Shown here piece by piece: positions 1 to 64,000 of a stretch of DNA of 64,000 nucleotides. The notes below the pieces were generated by a model. The model did not search any database, was not told the origin of the DNA, and worked only from the letters and a program-made list of their open reading frames with translations. The stretch is from a bacterium BMS3Abin14 (GTDB taxonomy: Bacteria > BMS3Abin14). Position 1 is the first letter of the stretch; each line of letters begins with the position of its first letter. A program made the translations under genes and the position numbers. Where the stretch lies: NCBI GenBank assembly GCA_002897695.1, contig BDTG01000019.1, positions 62,001 through 126,000 on the forward strand. Direction: 5' to 3'.

Positions 1-560
1 CCAAGTCGTTCCACAACATCAAGGGCCTCATCTATTCCCGCCCGAAGCTGGCCGACGAACTCATGGAAAAGCTCGGTGACGCCGTCATCGCCTACCTGAA
101 CGCCCAGATAGCAGCAGGGGCTCAGGCCGTCCAGATCTTCGACACGTGGGGCGGTATTCTGGCCGACCCGGAGTACGTCAGGTTCGCGTTGGACCCGGTA
201 AAGAGGATCGTCGCCGGCCTGGACCGAAAGGACGTGCCTGTTATCTACTACATCAATAATGGCTCCTATCTGGCGCATCACATGGAAGGCCTGAACGTGG
301 ACGTTGTGGGAATAGACTGGCGCCAGGATATCGCTCTGGCCAGAAAAACCTTCGGCAAAGACAAGGCCGTTCAGGGAAACCTGGATCCCACGGTTCTTTT
401 CGCATCACCGGACGAGATCCGGAGGCGCACCCATCACCTGCTGGAAGAGGCGGGCCCCGAACCCGGCCACATTTTTAACCTTGGGCACGGCATAATGCCC
501 CAGACTCCCGTGGAAAACGCCCTTGCCCTGGTGGAGGCGGTTCACGAATTCAGGCGCTGA
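1..560 (+). CDS. hemE: Uroporphyrinogen decarboxylase, 3' part (5' end outside window)
   Basis: HemE decarboxylates the four acetate side chains of uroporphyrinogen III to give coproporphyrinogen III in the cytoplasm. The open frame runs in from the window edge (codons in phase with base 3), so only the C-terminal about 186 residues are seen. Family landmarks are the stretch QIFDTWGGIL, the substrate-pocket segment YINNGSYL, the GIDWRQD segment and the conserved ending NLGHGI before a short C-terminal helix. It lies 6 bp upstream of hemH in the same direction, making a heme operon hemE-hemH-hemG. The truncation is due to the window edge and is not a gene defect. Confidence 0.96.
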   Translation, partial: KSFHNIKGLIYSRPKLADELMEKLGDAVIAYLNAQIAAGAQAVQIFDTWGGILADPEYVRFALDPVKRIVAGLDRKDVPVIYYINNGSYLAHHMEGLNVDVVGIDWRQDIALARKTFGKDKAVQGNLDPTVLFASPDEIRRRTHHLLEEAGPEPGHIFNLGHGIMPQTPVENALALVEAVHEFRR

Positions 561-566
561 CATGCC

Positions 567-1571
567 ATGATATCCCGACCCGGAGGCACCGCAGTCCTTC
601 TGCTCAATATGGGGGGCCCTGACTCGATTCAGGCTGTACGCCCGTTTCTGAAAAATCTCTTTTCCGACCCCGCGATTATCGGTCTGCCCGGTTTTATCCG
701 ACTTCCCCTGGCCGCGTTTCTATCCTCCTCCAGGGCAAAGAGGGTGATTCCGCGATATCGCCTCATCGGCGGCAGAAGCCCCATTGGAGAGATCACCGCC
801 CGTCAGGCCGATTCCATGGCAAAGGCCCTGTCTTCCAGGGGACTGCAGGGAATAGGCCCGATCCTTCCTGCTTTCTCCTATTGGCACCCTTTTATACGGG
901 ATTCGCTTGAAAAGGCTTCCGGCAGCGGCCCTGAAAAACTTCTCGCTATATCCCTGTACCCGCAATATTGCGGGGCCACCACCGGGTCGTGTCTGAGGGA
1001 CCTGGAAGCCGCGGTGGCAAGGTCGCCGTTTGAGGGCAAAGTCAGGGTAATCGACAGGTGGCCGGACCATCCCGGTTACCTCGACGCTCTGGCGTCCACC
1101 ATCAGGGATGCACTGGATCAGATCAGGCCTGAGGAAAGGGACGATGCCGTGGTCCTCTTCTCCGCGCATGGCATACCGGTATCCCTTGCCGACAGGGGCG
1201 ACCCGTATCCAAACGAGATAGCCAGGACTGTTCAGGGGGTTATGGAGAGGCTGGGAAACCGTGCTCACGTTCTGGCGTTCCAGAGCAGGCTGGGACCGGT
1301 CAAATGGCTGGGCCCCGACCTGGGGGAGGCCCTGAAGGACCTGGCGGGAAGGGGCGCTCCTCCGATTGTGGTTGTCCCGGTGTCATTCGTGTCGGATCAC
1401 ATCGAGACCCTGTATGAGCTTGACATCCAGCACCGGGAGATCGCCGGGAACCTGGGTATTTCGACCTATGTTCGGGCTCCGGCGTTAAACACCCGTCCCG
1501 ACTTTATAGAAACATTGGCCAACCTGGCCCAAGAGGCAACGAATGACCGGACCGCAGGAAAAAACACATAG
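567..1571 (+). CDS. hemH: Ferrochelatase
   Basis: Ferrochelatase inserts Fe2+ into a porphyrin to complete heme (or coproheme) synthesis; it is cytosolic or membrane-peripheral. The 334-residue product has the usual family length. It starts with the typical VLLLNMGGPDS strand, carries the metal-binding His in FSAHGIP, and has the second conserved acidic/His patch SFVSDHIETLYELDI. The start lies 6 bp after hemE, and the last 29 bp overlap the start of hemG, which indicates translational coupling. No Cys-rich [2Fe-2S] tail is visible at the C-terminus. Confidence 0.97.
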   Translation: MISRPGGTAVLLLNMGGPDSIQAVRPFLKNLFSDPAIIGLPGFIRLPLAAFLSSSRAKRVIPRYRLIGGRSPIGEITARQADSMAKALSSRGLQGIGPILPAFSYWHPFIRDSLEKASGSGPEKLLAISLYPQYCGATTGSCLRDLEAAVARSPFEGKVRVIDRWPDHPGYLDALASTIRDALDQIRPEERDDAVVLFSAHGIPVSLADRGDPYPNEIARTVQGVMERLGNRAHVLAFQSRLGPVKWLGPDLGEALKDLAGRGAPPIVVVPVSFVSDHIETLYELDIQHREIAGNLGISTYVRAPALNTRPDFIETLANLAQEATNDRTAGKNT

Positions 1572-2976
1572 GGTAGTTGTAATAGGCGGGGGAATCTCAG
1601 GGCTTGCCGCCGCCTACTTCATCCAGAAGGGGTTGCGGGAGACCGGCGCACCTTTTTCGTTGGAACTCGTTGAGAAGGAAGGGCGGGCAGGTGGAAAATT
1701 CACCGCCCGCAGGGAAGGAGGTTTTCTTGTCGAGGGCGGACCCAACGGTTTCCTTGACAGCAAACCGTGGACTCTGGACCTTGCACATGAATTGGGGCTG
1801 GATGAGTCCCTTCTTCCCAGCGATGAGGCCGCAGCCAGGCGTTTCATCTTTTCAAGGGGCAAGCTTCACGAGTTGAAGGCCTCACCCATGGGCTTTTTTA
1901 CCTCCAATCTTCTGTCCGTACCGGGCCGGGTCCGGATCGTCGGGGAACTTTTCGCCCCGGTCACAAAAAAAGACCAGGATACCAGCCTTGCGGAATTCGC
2001 CGTCAGGCGGCTGGGACGTGAGGCTCTGGAACGCATGCTCGATCCCATGGTATCGGGGATCTTTGCGGGCGATCCCGAGAAAATGAGCCTGAGGGCCTGC
2101 TTTCCCCGCATAGCTGAACTGGAGGAAACCTATGGTGGGTTGATCAAAGGCCTGTTTGCTATCGCAGCTGAGAAGAAAAAGGCCAAAAAACGTGGAGAGG
2201 AGGTCATCTCCTCGGGACCTGCCGGACCAGGTGGAGTATTGACATCCTTTAAGGAGGGGATTTCTGTCCTGTCCGACAAGCTGGCCGATGATCTTGGCGA
2301 CTGCCTGCACACTGGAGATGAGGTCGTCACTGTGAACAGGTTCAACGGCAGATGGAAGATCAGGACCAAACGGCGTGATTTCGAAGCAGACACTGTTGTC
2401 CTTGCAACCCCGGCTCATGCCGCGGCCGGAATACTTTCGGGGGTTTCGTCCACGTGTGCGGACATTGTCGCCCGTATCCCCTATTCTCCCATGGCAATCG
2501 TCGGACTGGGCTATGACATCAAAGACCTTGCCGCCCCCCCGAGCGGGTTTGGCTACCTCATTCCGTCCGTGGAACACCGGCGCATCCTCGGGGCGCTCTG
2601 GACCTCCAGCATCTTCCCCGGCCACAGGGCCCCGAAGGGAAAGGTCCTTATACGCGTCATAACCGGAGGGGCCAGGGATCATTCAACCCCTTTGCTGGAT
2701 GAAAGCTCCCTCCTGAAAATTGTCGGATCAGAGATAGAGGGCACGATGGGTTTGACCGCGAAACCTGAGTTTGTAGTAATTCACCGATGGGAAAAGGCCA
2801 TCCCCATGTACACCGTCGGCCACATGGAAAGGCTCAGTCTTGCTGAAGCATCTCTTCCCAAAGGGATTTTTCTTGCCGGCAACGCCTACAGGGGCATCGG
2901 GATCAACGACTGCGTGCGTGAATCGAAGGTTGTGGCTGACAGGGTTGTCAGAGAGGTTACTGGAACCGCAACTTGA
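1543..2976 (+). CDS. hemG: Protoporphyrinogen/coproporphyrinogen oxidase, HemY-type FAD enzyme
   Basis: This FAD enzyme removes six electrons from the porphyrinogen ring ahead of metal insertion. The 477-residue product begins with a dinucleotide-binding fold (VVVIGGGISGLAAAY), then the FAD-contact stretch EKEGRAGGKF and the substrate-domain segment VEGGPNGFLDSKP. It ends with the FAD-contact motif LAGNAYRGIGINDCV. This is the HemY (oxygen-dependent type) family, which deltaproteobacterial databases usually label hemG; which porphyrinogen it prefers cannot be told from sequence. It overlaps hemH by 29 bp and converges on the downstream REC-PilZ gene, overlapping it by 20 bp. Confidence 0.93.
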   Translation: MTGPQEKTHRVVVIGGGISGLAAAYFIQKGLRETGAPFSLELVEKEGRAGGKFTARREGGFLVEGGPNGFLDSKPWTLDLAHELGLDESLLPSDEAAARRFIFSRGKLHELKASPMGFFTSNLLSVPGRVRIVGELFAPVTKKDQDTSLAEFAVRRLGREALERMLDPMVSGIFAGDPEKMSLRACFPRIAELEETYGGLIKGLFAIAAEKKKAKKRGEEVISSGPAGPGGVLTSFKEGISVLSDKLADDLGDCLHTGDEVVTVNRFNGRWKIRTKRRDFEADTVVLATPAHAAAGILSGVSSTCADIVARIPYSPMAIVGLGYDIKDLAAPPSGFGYLIPSVEHRRILGALWTSSIFPGHRAPKGKVLIRVITGGARDHSTPLLDESSLLKIVGSEIEGTMGLTAKPEFVVIHRWEKAIPMYTVGHMERLSLAEASLPKGIFLAGNAYRGIGINDCVRESKVVADRVVREVTGTAT

Positions 2977-3655
2977 AATAATCTGCTATCCTTCCAATGG
3001 TCTCCGGATGTATGATCGCAAATCTCAGGCCAGCCTGCCAGCCGGTCTCGATTCGATGACAAAAGACCACCTGTGCCCCGATGATCAACGGACTCTGGTC
3101 TCCAGGAAGATTGAAGGTCAGTTTGATGATGTCCTTCTCCCTGAGTTCGGATCCCGGGAAAAGCCCGATGCCTCCCTCGCTTATCTCGACTATTTCGCCC
3201 ACCGACTGCTCCGTACCGGTGTCCACGTCCGCCAACAGGCTGCAGGCGACCCTCCTGTATGCCCGTGGATGGGTCTCGATAAGCGCCTGTACCCGCTGGT
3301 AAAGGAGCCTGGGGTCGACAGGTTTTATGAGGTAGTCGTCAATTCCTGCCATGTCGTGGTCGGAGAGGCGATGAATATGCTCCAGCGCCGTGAGAACCAG
3401 GACGGGCAGGTCCGCAAACTCTTTCCGTGAACGGATCTCCAGACGCATGGCCCGGCCATCCATCACCGGCATTACCAGGTCCAGAACCACCAGATCCAGG
3501 GTGCTGTTATTCTGCAGGGCCTTCATCCCTTCCGCTCCATTGGCGGCGGAAACGGTCCTGTACCCAAACCCCTCCAGAAGATCGGTCACCTGATTATTGA
3601 CAAGGGGTGAGTCATCCACAACAAGGATCGTCTTTGCACGGCTTTCAGAGAGCAC
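2957..3655 (-). CDS. Response regulator with N-terminal REC and C-terminal PilZ-like domain
   Basis: Residues 8-125 form a receiver domain with acidic pair D14/D15, phospho-acceptor D59 (LVVLDLVMP), T89 and K111 (IKP). Residues about 130-228 resemble a PilZ domain, a known c-di-GMP-binding fold. The arginine motif is present (R131..R135), but the second motif reads E-x-S-x-x-G (157-162) instead of D/N-x-S-x-x-G, so ligand binding is uncertain. I chose the GTG at 3655 because a GGAGG lies 6 nt upstream inside the end of nth. An ATG at 3673 would add six residues but overlap nth further. The 11-bp overlap with nth implies coupling. The output is unknown: no DNA-binding domain is present. Confidence 0.85.
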   Translation of the reverse strand: MLSESRAKTILVVDDSPLVNNQVTDLLEGFGYRTVSAANGAEGMKALQNNSTLDLVVLDLVMPVMDGRAMRLEIRSRKEFADLPVLVLTALEHIHRLSDHDMAGIDDYLIKPVDPRLLYQRVQALIETHPRAYRRVACSLLADVDTGTEQSVGEIVEISEGGIGLFPGSELREKDIIKLTFNLPGDQSPLIIGAQVVFCHRIETGWQAGLRFAIIHPETIGRIADYFKLRFQ

Positions 3656-4319
3656 GGTCTTCCTCCATCCCACAGGGGCAATCCTCCCCGAAGGGGCACG
3701 CCGGGCACAGGGGCTTGCGCGGCCTGCAGATTTCCCGGCCCAGACGGATCATGTTGAGGTGAACATCAAGATAATCCTTCTCCAAAAAAAACTGCTCCAG
3801 AATTTTATGGGCTCTCACACGGTCTGCACCCGGATCCAGTATACCAAGGCGGCGGCACACACGAAAGATATGGGTATCCACGGGAAAGGCCGGGATTCCG
3901 CATGAGAAAAGGAGGACACACGCGGCGGTTTTCGGGCCGACCCCCTTTAATGAGGTTAACCGTTCACGGGCATCGTCCCTGGAAAGGTGACAAAGATTCC
4001 CAAGACCCTTTCCACCGTTTCCTCCCTCCGGGTCCAGAATATCCACCAGTATGCGCCATATTCTCCTGCTCTTCGTAGGGCCCAGACCAGCTGGAGAAAT
4101 AGCCTTTTCCAAATCCTCGCGGGATGAAGACAGGACATCGCTCCAGCGGGGAAACCGCTCCACAAGCGCGCTGAAGGCCCGATCCCGATTCCGGTCATTG
4201 GTGTTCTGGGAGAGGATGGTCAGGATCAACTCATCCAAGGGAGGCCTTCTGGGGGGCGGTTCGGGGCTACCGAACCTGGCGCTGAGCCGGTTCGAAATGT
4301 AGGCAGGGCCGGGTTTCAC
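3645..4319 (-). CDS. nth: Endonuclease III (DNA glycosylase/AP lyase)
   Basis: Endonuclease III removes oxidised pyrimidines and nicks the abasic site in base-excision repair. The 224-residue product has the helix-hairpin-helix LKGVGPKTA with catalytic Lys130, the catalytic Asp148 in PVDTHIFRV, and a C-terminal [4Fe-4S] motif C198-X6-C205-X2-C208-X5-C214. It is followed by a short extension that contains the ribosome-binding site of the next gene. It sits between the RNase P RNA gene and the REC-PilZ gene on the same strand. The coupling of a repair glycosylase to a signalling protein is probably only positional. Confidence 0.94.
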   Translation of the reverse strand: MKPGPAYISNRLSARFGSPEPPPRRPPLDELILTILSQNTNDRNRDRAFSALVERFPRWSDVLSSSREDLEKAISPAGLGPTKSRRIWRILVDILDPEGGNGGKGLGNLCHLSRDDARERLTSLKGVGPKTAACVLLFSCGIPAFPVDTHIFRVCRRLGILDPGADRVRAHKILEQFFLEKDYLDVHLNMIRLGREICRPRKPLCPACPFGEDCPCGMEEDRAL

Positions 4320-4365
4320 ATTTCAGCCTTTTATGTAACTCCGGGAAAGGCCGGTGGTCAGGAAG

Positions 4366-4754
4366 GCGGAGTGGCCCTGTAAGCCGAGTTCTGTTTCCTC
4401 TTCCGCCGGAGCGTCGGAGGAAGGTGACCATTCATCTGGGACCGCCGTCGCCGACGGCCTCAAGCGGCCTACCCGGAAACTTCGGACGGGTCGCCCTCAA
4501 ACGTTCCCCTATTTGGCCTTGCACCGGATGGGGTTTACCTAGCTGCCGCCGTCACCGACGACACTGGTGAGCTCTTACCTCACCCTTTCACCCTTACCCG
4601 CCATCGCCGGAGCGAGGGCGGGCGGTCTTCTCTCTGCGGCACTCGCCCTGGGGTCACCCCCGGTTCGCGTTACGAACCATCCAACCCTGCGGTGCTCGGA
4701 CTTTCCTCCCGCCCTCGCAAAAGCAATGACGGGCGGTCACCCGGACCACTCCGC
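4366..4754 (-). ncRNA. rnpB: RNase P RNA (bacterial type A)
   Basis: This is the catalytic RNA of RNase P, which matures tRNA 5' ends. Read on the minus strand it contains the canonical 5' core GAGGAAAGTCCGAGCA and the canonical 3' core ACAGAACTCGGCTTACAG, about 330 nt apart. The ends pair as helix P1 (GCGGAGTGG at the 5' side with CCACTCCGC at the 3' side), which sets both boundaries. Several GC-rich hairpins lie between, as expected for P12-P17. The protein partner rnpA is also in this window. Confidence 0.95.
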
Positions 4755-4775
4755 ACGGATATTGTAACTTAAAAC

Positions 4776-4795
4776 GGATGGGTTCGCAAAGAGTC
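4776..4795 (-). repeat. Weak copy of the dispersed intergenic repeat
   Basis: On the minus strand GACTCTTTGCGAACCCATCC matches GACTTTTTGCGAAGCCATCA (complement of the block near 36060) at 16 of 20 bases. It lies between rnpB and the RNase HI gene. Confidence 0.4.
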
Positions 4796-4803
4796 CGTCG
4801 GCT

Positions 4804-5364
4804 CTATAACGCCACACTCCCTTCAGCGTCGACGGCCATATTGGCAAGCTTGTCGGCCTGACGGTTCTTCTCCCTTGGAATATGCATGTAGGATACATTA
4901 TCAAAATGAGCGGCGATTTTTTGTGCCCTGGAGAACAGCTTTTTCAGGTTTGCATTCTTCACCCTGTACTCGCCCGTCATCTGGCGAACGAGGAGCTGGC
5001 TGTCGGATTGGACCAGGATATCCCGCAGTCCGGTTTTTATCGCCAGTTCCAGGCCGTGAATGAGTGCGCTGTATTCGGCCACATTGTTGGTGGCCTTGCC
5101 AAGAAAGACGCCCTCCTGTTTATCCCCGCCTGCCGGCCCCTTCAGGACCACTCCGGCACCGGCCGGGCCCGGGTTTCCTCTGGCGGCTCCGTCAATCATC
5201 AGCACGGCGACAGGGGGCCTGTTTCCCACGGCCACGGCGGCCATTGCAAGTAAATCGGCCAGTTCATTCCTCCCGAGCCCGGGGAACTTTGCCAGCGTCC
5301 TCTCAATGTTCAGGGTCGCCGCAAGTTCCTCGAGAACATGCCTGGGATCAGGATTCGTCGGCAT
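4804..5364 (-). CDS. rnhA: Ribonuclease HI family protein
   Basis: RNase HI cleaves the RNA strand of RNA-DNA hybrids. The RNase H fold occupies roughly residues 53-180. The first catalytic Asp is in MIDGAARGNPGPAGAG, followed by a Glu in NVAEYSAL, an Asp in QSDSQLL and the last Asp in NRQADKLANMA. This is the plant/actinobacterial-like RNase HI subgroup (reverse-transcriptase-like) rather than the E. coli form. An N-terminal region of about 50 residues, partly helical, has no assigned role. It overlaps the end of the zinc-ribbon gene by 17 bp, so the two are probably co-translated. Confidence 0.88.
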   Translation of the reverse strand: MPTNPDPRHVLEELAATLNIERTLAKFPGLGRNELADLLAMAAVAVGNRPPVAVLMIDGAARGNPGPAGAGVVLKGPAGGDKQEGVFLGKATNNVAEYSALIHGLELAIKTGLRDILVQSDSQLLVRQMTGEYRVKNANLKKLFSRAQKIAAHFDNVSYMHIPREKNRQADKLANMAVDAEGSVAL

Positions 5365-6055
5365 ATATTATTCTTCCACAATTAGGGCACTGATGGATAC
5401 TGCCCTGTGCCAGCACCTGGTTGAACAGCTGAGGTGGCACCATCATGAAACAGCCATAACATACCCCTTTTACAAGCTTCACGACCCCCTGGCCGTGATA
5501 TCTGTTGAAAACTTTCTGGTAACGGGAGAGAAGATCCGGGTCGATAAGGCCGGCCTCGACTAACCTAGTCTTTTCGAGATCTTCACGCTGTTTCCTGATG
5601 GCATTCAGCCGTTTCTTTCCATCTTTTTTTACCCGGGCAAGGTTAGCTTTTTCCTCCTCCAGGGCCACCTCCACACCTTCTCTGCTTTCCTCGACAGATG
5701 TCCTGTCCGAACGCAGTTCCTTGACCTCGGCCTCCAGATCGCCCCTTTTTTTCCTGGCGGATTCACCCTCCCGCTGTACGGCCTGGTATTCCCGCTGCGT
5801 TTTGACAATCAGGAGCCTGGATTGAAACCGCCTCGTACTCTCCTTGACCTCTTCGAGCTGTCTGTCGAGCTCCGATATCTGTTCAGACAGACGTGAAAAC
5901 TCAAGATCGATCTCCTCCATGCGGTTCGCTGTCTGTTCTATTTTTCTCTCCGCGGTCTCAATCTCCTGGGGGATTTTCATCTCTTCCGTTATGAATTCAA
6001 CCAGTTTTTCGTCGGTCATCTGCAGATCAACCAACCTGTCCAACATTTTTCTCAC
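5348..6055 (-). CDS. Coiled-coil protein with C-terminal C4 zinc ribbon (zf-RING_7 family)
   Basis: The 235-residue product is a long heptad-rich coiled coil (about residues 10-165), followed by a C4 zinc ribbon made of CYGCF and CPNCGRIIY. This matches the conserved zf-RING_7/DUF family often found next to nif3 and RNase HI in deltaproteobacteria; the biochemical role is not established. The GTG start at 6055 is preceded by GGAGG with 9 nt spacing, a better fit than the ATG three codons later. No membrane segment or signal peptide is visible. Confidence 0.85.
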   Translation of the reverse strand: MRKMLDRLVDLQMTDEKLVEFITEEMKIPQEIETAERKIEQTANRMEEIDLEFSRLSEQISELDRQLEEVKESTRRFQSRLLIVKTQREYQAVQREGESARKKRGDLEAEVKELRSDRTSVEESREGVEVALEEEKANLARVKKDGKKRLNAIRKQREDLEKTRLVEAGLIDPDLLSRYQKVFNRYHGQGVVKLVKGVCYGCFMMVPPQLFNQVLAQGSIHQCPNCGRIIYADES

Positions 6056-6080
6056 TTTTGCTCTCCTCCCGGGTTAATCA

Positions 6081-6130
6081 TGATATGGTCGCAAACAATC
6101 CATTCGTGGCTTTTTGTGAAGTTATCAATC
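6081..6130 (-). repeat. Copy of the dispersed intergenic repeat
   Basis: Read on the minus strand it has AAAAAGCCACGAA, a short spacer and TTTGCGACCATATCA, the same two blocks found at 36176-36238. It lies between the zinc-ribbon gene and the Nif3-like gene and includes the stop codon of the latter. Confidence 0.65.
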
Positions 6131-7274
6131 ACTCCTGTTCCCCTCTGATTCGCCGGGGTTGGGCGGTTAACGTCGTGAATGGATTCTCCTCAACCGCATA
6201 AAGGATCTCTACCGCTTTACCAAGATCTCTGAGCGCTCCATCAAGCAGTTTGCCAAAGCACTCCATACCGTAACGTTCCGGTGCAAAGTGCCCTATATCC
6301 AACAGGGACAAACCAGTTTCCTGCACCCTGCGGGCATCGTGATACCTGACATCGCCGGTGATAAACAGATCGCTGCCTCTGACCAGAGCTTCCTCCATCA
6401 GGGATGCTCCACTCCCTGCGCACAGGGCAACCCTCCTGATAATGGTCCCCTTATTCCCAACCAACCGGACAGCGCTTATACCCAGCTTCTCCCGAAGGGT
6501 CTCGGCCAGATCATCAAGAACCACTTCCGAATCCAGATCCCCAACCAGTCCCAGGCCATTCTTCCCTTTCTGTGGAAACAGGGGATAAAAATCAACTGCT
6601 GGTTCTTCGTATGGATGGGCCTCCCCCAGGGCGTCCATTGTGGACTCGATGTCGCTTTCCTCAATGATGATCTCCAGTCGAACCTCGCGTACCTTTTCAA
6701 GCCGGCCGGCCTTTCCTGCCACAGGATTTGTCCCTTCAGATCCCAGGAATGTACCCTCTCCGATGGTGGTAAAAGAGCATCTTGAATACGATCCTATGGT
6801 TCCATGCCCAAGATTGAATATGGCCTGCCTGACCCGTTCAAGCGCCTCGGCAGGCACAAATGTGACCAGTTTAACCCTGGACGGTTCCGTACTCCCGAAG
6901 GCCTGGACATTACGGAGGGTCAACATCTCAGCCAGGGCCCGGTTGATTCCCCGGGGCGCCGCATCGAGGTTAGTATGGGCGCTGTAAACCGCGATCCTCT
7001 TTTCGATGGCCATGGCCACAGCATGTCCGAACACGGTGTCCAGATCGAGATTTCTTATGGGTTTGTAGAAAAGGGGGTGATGGGTCAAAAGCATGTCGAC
7101 ACCGGAGCTGACGGCCTGTCCTACAGTGTCTGGGCTCGCATCAAGTGCCAGCATAAGCCTGCGGACCTGCCATTCCATGTTCCCGACCTGTAGTCCGATG
7201 GGGTCGTCTGGAAGGGCCATCGAAGGAGGGGCTATCTTCTCGGTCTGTTCTGCTATTTCTCTTACAGTGAGCAC
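6129..7274 (-). CDS. Nif3-like dinuclear metal centre protein (DUF34/YbgI family)
   Basis: Nif3/DUF34 proteins form toroidal hexamers with a two-metal site; their substrate is still debated. The 381-residue product is the long form. The N-terminal half carries the metal ligands (THHPLFY, SAHTNLD). A central inserted domain resembles the PII-like insertion seen in long members, and the C-terminal half carries GDVRYHD and DIGHFAPE. The start is GTG at 7274 with only a weak upstream AAGG. The stop overlaps an intergenic repeat. It forms a three-gene set with the zinc-ribbon and RNase HI genes. Confidence 0.87.
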   Translation of the reverse strand: MLTVREIAEQTEKIAPPSMALPDDPIGLQVGNMEWQVRRLMLALDASPDTVGQAVSSGVDMLLTHHPLFYKPIRNLDLDTVFGHAVAMAIEKRIAVYSAHTNLDAAPRGINRALAEMLTLRNVQAFGSTEPSRVKLVTFVPAEALERVRQAIFNLGHGTIGSYSRCSFTTIGEGTFLGSEGTNPVAGKAGRLEKVREVRLEIIIEESDIESTMDALGEAHPYEEPAVDFYPLFPQKGKNGLGLVGDLDSEVVLDDLAETLREKLGISAVRLVGNKGTIIRRVALCAGSGASLMEEALVRGSDLFITGDVRYHDARRVQETGLSLLDIGHFAPERYGMECFGKLLDGALRDLGKAVEILYAVEENPFTTLTAQPRRIRGEQE

Positions 7275-7300
7275 TTTTCTAATTCATTATCCTTTGTAAC

Positions 7301-7345
7301 GATCCATCCATGGTTTTTTACAAAATCATCAACCATGGTTTCCGG
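7301..7345 (+). repeat. Copy of the dispersed intergenic repeat
   Basis: The 18-mer CCATCCATGGTTTTTTAC (7304-7321) recurs exactly on the other strand at 13757-13774, and the continuation AAAATCATCAA resembles the block at 6111-6127. It lies just upstream of the Nif3-like gene start. Confidence 0.6.
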
Positions 7346-7348
7346 ACA

Positions 7349-7380
7349 ATAAAAAAGGTGCACCTTGTTGAGTGCACCTG
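7349..7380 (-). terminator. Rho-independent terminator downstream of tRNA-CAU
   Basis: On the minus strand an 8-bp stem (AGGTGCAC paired with GTGCACCT, loop of 8 nt) is followed directly by a run of six T and then ATT. It lies about 155 bp downstream of the tRNA and just upstream of the Nif3-like gene. It would end the tRNA transcript, and any read-through from rpoD, before that gene. Confidence 0.75.
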
Positions 7381-7534
7381 TACCGTTTTTACTGAGGAAG
7401 TGGGCCCGTCATTGGCGTTCTTCCGCGCCCCCTCATGGCCTCTCCCGCCGCTGAGCAGGGTTCTCACTCCACCCCCCAACCATGATGCAATGCGCTATGT
7501 CCTCCAAATTTCCGACCTCCCGGAGCCTGTTTTT

Positions 7535-7611
7535 TGGTGGGCCCACTCCGACTCGAACGGAGGACCTACCGGTTATGAGCCGGTGGCTCTAACCAACTGA
7601 GCTATGGGCCC
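7535..7611 (-). tRNA. tRNA with CAU anticodon, probably tRNA-Ile2
   Basis: The 77-nt cloverleaf has a 7-bp acceptor stem (GGGCCCA with TGGGCCC), D-arm TAGCTCAGTTGGTTAGAGC, anticodon stem ACCGG/CCGGT with loop CTCATAA, a T-arm with GTTCGAG, and an encoded CCA end. The anticodon is CAU. The C4-G69 and C5-G68 pairs fit the lysidine-modified tRNA-Ile2 recognised by TilS better than elongator tRNA-Met, but the distinction is an inference. It has its own promoter at 7621-7649. Confidence 0.9.
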
Positions 7612-7620
7612 GAACAGAGA

Positions 7621-7649
7621 TAGCTAACCCTTTTAGCCATGTTTGTCAA
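7621..7649 (-). promoter_or_regulatory. Sigma-70 promoter for the tRNA-CAU gene
   Basis: On the minus strand a consensus -35 TTGACA is followed after exactly 17 nt by a -10 TAGCTA, and the tRNA begins 9 nt after the -10. It lies in the gap between the rpoD stop and the tRNA, so the tRNA does not depend on read-through from rpoD. Confidence 0.75.
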
Positions 7650-7692
7650 TCAGCTTTTAACGACCCGGCAAAAAATTTCACGAGAGTTCCGT

Positions 7693-9582
7693 TTAATCCT
7701 CATGAAACGGCTTCAGACGCTTGCATCGGCTCGGATGCCGCAATTTCCGCAGGGCCTTGGCCTCTATCTGCCTGATCCGTTCCCTCGTCACCGAGAAATT
7801 CTGGCCAACCTCCTCCAGGGTGTGATCTGTCCTTTCATCGATTCCGAACCGCATCCTGAGAACTTTTTCCTCCCGCGGCGTCAATGTCTTGAGAATACCT
7901 CGAACCTGTTCCTTAAGGTTAGCGTAAACAACCGCATCCCCGGGGGATATGACCTTCTTGTCTTCAATGAAATCGCCGAGATGGCTATCTTCCTCATCCC
8001 CTATGGGGGTCTCGAGGGAGATGGGCTCCTTGGCGATCTTCAGAACCTTGCGAACCTTATCCAGAGGCAGATCCATGTTCGCGGCGATTTCCTCCGGCAT
8101 CGGCTCTCTTCCCAGCTCCTGGACCAGGTGCCTGGAGGTTCGAATAAGCTTGTTGATGGTTTCGATCATGTGGACCGGAATGCGGATAGTCCGAGCCTGA
8201 TCCGCAATGGCGCGCGTAATGGCCTGGCGAATCCACCATGTGGCATAGGTGGAAAATTTGTACCCCCTTCGATATTCGAACTTGTCCACAGCCTTCATCA
8301 GGCCGATGTTCCCTTCCTGAATCAGGTCCAGAAACTGGAGCCCACGGTTAGTGTATTTCTTGGCGATGCTCACCACCAACCTGAGGTTGGCTTCAACCAA
8401 CTCCTGTTTGGCATCCCGCGCTCTTATCCCTGCCAGCCGGATCTTGTCTCCGTCCTCAAGGAGTATGGCCGTTGACATCGCCGTTTCCTTCTCAATCTCT
8501 TTTAGACGCTTCTTGCACTCCGCGACATGACGCTGATAGCTTTCCAGCTGGGCTATGGGCATTCCGGCGCCGCGGGCCACGGATCGGGCCTCGCCCTTTT
8601 TAGCCCTCCTCAACATCACTGTCATCTTCCACCCGGAGAGTCCTGTGTGCTTTTCCACATTCCTGATCCTGCCCTGATAGTGCTGGATTTTTTCCTGGAC
8701 AGCGGTCACCTTGGAAGCCAGCCGACCTACCTGGGAGGGGTTTAAACGAAGGTTCTCTATATCCTTTGCGATCTCACGGGAGGCCCTTCTTGCCTTCCCG
8801 GCAAGAGCGGCAAGATCCTCCGCGGGAGCACAGGCGATCCGGGCTTCCATTTCCTCGAGACGCGCAATCCTCTTCCTGATCCTTCTAAAGACCCTCAGTG
8901 TGTCCTGAAAATACAGCTCCTCCCGGATAGCAACTTCCTCAGGAGACTCCTCGGGCTGGCTTTCCGCCACGGTGGATTCCTCTTCATCGGTGTCCACTGA
9001 ATTCCCATCCTCAACATCTTGTTTGTCATCACCATTGTCATCGTCATCGAGATCGGCGTCCTGATTATAAAGAACCTTTTTGATTTTTATCTCTCGTTTT
9101 TCCAGCCTCTCCCCAATCAGCACCAGTTCACGAATACAGATGAGGTTCCGGGCCACGGTCTCCAGAATTTCCCGCTCTCCCTTCTCGATCCTCTTGGCGA
9201 TTTCAACCTCACCTTCGCGGGTCAGAAGGTTTATCTGTCCCATCTCTTTCAGATACAGCCTCACAGGATCATCGGTCCGGCCTGCCGAGGAAGCCGCAAC
9301 CGCCACCGGCTTCTTTGGCTTTACGGCGCTTGTTGCGCCGCTGTCATTGTCCTCAGCGCCATTGTCGGGCCCGGTGATCTTGTCCACGATTCGAATGCCC
9401 CGGTCAGCATCGACTATCTCGATATCCAACTCTCCAAACATCCCCATCACCTCATCGAGTTGATCCGGAGATATCACATCGTCGGGAAGGGCTTCGTTTA
9501 CATCATCGTAGGTTAGGTAACCCTGCTTTTTACCTTTAGTGATAAGCTCTTTCATATGTTTCGGGTCTTCTGATTGCTTCAT
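7693..9582 (-). CDS. rpoD: RNA polymerase primary sigma factor (sigma-70, RpoD)
   Basis: The 629-residue product is the housekeeping sigma factor that directs RNA polymerase to -35/-10 promoters. It has region 1.1 at the N-terminus and region 1.2 ([11 protein letters not shown]). A non-conserved region with an acidic Asp/Glu-rich stretch follows. Region 2 is very conserved ([28 protein letters not shown]), then region 3, then region 4 with the helix-turn-helix [18 protein letters not shown]. The start overlaps the dnaG stop as ATGA. The order mutS2-dnaG-rpoD on one strand is a version of the macromolecular synthesis operon, here led by mutS2 with rpsU just upstream under its own promoter. Confidence 0.98.
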
Positions 9583-11354
9583 TCCCCGTTTTCTCCTCCG
9601 GATGATTTCTCATCTGACTTGCGCCGGTCGTGGCGCTGTACCTGAAGACGCTCCCATTCCTCTGTAAGTTTCCTGTATTCGGCATCGTCCCTTTTTTTCG
9701 CCGCCAGGGTGAGACGGTTCTCGGTTTCCTGGATCATTTTGTCCAGCTTTTTTTCCGTAACACGCCTGAGGCAATCGTCAAGGGCCTTTTCTTTACCCTC
9801 TACAGGGTCTTCCAGCGCCCACCCGGTAAGCAGGTCTTTCATGTTATCGTCCGTGTTCTGAATGATATCGTCCAACGCAGCCCCCGAAAATATCTTCCCG
9901 ACCAGGCCGGACACACCCGGACTGGAAAAATCCTCCGGATCAGCTACATCTTTTACTCTTGCGATGGTGGAGGGATCTCGTACCATTATATGTATGAGCA
10001 ATCCTTCCCACCCCTGGAGAAACATTTGCGGCCTCCCCCGGGACAGTGGGGGCTGTTTCCTCTCCTTAACGGATCCAAGCTTCGCCCTTAAATCCTGCTG
10101 TTCGATCTTCAGTTCATCGGCTATTTCCTTAAGATAAATGCCAAGCTTGGCCCTGTCCTTAATTTTAGCCAAAAATGGGATAATTGCATCAAGAACTTGC
10201 ACTCTGCCGTCTACATTGTTGCCCGGGTGCCGTTTTAAGGCTTCTTCTTTTGCGAAGGTTATCACGGGAATGGCGTTGGAGATTTGGTCCCGCAACGCCG
10301 CCTCGCCTCTTTTTCTAAGATATGTGTCCGGGTCCTCACCGGATTCAAGCGGGACGATCCTGCATCTGAATCCTTCCTCAAGAAAGATCATGCCGCTGCG
10401 CAGGGCTGCCTTTATACCGGCTTCATCGGAATCGAAAATCAACACACAATCTCTCGTCAGTCGTTTAATTCGCTTCGCCTGTTCAGTGGTTAGAGCAGTG
10501 CCCAGAACACCAACTACATTCCTGATGCCTCCCTGATGGAGGGAGATGACATCCAGATAGCCTTCCACGAGTATAACCTGTCCCTCCGCCCGGATGGCCG
10601 GCGCCGCGAGATCCATACCGAAGAGGGAGTCCCCTTTCCGATAGATGGGTGTTTCGGGAGTATTAAGGTACTTCGGCAGATCATCGCCCAGGACCCGTCC
10701 CCCGAAACCCAGGATTCTTCCATGGAGATCATGGATGGGAAATACCACCCTGTTTCGGAACCGGTCGTATGGATCTCTGCCTTTTTCCCCTTTTACGGCC
10801 AGGCCGCATTCCACCAGAAGGCCGGGATCGAAACCCTCTTTCACGAGTACATCCATGAGAGAGCGCCAACCGGACGGCGCATATCCCATCAGGAAATTTC
10901 GGCTGACGTCCACGTGAATACCCCGCATTTTAAGGTACTCCCTTGCCTCGCCGCCCTCGGTGCCCTTCAGCAGAAGGGTGCTGTAAAATCCGGCCGCAGC
11001 CTTGTTGGCCCCGTACATGAGGTCCTTTCGGTCGCGTCTTGTCCCGGGCTCCCCGCCGGTTCGTGGCAGATCGATTCCTCCCCGTTCCGCCAGTTTTTCG
11101 ACAACATCCGTGAAAGGGAGTCCATCCTGGAGCATGACGAACCGGATGACGTCACCGCCCACGTGGCATCCGAAGCAATGAAATATCTGGCGCCCGGGGT
11201 TAACCATGAACGAAGGGGTTTTCTCCTGATGAAAGGGGCATAGCGCCTTAAGATTGGAACCCGATTTCGTCAGGGGGATGTAGGCCGAGACTATCTCGGT
11301 AATCTCGTTGGCCTCCTTGACCCGTGCAATTGTGTCCTCGTCCCACCGCATCAT
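9579..11354 (-). CDS. dnaG: DNA primase
   Basis: DnaG makes RNA primers for DNA replication. The 591-residue product has an N-terminal CHC2-type zinc finger ([11 protein letters not shown] ... [10 protein letters not shown]). A TOPRIM core follows with the acidic motifs [11 protein letters not shown] and [12 protein letters not shown]-terminal helicase-interaction domain of about 150 residues completes it. The ATG follows a short AGGATGGA just after the mutS2 stop (gap 6 bp). The stop overlaps the rpoD start by 4 bp, so the three genes are likely co-transcribed and coupled. Confidence 0.98.
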
Positions 11355-11360
11355 TCCATC

Positions 11361-13709
11361 CTAGGTTTTCAACTCCACCACCGTGACGCCGGCGCCGCCT
11401 GCCTCCCGCGGCGCGACTCCGAATTTCAGAACCCTCGGGTCATCCCGCAGGCTCGCGGTGATGGCCTTTCGAAGCGCTCCCGACCCCTTGCCATGGACTA
11501 TCCTCAGCTGGTATCCAGGCTCCATCAGCGAACGGTCCAGCACCTTATCCACCGACTCCAGGGCATCCTCTACGGTGAACCCGAGAAGGTTGAGTTCCAC
11601 CGGAAGGCCGCCCTCGCCTTCATAACCGACGGGAGGAGGCTGATCTATCCCGGAGGATGATTGCCCCTCTCCGTCCTCCAACATAAAAAGCCGTCGGAGA
11701 GGGGCCCTCATCCGTATTTCGCCCGACAGGACTTCGGCCTCTTTTCCACCGGGCAGAAGAGCTGTTACAGTTGCCTTGATACCCAACGGCATTACCTCTA
11801 CCCTGCCGCCAACGGATACGGGTTTCCCGGAAGGGGCCACGGCTGCCGGGGGCGGCAGTCGTTCCATTACCTCGGATCTCATCTCGCGAATCTTCTCTGG
11901 AAACCCCTTTCGGCCCGATCCAGGATCATCTTTCAGCCCCTTCAAAATATCCTTGCCCCGCCTTGTCAGATCCCGTATAAAGTCCGATGCTTCCCTGCGG
12001 GCTTCCTCCTGAATCTTTTCTGCCTTCTCCTGCGCTGCCTTCCGGCGAATCCGGAGCCTGTCCCTGTCAGCCTCGAGCCTTGCCGAAATCCGTTCAGCCG
12101 ACGCCCTGGCCCTCGCCTCTCTGTCCACCTCCTCGCTCAACCTCCCCAGCAGCTCATCGGCTCTCACGGCGCCTGTGCCCATAATCTCCTGTGCCCTGGC
12201 TATGATATTGCGATCTACCCCAAGCTGTCCGGCTATCTTAAGGGCATGGCTTCTTCCGGGGAGTCCGACCTTTATCCGAAAGGTCGGTTTAAGGCTTTCC
12301 GGGTCAAATACCGTCGAGGCGTTTTTCGCATAAGCAGCCCTGTAAGCAAATTCCTTCAGGAGGTTGTGGTGGGTGGTTACCACGACACACGTCCCTTTTT
12401 TTCCGAGCGCCTCCAACAGCGCCACGCCCAAAGCGGATCCTTCCTGGGGATCAGTTCCGGCGCCAAGCTCATCGAGCAGAACAAGGGTATCGTGATCGGC
12501 GTGGGAAAGGATCCGGGATACCACTTTCATGTGCGCCGAAAACGTGCTCAGATTCTGTGACAGGCTCTGCTCATCACCTATATCGGCAAATACCCTCGAG
12601 AAAACTCTCATTCGGGTCCCCTCAGCGGCAGGGATCGGGATTCCCGATTGAGCCATCAGCGTCAACAGACCGACGGTCTTTAGGGTTATTGTTTTCCCTC
12701 CGGTATTGGGGCCGGTTATCACCAGGGCCGTTGACGCGCCTCCGATCCCCAGGCTTACCGGAACACATTCTGTCTCAGGGCTCAATACCAGGAGGGGGTG
12801 CCTGGCATCCACGAGTTCCGTTTCATCAGCCGGCTGGGGGATAATTCCGTCCAGTTTGCGTCCCAGACGCCCCTTTGCGAGAACAAGATCCAGCCGTGCC
12901 AGAAGTTCGAGGTTTGATGCCATGGATTCTCTGACCTCCCTGGCATCTGCGCTCATGCGCGCGAGAATCCGGTGTATTTCCTTCTCCTCTTGCACCCTGG
13001 CGCCGGTCAGCCGGTTGTTCAGATCCACAGCAAAAAGAGGTTCGACAAAAAGAGTCTGGCCGCTCTGGGACCTGCTCTGAACAATGCCCTTAAAGGCGCG
13101 GTGATATTCAGGCTTCACAGGTAGAACGTAGCGGCCATTCCGGATCGTCACATAATCATCGCGGATTACTTTTGCCGCACTATCCTGGGTCCTGAACTTC
13201 TCGAGCCTATCCAGGACAGTGTCCCTGGCAGACCGTAGTTCGCGCCTGACACGGGCAAGTTCCGGGCCGGCATTGTCCATCATTTCCCCGCTTTCGGTGA
13301 AGGATCGGCCCACCCACCGTTCCCACTCAGGAAAGGAGGCCATGCCCTGAACCAGGGAAGACAAGCCCGGGAGAGCGCCCGCAAACTCGCGCAGGGTGCG
13401 TCTGACGGTGCCAACCGATTTCTGGTTGCTCAGGAGAATCATGAGATCATCAGAGCCCAGAACAGATCCTTCAGCCCGAAGACGGTCAAGAACCGCAGTT
13501 GTATTTTGAACCTCCGAAAGGTTTACGTCCTCGATCTCCAGCAGGTGGAGGGCCTCCTGCGTAAGGGCCAGATCGGCAACAACGCTCTGTCTGTCGGGGC
13601 AGGGTAATAAACGCAGCGCCAGATGGGAACCAGGTTCGGAATGCGCACACCCGGCAAGGCAGGAAAGCAGATCATTGTACTCCAGTACTTTCAGGGCATG
13701 ATCATTCAT
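11361..13709 (-). CDS. mutS2: MutS2 family ATPase with C-terminal Smr domain
   Basis: MutS2 lacks the mismatch-recognition domain of MutS. It acts on branched DNA or, as shown in some bacteria, on collided ribosomes. Here the 782-residue product has MutS core and clamp helices, Walker A ITGPNTGGKT, Walker B LVLLDELGAGTDP, a long coiled coil (about 510-610) and a C-terminal Smr nuclease domain with the motif IVHGKGSGALR. I chose ATG at 13709 (start MNDHALKVLEY), because an in-frame TTG six codons upstream has no ribosome-binding site. It lies downstream of rpsU behind a hairpin and begins the mutS2-dnaG-rpoD set. Confidence 0.95.
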   Translation of the reverse strand: MNDHALKVLEYNDLLSCLAGCAHSEPGSHLALRLLPCPDRQSVVADLALTQEALHLLEIEDVNLSEVQNTTAVLDRLRAEGSVLGSDDLMILLSNQKSVGTVRRTLREFAGALPGLSSLVQGMASFPEWERWVGRSFTESGEMMDNAGPELARVRRELRSARDTVLDRLEKFRTQDSAAKVIRDDYVTIRNGRYVLPVKPEYHRAFKGIVQSRSQSGQTLFVEPLFAVDLNNRLTGARVQEEKEIHRILARMSADAREVRESMASNLELLARLDLVLAKGRLGRKLDGIIPQPADETELVDARHPLLVLSPETECVPVSLGIGGASTALVITGPNTGGKTITLKTVGLLTLMAQSGIPIPAAEGTRMRVFSRVFADIGDEQSLSQNLSTFSAHMKVVSRILSHADHDTLVLLDELGAGTDPQEGSALGVALLEALGKKGTCVVVTTHHNLLKEFAYRAAYAKNASTVFDPESLKPTFRIKVGLPGRSHALKIAGQLGVDRNIIARAQEIMGTGAVRADELLGRLSEEVDREARARASAERISARLEADRDRLRIRRKAAQEKAEKIQEEARREASDFIRDLTRRGKDILKGLKDDPGSGRKGFPEKIREMRSEVMERLPPPAAVAPSGKPVSVGGRVEVMPLGIKATVTALLPGGKEAEVLSGEIRMRAPLRRLFMLEDGEGQSSSGIDQPPPVGYEGEGGLPVELNLLGFTVEDALESVDKVLDRSLMEPGYQLRIVHGKGSGALRKAITASLRDDPRVLKFGVAPREAGGAGVTVVELKT

Positions 13710-13754
13710 GGGACCTACCGGCGACAAGTTTGATGAATTCTTCCGCTTTTCGTG

Positions 13755-13776
13755 GGGTAAAAAACCATGGATGGAC
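13755..13776 (-). repeat. Copy of the dispersed intergenic repeat
   Basis: The minus strand holds the same 18-mer as 7304-7321, next to the rpsU hairpin and in front of mutS2. Confidence 0.6.
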
Positions 13777-13780
13777 TTTT

Positions 13781-13827
13781 AATGAAAACGAAGGACGGAA
13801 ACTCTCGTCCCGTCCTTCGTTTTCATT
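13781..13827 (-). terminator. Long hairpin downstream of rpsU, likely terminator
   Basis: A 17-bp perfect stem (AATGAAAACGAAGGACG with its complement, 13-nt loop) lies 40 bp after the rpsU stop and before mutS2. The A-rich foot of the stem gives a short T-rich stretch at the 3' side in both directions, so it may work as a bidirectional terminator. A classic long T-tract is missing. Confidence 0.6.
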
Positions 13828-13867
13828 GGATTATTGAAGGCTGGTCTGATTTATCCTGAAGCATTAC

Positions 13868-14065
13868 TCAGCGAAACCGCCTCTTGGTCGTCTTGGCCGC
13901 TTTTTTTCGTGCAGCTATCATCTTTCTCTTTTTTTGTACGCTGGGCTTCTCGTAGTATTCCCGTCTTCGCATCTCAGAAAGAATTCCTGATTTTTCGCAC
14001 TGTTTCTTAAAACGGCGAAGGGCACCCTCGAAGCTTTCATTGTCTCTGACCCTTACACCAGGCAT
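13868..14065 (-). CDS. rpsU: 30S ribosomal protein S21
   Basis: S21 is a small basic protein of the 30S platform, involved in initiation on mRNAs near the anti-Shine-Dalgarno region. The 65-residue product begins [20 protein letters not shown], shows the family motif REYYEKPS, and ends in a very basic tail rich in Lys and Arg. A strong AAGGAGGG lies 7 nt before the ATG. It is monocistronic here: promoter TTGAAA/TAAACT upstream and a long hairpin downstream. A longer upstream reading frame exists but contradicts the ribosome-binding site. Confidence 0.96.
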
Positions 14066-14108
14066 ACACAACCCTCCTTCCCATATTGGGATTGTACTCA
14101 AGCGACAC

Positions 14109-14137
14109 AGTTTAACCAAGTTCCTGTAAGTTTTCAA
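14109..14137 (-). promoter_or_regulatory. Sigma-70 promoter for rpsU
   Basis: On the minus strand TTGAAA (-35) and TAAACT (-10) are separated by 17 nt, about 45 bp before the rpsU start codon, in the gap between hinT and rpsU. Confidence 0.6.
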
Positions 14138-14172
14138 GGGCTTTATCAACTCTATGGGGCTTAACTCCGGAT

Positions 14173-14514
14173 TTAGCCCATGCCGCTCATCCTTTTGCCC
14201 CCGAGCATGTGCATGTGGAGATGAAACACCTCCTGTCCACCATCGGGGTTGCAATTGATGAGAACGCGGTAGCCGCCGGCTGCAACACCTTTGTCCTGAG
14301 CGATTTCGGCGGCTAGAAGCGTCATCCGTCCCAGCAGGGCGCCGTGTTCCTTTCCGGCGTCGTTGAGGGTCGAAAGGTGCTCTTTCGGCACGATCAGGAT
14401 GTGCACTGGGGCCTTCGGGCTGATATCCTCAAAAGCGATGAGCTCATCGTCCTCCCGAACCACTTCTGCCGGGATCTTCCCGCCGGCAATCTTACAGAAA
14501 ATACAGTTGGGCAT
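14173..14514 (-). CDS. hinT: HIT-family nucleotide hydrolase (HinT-like)
   Basis: HinT proteins hydrolyse purine nucleoside phosphoramidates and form dimers. The 113-residue product starts with [16 protein letters not shown], including two Cys that often bind zinc in this family. It has the HAAP-like segment and ends with the histidine triad HLHMHML before a Trp-less tail, where many family members end with a Trp. It follows hisIE with a 13-bp gap on the same strand, so it may be expressed with the histidine operon. Confidence 0.93.
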
Positions 14515-14527
14515 GGGCTACCTCCTG

Positions 14528-15220
14528 TTACCTGGCGGCTTTCTCCGCAAGCCCCCCGGTACCGAATCTTCCGGCAAGTTCTTTGCGCACCTCTTCCGGC
14601 CGCACCGAGGCCGCTGCAAGCAGGACCCATGTATGGTAGATCAGGTCCGCGGCTTCCCTGACAACATTTTCCCGGTCCGCGGCCATGGTCGCCAGAATAA
14701 GCTCGAGGCCCTCCTCCTGGACCTTCTTCCCAATTACCTCAACACCGCCGGCAAGCAGGGAGGATGTGTATGAATCATCCTCCGGGTTGTTTTTCCTGTC
14801 CACGATAACGGCGTAAAGACGATCAAACACCTCCCTCTCTTCCCTGCCGTCATAGATCTCTTTTTCGTCGAATATTGTCCGGGCGATGTCTTCGCCACGG
14901 CCCAGTGCCCGATAAAAGCAGGAACGGTGACCCGTGTGACAGGCGGCGACTTTCTGGTCGGCCTTTACAACCAGGGCGTCACCGTCGCAATCGTAAAGGA
15001 TCTCGCGGACCCTCTGCACATGGCCCGAGGACTCCCCTTTTTGCCACAGCTTCTGCCTGGACCGGGAAAAATAGTGGGCAAGCCCGGTCTCCAGGGTCTT
15101 TTCGAGCGCCTCACGGTTCATGTAGGCTACCATGAGAACCTCACCGTTGGAGTGGTCCTGGACTATTGCAGGGATCAACCCGCTTGAATCGAATTTGAGC
15201 TGCGAAAAATCAACGTTCAA
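14528..15220 (-). CDS. hisIE: Bifunctional phosphoribosyl-AMP cyclohydrolase / phosphoribosyl-ATP pyrophosphatase
   Basis: This fused enzyme carries out the second and third steps of histidine synthesis. Residues 1-115 form the HisI cyclohydrolase with zinc/Mg ligands in DCDGDAL and CHTGHRSCF. Residues about 125-225 form the HisE pyrophosphatase with the acidic helix motif [10 protein letters not shown] and the [14 protein letters not shown] helix. The start lies 12 bp after the hisF stop. It is the last his gene of the operon. The fusion is common but not universal in proteobacteria. Confidence 0.95.
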
Positions 15221-15232
15221 TAGCTGCCTCCT

Positions 15233-16021
15233 TTAAATCCTTACTGTGATACCGCGCGAATGCAGGTAGTCCTTGGCCTGGGGGATGGTAAACTCCCGGA
15301 AGTGAAAGATGGATGCCGCCAGCACGGCGCTGGCGCATCCATCCGCCAGCCCCTCGTACAGATGTTCCAGGTTTCCAACGCCGCCGGAAGCGATTACGGG
15401 AACGGATACGGCATCGGCGATGGTCTTTGTCAGAGGGATGTCATAACCGTCCCTGGTGCCATCCCGGTCCATGCTTGTCAGCAGAATCTCGCCGGCTCCA
15501 TATTCCTCCATTCGCCTGGCCCATTCCAGGGCATCTATCCCCGTTGGGTTTCTCCCTCCGTGTGTATAGATCTCCCACTTGGGGGACCACCGCACCCCTC
15601 CGGCCCGCTTGGCATCAATCGCCACAACGATACACTGCGAACCAAATCTCAGGCTGGCCTCCTTGACAAATTCAGGCGTTAAAACGGCTGCCGTGTTGAT
15701 GCTCACCTTGTCCGCTCCCGCCCGGAGCAGCTCTCTGATATTTTCCAGGTTCCTGACTCCGCCTCCCACCGTCAGCGGGATAAAAACGGACTCGGCCGTC
15801 CTTTTCACGATGTCCAGAAGGATCCCTCTTTTATCGGACGAGGCCGTAATATCGAGGAAGGTGACCTCATCCGCTCCCTGTTCATTGTAAAACGACGCGA
15901 TCTCGACAGGGTCCCCGGCATCCACCAGGTTGACAAACCGGATCCCCTTTACGACACGCCCATCCGTCACATCCAGACAGGGTATAATCCTTTTTGCAAG
16001 TCCGGTTCCCGTTTTGCTCAC
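15233..16021 (-). CDS. hisF: Imidazole glycerol phosphate synthase, cyclase subunit
   Basis: HisF uses ammonia from HisH to convert PRFAR into imidazole glycerol phosphate and AICAR. The 262-residue TIM barrel has the catalytic Asp near the N-terminus ([15 protein letters not shown]) and the second catalytic Asp in [13 protein letters not shown]. Phosphate-binding glycines are in TVGGGVRN and [11 protein letters not shown]. The start is GTG, overlapping the hisA stop by 4 bp (GTGA), which points to coupled translation. Confidence 0.97.
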
Positions 16022-16758
16022 AGGGCATCGCCCGTCTTCTGGACCTTTTTTATTGCCTCGGCCAGATCAATTGTTCCCTCGTAAAGGGACCGGCCCAGTA
16101 TGACGCCCTTTACCCCCTTATCCTCAAGGCCCGCTACCCGGACGACATCCTCTTGAGTGTGCATGCCGCCGGAAAGAACTACGGGGATCCTGACTGCCGC
16201 GGCCAGAGCCTCGGTTGCATCAAGGTTGGGCCCCATCATGGCCCCGTCCCTCTCGATGTCGGTGTAGATGAGATGGCTGACCCCGGACTCCTCCAACTCA
16301 CGGGCAAGCGCCATTGCGCTCTTTTCGGTGATCTCCTGCCAGCCCTGAACTGCGACGTAGCCACCCCTGGCATCAATTCCCACCGCGATTCGCCCTGGAT
16401 AGGAAAGGCAGAGTTCGCGTACGAGGTCTCCATTCTTATGGGCCACGGTGCCAAGTATAACCCTGGCCACCCCCAACTGAAGATAGTTGTCCACCACCTC
16501 CCTGGAACGGATCCCGCCGCCGAGTTCTATTGGCACATCGACAGTTTCCAGGATTCGGGCGATGGCTCCAAGATTTCTGGGTTCCCCGGCCACCGCGCCG
16601 TCCAGATCAACAACGTGGATCATCCTGGCCCCCTGGGATTGCCATTTCAGGGCCACCTCCTCGGGCAGTTTGGAATAGACCTTGGCCGTATCCATCTCAC
16701 CTTTGTAAAGCCGGACACACTTGCCGCCCTTAAGATCAATTGCCGGCAGGATAAGCAT
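16018..16758 (-). CDS. hisA: ProFAR isomerase
   Basis: HisA opens the ribose ring of ProFAR by an Amadori rearrangement to give PRFAR. It is a (beta/alpha)8 barrel related to HisF. The 246-residue product has the N-terminal catalytic Asp in [13 protein letters not shown], the general acid Asp in [14 protein letters not shown], and phosphate-binding glycines in ELGGGIRS and LSGGM. The start codon immediately follows the hisH stop with no gap, and its stop overlaps hisF. Confidence 0.97.
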
Positions 16759-17412
16759 TCAGTCCTCCTTCCAGTCGGCAACGATGTGCCCGAAGTTATC
16801 AAGGATCTTCAGGCCCCACGGCTGACTCTTCTCCGGATGAAACTGGGTTGCGAAAAGATTATTCCTGGCGATCACCGAACAGAACTTTACCCCATAGTCC
16901 GTAAGGCCCGCCACAGCTTCATCCTGTTCAGGAACCACGTAATAGGAGTGAACGAAGTAGAAGAAGGATCCATCCGGTATCCCGTCAAAGAGGGGAACCT
17001 CCCTGGTGAGATGTACCCTGTTCCACCCCATGTGCGGGACCTTGAGGTCATGGTCGTGGGGAAACCGGACCACCCGGCCCCGGACAACATCCATGCCGCC
17101 ATGAACGCCGAATTCCTCGCTCAACGTCATCAGAAGCTGCATTCCCAGGCAGATCCCAAGGAAGGGCTTGCCGACGGCGATTGTATCGTAAATTGCGTTG
17201 ACAAGGCGTGCCTGGGCAAGATTAGCCATGCAGTCCCTGAAGGCTCCAACACCCGGAAGGACAATCCCGTCAGCTGCGGCAACGACACCGGGGTCGCCGG
17301 AAACGACGACAGCAGCGCCGACCTTCTCCAGCCCTTTCCGGGCGGAGTGGAGGTTGCCCATACCGTAATCCACCACCACTATTGTGGGCTTTTCATCGTT
17401 GATATTGATCAT
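16759..17412 (-). CDS. hisH: Imidazole glycerol phosphate synthase, glutamine amidotransferase subunit
   Basis: HisH is a class I glutamine amidotransferase that supplies ammonia to HisF. The 217-residue product has the nucleophile Cys in LGICLGMQLL, the oxyanion segment VLPGVGAF, and the His/Glu pair in FHPEKSQ. Partner-contact residues around YGMGNLHS are present. It lies 14 bp after the hisB stop and directly abuts hisA. Confidence 0.97.
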   Translation of the reverse strand: MININDEKPTIVVVDYGMGNLHSARKGLEKVGAAVVVSGDPGVVAAADGIVLPGVGAFRDCMANLAQARLVNAIYDTIAVGKPFLGICLGMQLLMTLSEEFGVHGGMDVVRGRVVRFPHDHDLKVPHMGWNRVHLTREVPLFDGIPDGSFFYFVHSYYVVPEQDEAVAGLTDYGVKFCSVIARNNLFATQFHPEKSQPWGLKILDNFGHIVADWKED

Positions 17413-17426
17413 CGCCTAACCTGAAG

Positions 17427-18020
17427 CTACGTCTCAATCAGCCTCCCCTTGGTGGACGGGATTCCCTTAACCCTCGGGTCAATACTCACGGCCTGATCCA
17501 GGGCTTTTGAAAAAGCCTTGTAAATCGCCTCGGCCACGTGGTGGCGATTGCGCCCCGAATCGACTCTGATGTGCATATTGGCCCCGGCGTTATTGCAGAA
17601 CGCCTGAAAAAATTCCGGAAGGAGTTCCATGGGGAAATCTCCCATCCCTCCATCGAGACCCGGTATTGAAAAGCAGAGATAGGGCCGTCCCCCAAGGTCC
17701 AGGGCGACAGTTGCGAGTGTTTCGTCCATGGGCAGGATGGCCCAGCCATAACGGCGCATGCCTTCACCGGAGCCCAGGGCCTGCCGGACCGCCAGGCCCA
17801 GACATATCCCCACATCCTCCACGGTGTGATGGGCATCAACCTCAAGGTCCCCTTCGGCCTGTACCTTTAGATCAAACAGCCCGTGCCGGGCTACCAGGTC
17901 GAGCATGTGGTCCAGAAACGCCACCCCGGTGTGCACCTCGGACAGGCCATCTCCATCCAGGGATATGGACAGGTTGACCCTGGTTTCTTTCGTTTCCCTC
18001 CGGACCTCACCGCGTCTCAT
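17427..18020 (-). CDS. hisB: Imidazoleglycerol-phosphate dehydratase, monofunctional
   Basis: This Mn-dependent dehydratase makes imidazole acetol phosphate. The 197-residue product shows the duplicated metal-binding motifs typical of the family: FLDHMLDLVARHG with DAHHTVEDVGI, and the later repeat RHHVAEAIYKAF. It lacks the N-terminal histidinol-phosphatase domain of the E. coli enzyme, so a separate phosphatase is needed and is not in this window. It overlaps hisC by 14 bp. Confidence 0.96.
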   Translation of the reverse strand: MRRGEVRRETKETRVNLSISLDGDGLSEVHTGVAFLDHMLDLVARHGLFDLKVQAEGDLEVDAHHTVEDVGICLGLAVRQALGSGEGMRRYGWAILPMDETLATVALDLGGRPYLCFSIPGLDGGMGDFPMELLPEFFQAFCNNAGANMHIRVDSGRNRHHVAEAIYKAFSKALDQAVSIDPRVKGIPSTKGRLIET

Positions 18021-19110
18021 CTCCGGTCTCCTTCCCGAAAAAGGCTCTTACCTTTTCAACCAGGGTATCGTTCTGTGCCCTGGTCCCTATGGTAATCCTC
18101 AATGCGTCGCCGGTTACCTGATTCCCGGCAACAAACTTTACCACAATGTCGTGCAGTTGCAAAAACGTCCAGAGGGCTTTTTCCCTGTCATCCGCCTGGA
18201 CAAACAGAAAATTTGCCCTGGACGGAAAGACCTTGATGCCACACCCCCGCAGGAGATCGGCCAACCGCACCCTTTCCCTGACCACGGCGGTGACCTGTCC
18301 CCTGATGCCGGTGAATTCTTCGAGGATAGCCCCTGCGGCCGCTTGGGTGAAAGCGTTGACATTGAAAGGGGGCCTGACCTTGTTGACCTCCTTGATGATG
18401 GATTTGTTTGCCGCAAGGAATCCGCAGCGCCAGGCGGCAGCTCCCACCTTGGAAAGGGTCCGCAGAACGGCCAGATTCTCGTAATTCCCGATCCTGGATA
18501 CCCAGGATTCTTCCCCGGAAAAGTCCCCGTAGGCCTCGTCGACAACCACCAGGCCCCTGGCGGCCAACAGGATTGCATCTATGTCCCCTCTGCCAAACAG
18601 GGAGCCTGTCGGGTTGTTCGGACTGCTCAAGAAGATGACGCTCGGGTCGGTCCGGGCGATTTCCGACAGGATTGCGCCCCGGTCGAGGGTCAGGTCACGG
18701 TGAAGGGGAACAGTCACCACGCTGTACCCCGCGGCTTTCGCGCCGATGGAATACATGGCGAAGGTTGGAACAGGTATGAGCATCCTGGGGCGCGACCGGT
18801 CCTGTGTATTTCTGAAGGTGCACAGTATGAGAGAAATAAGTTCGTCAGAACCGTTGCCGACCAGGACTTCCTCCGGACGGCACCCGAAAAGGCCCGAAAA
18901 GGCCCCTCTCAGGTTTCGTGACGCAGGATCGGGATATCGGTTCGACAGGACCTGGCTTAATGCCAAATCCACCTTCGTCTGAACCTCGTGAGGGAGAGGA
19001 AATGGGCTTTCGTTGGCGTCAAGCCTGACCTCGAATACGCCCTCAGGCGGACGATAGGCCGACAGGCCCCGTATTTCCGCTGGGACGAGGTCCTTGATCA
19101 TCCTTCCCAT
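18007..19110 (-). CDS. hisC: Histidinol-phosphate aminotransferase
   Basis: HisC is a PLP enzyme (fold type I) that transaminates imidazole acetol phosphate with glutamate. The 367-residue product has the substrate loop DANESPFPLP, the cofactor-contact segment SSPNNPTG, the PLP-holding Asp/Tyr in VVDEAYGDF, the Schiff-base lysine in LRTLSKVG, and the phosphate-binding Arg near the C-terminus (ALRITIG). It overlaps hisD by 13 bp and hisB by 14 bp. Confidence 0.95.
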   Translation of the reverse strand: MGRMIKDLVPAEIRGLSAYRPPEGVFEVRLDANESPFPLPHEVQTKVDLALSQVLSNRYPDPASRNLRGAFSGLFGCRPEEVLVGNGSDELISLILCTFRNTQDRSRPRMLIPVPTFAMYSIGAKAAGYSVVTVPLHRDLTLDRGAILSEIARTDPSVIFLSSPNNPTGSLFGRGDIDAILLAARGLVVVDEAYGDFSGEESWVSRIGNYENLAVLRTLSKVGAAAWRCGFLAANKSIIKEVNKVRPPFNVNAFTQAAAGAILEEFTGIRGQVTAVVRERVRLADLLRGCGIKVFPSRANFLFVQADDREKALWTFLQLHDIVVKFVAGNQVTGDALRITIGTRAQNDTLVEKVRAFFGKETGDETR

Positions 19111-20411
19111 TTTTTCTTCGCCCCGGGATCTATACGCAGGTCAACAGCCCTTGCATGAGCCTCCAGGCCCTCGATGCGCGCAAAGCCCGCCACCTGTAAT
19201 GCCCTCTTCCCGAGGGCTTCGCGGGAAAAACGGATGATACTGCTTTTTTTGACAAAATCGTAGGTCCCCAGTGGAGAGAAGAAGCGTGCCGTCCCCCCGG
19301 TGGGAAGGACATGGTTGGGCCCGGCCATGTAGTCTCCAAGCGCCTCCGGGGTGTATTGGCCCATGAAGATGGCTCCGGCGCATGTGATATTTTCCAGGAC
19401 CGCCTCGGGGTCTTCAACAACGAGCTCAAGATGTTCAGGGGCAAACCGGTTGACCACCCTTACACCCTCCTGGAGGTCCGGCACGAGAATCATCCATCCG
19501 TTATTTTCAATGGCCTGCGCGGCGATCTCCTTCCTGGGGAGCATGGCCATCTGGCTGGAAATCTCGCGGCCCACGGCCTCAATCAGGGACTGATCATCCG
19601 TTACGAGAACAGGGTAGGCCAGAGGATCGTGTTCAGCCTGGGAAAGAAGATCCGCCGCCACCAGGGCCGGGTTCGCCTTTCCGTCGGCCAGCACGAGAAC
19701 CTCGCTTGGACCTGCTATCATATCGATATCAACTATTCCATAAACAACCTTCTTGGCCATGGCCACATATATGTTTCCCGGCCCGACAATCTTGTCCACA
19801 CTGGGGATTGTTTCCGTCCCGTAGGCCAGAGCTGCCACGGCCTGGGCTCCGCCCACCCGAAACACCCTGTCCACCCCAACCATTGCCGCTGCAGCCAGAA
19901 CAGCCCCGTTGGTTTTGCCCCTGGGCGTGGGGACAACCATAACGATCTCCTCAACACCCGCGACTTTTGCCGGGATCGCGTTCATCAGGACCGAGGAGGG
20001 ATATGCCGCTGTGCCGCCCGGCACGTAGAGACCCACCTTTCCCAGGGGAGTGACCTTCTGCCCGAGGGTGACCCCGGGTTCCGGCTCATACGTCCAGGTG
20101 CTTTCCTTCTGGCGGGAGTGAAAATCCCTGATGGCGGATGCAGCCGTTTCCAGGAACCCGCGTTCATCAGAGGGCAGGGATTTCAGGGCATGAGCCAGCT
20201 CGTCCCGCCCGATCTCCATACCCGAGGACACGAGATCCATCTTGTCGAACCTCTCCGTATACCTGATGAGGGCCCTGTCGCCATGAACTCGAACATCCTC
20301 CACAATATCGTTGACACGGTCCATTATCCCCTCGGGGATGCTCTGGCTCCGGCGCTCCAGGGCCTGGATGGCTGCCTCATAGCCGGGATTGCCGTAACGA
20401 ATCACTTTCAT
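19098..20411 (-). CDS. hisD: Histidinol dehydrogenase
   Basis: HisD is a zinc-dependent NAD enzyme that oxidises histidinol to histidine in two steps. The 437-residue product has the family segments YVPGGTAAYPSSVLMNAIPA, VGPGNIYVAMAKKVVYG, IDMIAGPSEVLVLAD, the zinc-ligand region AEHDPLA and the catalytic FAPEHLEL near the C-terminus. The start overlaps the hisG stop as ATGA, so HisG and HisD synthesis are likely coupled. Confidence 0.97.
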   Translation of the reverse strand: MKVIRYGNPGYEAAIQALERRSQSIPEGIMDRVNDIVEDVRVHGDRALIRYTERFDKMDLVSSGMEIGRDELAHALKSLPSDERGFLETAASAIRDFHSRQKESTWTYEPEPGVTLGQKVTPLGKVGLYVPGGTAAYPSSVLMNAIPAKVAGVEEIVMVVPTPRGKTNGAVLAAAAMVGVDRVFRVGGAQAVAALAYGTETIPSVDKIVGPGNIYVAMAKKVVYGIVDIDMIAGPSEVLVLADGKANPALVAADLLSQAEHDPLAYPVLVTDDQSLIEAVGREISSQMAMLPRKEIAAQAIENNGWMILVPDLQEGVRVVNRFAPEHLELVVEDPEAVLENITCAGAIFMGQYTPEALGDYMAGPNHVLPTGGTARFFSPLGTYDFVKKSSIIRFSREALGKRALQVAGFARIEGLEAHARAVDLRIDPGAKKKWEG

Positions 20412-21041
20412 TCCGCTATCACTTTCGTCATCGCTTCAATCAGCGGCATAATGCGGTCCGACCGCGTCTTGAGGCTGGCCCTGTTGACGACAAGCCGGGC
20501 TGTAACCTGAAGCACCTCCTCAATTTCCACCAGATTGTTCTGTCGAAGGGTCTCCCCTGTGGATATGAGATCCACGATCCTGTCGGCAAGGTTCACGAGC
20601 GGGGCCAATTCTATGGATCCGTAAAGTGGAATAATCTCCACCTGTTCCCCCTTTTCGGCAAAATAATCCATGGTGATCTTTGGAAAACCTGTGGCAACCC
20701 GGATGCGGCCCCACCCGGTGGCATCCATAACGGCAGTGGCCGGCTTTGCCAGCACGATCCTGCAGAAGCCGAATCCGAGGTCGAGGGGTTCAAGGAGATC
20801 CTTACCTGCTTCCATCAGGACGTCCTTCCCTGCTATTCCCATGTCCGCGGCTCCATACTCGACGTAGGTCGGCAAATCCTTGTCCCTGACGATAAGGAAC
20901 CTCACCGAACCATCTTCCGACGGGAAGAGAAGCTTCCTGGACCTGTCTGGAGATTCCTTGACGGCAAGGCCGATACTGAAAAAAAGCTTCATACATTCGG
21001 ACATAAGCCGCCCCTTGGGGATGGCTATTGTGATGGCGTTC

Positions 21042-21049
<8 letters not shown>
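20408..21049 (-). CDS. hisG: ATP phosphoribosyltransferase, short (HisZ-dependent) form
   Basis: HisG begins histidine synthesis by joining ATP and PRPP. I chose the GTG at 21049 (start [15 protein letters not shown]), which has GGAGG just upstream at the end of murA. Upstream in-frame starts would add 32 residues with no family match. The resulting 213-residue protein is the short form, with the PRPP-loop segment and [12 protein letters not shown] near residue 160, and no C-terminal regulatory domain. Short HisG normally needs the HisZ partner, and no hisZ is present in the operon or elsewhere in the window. The start overlaps murA by 8 bp. Confidence 0.94.
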
Positions 21050-22290
<1,241 letters not shown>

Positions 22291-22298
<8 letters not shown>

Positions 22299-23193
22299 CG
22301 GGTTTCCTCCCCGTGACAACCCGCATTATGCCGCCCAGATCGGGGATCGCCCGGACGGCGCAAAAACCGGCGCAATCAAGTATTCTTGAAACCTCCCCAT
22401 CCTGCCCCTGGCCGATTTCCACCATGACGGCTCCGTTCGGCTTGAGGGTTTCCATGGCTATGCGGGCGATGGGCCCGTAAAACTCGGTTCCCGTTGGCCC
22501 GGCGATCAGTGCAAGCTCGGGGTCGCCGTTTCGCACTTCGGCGGGGAGGGATTCAAATACAGAAGCAGGGATATACGGGGGGTTGGAAACAACCAGATCG
22601 AACCTTCGGGGTGCGAATATGGCATCCGCCATATCGGAACAGCACAGATACACGCGGCTTTCCACCCTGTTGGCGTTTGCGTTTTTTGAGGCCACAGCCA
22701 GGGCCGACGGGCTTATGTCCAGGGCAATGGTACGGCTATGGGGAATGAGGGTTGCCAGGGTCACGGCGATAGCGCCCGAACCGGTTCCGATATCGAGGAC
22801 GCGGCCGCCTTCGCCGGACTCCCTGAGATAGTCCACCGCTGTTTGAACGAGGGTTTCCGTTTCCGGCCGCGGGGTAAGCACGTCCCCGGTAACCTTGAAA
22901 GGAAGGGAATAGAACTCGCGGTATCCGATAATTCGGCTCACAGGCATCCGCTCGCAGCGCAGCGAAATAAAACATCCGTACCGATGAAGTTCATCCGTAC
23001 CGATGGGTTGATCCCCTTCCGCCAGAACGTAGTCAGGTTTTATTCCGGCGGCAAATCCAAGGAGCACAGCGGCATCGAGAGCCGGATTGGACACGCCCGC
23101 GTCGGACAAGGCCTTTGCCCCTGACCGGAAGGCTTCCCGGATAGAGCGGTCCTGCCAACCTGTCTGGAGAAGTTCAGGGCTGTCCACGGTCAA
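22291..23193 (-). CDS. prmC: Peptide chain release factor N5-glutamine methyltransferase
   Basis: PrmC methylates the Gln of the GGQ motif in RF1 and RF2. The 300-residue product has a helical N-terminal domain and a SAM-dependent Rossmann domain with [13 protein letters not shown] and the signature NPPYIP. It directly abuts prfA, its substrate gene, which is the usual arrangement. The first in-frame start is a TTG at 23193; a GTG two codons later (23187) is an equally plausible start. Confidence 0.95.
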
Positions 23194-24276
23194 TCAGGCC
23201 ACTTCCATGGTTTTAAGGTTTTCAGCCTGGTCGAAGGCGACCAGTGCCTGGGTGATCTCGTCAAGGTCTCCATCCATAATCGCCTCCAGACGATAAAGCG
23301 TCAGATTGATGCGGTGATCCGTGACACGGCCCTGGGGAAAATTGTAGGTCCTGATACGTTCACTGCGGTCGCCGGAACCAACCATGCTCTTCCGAACCCC
23401 ATCCTGCTCCGCGCGCTGTTCATCCTGTTTGACCTTGAATATCCTTGCCTTGAGAATTTTCAAGGCTTTGGCCTTGTTCTTGTGTTGAGACTTCTCGTCC
23501 TGGCAGGAAACCGTGATTCCTGTGGGAAGGTGGGTCAGGCGAACCGCCGAATCGGTGGTATTCACACACTGCCCGCCGCAGCCGGTTGCCCGGAAAACAT
23601 CCACTCTGACATCCTCGGGGCTGATCTGGACCTCCACGTCTTCAGCCTCAGGCATAATGGCTACGCTGACGGCGGAGGTGTGTATCCGGCCGCTGGACTC
23701 CGTCTCAGGAACCCTCTGGACCCGGTGGACGCCGCCCTCAAACTTCAGGACACTGTAGACTCTTTTGCCCTTGAAAAGGAGTATGATCTCCCGAAAACCG
23801 CCCAGCTCCGTGGGGCTGGAGTTTAATGTTTCCACGGTCCACTTTTTTTGCTCTGCGTACCGAGTGTACATGCGCAGCAGGTCCGCTACAAAGAGAGATG
23901 CCTCATCACCGCCGGTTCCGGCCCGGATCTCCAGCAGGATGTTCTTCTCGTCAAGAGGATCCTTTGGGATAAGGAGACGTTGAAGGTGATCCTGCAGACG
24001 AGCCATCTCCCGGGCCAGACCATCCTTTTCCTCTTTGGCCAGAGCAACCATGGCCGAGTCTTTTTCTTCCCTGATCATCCCCTCCACCTCGGCAAGCTGC
24101 TCATGGAGGGCTCTGTATCCCCTGTATGTCTCCACGATTGGTGTGAGGTCGGAATGCTCCTTGGAATAAATCCTCAACTTGTCCCGATTGGCGACAATCT
24201 CGGGGTCACTGAGCATTCTGCCGAGTTGCTCGTATTTTTCCTCTATTTCAGAAAGGCGCTCCATCAACCGGTCCAT
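23194..24276 (-). CDS. prfA: Peptide chain release factor 1
   Basis: RF1 recognises UAA and UAG and triggers peptide release. The 360-residue product has the stop-codon recognition motif P-x-T (RVPETESSGRIHTS) and the catalytic GGQ in TGCGGQCVNTTDSAVRL. The residue after GGQ is Cys rather than the common His or Ser; I regard this as a tolerated variant of the family. Its ATG shares one base with the TGA of the DUF1385 gene upstream. Confidence 0.97.
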   Translation of the reverse strand: MDRLMERLSEIEEKYEQLGRMLSDPEIVANRDKLRIYSKEHSDLTPIVETYRGYRALHEQLAEVEGMIREEKDSAMVALAKEEKDGLAREMARLQDHLQRLLIPKDPLDEKNILLEIRAGTGGDEASLFVADLLRMYTRYAEQKKWTVETLNSSPTELGGFREIILLFKGKRVYSVLKFEGGVHRVQRVPETESSGRIHTSAVSVAIMPEAEDVEVQISPEDVRVDVFRATGCGGQCVNTTDSAVRLTHLPTGITVSCQDEKSQHKNKAKALKILKARIFKVKQDEQRAEQDGVRKSMVGSGDRSERIRTYNFPQGRVTDHRINLTLYRLEAIMDGDLDEITQALVAFDQAENLKTMEVA

Positions 24277-25172
24277 CAGCTATCAGCTCCTTCTGCAATT
24301 ATGGCCTCTCTGAGAGCCGTCAGGGCAACCTCCAGCTGGTCGTCGGAGGGCTCTCTGGTCGTAAGTTTCTGCAGCATGAGACCGGGGAAAAGAAGGATCC
24401 TGAATGCCGTCCTGTTCCTGTACCGATCTCCCAGTCTCAGCAACTCGTAGGAGAGCCCCGCGATGACCGGCAACAGCCCGATCCGCGCAAGCCCCTTTCC
24501 CCAGAAAGGCCAGGCATGGGGTATCTGGGCAAAGACCAATATGGACAATACCATGACTATGAGCAGGAAACTCGTCCCGCAGCGTGGGTGCATCGGGCTG
24601 TATCCCCTGGCATTGGCTACCGTCAGCTCATCGCCCGCCTCCATGGCGTATATACTCTTGTGTTCAGCGCCGTGGTACTGGAAGATTCTCTTTACATCCT
24701 TGATCAGGGTGATGGATGCAAGATAGAGGAGAAACACGCCCAGCCTGAGGATACCGTCCATGAGGTTGAAGCCCCATCGTCCCTCTATCCAGGCAAAATG
24801 CCCCTGCAGAAGACGGGTCATCCAGAGGGGGAACAGGAGAAAAAGCACGATGGCCAGGACAAGGGCTCCAGCCATGGTTCCCGCCATGGCCCACGGCCCG
24901 ATTTCCCCTTCATCCTCATCGAGGGCCTGTTGAGCGCTGTAATTAAGCGCCTTTATGCCCAAAATTACCATGCCGAAAAGGGAGACCGTGCCGCGAACGA
25001 AGGGAATTTTCAGGGAGGGAAACCGGTCCGAAAGAAGGCTCAGCCGCTGGCGTTTGACGACGATCTCCCCGGAGGGGCGTCGAACCGCCACCGTCATTAC
25101 CTTGGGAGCACGCATCATTACCCCCTCAATAACTGCCTGGCCGCCTATTTTGTGATCTTTTTCCTTCGTCAT
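24276..25172 (-). CDS. DUF1385 family membrane protein
   Basis: The 298-residue product belongs to the DUF1385 family (YqhQ type), whose function is not established. Visible family motifs are GGQAVIEGVMMR at the N-terminus, YHGAEHKSIYA in the middle and HPRCGTSF further on. There are about four to five hydrophobic segments (near residues 60-75, 95-120, 140-160, 200-245), so it is probably an inner-membrane protein. The His, Glu and Cys residues in the motifs could bind a metal. It lies next to prfA and rpmE, its usual neighbourhood. Confidence 0.9.
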   Translation of the reverse strand: MTKEKDHKIGGQAVIEGVMMRAPKVMTVAVRRPSGEIVVKRQRLSLLSDRFPSLKIPFVRGTVSLFGMVILGIKALNYSAQQALDEDEGEIGPWAMAGTMAGALVLAIVLFLLFPLWMTRLLQGHFAWIEGRWGFNLMDGILRLGVFLLYLASITLIKDVKRIFQYHGAEHKSIYAMEAGDELTVANARGYSPMHPRCGTSFLLIVMVLSILVFAQIPHAWPFWGKGLARIGLLPVIAGLSYELLRLGDRYRNRTAFRILLFPGLMLQKLTTREPSDDQLEVALTALREAIIAEGADS

Positions 25173-25186
25173 TGCTCACCGGGCAG

Positions 25187-25900
25187 TCAGCCCATGTCCT
25201 CCAAGTTCATGGCCTTGTACCTGGCTCTGACCTCGTTGATCTTTCCGCACGTCATGTCGCCCTCCGGGCACGGCCCGCCGACACACGATGGGCCCGAATC
25301 GGAGAAAAGGGACACGGCCGCATCCCTGGCCAGGCTGACCATCCTCTCGGCTATGCTGCGGATCTCCCATTGAGCCCGTTCGCAACAGCGGATGCGGAAA
25401 AAATGCCGCAACTCCCTCGCGTTCATGGTTACAATGATCTTCGTCTGTGCAGCCGCCGGAAACAGATATCGCGCATCTTCCGCAGGGATGCCACCCGCAC
25501 ACATATCCCTGTAGAGGGAAAAGGCATCACCGCAGTGTTCCAGGTACCTCCTCTCAAGGTCCCTGTCCCGGCTGATGGATTCGGGCACCACAACCTCAAG
25601 GGCGTCCTTGAACTCAACGTATCGCTGACTCTGCTGAGAATAGGACGCCAGCCGGTGCCGGACCAGCTGGTGGGTCATGACCCGGGAACCGCCCTCTATC
25701 CCGAATGTGAAGGAGGCATGTTCCAGGACGGAGTGATGCCCGAGGGATATGACCTTCCGGAGAAGGATCGACAGATCCTTTCCTGCCAGAGAACTGTCAA
25801 GCTCAGAGATGCTCCGCGGTGAATAGCAGAGCCTGATGGCCCGCGCGACAGCCTTTTCAGGGTCGGGGGTGTGGGAGAGCAGACAAACCTGTATGGTCAC
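25187..25900 (-). CDS. thyX: Flavin-dependent thymidylate synthase
   Basis: ThyX makes dTMP from dUMP using FAD, NADPH and methylene-THF, without the dihydrofolate by-product of ThyA. The 237-residue product carries the family signature in RHRLASYSQQSQRY, the earlier HHSVLEHASFTF segment, and the FAD/dUMP contact ELRHFFRIRC. The C-terminal tail has several Cys (CVGGPC, TCGK), a feature I recall from some other ThyX proteins. It lies between rpmE (6 bp) and the DUF1385 gene (14 bp). Confidence 0.96.
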   Translation of the reverse strand: MTIQVCLLSHTPDPEKAVARAIRLCYSPRSISELDSSLAGKDLSILLRKVISLGHHSVLEHASFTFGIEGGSRVMTHQLVRHRLASYSQQSQRYVEFKDALEVVVPESISRDRDLERRYLEHCGDAFSLYRDMCAGGIPAEDARYLFPAAAQTKIIVTMNARELRHFFRIRCCERAQWEIRSIAERMVSLARDAAVSLFSDSGPSCVGGPCPEGDMTCGKINEVRARYKAMNLEDMG

Positions 25901-25906
25901 AGCGCA

Positions 25907-26107
25907 TTATTTCTGGCCGTAGCGCCTCTTGAACTTCTCGACACGGCCGGCAGCGTCCACGAGTTTCTGTTTTCCGGTGAAGAACGGGTGGCAGTTGGAA
26001 CAGATATCAATGTTCCTGCTTTCGAGGACTGACCTGGTCTTATATTCCGCTCCACAGGCACAGTTGAATGTCATCTCCTTATATTCCGGGTGGATATCTT
26101 TTTTCAT
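25907..26107 (-). CDS. rpmE: 50S ribosomal protein L31, zinc-binding form
   Basis: L31 bridges the 50S central protuberance and the 30S head. The 66-residue product is the C+ type, with zinc ligands in CAC (16,18) and CSNC (37,40), and the usual start [15 protein letters not shown] lies before the ATG. It follows rho in the minus direction, the common rho-rpmE order, and is followed by thyX. Confidence 0.96.
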
Positions 26108-26203
26108 GATCTCTTCTCCTCCAAATTCCTTATGGAATCATCCAGGGCAAGGAAGCACTACTACCATAGATTCCCCGTCAGGGCTATCGGGTGGCCAAGC
26201 CGC

Positions 26204-27457
26204 CTACTTGTCCATCATGTCGTAGAACTCCTGATTATCCTTCGTTCCCTGAAGCTTGTCCAGCAGGAACTCCATGCTGTCGATAGTGTTCAGCGGGGCC
26301 AGAACCTTATGCAGCACCCAGATTCTGTTTAGGATGTCTGCTGGAACGATCAACTCCTCTTTCCTGGTGCCGGATCGGCTGACATCGATAGCAGGAAAGA
26401 TCCTCTTGTCGATAAGCCGCCTGTCGAGATGCAGTTCCATGTTTCCCGTTCCCTTGAACTCCTCGAAAATAACCTCATCCATCCTGCTGCCGGTATCCAC
26501 GATCGCAGTGGCAATAATAGTCAGGCTGCCTCCCTGCTCGATATTCCTGGCGGCGCCGAAGAACCTTTTGGGGCGATGCAGCGCATTGGAATCGACACCG
26601 CCGGACAACACCTTTCCGCTGGGAGGGGACACCGTGTTGTAGGCCCTGGCCAGGCGGGTAATGCTGTCTAACAGGATAACAACGTCTTTCTTGTGCTCAA
26701 CGAGCCTCCGCGCTTTTTCAATAACCATCTCGGCAACCTGGATATGCCGGGTTGGAGGTTCATCGAAGGTTGAAGAAATGACCTCTCCCTTGACTGATCT
26801 CTGCATATCCGTGACCTCTTCGGGCCTTTCATCAATGAGGAGGACAATCAGAAATATTTCGGGGTGGTTGATACTGATGCTGTTGGCGATATTCTGCAGG
26901 AGCATTGTCTTGCCGGTGCGGGGAGGGGCAACGATGAGGCCTCTCTGGCCTTTGCCGATCGGGGTGATGATATCCATCACTCTGCTGGAATAGTTCTTGA
27001 AATCATCGGTCTCGAGCTTGATCCTCTCTTCGGGGTAAAGGGGTGTGAGGTTGTCGAAGAGAATCTTCCCGCGGGACGCCTCGGGTGATTCAAAGTTGAG
27101 GCTTTCTACCTTCAGGAGAGCAAAATATCGCTCCCCTTCCTTGGGAGGCCTTATCTCACCGGTCACGGTATCCCCGGTCCTCATGGTAAAACGCCTGATC
27201 TGGGAGGGGGAAACGTATATGTCGTCGGGACCGGGCAGGTAGTTCGAGTCAGGTGAACGGAGAAATCCGAATCCATCCGGGAGTATTTCGAGCACCCCGC
27301 TTCCATAAATAGATTTTTTTTGTTGGGCCTGAGATTGAAGGATGGCAAAAATAAGATCCTGTTTTCTCATGCTTCCTGCGCCTTCGATCTTGAAGTCCTT
27401 GTTTCCCATCTGGGTCAGTTCGCCGATGGATTTTTCCTTTAACTCCGTTAAGTCCAT
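26204..27457 (-). CDS. rho: Transcription termination factor Rho
   Basis: Rho is a hexameric RNA helicase that ends transcription at unstructured C-rich RNA. I chose ATG at 27457 ([18 protein letters not shown]), preceded by AAGGAGAA, giving 417 residues, the family norm. It has the N-terminal Rho_N helices, the RNA-binding cold-shock fold with [10 protein letters not shown], Walker A APPRTGKT, Walker [13 protein letters not shown], the Q-loop and the R-loop [25 protein letters not shown] region. Its start overlaps the tail of a decayed GAF-GGDEF frame. Confidence 0.97.
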
Positions 27458-28224
27458 AGATTGACTTCTCCTTGGGTCATCAGATTCTTTTGATTTGTTT
27501 GGCATGGCGGGTGGCTCTTCGGATGTTGGCGGCCGGTATTCAACCGGAAATAACAGGATCGGCGGGTTTCATCACCGGGGTATAAACGACAGGCTTGTTT
27601 TTGGACAAGGCTCCTGAATGTGGGATTGGACTCTGGGAATCTAACCGTAAGGAAAGGATATGTCAACCCCCAACCGAAACGGGCGCCGGGGGAGTCAGTC
27701 AAAGCTGAAGGAATTTCCGTCAGCAGTTGGTCGCCCTTCAAGTGTCCGTACATTGAATTATATTCCTTGAACCGGTTGAGGCTGATCTCCATGAGAGAGA
27801 TGTCGTAATCGGCCTTCTCGGCGCGGTTTATCTCACGATCAAGCTGTTCGTGCCAGTAGGGGATACCAACATCTTTCCCGCGGATTCCCATGGGAACCGA
27901 CAGACATGACCCAAATGGATGCTCAAAAGAATAATCCTCGGCCTGGTGTTTTCGGTCGCCGGAAATGACGAGGAGGGGCCGCTTCAGATTTGAGGCCTCC
28001 TTCAGGAAACCTTCAAACGGCCTCCGGTGGAATTCCTTTATGAATGCGTTGCTCCAGCCTTTGGACATAACGACCTTGTGCCTGCCCCTGTCGGGGTCCA
28101 GCAGGAGAATGGAACAGGCCAGGAACCCAAAAGAATCCTTGATCCGCTGAAGGGCGAAACTCAGAACTTCCTCGCTGGTCAAGGGTGTGTTGACTTTCTT
28201 CAGGATGCTGCGGATCAGGTTCAT
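27448..28224 (-). pseudogene. Degenerate GAF-GGDEF (diguanylate cyclase-like) remnant
   Basis: The reading frame starts as a good GAF domain (residues about 10-115, ending near SVPMGIRGKDVG). It then jumps directly to the region just after the usual N-terminal GGDEF motif (EQLDREINRAEKADYDISLMEISLNRFKEYN). The end of GAF, the linker helix and the DxLTGLxN segment are missing. The continuation GHLKGDQLLTEI is recognisable, but the signature GG(D/E)EF and the rest of the catalytic half are absent or scrambled; the tail is rich in Arg, Pro and Ser. It therefore looks like a cyclase gene reduced by at least two internal deletions. A short expressed GAF protein cannot be ruled out. It lies between coaE and rho. 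Confidence 0.65.
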
Positions 28225-28355
28225 CTCATTCTGCGAGCTCAGATTTTCCTCCTTCCGGTGGACAAACCGGAGCTGCTTCAGCCTGTTCAGCCAGGTGAAA
28301 CAACACCGCGGAGTTATACCAGAAACCTCTGGTTATCAAAAGACTATTGCCTGTT

Positions 28356-28958
28356 TTATTCTTCCATGGGGAGGGCATTCATAATGACCACAACCTGTCT
28401 TCTTGAGTCATCGATACTCCCTCCATTGTCGACAACGAAATCCGCCAACCGGATCCGTTCATCATCTGTTGTCTGACTCCGCATCCTGGCCATGGCGCCG
28501 GCCCTCGAATACCTCCCCGAGGAGACGAGCCTGTCCAGCCGGATGTTCTCCGGGGCGGTGACAGCGACGACGGCCGTGTAACCGTCCCGGCCCTCTCCTT
28601 CAGCGAGAAGGGGGATCTCCACAGCGACAACAGCATCCGGACACTTCCGGGAGAGATCCTCGATTATACGGGCTTCCTCCGCCCGGATAAGTGGGTGGAG
28701 AATTGCCTCCAGTTTTTTTCTCGCAGGCTGGTCTGAAAAGACAAGGGCCGCCATTTTTTCGCGCTTCAGATGCCCTTTCAGATCAAAGAAAGCGGGTCCG
28801 AATGCGATTCTGATCCTCTCAGCCCCTTCTGTTCCCGGCTCCACAGCCAGACGGGCGATTGCATCCGCATCCACCCCCACGGCTCCCTCCTCCTCAAAAA
28901 GCCGCCGAATCGTGGATTTTCCTGACCCAAGTCCGCCGGTAATTGCAACAACGATCAT
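28356..28958 (-). CDS. coaE: Dephospho-CoA kinase
   Basis: CoaE phosphorylates dephospho-CoA in the last step of CoA synthesis. The 200-residue product starts MIVVAITGGLGSGKSTI (P-loop), has the substrate Asp in VDADAIAR and the lid Arg-rich segment. I chose ATG at 28958 because GGGAAGG lies 5 nt upstream; the in-frame ATG at 28979 would add seven residues without a site. It is divergent from bioY. Confidence 0.95.
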   Translation of the reverse strand: MIVVAITGGLGSGKSTIRRLFEEEGAVGVDADAIARLAVEPGTEGAERIRIAFGPAFFDLKGHLKREKMAALVFSDQPARKKLEAILHPLIRAEEARIIEDLSRKCPDAVVAVEIPLLAEGEGRDGYTAVVAVTAPENIRLDRLVSSGRYSRAGAMARMRSQTTDDERIRLADFVVDNGGSIDDSRRQVVVIMNALPMEE

Positions 28959-29044
28959 GCCGACCTTCCCGCTGGACATTTACACACGAGTTGTAATATC
29001 TATCTAGAGCTAACTTCCCAATCCTACACAAAGGCGGTGCGGAA

Positions 29045-29608
29045 TTGAAGTCAAGAACATCAAGAACGAGAGACATCGTCCTGGTCGCCCTGACGGTGGC
29101 CCTGACCTCGGCCGGGGCCTACCTGCGCATCCCCATAGGACCGGTGCCCATTACGCTTCAGACCTTTTTCGTCCTTCTTTCAGGCGCTGTCCTGGGCCCA
29201 TGGCTCGGGGCAACGGCTATGTGCGCCTATATAATTCTCGGACTGGCCGGCCTTCCCGTCTTCACCTCGGGGGGAGGCCCCCAATATCTTCTCTCACCTA
29301 CCTTCGGATTTCTTCTGTCATTTCCGGTGGCATCGGCTGTCGTGGGGTTGGTTCTCAGGGGTGCAGGCCCGGAAGCAACTCGTCGCAGGATTGCGGTGGC
29401 CATGTTTTGCGGGACCTTCCTTGTATATCTCGTGGGGATTCCCTGGCTGGGTCTCAATCTCAGTTGGATCCAGCATAAGGAACTGGGAGCCGGCGCTGTC
29501 ATGATGATGGGCATGGTCCCGTTTCTCCCGGGGGACCTTCTCAAGATCCTCCTCGCGGTGTGGGTTTTTCCCCCGGTCCTGAGGGTTGTCAGGGACCAGC
29601 GTCCCTGA
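29045..29608 (+). CDS. bioY: Biotin transporter BioY (ECF S-component)
   Basis: BioY is the substrate-binding membrane subunit for biotin uptake, working alone or with a shared ECF module. The 187-residue product has five to six hydrophobic segments and the family motifs PVPITLQTF, GLPVFTSGGGPQYLLSPTFGFLLSF and PFLPGDLLKI. The only reasonable start is TTG at 29045, with a modest AAAGGCGG upstream. No bioM/bioN genes lie next to it and I see no clear BirA operator in the 86-bp gap to coaE. Confidence 0.93.
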   Translation: MKSRTSRTRDIVLVALTVALTSAGAYLRIPIGPVPITLQTFFVLLSGAVLGPWLGATAMCAYIILGLAGLPVFTSGGGPQYLLSPTFGFLLSFPVASAVVGLVLRGAGPEATRRRIAVAMFCGTFLVYLVGIPWLGLNLSWIQHKELGAGAVMMMGMVPFLPGDLLKILLAVWVFPPVLRVVRDQRP

Positions 29609-29644
29609 CGGATAGAATCCCGTTTTCCAGGCTCGCGGCCCCCT

Positions 29645-29887
29645 TCACTTTCCTCTGAAGAACACATCGCTGAAGAATCGGTAGATCTCGGCGAGAAAGC
29701 CCGTGTAGTAATTTACCAGGATCAGGAAGATCAGGCCAACCATCAGCGCACAGTAAAAAATAATCAGCGCTTCACCACGGCCGGCGCCGATCCTCGGGGC
29801 GAGGAAACGATGCACGAACACCCATAGGAGACTCGACAGAAAAACAAGATAACCTATGAAGAAACCGAAGGTCAGAAGATAGAGCAT
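29645..29887 (-). CDS. Small two-helix membrane protein of unknown function
   Basis: An 80-residue frame with two hydrophobic segments (residues about 2-27 and 40-62) separated by a short basic loop (APRIGAGRGE), and a C-terminal basic end. I do not recognise the family. It lies 41 bp downstream of tRNA-Pro on the same strand and ends 36 bp from the convergent bioY stop. No convincing ribosome-binding site precedes the ATG, which lowers confidence; codon use looks like that of the neighbours. Confidence 0.5.
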   Translation of the reverse strand: MLYLLTFGFFIGYLVFLSSLLWVFVHRFLAPRIGAGRGEALIIFYCALMVGLIFLILVNYYTGFLAEIYRFFSDVFFRGK

Positions 29888-29928
29888 GGGCAGGAAAACT
29901 CAGCCCGGCCAAACCAGGCCGAATGAGA

Positions 29929-30005
29929 TGGTCGGGATGGCGGGATTTGAACCCGCGGCCTCATGGTCCCGAACCATGCGCGCTACCAAGCTGCGCCACA
30001 TCCCG
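29929..30005 (-). tRNA. tRNA-Pro (CGG)
   Basis: The 77-nt cloverleaf has acceptor stem CGGGATG/CATCCCG, D-arm GCGCAGCTTGGTAGCGC, anticodon stem CATGG/CCATG with loop TTCGGGA (anticodon CGG), T-arm with GGTTCAAATCC, and an encoded CCA. The C1-G72 pair and G35-G36 are proline identity features. It lies 38 bp after atpC in the same direction. Confidence 0.93.
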
Positions 30006-30043
30006 ATTTTGGAATCCAAATTATCAGGGAGGCCGCTCCCCCG

Positions 30044-30460
30044 CTACTTCCTGTCCGCTACCTGAACCCTGGTTACCGCTTTTTCCAGGCGCACCTTGGC
30101 CTTCTGATAGGCAGGATCATGTTCACCGGCAGTGATGATCTGTTCAGCCTGTTCCTTGGCTACTTGGGCTCTTGCAAGATTGATATCCGTTGCTTTCTCG
30201 GCCGTCTCGGCCAGGACCATAACCCTGTCGGAAGCCACTTCCACGTACCCCCAGGATACGGCTACGTGCTCAGTCCGGTCTGCGGTACGATAGTTCAGCT
30301 CCCCAACCTTCAGTGCGGTAAGCAAGGGAACGTGCCCCGGCAGAACCCCGAATTCTCCCTCGATTCCGGGAAGAACCACCTCATCCACCTCTGTAGACAC
30401 AACAATACGTTCAGGTGTGACCACCTCCAGAAACAGTTTGTCTTTACTTGACTCGGCCAT
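30044..30460 (-). CDS. atpC: ATP synthase epsilon subunit
   Basis: Epsilon is part of the F1 central stalk and regulates ATP hydrolysis. The 138-residue product has the N-terminal beta sandwich (FLEVVTPERIV, LPGIEGEFGVLPGHVPLLTAL) and a C-terminal helix pair from about residue 95. It is the last gene of the atp operon, 9 bp after atpD. A short GC-rich hairpin (30027-30040) follows without a clear T-tract. Confidence 0.97.
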   Translation of the reverse strand: MAESSKDKLFLEVVTPERIVVSTEVDEVVLPGIEGEFGVLPGHVPLLTALKVGELNYRTADRTEHVAVSWGYVEVASDRVMVLAETAEKATDINLARAQVAKEQAEQIITAGEHDPAYQKAKVRLEKAVTRVQVADRK

Positions 30461-30469
30461 GGCGCGGGA

Positions 30470-32821
<2,352 letters not shown>

Positions 32822-32822
<1 letters not shown>

Positions 32823-34339
32823 TAGTCGTAGACGAACTCGTTTTTGAACTCTTCGAGAGCGGCCTTTATCGCAACCAGAAGATTGTCATCGATTTTTCCT
32901 GTTTCCTTGACATCTTTGAGAATTTCCGGATGGCGGTTTTCCATGAAACTCACCATCTCTCCGGCGTACTTCCCGATAACCTCCACTGGATAACCGTCAA
33001 GATACCCGTTTGTCGCAGAAAAGATGACAAGGACCTGTTTTTCTACCGGCATGGGAACATATTGGTCCTGTTTGAGCACCTCAACAAGACGTTCGCCTCG
33101 AGCGAGCTGCGCCTGGGTTGTTTTGTCAAGGTCGGACCCGAACTGGGCGAATGCCGCCATTTCCCTGTACTGGGCCAATTCCAGGCGCAGCCGGCCTGCA
33201 ACCTGCCGCATTGCTCTGACCTGGGCTGCTCCACCCACCCGGGAAACCGAGATGCCAACGTTGATGGCAGGGCGGACTCCCGAGTAGAACAGATCCGATT
33301 CCAGGAAGATCTGTCCGTCGGTGATGGAGATAACGTTTGTGGGGATATATGCCGAGACATCCCCTGCCTGGGTCTCAATTATGGGGAGCGCCGTCAGGGA
33401 ACCTCCACCGAGATCATCACTCAACTTGGCGGCCCTCTCCAGCAGCCTGGAGTGAAGGTAGAAAACATCTCCCGGGTATGCCTCCCGTCCCGGCGGCCGC
33501 CTGAGGAGAAGGGACATCTGCCTGTAGGCAACCGCATGTTTGGAAAGATCATCATATATGAGGAGCGCGTGCTGCCCATTGTCCCGGAAATACTCTCCCA
33601 TGGCGCATCCTGCAAATGGCGCAATAAACAGAAGCGGCGCCGGCTCGCTCGCGGAGGCGGAAACCACGATGGTATAATCCATAGCCCCGTGCTCATCGAG
33701 GACCGCGATAACCCGCGCAACCGTGGAGTCCTTCTGCCCGATGGCAACATAGATGCAGACAACAGGGTCGTCAGCGTTTTTCTGGTTGATAATGGTATCA
33801 ATGGCAATGGCGGTCTTGCCCGTCTGACGGTCTCCGATGATCAGCTCCCTCTGGCCGCGGCCGATGGGGATCATGGAGTCAACCGGTTTCAGTCCTGTCT
33901 GGAGGGGTTCCCTAACCGGCTGCCTTTTGACAATGCCGGGCGCGATAACCTCAACTAAACGGGTGTTTGTGGTCTCGATGGGCCCTTTCCCGTCTATGGG
34001 CTGCCCCAGAGGATTTACAACCCTCCCCAGCAGTTCCTCGCCGACAGGCACTTCCACGATCCGGCCGGTGCGCTTGACGACGTCACCCTCTTTGATGAGC
34101 TGGTACTCACCAAAAAGAACAATACCGACGTTGTCCTCCTCCAGGTTCAGGATCATTCCGAAGACCTCACCGGGCAGCTCCACGAGTTCTCCGGCCATGG
34201 CGTTTTCAAGACCATGAACCCGGGCGATGCCGTCTCCGGTGGACAGGACGATTCCCGTTTCCTTCACATCGATGGATTTTTCGAACCCCTCGATCTGTTT
34301 TTTGATTATCTCGGTGATCTCTTCCGCTTTAATTTGCAT
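32822..34339 (-). CDS. atpA: ATP synthase alpha subunit
   Basis: The non-catalytic nucleotide-binding F1 subunit, 505 residues. It has the N-terminal crown, Walker [14 protein letters not shown], the VGQKDSTVA segment, [11 protein letters not shown], and the conserved arginine region [13 protein letters not shown]. It starts 5 bp after atpH and overlaps atpG by one base. Confidence 0.98.
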
Positions 34340-34344
34340 TCGGA

Positions 34345-34890
34345 CTATCTCCCCTTGCTAAGGGTATCTTTTAACTCCTGTAGCTGATTGCTTATGCTTC
34401 CGTCGTAAACCCGGCTTCCAACGTAGGCTACCATCCCTCCGAGAATGTTCTCGTCAACTTCAATCTTCAGAATGATCTCCTTGCCCGAGATTTCGGAAAG
34501 CGCGTCATGAATCCTTTTCTTGTCATTATCGCCAAGCGGCGCGGCAACGACCACCCTCGCCCTTATACGATTTTCCCTCAGATCGCAGAGGCGATGGTAC
34601 GCCTCCGAAATTTCACCGATTCCGTCGATCCTGTTCTTTTCAAGCAGTACAAACACGGATTTTCTGGCCGTTTCCCCTATAGCGATCTTTTTGAAAATAC
34701 TGCTCAGGACCTTCTCTTTTGCGTCAAGGGAAACGGTTGGATCGAAAAAGAGGTTCCCCAGGTCGGGGCTTATGGTAAAGAGGCCCGCGACAACTTTAAG
34801 ATCCTCCCCGATTTCGACAACAAGGCCCTTTTCCGTCGCCAGATCTATTATTGCCTGGGCATAACGCTTTGCGAGAACTTGACCGATCAC
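34345..34890 (-). CDS. atpH: ATP synthase delta subunit
   Basis: Delta (OSCP) caps F1 and binds the b stalk. I chose the GTG at 34890, which overlaps the atpF stop as GTGA and has GGAGG about 10 nt upstream. It gives 181 residues beginning [14 protein letters not shown], the typical length; an ATG at 34920 is possible. The six-helix N-terminal domain and C-terminal [20 protein letters not shown]-type motif are visible. Confidence 0.95.
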
Positions 34891-35465
34891 TGCTTGGCTG
34901 CCTCCAGATTGTTCAGACATTCGTCGACAAATCTGCTCTGATCATCAGGGGTTACCCTATCCCGTATGATCTCCTCAGCGATGGCCACTGCCGTTTCGGC
35001 CGCCTCTTTTCTCAGAATTTCCTGCGTTTTTTTCAACTCCTGCAGGATGGACTGTTTGGCCTCTTTTTTAAGCCTTTCCACAGCCTCCTCCGCTTCGCCA
35101 AGAATCCTCTCCTTCTCCATCTCGCTTTCCTGCCTGGCGGTCTTGATAAGCGCGTCCATCTCCTGATCCGCCCGCGCAAGCCGCTCCTCCGCCTCTTTCA
35201 TCTTGATCTCGGCCTGTTGCCTGGAGGCCTCGGCCTCATTGAGCATCTTGCGGACCGATTCTACGCTTCCTCTGATGCCATCGGCAATCGGTTTGCGGGC
35301 AAAGTATATCAGGATCCCCATAAGGATGGCGAAGTTCACGAACCGCATGATGAGATCGTAAATCGAACGCCCTCCTCCGCCATCACCACCCGCGGCCAGG
35401 GAAACGGCCGGGATCGCCAGGCCGCAGGCAAGCAGCAGAATGATCCGGACAGATCTTCTGGACAT
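34887..35465 (-). CDS. atpF: ATP synthase b subunit
   Basis: One of the two stator-stalk proteins. The 192-residue product has an N-terminal hydrophobic segment that looks like a signal sequence (ILLLACGLAIPAVSLAAG), a common feature of deltaproteobacterial AtpF. A membrane helix (residues about 38-56) and a long charged coiled coil follow. The ATG at 35465 shares a base with the b' stop (TGATG); a GTG one codon upstream is an alternative. Its presence with b' suggests a b/b' heterodimer. Confidence 0.95.
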   Translation of the reverse strand: MSRRSVRIILLLACGLAIPAVSLAAGGDGGGGRSIYDLIMRFVNFAILMGILIYFARKPIADGIRGSVESVRKMLNEAEASRQQAEIKMKEAEERLARADQEMDALIKTARQESEMEKERILGEAEEAVERLKKEAKQSILQELKKTQEILRKEAAETAVAIAEEIIRDRVTPDDQSRFVDECLNNLEAAKQ

Positions 35466-35902
35466 CACTCACCGCCCCCCATGGACCGGCCCATCAGCTT
35501 TGAGGCGACCCTGCCGGCCAGGCTCTCCACCTCCGCCTTCAGTGTTTTCCTGGATTCATCGGCCTGAATGGACAATGCCTTTCGAGCGGCATCGAGTTCC
35601 TTCGCATTGTCCGCCTTGGTATCCTGAAGAATCTTGCGGAATCCACCGAGCGCCTCGCTTCGGGATGTCGCCCTTATGGACATGGATTCCTGCTTGGCGG
35701 AAAAAAGTTTAGACTCATATTCAGTGATCTTTTCATCCGCCAGTCCGCCTAACCGCTCCTTGATCTCCGCCGCGTCCTTCACAAGCTTCTCGCGTTCATC
35801 CAGCACCCTGAGGATTGGCTTAAACAGCAAAAAATTGAGAACAACCATCAGAATCAGGAAGTTGGCCAGCTGGACAAGTAAGGTAAAGTTGACGCTAATC
35901 AA
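35465..35902 (-). CDS. atpF': ATP synthase b' subunit (second stator stalk)
   Basis: The 145-residue product begins with a single membrane helix (VQLANFLILMVVLNFLLFKP) and continues as a coiled coil with alternating charge and Ala. This is the b' type that pairs with AtpF in photosynthetic and many deltaproteobacterial enzymes. The start is TTG at 35902 with GGAGG 5 nt upstream. It is separated from atpE by 333 bp holding repeat elements. Confidence 0.92.
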   Translation of the reverse strand: MISVNFTLLVQLANFLILMVVLNFLLFKPILRVLDEREKLVKDAAEIKERLGGLADEKITEYESKLFSAKQESMSIRATSRSEALGGFRKILQDTKADNAKELDAARKALSIQADESRKTLKAEVESLAGRVASKLMGRSMGGGE

Positions 35903-36057
35903 GTGTGCCTCCGCTTACCCGGACAAAAAAACACGCAATATTCGGTTAAAGAATGCATAAAAGTAATAAAACGGTCTTTACCTGTCAACAGTTTTTCCCT
36001 GTCAGGCTGCCACAGGGCTTTATCCCTGTGACAAGGTCGTCAAAAACCATCAACCTT

Positions 36058-36240
36058 TGATGGCTTCGCAAAAAGTCATCAAAGTGCCCGGGGAGGGCGC
36101 CCAAATCAATAGCTTGCAACGCAAGTTGTTGATTTGCAAGGAAAGTAAAAATGACATTTTCCACTTTCCGTTGAGCAAAAAGCCACGAACCTGCCTGTGC
36201 GTTGCACGCAGACAGGTGGACTTTTTGCGACCATATCAAC
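36058..36240. repeat. Intergenic repeat cluster between atpE and atpF'
   Basis: This stretch contains several modules that recur elsewhere in the window. GGCTTCGCAAAAAGTCATCAAAG followed by GCCC (36064-36090) matches the complement of 40790-40815. A segment with GTTGTTGATTTG, GGAAAG, ATGAC and CTTTCCG (36124-36162) matches the complement of 40957-41010. A pair of blocks AAAAAGCCACGAA and TTTGCGACCATATCA (36176-36238) matches the complement of 6081-6119. Between the last two blocks an extra GC-rich hairpin (CCTGCCTGTGCG...CGCAGACAGG) is inserted. It touches the atpE stop codon. Confidence 0.7.
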
Positions 36241-36493
36241 CATTGACCACGAAGATAAGGAGAAGCGCCACCACGAGGGCGTAGATCCCGGTGGACTCGG
36301 AAACAGCCTGTCCCACCAGCATGGTTCGTGTAAGCAGTCCGGCATCGGCGGGATTTTTGCCGATAGCCTCGCAGGCCTTGCCGGCCGCAAAACCCTCGCC
36401 GATTCCCGGGCCAATGGCCCCGAACCCCATGGAGATCCCCGCGCCGAGCAGTGCCGCTGCCCTGATCAATTCCGTCCCGGTAATTCCTGTCAT
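36236..36493 (-). CDS. atpE: ATP synthase c subunit, single hairpin with Na+-type two-carboxylate signature
   Basis: The c subunit forms the membrane rotor ring. The 85-residue product is one helical hairpin with the glycine motif [18 protein letters not shown] in helix 1 and the ion site [11 protein letters not shown] in helix 2. Residues E33 and E66 together with V64, S67, T68 and Y71 match the two-carboxylate Na+-binding motif described for Fusobacterium nucleatum, and differ from the plain Asp/Glu site of H+ enzymes. This predicts Na+ coupling (inference). It lies 44 bp downstream of a second, triple-hairpin c-subunit gene. Confidence 0.97.
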
Positions 36494-36537
36494 TTTGTTC
36501 CTCCTGAAATGATTTAGTTACAAGAAAACTTCGGCGA

Positions 36538-37281
36538 TTAGCTCAATATTATGAGGACAAAAGCCACAACCATGGCGTAGATGCTTGTCGATTGCGCCAC
36601 CGCCTGGCCCAGAAGCATGACCCTGGTCAGCAGACCTACCGAATTGATCGGGTCCTTGTGGCTTCTGACTCCAATAATGGCCGCCTCCGCCGCTATCCCG
36701 GATCCGATGGATGGCCCTACAGCTCCGAATCCCATACAGAGTCCCGCTGAAAGCATTGCCACAAAATCAACGATGCCGGCATCGGGCCTTGCCGGAAGAA
36801 AGAGCAGCAGAAATGAAACAAGCAATGCGAAAATTACCGGGGTCTGGGTTACCGCCTGGCCTATGAGCATCATGGTGGTGAAGCTGCTCCTGAGATATGG
36901 CTGCCGGGCGATAGCTTCGCAGGCCCGGGCAGCGGGAAACCCCGCCCCCACACCGGAGGCCAAGGACGCCGCCCCGATTGAGAGGCCGGCCCCCAGGGCG
37001 CTGAAACCGTCAATAAGGGGAACTCCGTGATAGTTCCCGAAAAGGAGCAGGATGGCGACCACCAACGCGAAGATACCCGAGGTTTCCGTCACTGCCTGGC
37101 CGACGAGCATGATGCGAAACAGGTCGAAAGAAGTCCCCGGCTGTCTGGAGATACCCAGGGTTGCGCTTCCGGCAGACAGGCCCTCGCCGATTCCCGGGCC
37201 AATGGCACCGAGACCGATTGCCAGGCCGGCCCCCGCCATTGACAGGGCCTTGACGAGCTCCTCGGTTGCGATTAGATCCAT
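36538..37281 (-). CDS. ATP synthase c-subunit fusion of three hairpins, carboxylates only in hairpin 1
   Basis: The 247-residue product contains three tandem F-type c hairpins: residues 1-83, 88-163 and 168-247, each with a glycine-rich first helix and a GQAV second helix, six membrane helices in all. Hairpin 1 keeps the two-carboxylate site (E33, E66 in GQAVTETSGIF). Hairpin 2 has A113 and Q146 (GQAVTQTPVIF), and hairpin 3 has S194 and Q230 (GQAVAQSTSIY). The polar-loop motif RQP is kept in hairpins 1 and 2. V-type and Acetobacterium c1 rotors show similar fusion with loss of sites; a triple form in an F-type operon is unusual. It sits between atpB and atpE and is intact, with no frameshift. 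Confidence 0.93.
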   Translation of the reverse strand: MDLIATEELVKALSMAGAGLAIGLGAIGPGIGEGLSAGSATLGISRQPGTSFDLFRIMLVGQAVTETSGIFALVVAILLLFGNYHGVPLIDGFSALGAGLSIGAASLASGVGAGFPAARACEAIARQPYLRSSFTTMMLIGQAVTQTPVIFALLVSFLLLFLPARPDAGIVDFVAMLSAGLCMGFGAVGPSIGSGIAAEAAIIGVRSHKDPINSVGLLTRVMLLGQAVAQSTSIYAMVVAFVLIILS

Positions 37282-37361
37282 AAACCCTCTCTTGCGGCCT
37301 CTTTAAAACCTTTTCGGACCAGGCCAATCCTGATTTGATGGAACTGTAAAATAGTCATTAA

Positions 37362-38033
37362 CTATTTAGTCGCCACGGCTATATACGTGATCGTGAGCAT
37401 GGTAAAAACGAAAGCCTGGATTGTGCCGACAAAAAGCCCGAAAAATGCGTTAAGAAACGGCGGCAAAACCAGATTATACACCATGTGGGATACCACGATG
37501 ATAATGATGGCTCCCCCCATGATATTGCCGAACAGCCGGAAGGAGATGGATATGACCTTGGCCAGCTCTCCGATAACATTCAGCGGAGCCATCACAAAGA
37601 AGGGTTCAGCGTATTCCTTGAGGTATTTCCCTATCCCTTTTTCCCTGACAGCCGCGAAATGGGTGAGGACAAAACCCATGATCCCGAGGCTCAGCGGTGT
37701 GTTCAGGTCTCTTGTGGGCTCTTCAAGCCCCGGGATGATCCCCAGCCAGTTGCACACGACCAGGAAAACAAACATGGTTGCGATTAGTGGCAGGTAGCCT
37801 CGGCTGGTAGTCTCGAGGGTGTCCCTGACAAGCCTGTCCATGGCGGAAACATAAAGCTCCACTATCCGCTGGAGGGGGCCCGGGATCTGCTTGAGGCCCC
37901 TTGTCGCGAGAAATGCCACGATTACCAGAAAGGCCATAACGAGCCACGTATTAAACAGCGTGGCCGTGTTGACAGTCAGGTGGAGGCCGAACAGATCAAA
38001 CGAATATCTGGGGATGTAGGTCAGATCTGCCAT
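37362..38033 (-). CDS. atpB: ATP synthase a subunit
   Basis: The stator a subunit forms the two ion half-channels against the c ring. The 223-residue product has five to six hydrophobic helices and the essential Arg in the conserved SFRLFGNIMGGAII helix, preceded by NVIGELAKVIS. It lies 7 bp after atpI and 80 bp before the triple c gene. The last helix ends FVFTMLTITYIAVATK, with the conserved QAFVF segment. Confidence 0.96.
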   Translation of the reverse strand: MADLTYIPRYSFDLFGLHLTVNTATLFNTWLVMAFLVIVAFLATRGLKQIPGPLQRIVELYVSAMDRLVRDTLETTSRGYLPLIATMFVFLVVCNWLGIIPGLEEPTRDLNTPLSLGIMGFVLTHFAAVREKGIGKYLKEYAEPFFVMAPLNVIGELAKVISISFRLFGNIMGGAIIIIVVSHMVYNLVLPPFLNAFFGLFVGTIQAFVFTMLTITYIAVATK

Positions 38034-38040
38034 GTCACCA

Positions 38041-38442
38041 TCATCTTTTATCCATTTCGCCCTTCCGGCCTGTACTTCCGGCTAACTCCCCCGCGATGAG
38101 AACTGCCTGGGCAGTGAACAGCGCGGGTATTGCGGCCCCCAGGGCGATCCCTTTCACTGACGCTGCCACAACGAGGGCCGCCCCGGCTGTTGTCATCCTC
38201 AGGGCGTAACGCCCCGCAGCGGACCGCTGCCCTCCGGACCCCACCTTCACGGCGTGCCGAGGTATATGCCCAGCCATGGCGAGGAAATTTACCAGGCTCG
38301 CGGCCCCTCCCAGTGCGGCCCCCTTGGCCCAGGACATATGGCCCATCAGGACAAAAGCACCAACCGAAAGCAGTATTATGGCGAGGGCCCTGAAAAAAAT
38401 CTTCCTGACAAATCCGGCGAATATCTGAACCACACCGCTCAT
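38041..38442 (-). CDS. atpI: ATP synthase I-like protein
   Basis: The 133-residue product has four hydrophobic segments (about residues 15-33, 38-58, 82-98, 103-120), like the AtpI family, which helps c-ring assembly and may take part in Mg2+ handling. Sequence similarity is weak, so the call rests partly on its place as first gene of the atp operon. No AtpZ gene is seen next to it. A dedicated ring-assembly factor fits with the unusual two-type rotor (inference). Confidence 0.75.
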   Translation of the reverse strand: MSGVVQIFAGFVRKIFFRALAIILLSVGAFVLMGHMSWAKGAALGGAASLVNFLAMAGHIPRHAVKVGSGGQRSAAGRYALRMTTAGAALVVAASVKGIALGAAIPALFTAQAVLIAGELAGSTGRKGEMDKR

Positions 38443-38479
38443 AAATCGGTATGCAATATACTGTATCCCATGGTTTTCA

Positions 38480-38920
38480 TCAATCGGTTTTTAGCGCCGC
38501 AGATTTTGCGTTCCTGCCGGCGCTGTTTTCCTTCATGGGTCCGATGGGGGATACCCTGGCCTCACCCTGCATCATGACGCAGCTTCCGTCAAAGACCACT
38601 CCCTCCTCAATGTACAGGCTGGGGGTCTTGATGTTGCCGAAGACCTTTCCCGGGGTATGTACCTCCACTTTCCCCGTTGCGGTGATATTTCCCTTTACCA
38701 TGCCGCTTATCACGATGGTCTGTACCTGGATCTCGGCATTGATAATGGCGCTTTCACCCACGACCAGTGTATCCTTCGTAATAATCTCCCCCTCCATCTT
38801 TCCGTCTACACGGACGGTCCCCTCGAAGGTGAGGATGCCCTTGAAATCCGTTCCTTCCCCCAGAAAGGCCTTGATCTCTCCCCTGGCCGCACCGCTGGGC
38901 TTTTCCTTCTTTCCGTTCAT
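38480..38920 (-). CDS. Bactofilin
   Basis: Bactofilins form membrane-associated beta-helical filaments involved in cell shape and, in some species, ParAB anchoring. The 146-residue product has a short polar N-terminus and a repeated beta-helix core (FLGEGTDFKGILTFEGTVRVDG, then VKGNITATGKVEVHTPGKVFGNI), with a C-terminal polar tail. I chose ATG at 38920, 7 nt after GGAGG. It lies directly downstream of parB, consistent with a role linked to chromosome segregation. Confidence 0.92.
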   Translation of the reverse strand: MNGKKEKPSGAARGEIKAFLGEGTDFKGILTFEGTVRVDGKMEGEIITKDTLVVGESAIINAEIQVQTIVISGMVKGNITATGKVEVHTPGKVFGNIKTPSLYIEEGVVFDGSCVMMQGEARVSPIGPMKENSAGRNAKSAALKTD

Positions 38921-38960
38921 TGTTTTTCCTCCATTCCGGCTATTCCCCAAAAGTCCATCA

Positions 38961-39830
38961 TCAGACACCTTCAAGGATTCTGTCTATCACACCATCGAGT
39001 TCCTCGGAGTCGGCACAGATGATCTCGATACGTCCACCCTGTTTACCGATTTTAAGGCGGACCTTTGAACCCAGGCACTTTTCCATCCTGCTTTCAAGAG
39101 CTCTTGTATCGGGCGAAACATCCCGAGTCCCGGACATTTTCCCGGGGGAGGATCGCATCCCCCTCACGACCCGTTCCACTTCCCGCACCGACAGCCCTCT
39201 TTTCAGTATTTGGCCGAGTACCTCCCGCATTTCCCCCATGTCCTTAACCCCCAGCAGGGCTCGGGCGTGTCCCGCCGATATGGAACCCTCTGACAGCTTT
39301 TCCTTCACGAATTCAGGAAGTTTGAGCAGTCTGAGAGCATTTGCCACCGTGGCGCGATCCTTGCCGAGGCGGGCTGCAAGCTGTTCCTGGGTATAATCAA
39401 ACCGCTCCTGAAGCTCCCCATAGGCCCCTGCTTCCTCAAGCGGATTCAGGTCCTCACGCTGAATGTTTTCGATGAGAGCCAGTTCCAGCTTCTGGTCCTC
39501 CGGATATTTTTTCAGGATTACGGGCACCGTTTTCAGGCCCGCGAGCTTCGCAGCCCTGAGGCGCCGCTCACCGGCAAGCAATTCATAGCCCCCCGGCACC
39601 CGATGGACCAGCAGCGGCTGCAGGATACCCTTTTCCCGGATTGAGGCGGTCAATTCGGCCATCGCTCCACGGTTAAAAGTTTTCCTTGGCTGGTCGGAAT
39701 TCGGAAAAACCTCCTCAACGGACACAACCAGCAGTTCACCATGTTGAACGATGTTCTCCATACCGGGAATCAGGGCGCCCAACCCCTTGCCGAGGGCCTG
39801 TCTTTTTCGTTCAGTCGTCATGCTTGTCAT
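38961..39830 (-). CDS. parB: Chromosome partitioning protein ParB
   Basis: ParB is a CTP-dependent clamp that loads at parS and spreads. The 289-residue product has the CTP-binding motif GERRLRAAK, the [14 protein letters not shown] segment, the helix-turn-helix ([24 protein letters not shown] region) and a C-terminal dimerisation domain. The start overlaps the parA stop as ATGA; an ATG three codons on is an alternative. A perfect parS lies about 3.8 kb away at 43586. Confidence 0.96.
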
Positions 39831-40585
39831 CCCCTGAGGATCTCTTTTGCTAGTTCCAGGTAGGCCCTGGACCCGGCAGATCGGATATCGTAAAGAATAA
39901 CCGGCTTGCCATGGCTTGGGGCCTCGCTGAGCCGAACGTTTCTTGGTATTACCGTCCTGAACACCCTGTCGTCAAAGAAGGACCTCGCCTCAGTGGCAAC
40001 CTGGTGGGACAGATTATTCCTGGGATCAAACATTGTCAGAAGTATCCCCTCAAGCGTCAACCCTGGATTCAGGGCGGACCTGACAAGCTTGATGGTATTG
40101 AGAAGTTTGCCCAGCCCCTCCATGGCGTAATACTCGCACTGAAGGGGCACCAGTACGGTGTCGGATGCTGTCAGTGCATTCAAGGTCAGCAGGCCAAGGG
40201 ACGGGGGGCTGTCGATAATAATATAGCGGTATTGGTCCTTAACCCCCTCCAGGGCCCGGGCAAGAAGGGTTTCCCTGGAAATAACACTGACCATCTCCAG
40301 CTCCGCGCCGATGAGGTCCACGTGGGAGGGAACGAGTTTTAAAAAATCGAGTTCCGTGTCCACAACGGCTCCCTCAACCGACTGCTTCTCAATGAGCACC
40401 TGATATACCGAGCCGGTTAGGCCGGATGCATCCACGCCCAGACCGCTGGTGGCATTGGCCTGGGGATCCATATCTACCAGAAGCGTGCGGCGTTCGGCCA
40501 CGGCCAGTGAGGCGGCGAGATTTATTGCCGTGGTGGTTTTGCCCACTCCGCCCTTCTGGTTGGCGATTGTTATTATCTTGCCCAT
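39827..40585 (-). CDS. parA: Chromosome partitioning ATPase ParA (Soj)
   Basis: ParA is a Walker-type ATPase that moves ParB-parS complexes. Starting at ATG 40585 ([13 protein letters not shown]) gives 252 residues. It has the deviant Walker [24 protein letters not shown] (Walker A') and the Walker B region [17 protein letters not shown]. There is no N-terminal DNA-binding extension, so it is the small chromosomal type. The start lacks a strong Shine-Dalgarno site. Confidence 0.96.
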
Positions 40586-40668
40586 GGGTTCAATCCACTC
40601 GCCTTCTCCACACAAAAGCATGCGGATGCAGTGTCATGAGGGTTGACGCTGCGGATATGAAAAATAAG

Positions 40669-40697
40669 TTAATCATGATATTTGTCTTTGTTTTCAA
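40669..40697 (-). promoter_or_regulatory. Possible promoter for parA-parB-bactofilin
   Basis: On the minus strand TTGAAA and GATTAA are separated by 17 nt, about 84 bp before the parA start. The -10 is only a partial match. Confidence 0.35.
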
Positions 40698-40789
40698 TTA
40701 GTAAACACACTGCATGCTCCTCGTTTCGAGCGGCGGCCGGTTCCGAACGGTGCGACCCGTTCTTTAGTTTCATCCACGCCTCACGGGTG

Positions 40790-41010
40790 GGCGCTTTGAT
40801 GATTTTTTTGCAAGGCCACCACACCTGCGCCCGGGGCTACGATCCTGAATCCGGGAAACGTGAAAACTAATATACAGGAAGTGAAATGTCCAAAGAAATC
40901 TCTCTCCCATCGGTCTGTGACAGGATTGCAAAAGGCCCATTCACGGCTTTTGACTCCGCGGAAAGCGCAAAGTGTCATCCTCGCTTTCCTCACAGATCAA
41001 CAACCTGTAT
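40790..41010. repeat. Intergenic repeat cluster between rsmG and parA
   Basis: On the minus strand the block near 41010-40920 (GTTGTTGATCTG, GGAAAGCGAGGATGAC, CTTTCCG, CAAAAGCCGTGAATGG, CTTTTGCAATCCTGTCA) aligns with the block at 36124-36238. A further block at 40815-40790 (CTTGCAAAAAAATCATCAAAG then GCCC) aligns with 36066-36090. The order of the two blocks is swapped between loci. The repeat reaches into the last six codons of rsmG. The remaining bases between 40586 and 40790 hold no recognisable gene. Confidence 0.65.
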
Positions 41011-41637
41011 GTCTTCGGCGAACACCTCCCAGATTACACGATCTCCGTGCCCGTCGGATCCTCGGTATGGATGGACATTGCCCACTTTATTATCCACCAG
41101 ATCCCTGCCGGTGTAGATCAGAATCCTGCCTCCCGGTCTCAGGAATGGAAGCGCCCAGGAAAGAATCCTTTTCGGCCTGGCCGCCGCCCTGGTAAGGACC
41201 AGATCCATCTCCCCCTTTATGGTGGCCTGCTCCTGGAAGTCCTCGGAACGGCCCTCCAGTATTTTCACGGCATCCAGTTCAAGCAGGTGAACAACGTGGC
41301 GGAGAAAAGCACACTTTCTGGTCGAGGCCTCGGCCAGAAAAATCCGAAGCCCCGGGCTCGCAATCCGCAGAGGCAGGCCTGGAAACCCCGCTCCGGAACC
41401 CAGGTCAAGCGCTTTTTCATGTCCGGATATCAAGCCCATTCCAAGTGGAGCGAGGGAATCCAGGAAATGAGTTCCTATCCAGTCATGCTGCCTGCGGGAT
41501 ACGAGGTTAATGCGCCTGTTCCAGCGAACGAGCTCCATGTAATAACTGTAGAAAAGGTCCACTGCCGCGGGATCCAGATCAACCGGGACAAGAGCCGCGC
41601 CGGAGGCCAGGACCTCCGCAAATCGGCCGCGCTCCAA
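40990..41637 (-). CDS. rsmG: 16S rRNA (guanine527-N7)-methyltransferase
   Basis: RsmG methylates G527 of 16S rRNA using SAM. The 215-residue product has the family segment RWNRRINLVSRRQ, HFLDSLAPL and the SAM motif ALDLGSGAGFPGLPLRI. The start is unclear: TTG at 41637 is the first usual codon, but the ribosome-binding site is weak and upstream in-frame codons are all non-standard. The final residues (QVVDL) are encoded by a dispersed repeat, so the C-terminus may have been altered. Confidence 0.9.
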   Translation of the reverse strand: MERGRFAEVLASGAALVPVDLDPAAVDLFYSYYMELVRWNRRINLVSRRQHDWIGTHFLDSLAPLGMGLISGHEKALDLGSGAGFPGLPLRIASPGLRIFLAEASTRKCAFLRHVVHLLELDAVKILEGRSEDFQEQATIKGEMDLVLTRAAARPKRILSWALPFLRPGGRILIYTGRDLVDNKVGNVHPYRGSDGHGDRVIWEVFAEDIQVVDL

Positions 41638-41688
41638 TGGGCCGGCGCTCGCCAGAGTTTTTTTTTCAATTGTTGCGATGATTTTCCT

Positions 41689-43602
41689 TCACTCCCGCCC
41701 TGTCTTTCCCCTTCGACCCTTCCCCTCGATATACACCATAAGCGCCGAAACGGCCGCCGGTGTGACCCCGGGAACTCTTGATGCCTGACCGAGATTGCGG
41801 GGCAGAACCGTCTTCAACCGACCCCGGACCTCCATTGACAGGGCGGCGAGGGTATCATAGTCCAGATCCGGGGGTATGGCCATGGCCTCAAGGCGCCTGA
41901 CCTTATCCACCAGAGCCTCCTGCCGCTGAATATAACCTGCATACTTGACCTGTATCTCAATCTGTCGGGCAGCGCCCTTGCCCGGAACAGGAATGAAGCT
42001 CGGATTATACTTCTGCAGGTCATCGTATACAACGCCGGTTCGTCGGAGAACCTTCAGGAATGGTGTTCCCCTTGGATGAGGGCTCCCCATGTCAACCGTG
42101 ACGCGGTGTCTTTCCAGATCCCTGATTCCCTCGAAGACCATTTTCTCTTTCTCGCGCTTCAGGCCTATCTCCTCCCTGGTTATAAGACCGATACCATGTC
42201 CTTTTTCCATGAGACGAAGATCGGTATTGTCCTCCCGCAGGAGCAGACGGTGTTCAGCCCTGGATGTGAAAAGCCGATAGGGTTCCGTCACCCCTTTCGT
42301 GATCAGGTCATCGACGAGCACCCCGAGGTAAGCTTCATCTCTTCCAATGGCCAGGGGTGGGTCCTTTCTCACCATCAGGGCCGCGTTTACACCGGCCAGC
42401 ATGCCCTGGCCGGCAGCCTCTTCGTACCCGGAAGTTCCGTTGATCTGCCCGGCGAGAAAGAGACCTCTGACATTCTTAACCTGTAAATCCGGCCCCAGTT
42501 GGGTGGGATGGGCAAAGTCGTACTCGATGGCATATCCCGGCCGCATGATCTGAACCTCCTCCAGCCCCGGAATTGTTCGGAGCATGCGTATCTGGATATC
42601 CACCGGGAGGCTGGTGGATATCCCGTTTGGATAATATTCCTTTGTCTCCAACCCCTCAGGCTCCAGAAAGATCTGGTGGCCTGCCCGGCCTGGAAAACGG
42701 ACGATTTTATCCTCGATGCTCGGGCAGTACCGCGGCCCGATCCCCTTGATGACCCCTGAATACAGGGGGGACCTGTCCAGGCCGGCTCGAATGGCCTCGT
42801 GGGTCTTTTCATTTGTGCGTGTGATCCAGCATGGGACCTGTTCCCGGTCGATGGACCGGGTTTTAAACGAGAACGGTCTCGGTTCCCGGTCACCATACTG
42901 GGGGCTGGTCCTGGAAAAATCTATGGTCTTGGCATCCAGGCGGGGGGTAGTGCCCGTTTTCAGCCTGCCCATTGTCAACCCCAGCGCACTCAATGCCGAG
43001 GACAGGGAGACGGAGGGGAACTCACCTGCCCGTCCTGCCGGATAGCTGGTTTGCCCGATGTGGATTAGACCGTTCAGGAAGGTGCCCGACGCGACAACCA
43101 CAGCCTCGGAGGTGAATTCCTGACCGGCCTGGGTATGCACACCGGCAATTGCAGAGATACCGGAAAACGTCTCAGCCAGAAACCCCTCCACCATACCCTG
43201 CTTGATATGGAGTCCAGGCTGTGATTCCAGCGTCTTTCTGACCCAGTTCTTGTACAGGTACATGTCGGCCTGGGCCCGGGACGACCAAACAGCCGGTCCC
43301 TTTCGGGTGTTCAGCAGCCGGAACTGGATTCCGGTTGCATCTATTGCCTGGGCCATTATCCCCCCCAGGGCATCAATCTCGCGGACCAGATGGCCCTTGG
43401 CCAGGCCCCCTATGGCAGGATTGCAGGACATATGGGCCAGTTGATCGATGGAGATGGTGAGCAAGAGGGTCGTCATCCCCATGCGGGCGGAGGCCATGGC
43501 CGCCTCGCATCCGGCATGCCCGCCCCCCACCACTATGACATCATAGTGCGTAGGATCCCGGTGCCGTGTAATCTTCCGGTCGGATTGTTTCACGTGAAAC
43601 AT
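41689..43602 (-). CDS. mnmG: tRNA uridine 5-carboxymethylaminomethyl modification subunit MnmG (GidA)
   Basis: MnmG with MnmE modifies the wobble uridine of certain tRNAs. The 637-residue product has an N-terminal FAD motif VVGGGHAGCEAAMASARMG, the SCNPAIGGLAKGHLVREIDALGG region, and AGQINGTSGYEEAAGQG near the middle. The start MFHVKQ is encoded by a complete parS palindrome. mnmE, its partner, lies 85 bp upstream on the same strand. Confidence 0.98.
   Translation of the reverse strand: MFHVKQSDRKITRHRDPTHYDVIVVGGGHAGCEAAMASARMGMTTLLLTISIDQLAHMSCNPAIGGLAKGHLVREIDALGGIMAQAIDATGIQFRLLNTRKGPAVWSSRAQADMYLYKNWVRKTLESQPGLHIKQGMVEGFLAETFSGISAIAGVHTQAGQEFTSEAVVVASGTFLNGLIHIGQTSYPAGRAGEFPSVSLSSALSALGLTMGRLKTGTTPRLDAKTIDFSRTSPQYGDREPRPFSFKTRSIDREQVPCWITRTNEKTHEAIRAGLDRSPLYSGVIKGIGPRYCPSIEDKIVRFPGRAGHQIFLEPEGLETKEYYPNGISTSLPVDIQIRMLRTIPGLEEVQIMRPGYAIEYDFAHPTQLGPDLQVKNVRGLFLAGQINGTSGYEEAAGQGMLAGVNAALMVRKDPPLAIGRDEAYLGVLVDDLITKGVTEPYRLFTSRAEHRLLLREDNTDLRLMEKGHGIGLITREEIGLKREKEKMVFEGIRDLERHRVTVDMGSPHPRGTPFLKVLRRTGVVYDDLQKYNPSFIPVPGKGAARQIEIQVKYAGYIQRQEALVDKVRRLEAMAIPPDLDYDTLAALSMEVRGRLKTVLPRNLGQASRVPGVTPAAVSALMVYIEGKGRRGKTGRE
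43586..43601. promoter_or_regulatory. parS centromere site, perfect 16-bp palindrome
   Basis: TGTTTCACGTGAAACA matches the chromosomal parS consensus exactly. It overlaps the first codons of mnmG, coding for the residues MFHVKQ. It lies about 3 kb from parA and 4-6 kb from the origin region, as expected for ParB loading close to oriC. Confidence 0.95.
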
Positions 43603-43654
43603 TCTTTTCTTTCTGCTTCCAGGACACTGGACTTGTTGCCCATTGCCTGCTTTT

Positions 43655-43684
43655 GGACGTTGGACATTGGACGTTGGACATTCC
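43655..43684. repeat. Short tandem repeat, two units of 14 bp
   Basis: Two adjacent copies of GGACGTTGGACATT lie in the gap between mnmE and mnmG, with looser copies just before (GGACACTGGACTTG). The motif has a 7-bp sub-period (GGACNTT). Confidence 0.7.
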
Positions 43685-43687
43685 TTA

Positions 43688-45064
43688 TCATTTCCCTACA
43701 CAGAACCGGGAAAAAATCTCATCTAGGACATCCTCCGTGGTCACGGCGCCTGTGAGATTGCCCAGGTGCATGAGGGCCTCATCCACGCCAACTGCGACAC
43801 ACTCCAGGCCGGCATTATCAGTCAATGACTCCAGGGCGCTGCGGCAGCCTTCCTGAACTCCTCTGAGCGCTGCGGTCTGCCTGACGGAAGTGACGACGGC
43901 CCCGTCCATAAGCGGAGTGGTTTTCCCACCGAAACAGGTGTTGAAAATACCCTGTTTAAGGTCATCCAACCCTTCCCGCGTTAATGCGGAAACACGAATT
44001 GTCCCCTCCGGCAGACCCTCGGCGATGGAAGGAAGGTCCACCTTGTTGGCGACTATTATCCGGGTGGCGCCTTCAGCCTCCCTGAGCAAAGACGCATCGC
44101 CCCTGCCAAGTTCCCTGGAGGAATCCAATACCACCAACAGTAGATCGGCGCGCTCCATCATCTTTCTTGCCCGGAGCACCCCTTCAACCTCGACGCCGTC
44201 CGCACCCATGCGAACCCCCGCTGTATCCACTATCACAACAGGAACCCCTTCGATATTCATGTATCCTTCGATGAAATCCCGTGTAGTGCCGGCCGCCGCG
44301 TGGACTATGGCCCGGTCCTCCTGCAGCAGGCTGTTGAAAAGGCTGGATTTTCCCACATTCGGCGTTCCGGCAATCACCACCGAGATACCATTCCTCATGG
44401 CGATCCCCCTGCCGGCGGTGGCCAACAGAGTGCCTGTCATTCGGGCTCCGGAAGTCAGCAGGCCGGATAGCACGGCCAGGTCAGCCTCCTCTACATCCTC
44501 GGGAAAATCTATTGCCGACTCCAGAACAACCTTTGCATGGAGGAGGGTTTCGCGGAGGCGCACAACGGCATTTCCCATGGAGCCCGCCACCTGATTATAC
44601 ATAACCCTGCGGGCTTCGTCAGTGCGCGCATGGATCAGGGAAGCTACGGCTTCGGCCTGCGACAGATCCATGCGGCCATTGAGAAACGCCCTCCGTGTAA
44701 ATTCACCAGGGTCGGCAAGCCTGGCGTCCGCCGCGAGACATGCCTCCAGGAGGGCTTTCATGACGAGGGGGCTCCCGTGGGTCGTCAGTTCCACCGTGTC
44801 CTCTCCGGTATAGGAATGGGGGGCCCGAAAGAAAAGAAACACAGCCTGATCGATGGGTTCCCCGGGATGATCAGGGGGATGGACATGGCCAACCATGATT
44901 TTCCCGGGAGTCGGTGGAAAATGGAGCCAGGTTGCGGTAGGCGAAAAGATGCGTCTGGCGGTTTCGGTGGATTGGGGGCCTGAAATTCGGACCATTCCCA
45001 CCCCACCCGGGCCGGGCGGGGTCGATATGGCGGCTATTGTCTCTGGATTTTGTGCCGGTCGCAT
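43688..45064 (-). CDS. mnmE: tRNA modification GTPase MnmE (TrmE)
   Basis: MnmE is a dimeric GTPase that works with MnmG. The 458-residue product has an N-terminal folate-binding domain (TIAAISTPPGPGGVGMVRISG, PGEFTRRAFLNGRMDLSQAEAV), the inserted G domain with GTPNVGKSSLFNSLL and DTAGVR, and the catalytic C-terminal FCVGK. It lies 19 bp after yidC; the jag (khpB) gene often found between them is absent. Confidence 0.97.
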   Translation of the reverse strand: MRPAQNPETIAAISTPPGPGGVGMVRISGPQSTETARRIFSPTATWLHFPPTPGKIMVGHVHPPDHPGEPIDQAVFLFFRAPHSYTGEDTVELTTHGSPLVMKALLEACLAADARLADPGEFTRRAFLNGRMDLSQAEAVASLIHARTDEARRVMYNQVAGSMGNAVVRLRETLLHAKVVLESAIDFPEDVEEADLAVLSGLLTSGARMTGTLLATAGRGIAMRNGISVVIAGTPNVGKSSLFNSLLQEDRAIVHAAAGTTRDFIEGYMNIEGVPVVIVDTAGVRMGADGVEVEGVLRARKMMERADLLLVVLDSSRELGRGDASLLREAEGATRIIVANKVDLPSIAEGLPEGTIRVSALTREGLDDLKQGIFNTCFGGKTTPLMDGAVVTSVRQTAALRGVQEGCRSALESLTDNAGLECVAVGVDEALMHLGNLTGAVTTEDVLDEIFSRFCVGK

Positions 45065-45083
45065 CGGTTGGGGGGTGAGGAAT

Positions 45084-46859
45084 CTATTTTGATTCCTCTT
45101 TTTCCCTTTTCTTTTTTCCCTTTTTGCCCTTCCCCTTCGTCTTCCCTTCTTCCTCGGCCGGCAGCGCTTCTGCGACCGGATCTCTGGAACTCCTGTTCAT
45201 GAAGTATTGGTGGCCGATGGTCAGGATATTGTTGACCGTCCAGTAAAGCACCAGCCCGGATGGGAGGTTGACAAAGAGCACGGTAAAGGCTACGGGCATG
45301 AACATCATGATCTTTGCCTGCCTGGGATCGCCGGTGGTAGGTGTCAATTTCTGCTGCAGAAACATCGTCACGCCCATCAACAGGGGGGTAACGTAGTAGG
45401 GATCCTTTGCGGACAGATCGGTTATCCACAGAATGAACGGGGCGTGCCTGAGTTCTATGGCGCCGAGAAGCGCCCTGTACAGGGCGAAGAAAACGGGGAT
45501 CTGAACCAGTATCGGCAGGCATCCGCCGGCAGGATTAACCTTGTTTTCCCGATAAAGGATCATGATCTCCTGGTTAAGTTTCTCCTTGTCCTTCTTATAC
45601 TTGCTCCTCAGGGCGTTGATCCTGGGCTGCAGTTTTGACATCTTGCTCATGGATCGGTGGCTGGCGGTGGAGAAGGGAATGAATACGATCTTAATCAGAA
45701 TGGTCAGGAATATGATGGACACCCCATAATTATTTACATATTTATTGAAGAAATTGAGCAGGTCCAGAAGGGGCTTGGCAATAACCCCGAATATTCCAAG
45801 GCCGATAGTTTTTGTCAGTGTGGGGTCGACAGCCTTGAGGGCAGCCATTTCTTTGGGACCTATGTAGACGGTGGCGTTTGATTCATACTCCCTGCCCGGA
45901 TCAAGGCGGGCCTGGGCGTAGAGCCCTATTTCAACACGACCGTCTTTGTTCTTCTCCACGAAAGCCCCATCCAGCCCGTCGATGGGAAGGATTGCGACCG
46001 TAAAATACATGTCCATGCTGGCTATCCATTGGGGCAGAAATTCAAAGCGTTCTGTGCCCTCAATCTTCTTTCCCGGAAACTTGCGGGTCTTGCCGCCGAC
46101 AAAGGCCATTGCCCCCTTATAGCCATACCGCCCGGTGCTCAGGCTCTTTACCTTGCTGCCGGCGCCTGCCTGAACCGGAACAGGGCCCATCCCCGGAGCC
46201 CAGGAAAAGGACAGCCGGCCTCCCAGGGGTCCATGGCCCTGGTTAACGATCCTTAACTTCGCCTTCAGGGCATATGAATCGCCGGAGAAGGAAAAAGTCT
46301 TAATCATCTCAAGCCCCTCCGGCGTCCGGTACCGGAACGTTATCTGCCCCTTGCCGCTCGCGGAGAGCACCAGATCTTTACCCTCGACAACAAACAGGGC
46401 AGTCCCGAACCCCAGGGGACCTCCCGCACCTGTAAATTCGGCGCCAAGAGGAAGGTCGCCCTCCAGCGGTTTATGAATCATCTCAACGTTGGAGTTGGGA
46501 TTCTTTTGCGCCTCCAGAAATTTTACGAGGGTAAAACTCTCAAGGGCCGCGCCCCGGTTGGTAAACCTGGCAGTGTAAAGGGGGGTTCTGACCGTGACAA
46601 GGGTCTCCTCCTTAGCTGCGATGGCAGGTACTTTTTCTGTCGTCGCGAAGGAGGGTCCCGATGATGCGGCTCCTGCTGAGGTGTCGGCAAGGCCCTCCAT
46701 GCCGGAGGTATTCCGGGGTGATGCGGCCTTGTTCGCAGCTTTTCCGGCCTCCTGCACGGTAACCGGGGGCGAGGGAGCGAAATACCGCTGGTAGACCAGC
46801 AAAAAAGCCATTGAAATTACGAGGGCTATTATCAGCCGTTTTCCGTGATCTTCTTCCAT
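45084..46859 (-). CDS. yidC: Membrane protein insertase YidC
   Basis: YidC inserts membrane proteins, including ATP synthase c subunits. The 591-residue product is the Gram-negative type: an N-terminal membrane helix (LIIALVISMAFLLVY), a large periplasmic beta-sandwich domain (about residues 60-340), and the C-terminal five-helix core with GGCLPILVQIPVFFALYRAL and the hydrophilic-groove Arg before it. A Lys-rich tail (about 25 residues) may bind ribosomes. It follows yidD by 19 bp. Confidence 0.97.
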   Translation of the reverse strand: MEEDHGKRLIIALVISMAFLLVYQRYFAPSPPVTVQEAGKAANKAASPRNTSGMEGLADTSAGAASSGPSFATTEKVPAIAAKEETLVTVRTPLYTARFTNRGAALESFTLVKFLEAQKNPNSNVEMIHKPLEGDLPLGAEFTGAGGPLGFGTALFVVEGKDLVLSASGKGQITFRYRTPEGLEMIKTFSFSGDSYALKAKLRIVNQGHGPLGGRLSFSWAPGMGPVPVQAGAGSKVKSLSTGRYGYKGAMAFVGGKTRKFPGKKIEGTERFEFLPQWIASMDMYFTVAILPIDGLDGAFVEKNKDGRVEIGLYAQARLDPGREYESNATVYIGPKEMAALKAVDPTLTKTIGLGIFGVIAKPLLDLLNFFNKYVNNYGVSIIFLTILIKIVFIPFSTASHRSMSKMSKLQPRINALRSKYKKDKEKLNQEIMILYRENKVNPAGGCLPILVQIPVFFALYRALLGAIELRHAPFILWITDLSAKDPYYVTPLLMGVTMFLQQKLTPTTGDPRQAKIMMFMPVAFTVLFVNLPSGLVLYWTVNNILTIGHQYFMNRSSRDPVAEALPAEEEGKTKGKGKKGKKKREKEESK

Positions 46860-46878
46860 TAACTTGTCAAATCTCCGA

Positions 46879-47139
46879 TCAGTTGTCAGCCTTCAGGGAC
46901 ATGCCCTGTTCGCTTTCGTTTTTTTTCGCGGGCGGAACAGGGTCGTATCCTCCCCGGCACAGGGGATGACAGCGTGCAAGACGCCCAATTATCAGGATAC
47001 ACCCTCTCAAGGCCCCATGATCCTCTAACGCCTCCATTGCGTAGACCGAACAGGTAGGCACAAAACGACACGAGGACGGGATGGCGGGGGAAATCCAGCG
47101 CCTGTAGAAAAGAAGGAGGGTCCGGAGCAAGCGCTTCAT
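46879..47139 (-). CDS. yidD: Membrane protein insertion efficiency factor YidD
   Basis: The 86-residue product has the family signature [14 protein letters not shown] and [13 protein letters not shown], with a basic amphipathic N-terminus. YidD helps YidC-dependent insertion. Its start overlaps the rnpA stop as ATGA, typical of the rpmH-rnpA-yidD-yidC operon. Confidence 0.95.
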
Positions 47140-47510
47140 GGTTTGGCCTTCACGAGAAGGCCCGCTTTCAGGGCCAGGTGCATAAACTCTTCTTTTATTT
47201 CAAAATACGCGGCCTGTCCGGCAGGGTTCCTTGCAATTACGATAACGTCATGCCCGGGAAGTATCCGATATCTGTTCAATCTCTGTATTTCCCGAATCTT
47301 CCTCTTCAAACGGTTTCTCACTACGGCATTTCCGATCCTTCTTGAGACGGTTATTCCGAAACGTGAGGTCGGCAGACCGTTGGCGATGTTCAGTAAAATC
47401 AGAAGCCGTCCTCTACATCCATGGCCCTCCCGCTGAATCCTCAAATAATCTGCCCGGGAGCGGATACGAATGGACCGGGGTAACCTGAGAACCGATGAGG
47501 TGTTGTTCAG
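47136..47510 (-). CDS. rnpA: Ribonuclease P protein component, apparent CTG start
   Basis: RnpA binds the RNase P RNA and the pre-tRNA leader. The core has the family helix [20 protein letters not shown]. The frame continues upstream through the usual N-terminal motif ([21 protein letters not shown]), but no ATG, GTG or in-frame TTG precedes it; the first TTG (47444) lies inside this conserved region. A CTG at 47510 overlaps the rpmH stop as CTGA, in the same geometry as the other overlaps of this operon, and would give 124 residues. The start call is therefore an inference. The alternative is an N-terminally shortened protein of 102 residues. Confidence 0.85.
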
Positions 47511-47641
47511 ACAGTCAGGCGTTTTCGCCCCCTGGCACGTCTTCTTTTGAGGATCAGGCGACCGCCCTTTGTGCTCATGCGAACCCGGAACCCGTGGGTT
47601 CTCTTCCTGGAAATGTTGCTGGGTTGATAGGTTCTTTTCAA
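47507..47641 (-). CDS. rpmH: 50S ribosomal protein L34
   Basis: The 44-residue, very basic product begins [19 protein letters not shown] (start TTG) and ends with [12 protein letters not shown], the standard L34. GGAGG lies 7 nt before the TTG. It is the first gene of the rpmH-rnpA-yidD-yidC-mnmE series and has a good promoter upstream. Confidence 0.97.
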
Positions 47642-48221
47642 GTTATATCCTCCCTCAGCCTTTAAACCGGTTCAGGCTGATAATTGCGTTGACTTTTTCT
47701 TTCTTGCGGAACGTGACTATATAACAAAGAAACGTTCTACATTCAAGCCGTTTTCCGTCTTTTCAATATTCGACGATCTGCCTTCTTCGGAGGATTTTAC
47801 CCATGGACATTCGGCGGATGAATCCCCCGTCCGCCGGAAACAGTGGACAATTTTCCTTGAATAACACAACGACCTTCTGCTATATGGGATGTTCCCCTGT
47901 GAAGTTGTCCACCGGGGGTGAACGACCCGTTTTTATCGGAGCCGGGGGGCTGTCTCTTCCTGCAATACCCTATGGGGGGTTGTTCCTTTTCCACCGGAGC
48001 TTTCGTTGGGTAAGTTACCGGTAAAGCGCATTATTATCTTTCTGTTCCACAATTCAACAGCCCCCGTGAAAAATAGTTTCAAATATGTGTTATCTGACAG
48101 TTAAAGGGTTGTTTTCACATGATTTTTTTGGTTTTCCACAGGTGTGGATAAGCCTGTGTGTAAATGGAAAGCTTTTAAATACCGTCTGGACCGTACATAA
48201 CTCAATGTAAAGCAAGGAAAA
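47642..48221. other. oriC: Origin region, part 1 (rpmH-dnaA gap with DnaA boxes)
   Basis: This 580-bp gap separates the divergent rpmH and dnaA genes. It contains one perfect DnaA box (TGTGGATAA at 48143-48151, complement of TTATCCACA). Near matches are TTTTCCACA 48132-48140, TGTTCCACA 48043-48051, TTGTCCACC 47905-47913 and the complement TTGTCCACT at 47842-47850. Gene orientation diverges here. With the second cluster after dnaA this resembles a bipartite origin. Confidence 0.8.
47718..47746 (-). promoter_or_regulatory. Sigma-70 promoter for rpmH operon
   Basis: On the minus strand TTGAAT and TATATA are separated by 17 nt, about 77 bp before the rpmH start codon. It is the best promoter match in the rpmH-dnaA gap. 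Confidence 0.65.
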
Positions 48222-49628
48222 ATGCAAGCAAAAGAGCTCTGGAAAAAAATTCTTGTCTCTCTGCGTGATGAGGTCAACACCCAGATATTCAATACCTGGT
48301 TTGAGCCGCTTTCACCTGTAAGCCTGGATAACGAACATCTTTTTCTTGAAACCCCGCATTCCTTTATCCGTGACTGGATCGAGGATCACTATATCGGCAC
48401 CCTGAATTCGGCTATTCGCAATCTGACAGGCAAAACCCTGTCGGTGCAGATTCTCGTTAACGAGGCGCCCCTCAAAAAGAAGTCCAGGACGACAACTCCT
48501 GTTTCAAAAAAAGGGGGTTTAGCGTCGGATGCCGCAAAATCAACACGGACAGCCGGCAAGAAGGGAGTTGGCCCGGTTTCGGGGCCGGAACCCATGTCCA
48601 ACGGCGGACTTAACCCGAAATACAACTTCGATTCCTTTGTGGTGGGATCCTCCAATCAGTTTGCCCGCGCTGCTGCCCTCGCAGTGGCGGAAAATCCGGC
48701 GCGATCCTACAACCCCCTTTTTATCTATGGTGGCGTGGGGCTTGGAAAGACCCATCTCATGCATGCTATAGGGCGTCTGGCCCAGGAACGTAATCCCGAC
48801 CTTCGTCTGTGTTACATGTCTTCCGAGAGATTCATGAACGAACTCATTAACTCTCTTCGCTTCGACAGGATGCCGCAGTTCAGGGAAACGTACCGTACCA
48901 TGGACATCCTCCTGGTTGATGATATTCAGTTTATTGCAGGCAAGGAACGCACGCAGGAAGAATTTTTCCACACATTCAACACCCTGTTCGATTCCCATAA
49001 GCAGATCGTGGTGTCATCCGACAAATATCCGCGTGAGATTCCCGATCTGGAGGAACGTCTGCGTTCGCGGTTCGAGTGGGGGCTTGTGGCAGACATTCAG
49101 CCCCCTGATCTTGAAACAAAGGTTGCCATCCTTGAGAAAAAAGGTGAGGAGTTCGGGGTTGCAATCCCCCAGGAGGTTGCCCTTTTCCTGGCCGGGAACA
49201 CGACTTCCAATATAAGGGAATTAGAGGGATATCTCCTGAGGGTAATCGCCTTTGCCACCATCAATAAAACAAAAACCATTTCAATGGAACTCACCAGGGG
49301 AGCCCTGAAAAACTTTCTTGACCAGAAAAACAAGGTTATCACTGTGGAAGACATCCAGAAAAAAGTAGGGGTTTTCTACAACGTCAAAATAAGTGATCTT
49401 AAAGCCAAAAAGAAAAACAAAACACTTATTCTTCCCAGACACACCGCGATGTATCTTATTCGGGAACTGACCAATCTCTCCCTGCCCGAGATCGGACGTC
49501 ATTTCGGCGGCCGGGATCATACAACTGTCCTGCATGCCATTCACAAAATCCGCAACATTCTGGAAACAGATCCCGATTATGTTCAAACTGTCGAAAATCT
49601 GACGAGAGATATCGAGGGAAACACATAA
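48222..49628 (+). CDS. dnaA: Chromosomal replication initiator DnaA
   Basis: DnaA binds DnaA boxes and melts the origin. The 468-residue product has domain I (residues 1-80), a variable linker rich in Ser, Thr, Gly and Lys (84-130), the AAA+ domain with Walker A GGVGLGKTH (170-178) and Walker B LLVDDIQF, and domain IV with the signature GRDHTTVLHAIHKI for box recognition. A short AAGGA precedes the ATG. DnaA boxes flank the gene on both sides, so autoregulation is likely (inference). Confidence 0.98.
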   Translation: MQAKELWKKILVSLRDEVNTQIFNTWFEPLSPVSLDNEHLFLETPHSFIRDWIEDHYIGTLNSAIRNLTGKTLSVQILVNEAPLKKKSRTTTPVSKKGGLASDAAKSTRTAGKKGVGPVSGPEPMSNGGLNPKYNFDSFVVGSSNQFARAAALAVAENPARSYNPLFIYGGVGLGKTHLMHAIGRLAQERNPDLRLCYMSSERFMNELINSLRFDRMPQFRETYRTMDILLVDDIQFIAGKERTQEEFFHTFNTLFDSHKQIVVSSDKYPREIPDLEERLRSRFEWGLVADIQPPDLETKVAILEKKGEEFGVAIPQEVALFLAGNTTSNIRELEGYLLRVIAFATINKTKTISMELTRGALKNFLDQKNKVITVEDIQKKVGVFYNVKISDLKAKKKNKTLILPRHTAMYLIRELTNLSLPEIGRHFGGRDHTTVLHAIHKIRNILETDPDYVQTVENLTRDIEGNT

Positions 49629-50123
49629 AAGCGGCATTTCCTGTTGAAAAAACTGTTGATAATACCCGTCTTTTATCTTCCCGGCCGTTTACCTGTGAAT
49701 CGGGAACGGTTTTCCACAGATCGTTGCCCAGGATATTCCACATGGATTACCCTGAAGTCTTAAAGACTTAAGGGCACATTCTCCACATAACCCCCAGGCC
49801 CTTCTTATACTTCTACTGGTTTTATTTAATAAATAGATAAGAGTACAGGTTCATCCAGAAGCTTGTTTCCGGAATGGTCCAGAAAAATAAGTGTTAAGTG
49901 TTGCTTTACGCTAAAGCCTTTTGTGTGTAAGATACTCACTGATTCTTGGGTTTGGGTTTTCCGGGGTACCGGGGGGGGATGTCAATTCCTTCCGGATTGT
50001 ATAAACACCGGTTGCCGATCCATAAAATCCCCGAAATCATCTTCGTTGTTGCGGGATGTTTACGTCGCAATATCCGGCCGCGCAGACAGGGGAAGGCAGC
50101 CTAACGGGAAGAGGAGGATTCAG
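49629..50123. other. oriC: Origin region, part 2 (dnaA-dnaN gap with DnaA boxes and AT-rich stretch)
   Basis: This 495-bp gap holds TGTTGATAA (49654-49662), TTTTCCACA (49710-49718), TATTCCACA (49734-49742) and TTCTCCACA (49779-49787), all near DnaA-box consensus. An inverted repeat centred on AAGTCTTAAAGACTT lies at about 49750-49773. The AT-rich segment 49818-49848 (TTTATTTAATAAATAGATAA) is a good candidate unwinding element. No RNA gene or protein gene is recognisable in the rest. Confidence 0.75.
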
Positions 50124-51242
50124 GTGCTTGCATTCTCTATTAACAGGGAATCTTTTCTGCTGGGATTATCCCGTGTTCAGAGCATCGTGGAAAGGAAAAA
50201 TACCGTGCCTATCCTCAGCAATGTGCTGCTGGACGGAACCGGCGAGAAGCTGAAACTGCTGGCCACAGACATGGAAGTCGGCATCAGCGGCTACCTTGAG
50301 GCTGCAATCAGGAGCGAGGGCGCGATAACTATCTCCGCCAGAAAACTCTTTGAGATTATCAAGGAGTTACCGGCTGAGGCGAAAATCAATTTTCGTGTTA
50401 ATGAGGAAAGTGTGTCGGAGATAACCTGCGGCAACTCCTCTTTTGAACTCAAAGGTCTGCCGGCCCAGGATTTTCCCACTCTTCCCTCATATGACGAAAG
50501 CACATTCCTCACTCTCAATGCGTCGGAACTTAAAGAGATGATTAAAAGGACCATCTACGCCGCGTCCACCGATGAAACGCGATACAATCTCACCGGAGTG
50601 CTTTTTGAGATGCTGGAGAAGGATGGGAATAATATTGTCCGTATGGTGGCTACCGACGGTCATCGTCTGGCTTTGATCGAAAAAACGGCGACGGGGACTA
50701 TCCGGCCTGGCGAAAGTGTTGTTATTCCGCGGAAATCCCTCATCGAAGTCCGCCGCCTTCTCGATGACGGAGAGGAATCCATAGAGTTGGATTTCCAGAA
50801 ACAACACGGTGTTTTCAGAAAGGATACCATTGTTCTGACCACCAGGCTCATCGATATGTCCTTCCCTAACTATCAACAGGTTATTCCAACCGAAAAAACG
50901 GGGACAGCTGTTATCGAAAGGGAAATTCTCATGTCCGCCATAAAGAGGGTCTCCCTTCTTTCGTCCGAAAGGTCCCGTGCTGTAGGATTCTCTTTTTCCG
51001 ACCAGGGCCTCACGGTTCACACCAACAATCCCGACCTGGGCACAGCAACGGAAACCGTACCGATTACCTATGACGGGGACGATATAGAGGCTACTTTCAA
51101 CGCACGGTATATGTTGGATACTCTTGCCTCCATGAACAGGGACGAAATCCAGATTGAGCTAAAGGACAACCTGAGCCCCTGCAGGGTGTTGCAGAAAGAG
51201 GATTCAAGCTACGTTGCGGTCATTATGCCCATGCGCGTCTGA
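50124..51242 (+). CDS. dnaN: DNA polymerase III beta sliding clamp
   Basis: The beta clamp holds the polymerase on DNA. I chose the GTG at 50124, 6 nt after GGAGG, giving 372 residues beginning MLAFSINRESFLLGLSRVQ; longer in-frame starts would add over 80 residues without family match. Three clamp domains can be followed, with the middle-domain motif ATDGHRLAL and the C-terminal VIMPMRV ending (the family usually ends MPMR-L/V). Confidence 0.97.
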   Translation: MLAFSINRESFLLGLSRVQSIVERKNTVPILSNVLLDGTGEKLKLLATDMEVGISGYLEAAIRSEGAITISARKLFEIIKELPAEAKINFRVNEESVSEITCGNSSFELKGLPAQDFPTLPSYDESTFLTLNASELKEMIKRTIYAASTDETRYNLTGVLFEMLEKDGNNIVRMVATDGHRLALIEKTATGTIRPGESVVIPRKSLIEVRRLLDDGEESIELDFQKQHGVFRKDTIVLTTRLIDMSFPNYQQVIPTEKTGTAVIEREILMSAIKRVSLLSSERSRAVGFSFSDQGLTVHTNNPDLGTATETVPITYDGDDIEATFNARYMLDTLASMNRDEIQIELKDNLSPCRVLQKEDSSYVAVIMPMRV

Positions 51243-51245
51243 AAG

Positions 51246-52373
51246 ATGAGGCTGCTCTGGCTCGACCTGAAATCATTTCGGAACCTGGACGGACAACGGG
51301 TTCATCTCGATTTACGATATAACCTTCTCACTGGAAAGAATGGGCAGGGCAAGACAAACATCCTTGAAGCCATTGGCTATCTGGGAACGCTTAAGTCTTT
51401 CAGATCCGCTACCAGAGCGGAAATGATCCGCCACGGGGGGACGACGTGCAGGGTGGCCGGCGGGATCCAAAACGGTGAGGTGAATGCAACAGCCGCCTTC
51501 GCGCTGACCCCGCAGGGACGGGCACTGTTCCTCGATGACAGGAAAATCGTGTCCCAGGAGGAATACCTCAGGGAGGTGGCTGTCGTAAGTTTTATCCCGG
51601 AGGATGTGGGGCTCGTCACCGGGTCTCCATCCACAAGGAGAAAGACTGTAGACCGGGCTGTATTTGATACCCGGCCAACCTATGTCAGGGAGTACAGGCA
51701 GTACCTGAGAGTTCTTCGGCATCGGAATGCGCTCCTGCGAAGAAACAGTGCGTCATCTACAGAACTGGAAAGCTGGAGCGAGTCGTTTGCCAAAGCCGCC
51801 GCGGCCCTCGTTAAAAGAAGGCAGGACCTTCTCTCAAGCCTCAATCCCGAGATGAAAAAAATGGGGCGGATTCTGGGATTTGCCGGGGACTTATTCCTCA
51901 GATATGTTGGGTCCATGGATCTTTCCGGACCGGATGCGCAGGAGATGGGAATCGTCTCGTCGATACTCCATAAACTGAAAGAGGCAAACAAGCGGGAGCG
52001 GGAAACGGGCCACACCACCGTGGGGCCACACAGGGACAACATCCTGTTTGTTGCCCGGCAGGACAAAGGGGGGCAAACAGGTCTTGACCTTGGCCGCTAC
52101 GGATCCCAGGGCCAGAAAAGGGTGGCGGTTCTGGCGTTTAAGCTGGCTCTGGCCAGGGTGATCAGGCAGACAAGGGGTGTCTGGCCGTTAATTCTTCTTG
52201 ATGACGTGGCATCCGAACTGGACCCTGCGCGAAGAGAAAACCTCGGAAAGCTGGTCAGAAATATGGGGGCACAATTTATTATTACCACGACCTCGGAAGA
52301 ATCCGGCTTTTTAAGCAGGGAGGAAGGATCCGTGTTTAACGTGGACAACGGGAGTGTGACACAATTGACGTAA
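51246..52373 (+). CDS. recF: DNA replication and repair protein RecF
   Basis: RecF is an ABC-like ATPase that helps load RecA at gaps. The 375-residue product has Walker A TGKNGQGKTNILEAI, the signature region GRYGSQGQKRVAVLAFKLA and Walker B LILLDDVASELD. It starts 3 bp after the dnaN stop, the usual dnaN-recF coupling. Confidence 0.96.
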   Translation: MRLLWLDLKSFRNLDGQRVHLDLRYNLLTGKNGQGKTNILEAIGYLGTLKSFRSATRAEMIRHGGTTCRVAGGIQNGEVNATAAFALTPQGRALFLDDRKIVSQEEYLREVAVVSFIPEDVGLVTGSPSTRRKTVDRAVFDTRPTYVREYRQYLRVLRHRNALLRRNSASSTELESWSESFAKAAAALVKRRQDLLSSLNPEMKKMGRILGFAGDLFLRYVGSMDLSGPDAQEMGIVSSILHKLKEANKRERETGHTTVGPHRDNILFVARQDKGGQTGLDLGRYGSQGQKRVAVLAFKLALARVIRQTRGVWPLILLDDVASELDPARRENLGKLVRNMGAQFIITTTSEESGFLSREEGSVFNVDNGSVTQLT

Positions 52374-54899
<2,526 letters not shown>

Positions 54900-54912
54900 C
54901 GACTTCCCCACG

Positions 54913-54932
54913 ACCCTGTCATATCTGAGACA
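54913..54932. promoter_or_regulatory. Small inverted repeat between gyrB and gyrA
   Basis: CCTGTC and GACAGG form a 6-bp stem with an 8-nt loop in the 53-bp gap between gyrB and gyrA. There is no T-tract, so it may tune gyrA translation or mRNA processing rather than terminate; function is unknown. Confidence 0.35.
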
Positions 54933-54952
54933 GGACCGTTGTCAGGAGTGAA

Positions 54953-57397
54953 ATGAGCAAACTGATCCAACAGATAGACGCGCCGATCAAGAATGTGAAT
55001 ATCGAGGAGGAGATGAAAACCTCGTACCTCGACTACGCCATGAGCGTAATCGTGGGCCGAGCGCTTCCGGATATCCGCGACGGCCTTAAGCCGGTCCACA
55101 GACGAACCCTGTTTGCCATGCACGAACTTGGTAACCACTACAACAAGGCCTACAAGAAATCCGCCCGTATTGTCGGTGATGTTATCGGCAAGTATCACCC
55201 CCATGGAGATACCGCCGTCTACGACACCATCGTTCGCATGGCCCAGACCTTCTCGTTGCGATATCCTATGGTTGACGGGCAGGGGAACTTCGGATCTGTT
55301 GACGGTGATACCGCTGCCGCCATGAGGTATACGGAAGTGCGCATGACGCGGCTGGCCGGTGAACTTATTGCCGATATCGACAAGGATACCGTGGATTTCG
55401 GGCCAAACTACGACGACACCCTCGCTGAGCCCCTGGTTTTTCCGGCCCGCTTTCCCGGCCTTCTGGTTAACGGATCGGCGGGCATCGCTGTTGGAATGGC
55501 CACTAATGTTCCGCCGCACAACCTGGCCGAAGTCATCACCGCCTGCATCCACCTCATCCGGAACCCCCATGCCACGATCGAGGAAATCATGGAGATTATC
55601 CCCGGGCCTGATTTTCCTACCGCGGGGTTCATCTATGGCACAGCTGGAGTCCGAAGTGCGTATGCCACGGGCCGGGGGCACATCCAGATGAGGGCCCGCT
55701 CTGTTATCGAGTATCGTGAAAAAGGCAAGACCAGGATCGTCATTACCGAGCTGCCCTACCAGGTAAACAAGGCCAGGCTGGTCGAGAAGATCGCTGAACT
55801 GGTGAAAGAGAGAAAAATCGAAGGGATCTCCGATCTGAGAGACGAATCGGATCGGGAGGGGATGAGAATTGTCCTGGAGCTTAAACGAGATGAGATTGCC
55901 GAGGTGATACTGAACCAGCTGTACTCAATGACCCAGATGAAAACCACCTTCGCGGTTCAAATGCTGGCCATCCACCGCAACAGGCCCGTCCTGTGCAGCC
56001 TTCCCCAGATGCTGCATTATTTCATCGATTTCCGGGTAGAGGTTATCACCCGCCGGACACAGTTTCTCCTCTCCAGGGCTGAAGAGAGGGCACATATCCT
56101 CGAAGGGCTCAAGATAGCCCTGGACAATATAGACGAGGTGGTGGACCTCATAAAAAAATCCGCGGATGTTCCCACGGCCCGCACCGGCCTTATGGCCCGG
56201 TTCGGTCTCAGCGAGCGTCAGTCCAACGCCATCCTTGAGATGCGCCTGTCCCGCCTTACCGGCCTGGAGAGGGGCAAGATCGAGCAGGAGCTTCGCGACG
56301 TAAACGCCGAGATCGTTCGCCTTCGAAACATACTTGCGGATGAAAAGATCCTTCTTGCCGTAATTGTCGAGGAACTCGAGGAAATACGGGACCGCTTCGG
56401 CGATGAACGCCGCACCGAGATCGTGGCCGACACCGAGGACCTTTCCCTCGAGGATCTTATCCTGGACGAGGAAATGCTCGTCACCGTCTCCCACGCCGGT
56501 TACATCAAGAGGAGTTCCACCGGTCTTTACAGGAGCCAGCACCGGGGAGGGAAGGGATTAACCGGGCTGTCCATGAGGGATCAGGATTTTGCCGAGAACA
56601 TCTTCGTAGCATCCACCCACAGCTACATCCTTTTCTTCACAGACCGCGGACGGCTCCACTGGCGCAAGGTTCATCAGGTGCCGCAGCTGGGCAGGGCCGC
56701 GAGAGGAAAGGCCATGGTGAACCTGCTGAACCTGGAAAAGGGGGAAGTAGTCACCGCTTATCTGCCGGTCAGGGAATTTTCGGAGGAGCACTTTGTCCTC
56801 ATGGTCACCGAACAGGGGATCGTGAAAAAGACCGCCCTTTCCGCCTTTTCAAACCCCCGGACACCAGGCATTATTGCTCTTGCCCTGGATCCGGGGGACC
56901 GGCTCATCTCCGCCGTTATCACCGATGGCCTACGCCACGTTCTGATGGCTACCAGACAGGGCAGGGGGATAAGGTTCCTCGAAAATGACGTCCGGGCCAT
57001 GGGGCGCACTGCACGGGGCATGCGAGGGATCAAACTGAATTCGGACGATCGGGTTGTCGGCATGGAGCTGGTCAACGACGCCGCGTTCCTGCTCACGGTT
57101 ACCGAGATGGGCTATGGCAAGCGTACACCCATGAGGGAGTTTAACGCCATCCACAGGGGAGGCAAAGGGGTGCGTGCGGTGAAAGTGACCGAAAAGGTCG
57201 GCAGCCTTGTGGGGATCCTGCAGGTTGGGTCCGAAGAGGAGATCATGGCTATTACGGATGCCGGGCGTCTCATCAGAATACCTGTGGAGGGAATTTCCAT
57301 TTACGGCCGAAATTCCCAGGGAGTAAAGCTTATGAACATGTCCGACACGGGTGAAAATATTGTGTCTGTCGCACTGGTTCAGGAGGGCGAGGAATAG
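54953..57397 (+). CDS. gyrA: DNA gyrase subunit A
   Basis: GyrA cuts and rejoins DNA during supercoiling. The 814-residue product has the winged-helix region [17 protein letters not shown], the catalytic Tyr in [11 protein letters not shown], the coiled-coil tower, and the C-terminal pinwheel with the GyrA box variant [10 protein letters not shown] (usual QRRGGKG), which wraps DNA. In the quinolone-resistance region the stretch [10 protein letters not shown] has Thr after Asp where E. coli has Ser83. Confidence 0.97.
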
Positions 57398-57413
57398 GTT
57401 GAGCGAAGGCCAG

Positions 57414-58253
57414 ATGCGAAGCATGGAAAACATTCCGGGGAATACGGCGCTGAAAACGACACTATTGGTCCCCCTGGCCCTTGTGGTAATCCTGCTGTCC
57501 CTGTTTTCATCGTGCTCTTCCCGTTCCAGGGAAGAAGCTCTCTTCCAGAAATCCATGACGGCGCTGGATCAGGGGTTGGACGGCGCTGCGGTGGAATACC
57601 TTACCCAGTTGCTGGTGCGATATCCCGAGGGTGCGCTTGTGGAAGAGGCCCTTTATCAAAGGGGCATCATCTATCAGGTGTATCAGAGCCGCTACCAGGA
57701 CGCCGTCAGCGACTACCGTGAATTGCTGGACCGTTTCCCCGGGGGGAAACGGTCCATGGAAAGCAGACTGGCGCTCGCCGAGATTTTCGGGCAGAAGCTG
57801 GACAATTGTCAACTGGCCATCGCTCAATATCAAAAACTCATCTCCGATTTTGATTCGGTGGTGGATGACGATAAATATCAGTTTCGAATAGCGGCCTGCT
57901 ATTTTGAGCTTCTCAACTTCGACCAATCGCTCCTGGAATACAGGAGCCTCATAGAGCAATATCCGGCGAGCCCGCTCGTCGAAAATGCATATTTCCAGAT
58001 TGCTTCCGTCCTGCAGACGCAGGGCAGGGTTAAAGAGGCAGAAAAGGCGTGGCTTACATTCATGGCCCGCTATCCCGATGGAAAACTTATCACAAATGCC
58101 CGATTCGGGCTTGCCTCGACCCTGGAAGATGAGGAGAAACTCAAGGAGGCTCTGGACCTTTACCAGGACCTGTTCGACGAATACGACAACAAGGAAGCAA
58201 TATCCTGGCGAATCGAAAGGGTGAAAGACAGGCTGAAAGCGAGAAAAAGGTAA
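57414..58253 (+). CDS. TPR-repeat lipoprotein (BamD/CpoB-like)
   Basis: The 279-residue product has an N-terminal hydrophobic signal (LLVPLALVVILLSLF) ending in a lipobox-like FSSC, then about five TPR-type helix pairs with signatures such as YPEGALVEEALYQRG and YPASPLVENAYFQIA. It is therefore probably an outer- or inner-membrane lipoprotein facing the periplasm that binds other proteins, as BamD and CpoB do. I chose the ATG at 57414; a TTG at 57399 with GAGG upstream is an alternative. It lies 16 bp after gyrA, which is likely only read-through. Confidence 0.8.
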   Translation: MRSMENIPGNTALKTTLLVPLALVVILLSLFSSCSSRSREEALFQKSMTALDQGLDGAAVEYLTQLLVRYPEGALVEEALYQRGIIYQVYQSRYQDAVSDYRELLDRFPGGKRSMESRLALAEIFGQKLDNCQLAIAQYQKLISDFDSVVDDDKYQFRIAACYFELLNFDQSLLEYRSLIEQYPASPLVENAYFQIASVLQTQGRVKEAEKAWLTFMARYPDGKLITNARFGLASTLEDEEKLKEALDLYQDLFDEYDNKEAISWRIERVKDRLKARKR

Positions 58254-58282
58254 ATACCGGGGGCATGGTTTTACCCACATGG

Positions 58283-58288
58283 TATAAT
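58283..58288 (+). promoter_or_regulatory. Isolated -10 element upstream of gabD
   Basis: A perfect TATAAT lies 56 bp before the gabD start, but no good -35 is found 15-19 nt upstream, so any promoter would need an activator or be weak. Confidence 0.35.
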
Positions 58289-58343
58289 AACAGCGAGTGG
58301 TGGTCCGGTTTACGTTTACTAACTCCACAAAAAGGAGAAAACG

Positions 58344-59813
58344 ATGGCGGCATGGAAACTGAAGGATAAAAATCTGCTGAGGCAGCAGTGCTATATTGGG
58401 GGAAAATGGTGTGATGCGGACAACGGGGAAACGATCAAGATTACCAACCCTTCCACACGCCGGACAATAGGCACTGTTCCCAGGATGGGGGCAGAGGAGA
58501 CACGCAGGGCGATTGAGGCCGCTGATAATGCCTTCCATGCCTGGCGAGACCGCACCGCCCAGGACCGGTGCCGGATCGTGCGGAAATGGTTTGAGCTTAT
58601 CATGGAGCATCAGGAAGACCTGGCGGTGATAATGACCACCGAGCAGGGCAAGCCCATGTCCGAATCACGTGGGGAGATCGCCTATGGAGCCTCATTTGTT
58701 GAATGGTTTTCCGAGGAAGGCAAACGGGTATACGGAGACATTATCCCTCAGCATCAGGCCGACAAGCGAATAGTTGTCATCAAGCAGCCGGTTGGGGTCT
58801 GCGCAGCTATCACCCCGTGGAACTTTCCTTCTTCCATGATCACCCGAAAGGCAGCTCCGGCGCTGGCAGCCGGATGCGCCATGGTTGTCAAGCCAGCTTC
58901 CTATACCCCTTATTCCGCCCTTGCCCTGGCTGAATTGGCCGATCGTGCCGGTTTTCCTCCCGGGCTTTTTTCGGTGATTACCGGCGCCTCCGGCTCAATT
59001 GGAGGAGAAATGACCTCAAATTCCACGGTCCGCAAGCTCACGTTCACCGGGTCCACGGAGATCGGTAAGCTCCTGATGAAGCAGAGCGCCGACACGGTGA
59101 AGAAGATCTCCCTGGAGCTGGGCGGCAATGCCCCGTTCATCGTTTTCGGGGATGCTGATCTCGATGCGGCTATCGAAGGGGCTATGGCCTCGAAGTACCG
59201 CAATTCGGGGCAGACCTGCGTTTGCACAAACCGGTTTCTCGTGGCCGAGGAGGTGTATGATGCTTTTGCCCAGAAATTATCCAGGGCGGTGAGGAAGCTT
59301 AAGGTTGGTGACGGGCTCAAGGGAGATGTCCAGCAAGGCCCCCTCATCGACATGAACGCGGTACTCAAGGTAGAGGAACAGATCCAGGATGTGGTGTCCA
59401 AGGGTGGCAAAATAACCCTGGGTGGGAAGAGACACAAACTCGGCGGCACCTTTTTTCAGCCCACGATTCTTTCCGATGTGACGGCCGATATGTTAATCGC
59501 CAGGGAGGAGACGTTCGGTCCCGTGGCGCCCCTGTTCCGGTTTGGCACGGAAAACGAGGCGATACAGATGGCCAACGACACCCAGTACGGCTTGGCGGCG
59601 TATTTTTACACCCGGGACAATGCCCGTGTATGGCGTGTTGCGGAAAGGTTGGAATGCGGCATGGTGGGGATCAACACGGGCCTTATTTCTACAACCATAG
59701 CCCCGTTCGGGGGCTACAAGGAATCCGGCATCGGGCGCGAGGGGTCAAAGTTCGGGATCGATGAGTACCTGGAGGTGAAATACATGTGTGTGGGGGCGGT
59801 AACCGCGGAGTAA
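58344..59813 (+). CDS. gabD: Succinate-semialdehyde dehydrogenase (NAD(P)+)
   Basis: The enzyme oxidises succinate semialdehyde to succinate. The 489-residue aldehyde dehydrogenase has the cofactor segment ITPWNFPSSMITRK, the general base Glu258 in LELGGNAPFIVF, the nucleophile Cys292 in NSGQTCVCTNRF (with a second Cys two residues on, a redox-switch pair in some GabD), and the GabD-type ending NTGLISTTIAPFGGYKESG. A strong AAAGGAG lies before the ATG. No GABA transaminase gene is next to it, so the substrate source is unknown. Confidence 0.9.
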   Translation: MAAWKLKDKNLLRQQCYIGGKWCDADNGETIKITNPSTRRTIGTVPRMGAEETRRAIEAADNAFHAWRDRTAQDRCRIVRKWFELIMEHQEDLAVIMTTEQGKPMSESRGEIAYGASFVEWFSEEGKRVYGDIIPQHQADKRIVVIKQPVGVCAAITPWNFPSSMITRKAAPALAAGCAMVVKPASYTPYSALALAELADRAGFPPGLFSVITGASGSIGGEMTSNSTVRKLTFTGSTEIGKLLMKQSADTVKKISLELGGNAPFIVFGDADLDAAIEGAMASKYRNSGQTCVCTNRFLVAEEVYDAFAQKLSRAVRKLKVGDGLKGDVQQGPLIDMNAVLKVEEQIQDVVSKGGKITLGGKRHKLGGTFFQPTILSDVTADMLIAREETFGPVAPLFRFGTENEAIQMANDTQYGLAAYFYTRDNARVWRVAERLECGMVGINTGLISTTIAPFGGYKESGIGREGSKFGIDEYLEVKYMCVGAVTAE

Positions 59814-59936
59814 ACGGGTGTACTTAGTGTGCACATTGCACTGATCCGTGTGCATCCGGACAGATCCGCATTGCTGACCGCGGTTTCCAGACTCATCCAT
59901 GAGCGATGGGTTTCTACGGGCCCGTAACCCCTGTGC

Positions 59937-60311
59937 CTACGAGGCCTGCAGCATGAGTTTTTCGGTGACATCTATTATCTGGGAAACATCAAATGGTTTT
60001 TGCACCAACCCATCGACACCAAGCCAGTCGATCTCCTCGAGGATCTCATCGAAAATGGAGGCCGTAATCACCACAATCTTTGACTCTATGGACATCTGTT
60101 TGATCTCCCGAAGGAGCTGAAACCCGTTGAATCCCGGCATCATACAGTCCAGAAAGATCATGGCCGGTGTAACACGGCTGAGGATCTTCATGGCCCGGGT
60201 GGCATTCAGAGCCACCATGACCTGGAAGTCGTCGCCAAGAATCGTTTCAAGCGTATCGAGAATACCCTGGCAATCATCTACAACGAGTACAGCCTGGTTT
60301 TTTCCCCGCAT
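59937..60311 (-). CDS. Single-domain response regulator
   Basis: The 124-residue product is a lone receiver domain with acidic D12/D13, phospho-acceptor D55 (IFLDCMMPG), T83 (VVITAS) and K105 (VQKP). The conserved aromatic switch position and output domain are missing or unclear, so it may act as a CheY-like or phospho-relay protein. I chose the second ATG (60311), 5 nt after GGAGG. It lies downstream of a histidine kinase on the same strand with a 257-bp gap, so a functional pair is possible but not shown. Confidence 0.9.
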   Translation of the reverse strand: MRGKNQAVLVVDDCQGILDTLETILGDDFQVMVALNATRAMKILSRVTPAMIFLDCMMPGFNGFQLLREIKQMSIESKIVVITASIFDEILEEIDWLGVDGLVQKPFDVSQIIDVTEKLMLQAS

Positions 60312-60477
60312 CATTTCCTCCCTGAATTCATCCTTAGGTTAGGTTATTGTTATTAAGAGAGCGGACGAACCGCTGTCTGCCCTGATTTAGCAAATTCCGG
60401 GCCAGCGTGTGAAATTATTAAAATCTCTTTAAATTCAATATGTTAGAATTGATGCATTCGAATCAGGCGAAACGACT

Positions 60478-60560
60478 GCCTACGAACGTAGGCAACTAGG
60501 AGTCTGTTGAAGAACCCCGTCAGACTCCACGCCCCCTTAGGGGCGGGCAAATCGAAGAGA
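60478..60560. other. Three consecutive inverted repeats downstream of the histidine kinase
   Basis: Three stems lie in a row: GCCTAC/GTAGGC (60478-60493), GAGTCTG/CAGACTC (60501-60528) and CGCCCC/GGGGCG (60531-60547). None has a following T-tract. They could stabilise the kinase mRNA end or mark a decayed mobile element. The rest of the 60312-60568 gap, including an AT-rich patch near 60413-60450, holds nothing I recognise. Confidence 0.45.
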
Positions 60561-60568
60561 GGTCTGAA

Positions 60569-62419
60569 TCAGGGCCGGGAACGGCCGACCTGATCAACCT
60601 CGGCTTCAGGAAGTAAAATAGTGAAGGTGGTTCCGACTCCGCGTTCACTGGCAACCTCGATGGACCCGTTCTGATCCTCGATGATCTTGTTGGTAACCGC
60701 GAGGCCGAGCCCCGTCCCCTTTTCCCTGCTGGTGAAGAACGGGTTGAAGACCTCCTGGACATCCTTCATGGGTATCCCGATACCGGTATCCGATATCCGC
60801 AGTGCAATGGTTGGAGTCTTCCCGTCCTCCTCTTCCCTGACGGCCTCTATCGTCAACGTTCCGCCATGGGGCATAGCCTGTACGGCGTTGAGAATCACAT
60901 TGTAAATAGCGCGGTTAAGGTAGGATTCATCGGCAACCACCATCAGGGACGCGGCCCCGTTGAGGGGCCGAACATCGATGCCCGCGGCCTGAATCTCCGG
61001 TTCAAGAGTCTCCAGAACCTGCTCCACACAGGGAAAGATATCCATGGGCACGAGCTGCATCCTTGGCCTTCGGACAAGATCCAGCAGGTTTTCAAGGAGT
61101 TCGTTTACACGGTCAAGCTCCCGCGGAACAATGCGGTTGAACTTGCCGCGAAAAACCTCGCTCTGGTACTTCTCCGGAAACATCTGGACAAACGCCCGGA
61201 CCGCCGTCAACGGGTTTCTGATCTCGTGGGCCAGTCCGGCTGCGAGGGTTCCCAGCGCGGCGAGCCGGTCGGCCCTCCGTACCTTTTCTTCCAGGGATTT
61301 TTTCTCCGTAAGGTCCTGCATGAGGGCCAACAGCCCGACGGACGGCCCGTCGGGTTCCTGTATGTGCGCTGTGGAAACTTCCAGGATTCTGAATGTGCCG
61401 TCCTCCGCCTCCCATCGGATCTCCCTTTCCTGAACCGTGTCCTGGTCCATCGCGCCGCCGCGCAGCATTCCGGTGAGCGGGTTATCCGGGCCCCATATTT
61501 CCATGGGGCTTCTGCCGATGGCCTGCGAATCCTTCGTTCCGAGGAGTTCCTCGCTTTCCCGGTTAAAAGATGTGATCTTCCCACCGGCGTCCAGGGTAAT
61601 CAGCCCGTTGGTTATGGAGAGAAGGACAAGATCGCTGAAGTCCTTGAGGCTTCGGATTTCCTTCAGGTTCCTCTCCAGGCCTTCACGCTGCTCCAGGAGC
61701 CTTTCCACCATCCAGTTGAAATTGTCGGCCAGGTTTTGAATCTCATCGCCTGTCCCGGCCTCGATGCGCGCGTCGAAGTTTCCTTCAGACACCTGGACGG
61801 TGGCCTCCACCAGGCTTCCGAGGGGGACGGTGATCCTGCGGGTGAACATGGCGGAGATGAACCATCCGGCGAGAATCCCGGACAGGCCCAGAAGAAAGAT
61901 CACCATGTTGACCTGGCGAATCTGATTAAAGACATTGTCCAGTCTGAACCCCAGCCGGACAGTGCCCCATATCTGCGTTGCCCCGGGGAGCGTCACGGGC
62001 ATGATGATGTCCAACCCGGGTCCCTCGTACCCCTTGATAAGGGTCCTCCCCACGACCGGGCCCCCGGCGGAGCGAAGTTCCCTGCTCAAAGGAGCAGCCC
62101 TTTCATGCGCCCCGGGCTCACCCTGCCCGGTAAAGGCGGCCACCTTGCCCTCCTTGTCGTAGAGGATGACATAGGCGATGTCCGGGTTGCGGGAGGCCGC
62201 TTCGGCCTTCTGCTCCAGGGCCACGTAATTATAGTTGACGAAATCGTTGGAGGAGGAAGCGGAAATGCTGTGCGCCAGCTCGACAGCCGTTCGGCGCGAC
62301 TGTTCGATCAGTATCTTTCGTCCCTGGTGGGCTACGAACCACCCGATGATGAGCACGATCCCGGCTATGGTCAGCCCGAAAAGAAGGGTCAGCCTTCTCC
62401 GGAGGGTCGTGCGCCGCAT
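60569..62419 (-). CDS. Membrane sensor histidine kinase (HAMP-PAS-HisKA-HATPase)
   Basis: The 616-residue product has two membrane helices (residues about 12-30 and 171-192) around a periplasmic sensor domain of the single-Cache type (YVILYDKEGKVAAF). HAMP (about 190-245), PAS (about 260-372), HisKA with phospho-acceptor His398 in GLAHEIRNPLTAVR, and a HATPase domain with N-box VILNAVQAMP, G1 DTGIGIP and G2 GTGLGLAV follow. The HisKA type resembles NtrB/AtoS-like kinases, which usually work with sigma-54 regulators; the cognate regulator is unclear. It lies 12 bp after a peptide-binding protein gene, so the two may be co-expressed and the ligand may be related. Confidence 0.94.
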   Translation of the reverse strand: MRRTTLRRRLTLLFGLTIAGIVLIIGWFVAHQGRKILIEQSRRTAVELAHSISASSSNDFVNYNYVALEQKAEAASRNPDIAYVILYDKEGKVAAFTGQGEPGAHERAAPLSRELRSAGGPVVGRTLIKGYEGPGLDIIMPVTLPGATQIWGTVRLGFRLDNVFNQIRQVNMVIFLLGLSGILAGWFISAMFTRRITVPLGSLVEATVQVSEGNFDARIEAGTGDEIQNLADNFNWMVERLLEQREGLERNLKEIRSLKDFSDLVLLSITNGLITLDAGGKITSFNRESEELLGTKDSQAIGRSPMEIWGPDNPLTGMLRGGAMDQDTVQEREIRWEAEDGTFRILEVSTAHIQEPDGPSVGLLALMQDLTEKKSLEEKVRRADRLAALGTLAAGLAHEIRNPLTAVRAFVQMFPEKYQSEVFRGKFNRIVPRELDRVNELLENLLDLVRRPRMQLVPMDIFPCVEQVLETLEPEIQAAGIDVRPLNGAASLMVVADESYLNRAIYNVILNAVQAMPHGGTLTIEAVREEEDGKTPTIALRISDTGIGIPMKDVQEVFNPFFTSREKGTGLGLAVTNKIIEDQNGSIEVASERGVGTTFTILLPEAEVDQVGRSRP

Positions 62420-62431
62420 CGCGGATGATCC

Positions 62432-64000
62432 TCAGGAACCGGGCGAAACCCTGACCTGGCGGAGGGGCAGATAGGGCGTCCCTATGGCGGGCAGATCGAT
62501 GCCGCTCACATAGCCCTGAAAGGCGACCGAGGTGGCGATATTGAGCACCGGGATGACGGGCGCCTTTTCAAGGATGATCCGTTCGGCCTTCCGGTACATT
62601 TCCGATCGGCGTGTAGGATCGGTCTCGCTTCTAGCCCCATCCAGCAGACGGTCAACCTCCGGATCGCTGAACCCCGTGAAGTTCGCCTTCCCCCCGCTTT
62701 CGAAAAGCGGTGAAAGGAAGTTATCGGGGTCCGGGATGTCCGCGTACCAGGCGTACCGGAAGAGGGGATAGCGTTTTTTCTCCAGGCCCCTGGAAAACTC
62801 TTCCCAGCTTTTGACGAACAGCGGCCTGACCCTGATGCCCAGGCGGGCAAGATCCCTGGCGAACAGCGCCAGTTCCTTCACGGCCACATTGGAGCGGGAA
62901 GCGGTGGCGATGGTAAGTTCCGGCAGGCCGGCCCCGCCCGGATAACCGGCCTCGGCAAGGAGGGCGGCCGCCTTTACCGGATCGTAGTCGAGAAGGGCAT
63001 TATCGGGTGTGTACCCGGGCATGCCCGGCGGGATGATCTGGAAGGCCGGGTAGTGTTTCGAGCCCAGGACCGTAGCAACGTAATACCTGCGGTCAAAGGC
63101 GTGGGCCAGTGCTTCCCGAACCAGGCGGTTGTCGAAGGGGGGTGTATGGATGTTCATGCCGTAGAACTGCAGTGACAGCCGGGGGCGGATGAGGACCTTA
63201 TAACCCCTTTTCCTCAGGTCTTCTGGCTCTGCCGCACCGGTGAGGGGTGAGCCCTCGAGGTCGCCCTTGAGAAAATCGGCAAAGGCCTTTTTTCGGTCGC
63301 CACCGGGATAGAAGATGAATTGGACCTCGCGGAGGGAAGGTTTGCCGAGAAAGTAGCCGTCATTGGCCTTCAGGGTGATGGTGCTCTTCTCCCAGGAGAC
63401 GAACCGGAAGGGCCCCGTCCCCACGGGGTGTCTGGAAAGGGAGTCGTCGGCATCCCCCGCCAGTTCGCTCGGGACGATCTTCGTCAGCGGCATGGCCAGA
63501 GCCGCGAGGAAGGGGGCGTAGGGCCTTTTGAGGGTGATCGCGATACGGTAGTCGGAGATAACACGGATTCCGGCAACGTGGTCCTTTTCGCCCTTCCGGA
63601 ACTCCTCGGCGCCGACGATGTTATCCAGGAACCTCGTGGACTGGGCCGAGTTTTCCGGACGGAAGATCCTGGTGAGGGAGGCAGCCACGTCCCGTGCGTC
63701 AAAGGTGCTGCCGTCGTGGAACCGGACTCCCTTGCGCAGGGAAAAGAGGTACTCCCTTCCGTCCTTGCTCACGGTCCAGCTCTCGGCCAGCCCCGGGACG
63801 ACCCTCAGCTTGGGGTCGAAGGCCACCAGCCCGTCGAAGACCTGCTGGGCCACGTGAGCTGTTGACTCGGAGCTGTCCCGGACCGGATCGAGGCCGGCCG
63901 GGACGTAGAAGAGGGGAAAGCGGAAGACCCCCTCGGCCGGGGGGTGCGCCGGGGAGGCCGCCGGGGAACCGGGAGGGAAAAGGACAAAGGAAAGGGCGAA
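62432..64000 (-). CDS. ABC transporter substrate-binding protein, family 5 (5' end outside window)
   Basis: The frame continues to the window edge, so the first residues are missing. Visible are a hydrophobic signal-like stretch (FALSFVLFPPGSPAAS), then the family-5 core: QQVFDGLVAFDPKLRVVPGLAESW, FSLRKGVRFHDGS, HPVGTGPFRFVSW and the later NRLVREALAHAFDR. These are typical of oligopeptide/dipeptide/nickel-binding proteins of Gram-negative bacteria. It is upstream of the histidine kinase with a 12-bp gap. The ligand cannot be predicted. Confidence 0.92.
   Translation of the reverse strand, partial: FALSFVLFPPGSPAASPAHPPAEGVFRFPLFYVPAGLDPVRDSSESTAHVAQQVFDGLVAFDPKLRVVPGLAESWTVSKDGREYLFSLRKGVRFHDGSTFDARDVAASLTRIFRPENSAQSTRFLDNIVGAEEFRKGEKDHVAGIRVISDYRIAITLKRPYAPFLAALAMPLTKIVPSELAGDADDSLSRHPVGTGPFRFVSWEKSTITLKANDGYFLGKPSLREVQFIFYPGGDRKKAFADFLKGDLEGSPLTGAAEPEDLRKRGYKVLIRPRLSLQFYGMNIHTPPFDNRLVREALAHAFDRRYYVATVLGSKHYPAFQIIPPGMPGYTPDNALLDYDPVKAAALLAEAGYPGGAGLPELTIATASRSNVAVKELALFARDLARLGIRVRPLFVKSWEEFSRGLEKKRYPLFRYAWYADIPDPDNFLSPLFESGGKANFTGFSDPEVDRLLDGARSETDPTRRSEMYRKAERIILEKAPVIPVLNIATSVAFQGYVSGIDLPAIGTPYLPLRQVRVSPGS

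What the first reader, a model, noticed from the sequence alone, without database searches (positions are those of the whole stretch)
36538..37281. Triple-hairpin ATP synthase c subunit with ion-binding Glu only in the first hairpin
Seen: one intact frame of 247 aa with three c-type hairpins. Hairpin 1 has E33 and E66; the equivalent positions are A113/Q146 in hairpin 2 and S194/Q230 in hairpin 3. Known: fused c subunits with lost carboxylates occur in V-type ATPases and as the two-hairpin c1 of Acetobacterium woodii, where they lower the ion/ATP ratio. Inference: this F-type operon codes for a rotor part with one ion site per three hairpins, which would favour ATP-driven ion pumping or operation at low ion-motive force. 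A three-hairpin, one-site form inside an atpIB-EE-F'FHAGDC operon is something I do not recall as described.
Basis: partly seen in the sequence, partly recalled or inferred. Interest (0 to 1): 0.9.

Follow-up and report, generated by a model that had tools for sequence, protein, structure and literature searches.

The report
Three-hairpin spacer subunit of ATP-synthase rotor
A whole bacterial phylum builds the spinning ring of its ATP synthase with a triple-length subunit that has lost most or all of its ion-binding sites; relatives with two to four hairpins occur in other phyla, so such 'blank' rotor parts look like an old way of changing how many ions one ATP costs.

Summary
Confirmed. Window 36538-37281 (minus strand) encodes an intact 247-aa, three-hairpin F-type c subunit; only hairpin 1 has carboxylates (E33/E66). 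Order: atpI-a-c3-c-b'-b-delta-alpha-gamma-beta-epsilon. It is not an assembly join: all 12 held genomes of the phylum (8 genera) carry it, and two-, three- and four-hairpin relatives sit in the same place in further lineages.

New points:
(1) In the other genera of the phylum hairpin 1 has lost its carboxylates too (one loss), so c3 binds no ion there and a ring of c3 alone cannot be the rotor.
(2) Ligand loss is ordered. The first hairpin keeps the Glu half-site (10/19) or nothing, internal hairpins are blank, and the last keeps the Ser/Thr/Tyr half that completes a neighbour's site (Tyr 16/19 against 0/40). This implies rings mixed with the adjacent single-hairpin, two-carboxylate c.
(3) The single c has the stronger ribosome-binding site in 18/19 genomes.
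(4) Five of seven near-complete genomes have one F1/stalk set but two a/c sets.

Best reading: a hybrid rotor with few multi-hairpin spacers, lowering ions per ATP; like the Acetobacterium woodii hybrid ring, but with more hairpins, sometimes no site, and probably an independent origin. Ring composition, ion and ratio are inferred.

The parts
36538..37281 (-). c3: three-hairpin F-type c subunit, 247 aa. Hairpin 1 about residues 8-82 (E33, E66), hairpin 2 about 86-162 (A113, Q146), hairpin 3 about 168-246 (S194, Q230; keeps V228, S231, T232, Y235)
   Evidence: ORF; Pfam; site table; alignment; AF2
37183..37185 (-). codon of E33 (first carboxylate of hairpin 1)
   Evidence: coordinate arithmetic from the start codon
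37084..37086 (-). codon of E66 (ion-binding carboxylate of hairpin 1)
   Evidence: coordinate arithmetic
36844..36846 (-). codon of Q146 (position of the lost carboxylate, hairpin 2)
36592..36594 (-). codon of Q230 (position of the lost carboxylate, hairpin 3)
36236..36493 (-). c: single-hairpin c subunit, 85 aa, with E33, V64, E66, S67, T68, Y71, the two-carboxylate Na+ ligand set of Fusobacterium nucleatum; strong AGGAGG ribosome-binding site
37362..38033 (-). atpB, subunit a, with the essential Arg (R166, SFRLFGN)
38041..38442 (-). atpI
   Evidence: PF03899
35465..35902 (-). atpF', subunit b'
   Evidence: PF00430
34887..35468 (-). atpF, subunit b
   Evidence: PF00430
34345..34920 (-). atpH, subunit delta
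   Evidence: PF00213
32822..34339 (-). atpA, subunit alpha
   Evidence: PF00006
31965..32822 (-). atpG, subunit gamma (start inferred)
30470..31882 (-). atpD, subunit beta (start inferred)
30044..30460 (-). atpC, subunit epsilon (start inferred)

Best explanation
c3 is a spacer subunit of a heteromeric (hybrid) F-type c-ring. The ring is built mainly from the single-hairpin, two-carboxylate c encoded just downstream, with one or a few copies of the multi-hairpin c3 inserted. In a c-ring each ion site is made by two neighbouring hairpins: the Glu half (E33/E66) from one and the Val/Ser/Thr/Tyr half from the one before it. In multi-hairpin subunits the contacts inside the chain are blank; the last hairpin keeps the Val/Ser/Thr/Tyr half, which completes the Glu site of the following single c, and the first hairpin keeps the Glu half (as in this genus) or has lost it (seven sister genera). 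A subunit with n hairpins so adds n steps of ring but only one site or none, and the ring moves fewer ions per turn and per ATP than it has hairpins. The coupling ion is probably Na+. Shown: gene, conservation, loss pattern, linkage, difference in ribosome-binding sites, fold of the single chain. Inferred: mixed ring, copy number, ion, lower ion/ATP ratio.
For: c3 is always next to a single c with an intact site, between a and b'/b or directly b. Seven sister genera keep c3 without any carboxylate under purifying selection (dN/dS 0.06-0.09), so it cannot be the sole ring subunit. Tyr71: last hairpin 16/19, first 0/19, internal 0/21; Glu66: first 10/19, internal 1/21, last 0/19. The chain direction needed for this (donor half of hairpin n completes the Glu site of hairpin n+1) is that of E. 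hirae NtpK, Glu139/Gln110 with Thr64 (PMC2359735), and the model superposes sequentially on NtpK (2bl2_A, TMt 0.85) and on A. woodii c1 (4bem_J, 1.5 A over 162 columns). A. woodii c1 shows the same Phe-then-Tyr order though its hairpins group with its own c2 (UFboot 100/97). Single c has the stronger Shine-Dalgarno in 18/19 genomes, mean -11.3 against -6.7 kcal/mol, as an excess of single c requires. In G006 the block atpI-a-c3-c-b'-b looks exchanged together between flanks 93-97% identical to G007.
Against: No protein data. In two genera (G006, G008) the last hairpin has Pro/Phe in place of Thr/Tyr, so the rule is not absolute. The last hairpins may descend from one ancestor, so the 16 cases are not independent. 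Three blank hairpins in a row would leave the a-subunit interface without a charge for about a quarter of a turn in an 11-hairpin ring; in an engineered c10 fusion of Bacillus PS3 one E-to-Q change abolished coupling (own knowledge). The Na+ motif alone does not prove Na+ coupling: Sporomusa ovata has it but its ATPase is not stimulated by Na+ (PMC9430772).
Confidence: 0.7

Rival explanations
1. The ring is made of c3 alone, one ion site per three hairpins (V-type-like), and the single c serves elsewhere or only at times.
For: In the window's genus hairpin 1 has a full Glu half and hairpin 3 the matching donor half, so a c3-only ring would have complete sites between subunits.
Against: Seven other genera keep c3 without any carboxylate. 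The single c is always next to it with an intact site and the stronger ribosome-binding site.
Confidence: 0.06
2. c3 is an assembly factor, size template or regulatory plug that is not in the working ring.
For: Loss of all carboxylates in seven genera and weak translation signals would fit a minor, non-translocating part.
Against: Donor ligands are kept in the last hairpin and the cytoplasmic Arg-Gln-Pro-type loop in hairpins 1 and 2; the solved relative A. woodii c1 is in the ring crystal structure (4bem).
Confidence: 0.13
3. c3 is in the ring, but its use is a clutch or brake: the blank sector makes one rotor position idle and limits one direction (for example wasteful ATP hydrolysis) rather than setting the ion/ATP ratio.
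For: Up to four consecutive blank hairpins occur (G111), enough to leave the interface with subunit a without a charge.
Against: No direct evidence; needs a special kinetic argument.
Confidence: 0.09
4. Assembly join or decaying pseudogene.
For: The genome is a fragmented assembly (49 contigs).
Against: Same gene in 12 genomes of 8 genera, two of them with the gene on multi-megabase single contigs, and relatives elsewhere; dN/dS about 0.09.
Confidence: 0.01

Closest known systems
Hybrid F/V rotor of Acetobacterium woodii: c1 with two hairpins plus single-hairpin c2/c3 (PDB 4bem)
   Same: Multi-hairpin c encoded before a single-hairpin c in an F-type operon; first hairpin with Glu, last with Gln; Na+ ligand set; best sequence hit (E 1.4e-26) and best fold hit.
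   Different: Three hairpins here and two to four in relatives; Glu33 in place of Gln in the first helix; in seven genera no carboxylate at all; A. woodii c1 hairpins group with A. woodii c2, not with the hairpins here (UFboot 100/97), so the origin is probably independent.
Clostridium aceticum and Eubacterium limosum hybrid c1/c2
   Same: As A. woodii: 'Q....ET' in hairpin 1 and 'QT' in hairpin 2 of C. aceticum c1 (PMC7911925). E. limosum from own knowledge.
   Different: Two hairpins; no site-free form described there.
V/A-type c subunits: E. hirae NtpK (two hairpins), Methanocaldococcus jannaschii (three), Methanopyrus kandleri (13 hairpins)
   Same: Fused hairpins with loss of ligands in some (PMC2359735).
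   Different: A/V-type enzymes with no single-hairpin F-type partner in the operon; in NtpK the kept site is inside the chain (Glu in hairpin 2, donor in hairpin 1), here it is between chains.
Fusobacterium nucleatum two-carboxylate Na+ c-ring (PDB 3zk1)
   Same: The single c here has all its ligands, E32/V63/E65/S66/T67/Y70 in its numbering.
   Different: One homomeric c11 ring, no multi-hairpin subunit.

Membership tests
ATP synthase c subunit (Pfam PF00137) | c-type hairpin with curated-score match | tested here: met
   Three stretches, 133.5 bits against a cut-off of 24; AF2 fold matches c subunits
F-type ATP synthase rotor | Encoded in an F1Fo operon with a, b, delta, alpha, gamma, beta, epsilon | tested here: met
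F/V hybrid rotor (A. woodii kind) | One multi-hairpin and one single-hairpin c gene in one F-type operon | tested here: met
F/V hybrid rotor (A. woodii kind) | Multi-hairpin c has two hairpins with one site | tested here: not met
   Three hairpins here; none, one or two Glu66-type carboxylates in relatives with two to four hairpins
F/V hybrid rotor (A. woodii kind) | Common descent of the multi-hairpin subunit | tested here: inconclusive
   A. woodii c1 hairpins group with A. woodii c2 (UFboot 100; 97 with site columns masked), which argues for independent origin; alignments are only 65-73 columns
F/V hybrid rotor (A. woodii kind) | Both c types physically in one ring | not testable with these tools
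   needs protein chemistry or cryo-EM
Na+-coupled c-ring | Full Na+ ligand set in the ion-binding c subunit | tested here: met
   E33, V64, E66, S67, T68, Y71 in the single c of all genomes with only one exception at position 68 (G270)
Na+-coupled c-ring | Na+-dependent activity | not testable with these tools
   needs enzyme assay
V/A-type ATPase c subunit (K) | Belongs to a V/A-type operon | tested here: not met
   Operon is F-type; NCBIfam V-type K models score far below their cut-offs

The most novel reading that the evidence does not exclude
The phylum runs one F1 motor with two exchangeable Fo rotors: a conventional one (separate atpZ-I-a-c locus) and one whose ring carries site-free spacer subunits, so the cell can switch the coupling ion and the number of ions per ATP, a gear change in an ATP synthase.
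Probability: 0.25. Interest if true: 0.92.

Novelty: new variant of a known kind. Interest (0 to 1): 0.72.

Why it matters
The hybrid ring of A. woodii is usually treated as a rarity of acetogens. Here the same principle appears with two, three or four hairpins in at least nine lineages, conserved through a whole phylum, including forms with no ion site. It gives a simple rule read from sequence (Glu half at the front, donor half at the back, blank between) that says where multi-hairpin subunits must sit in a ring. Nature has thus repeatedly altered the number of ion sites per turn without altering ring size, which makes the question of how an ATP synthase tolerates charge-free rotor sectors directly testable. 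The pairing of one F1 with two Fo sets adds a second open question.

Tried and rejected
The genome contigs pattern scan returned one locus (L001, Holophagae), which is a chance peptide match (NYHGVPLI) in an unrelated frame. Order, class and phylum searches all returned the same 12 genomes. The paper on the A. woodii ring structure (PMC4228694) is not held, and the 2015 review of hybrid rotors (Brandt and Mueller) is known to me only from citations and memory. Ten paper searches gave no three-hairpin F-type c; most subscription papers are not in the library. Rejected: assembly join, pseudogene, c3-only ring as a general explanation. The hairpin tree has low support for the first, internal and last groups (UFboot 47-80), so common descent of those classes is a lean, not a result.

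Full report
OBSERVATION. The open frame at 36538-37281 lies on the minus strand and gives 247 aa; the plus strand at the same place has stops. Pfam ATP-synt_C matches it three times. Around it lie, in order of transcription, parA, parB, bactofilin, atpI, a, c3, single c, b', b, delta, alpha, gamma, beta, epsilon. AlphaFold2 with 13 sequences gives six membrane helices, mean pLDDT 93.4, pTM 0.88. The best solved match is the two-hairpin c1 chain of the A. woodii ring (4bem_J, 1.5 A over 162 columns), then the E. hirae V-type K subunit (2bl2_A).

NOT AN ARTEFACT. The held set has 12 genomes of this phylum, in one family and 8 genera. All have the gene; 9 copies are full-length three-hairpin frames, G005 runs into N's and G004 and G010 are cut by a contig end. 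dN/dS is 0.09 within the window's genus and 0.06-0.09 in pairs whose c3 has no carboxylate, similar to subunits a and alpha.

THE SITE IS LOST ALTOGETHER IN THE SISTER GENERA. In the genomes of the other seven genera hairpin 1 reads STPPTF where the window has ETSGIF, and Ile or Met stands for E33. The window's genus branches first in the phylum (99% UFboot for the rest), and the nearest other lineage (G108/G246) has the Glu, so one loss in the ancestor of the other genera is the simplest account. The site-free hairpins 1 form one group (UFboot 99; 96 with site columns masked).

WIDER FAMILY. Among 374 genomes outside the phylum, 14 gave a match better than 1e-22. Reading them: subunits with two (G239, G270), three (G108, G246, G133, G155) and four hairpins (G111, G324, G190, G095), each between subunit a and a single-hairpin c; G045 and G150 are cut at contig ends; G013/G300 are a divergent four-hairpin form without a neighbouring single c. 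G108 and G246 alone make up one phylum of the set, and all four genomes of the phylum of G190 carry the four-hairpin form, one of them cut. The threshold favours long matches, so the frequency is a lower bound.

ORDERED LOSS OF LIGANDS. In 19 complete subunits (single-c numbering): Glu66 is in 10/19 first, 1/21 internal and 0/19 last hairpins; Tyr71 in 0/19, 0/21 and 16/19; the set V64+S67+T68+Y71 in 0, 0 and 15. In a Na+ c-ring the Glu and Gln/Glu ligands come from one hairpin and the Val carbonyl and Ser hydroxyl from its neighbour (PMC2359735; PMC3692424). In E. hirae NtpK the Glu is in hairpin 2 and the Thr in hairpin 1, which fixes the direction: hairpin n donates to hairpin n+1. So first hairpin = Glu half, last = donor half, inside = blank. 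Sites between chains can form, sites inside a chain cannot. Where hairpin 1 has no Glu, the donor half of hairpin 3 can only serve a neighbouring single c; its conservation there is the main sequence evidence for a mixed ring. That Tyr belongs to the donor side is an inference from the pattern and from memory of the NtpK structure.

AMOUNTS. The single c has a stronger predicted Shine-Dalgarno pairing than the multi-hairpin c in 18 of 19 genomes (mean -11.3 against -6.7 kcal/mol), although the best of all candidate starts was taken for both. This fits few c3 per ring. As an example only: in an 11-hairpin ring with one c3, the window's genus would have 9 sites (3.0 ions per ATP), its sister genera 8 (2.7).

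TWO Fo SETS, ONE F1. Alpha and gamma occur once, and b plus b' once each, in all near-complete genomes of the phylum but G006; subunit a occurs twice in all of them but G008. So five of seven (G000, G001, G002, G007, G011) have one F1 and stalk but two a/c sets. The second set is atpZ-like, atpI, a2 and a conventional c with a leader peptide (G000: L037 8448-10177), without F1 genes. Its a has a different signature (GHLAR..RLFGNMFGDH) from the operon's (GELAK..RLFGNIMGG). Its c resembles the Geobacter kind by memory. Whether both sets are used on the same F1 is unknown.

A MOVING CASSETTE. In G006 the stretch atpI-a-c3-c-b'-b is only 70-79% identical to G007 (c 89%), while parA, parB, bactofilin and delta, alpha, gamma, beta are 93-97% identical; a and c3 are closer to G008 (82-89%). 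Recombination of the membrane part is likely, a chimeric contig not excluded.

COMPARISON. What it works like: the A. woodii hybrid ring. Membership: the operon layout is met; two hairpins with one site is not met; common descent is doubtful, since A. woodii c1 hairpins group with their own c2 (UFboot 100/97). I therefore file it as a new variant of the hybrid-rotor kind. The same Phe/Tyr order in A. woodii c1 is then an independent support of the half-site rule.

LIMITS. No protein data; the phylum is unnamed; papers outside open licences could not be read; the hairpin tree is weak; the ion is inferred from ligands only, and Sporomusa ovata shows the motif can mislead (PMC9430772).

Noticed in passing
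L037 8448-10177 (G000 contig C46): Second Fo set (atpZ-like, atpI, a2, conventional c with leader peptide) without F1 genes, next to nuo genes and multihaem cytochromes; same arrangement in most genomes of the phylum.
   Followed up: partly
window 35985-36240: A dispersed-repeat-like insertion of about 250 bases between atpE and atpF'; pieces recur at 40945-41007 and elsewhere in the genus, and G001 lacks it at this place.
   Followed up: partly
L043 2907-6281 (G006): Fo cassette atpI-a-c3-c-b'-b apparently exchanged by recombination between nearly identical flanks.
   Followed up: partly
L081 8883-9860 (G095): Four-hairpin c in which hairpins 2 and 3 are nearly identical (recent tandem duplication) and hairpin 1 groups with the genome's own single c (possible gene conversion).
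   Followed up: partly
L087 8365-9315 and L088 8557-9507 (G013, G300): Divergent four-hairpin c with E, Q, E, D at the site positions, directly after subunit a, with no single c and no F1 genes recognised nearby; genomes of about 1.2-1.3 Mb.
   Followed up: no
G006:C168 and G004:C88: Extra, divergent ATP-synthase genes (G006: second alpha, gamma, b; G004: a-c-b cluster); a second enzyme or contamination.
   Followed up: no
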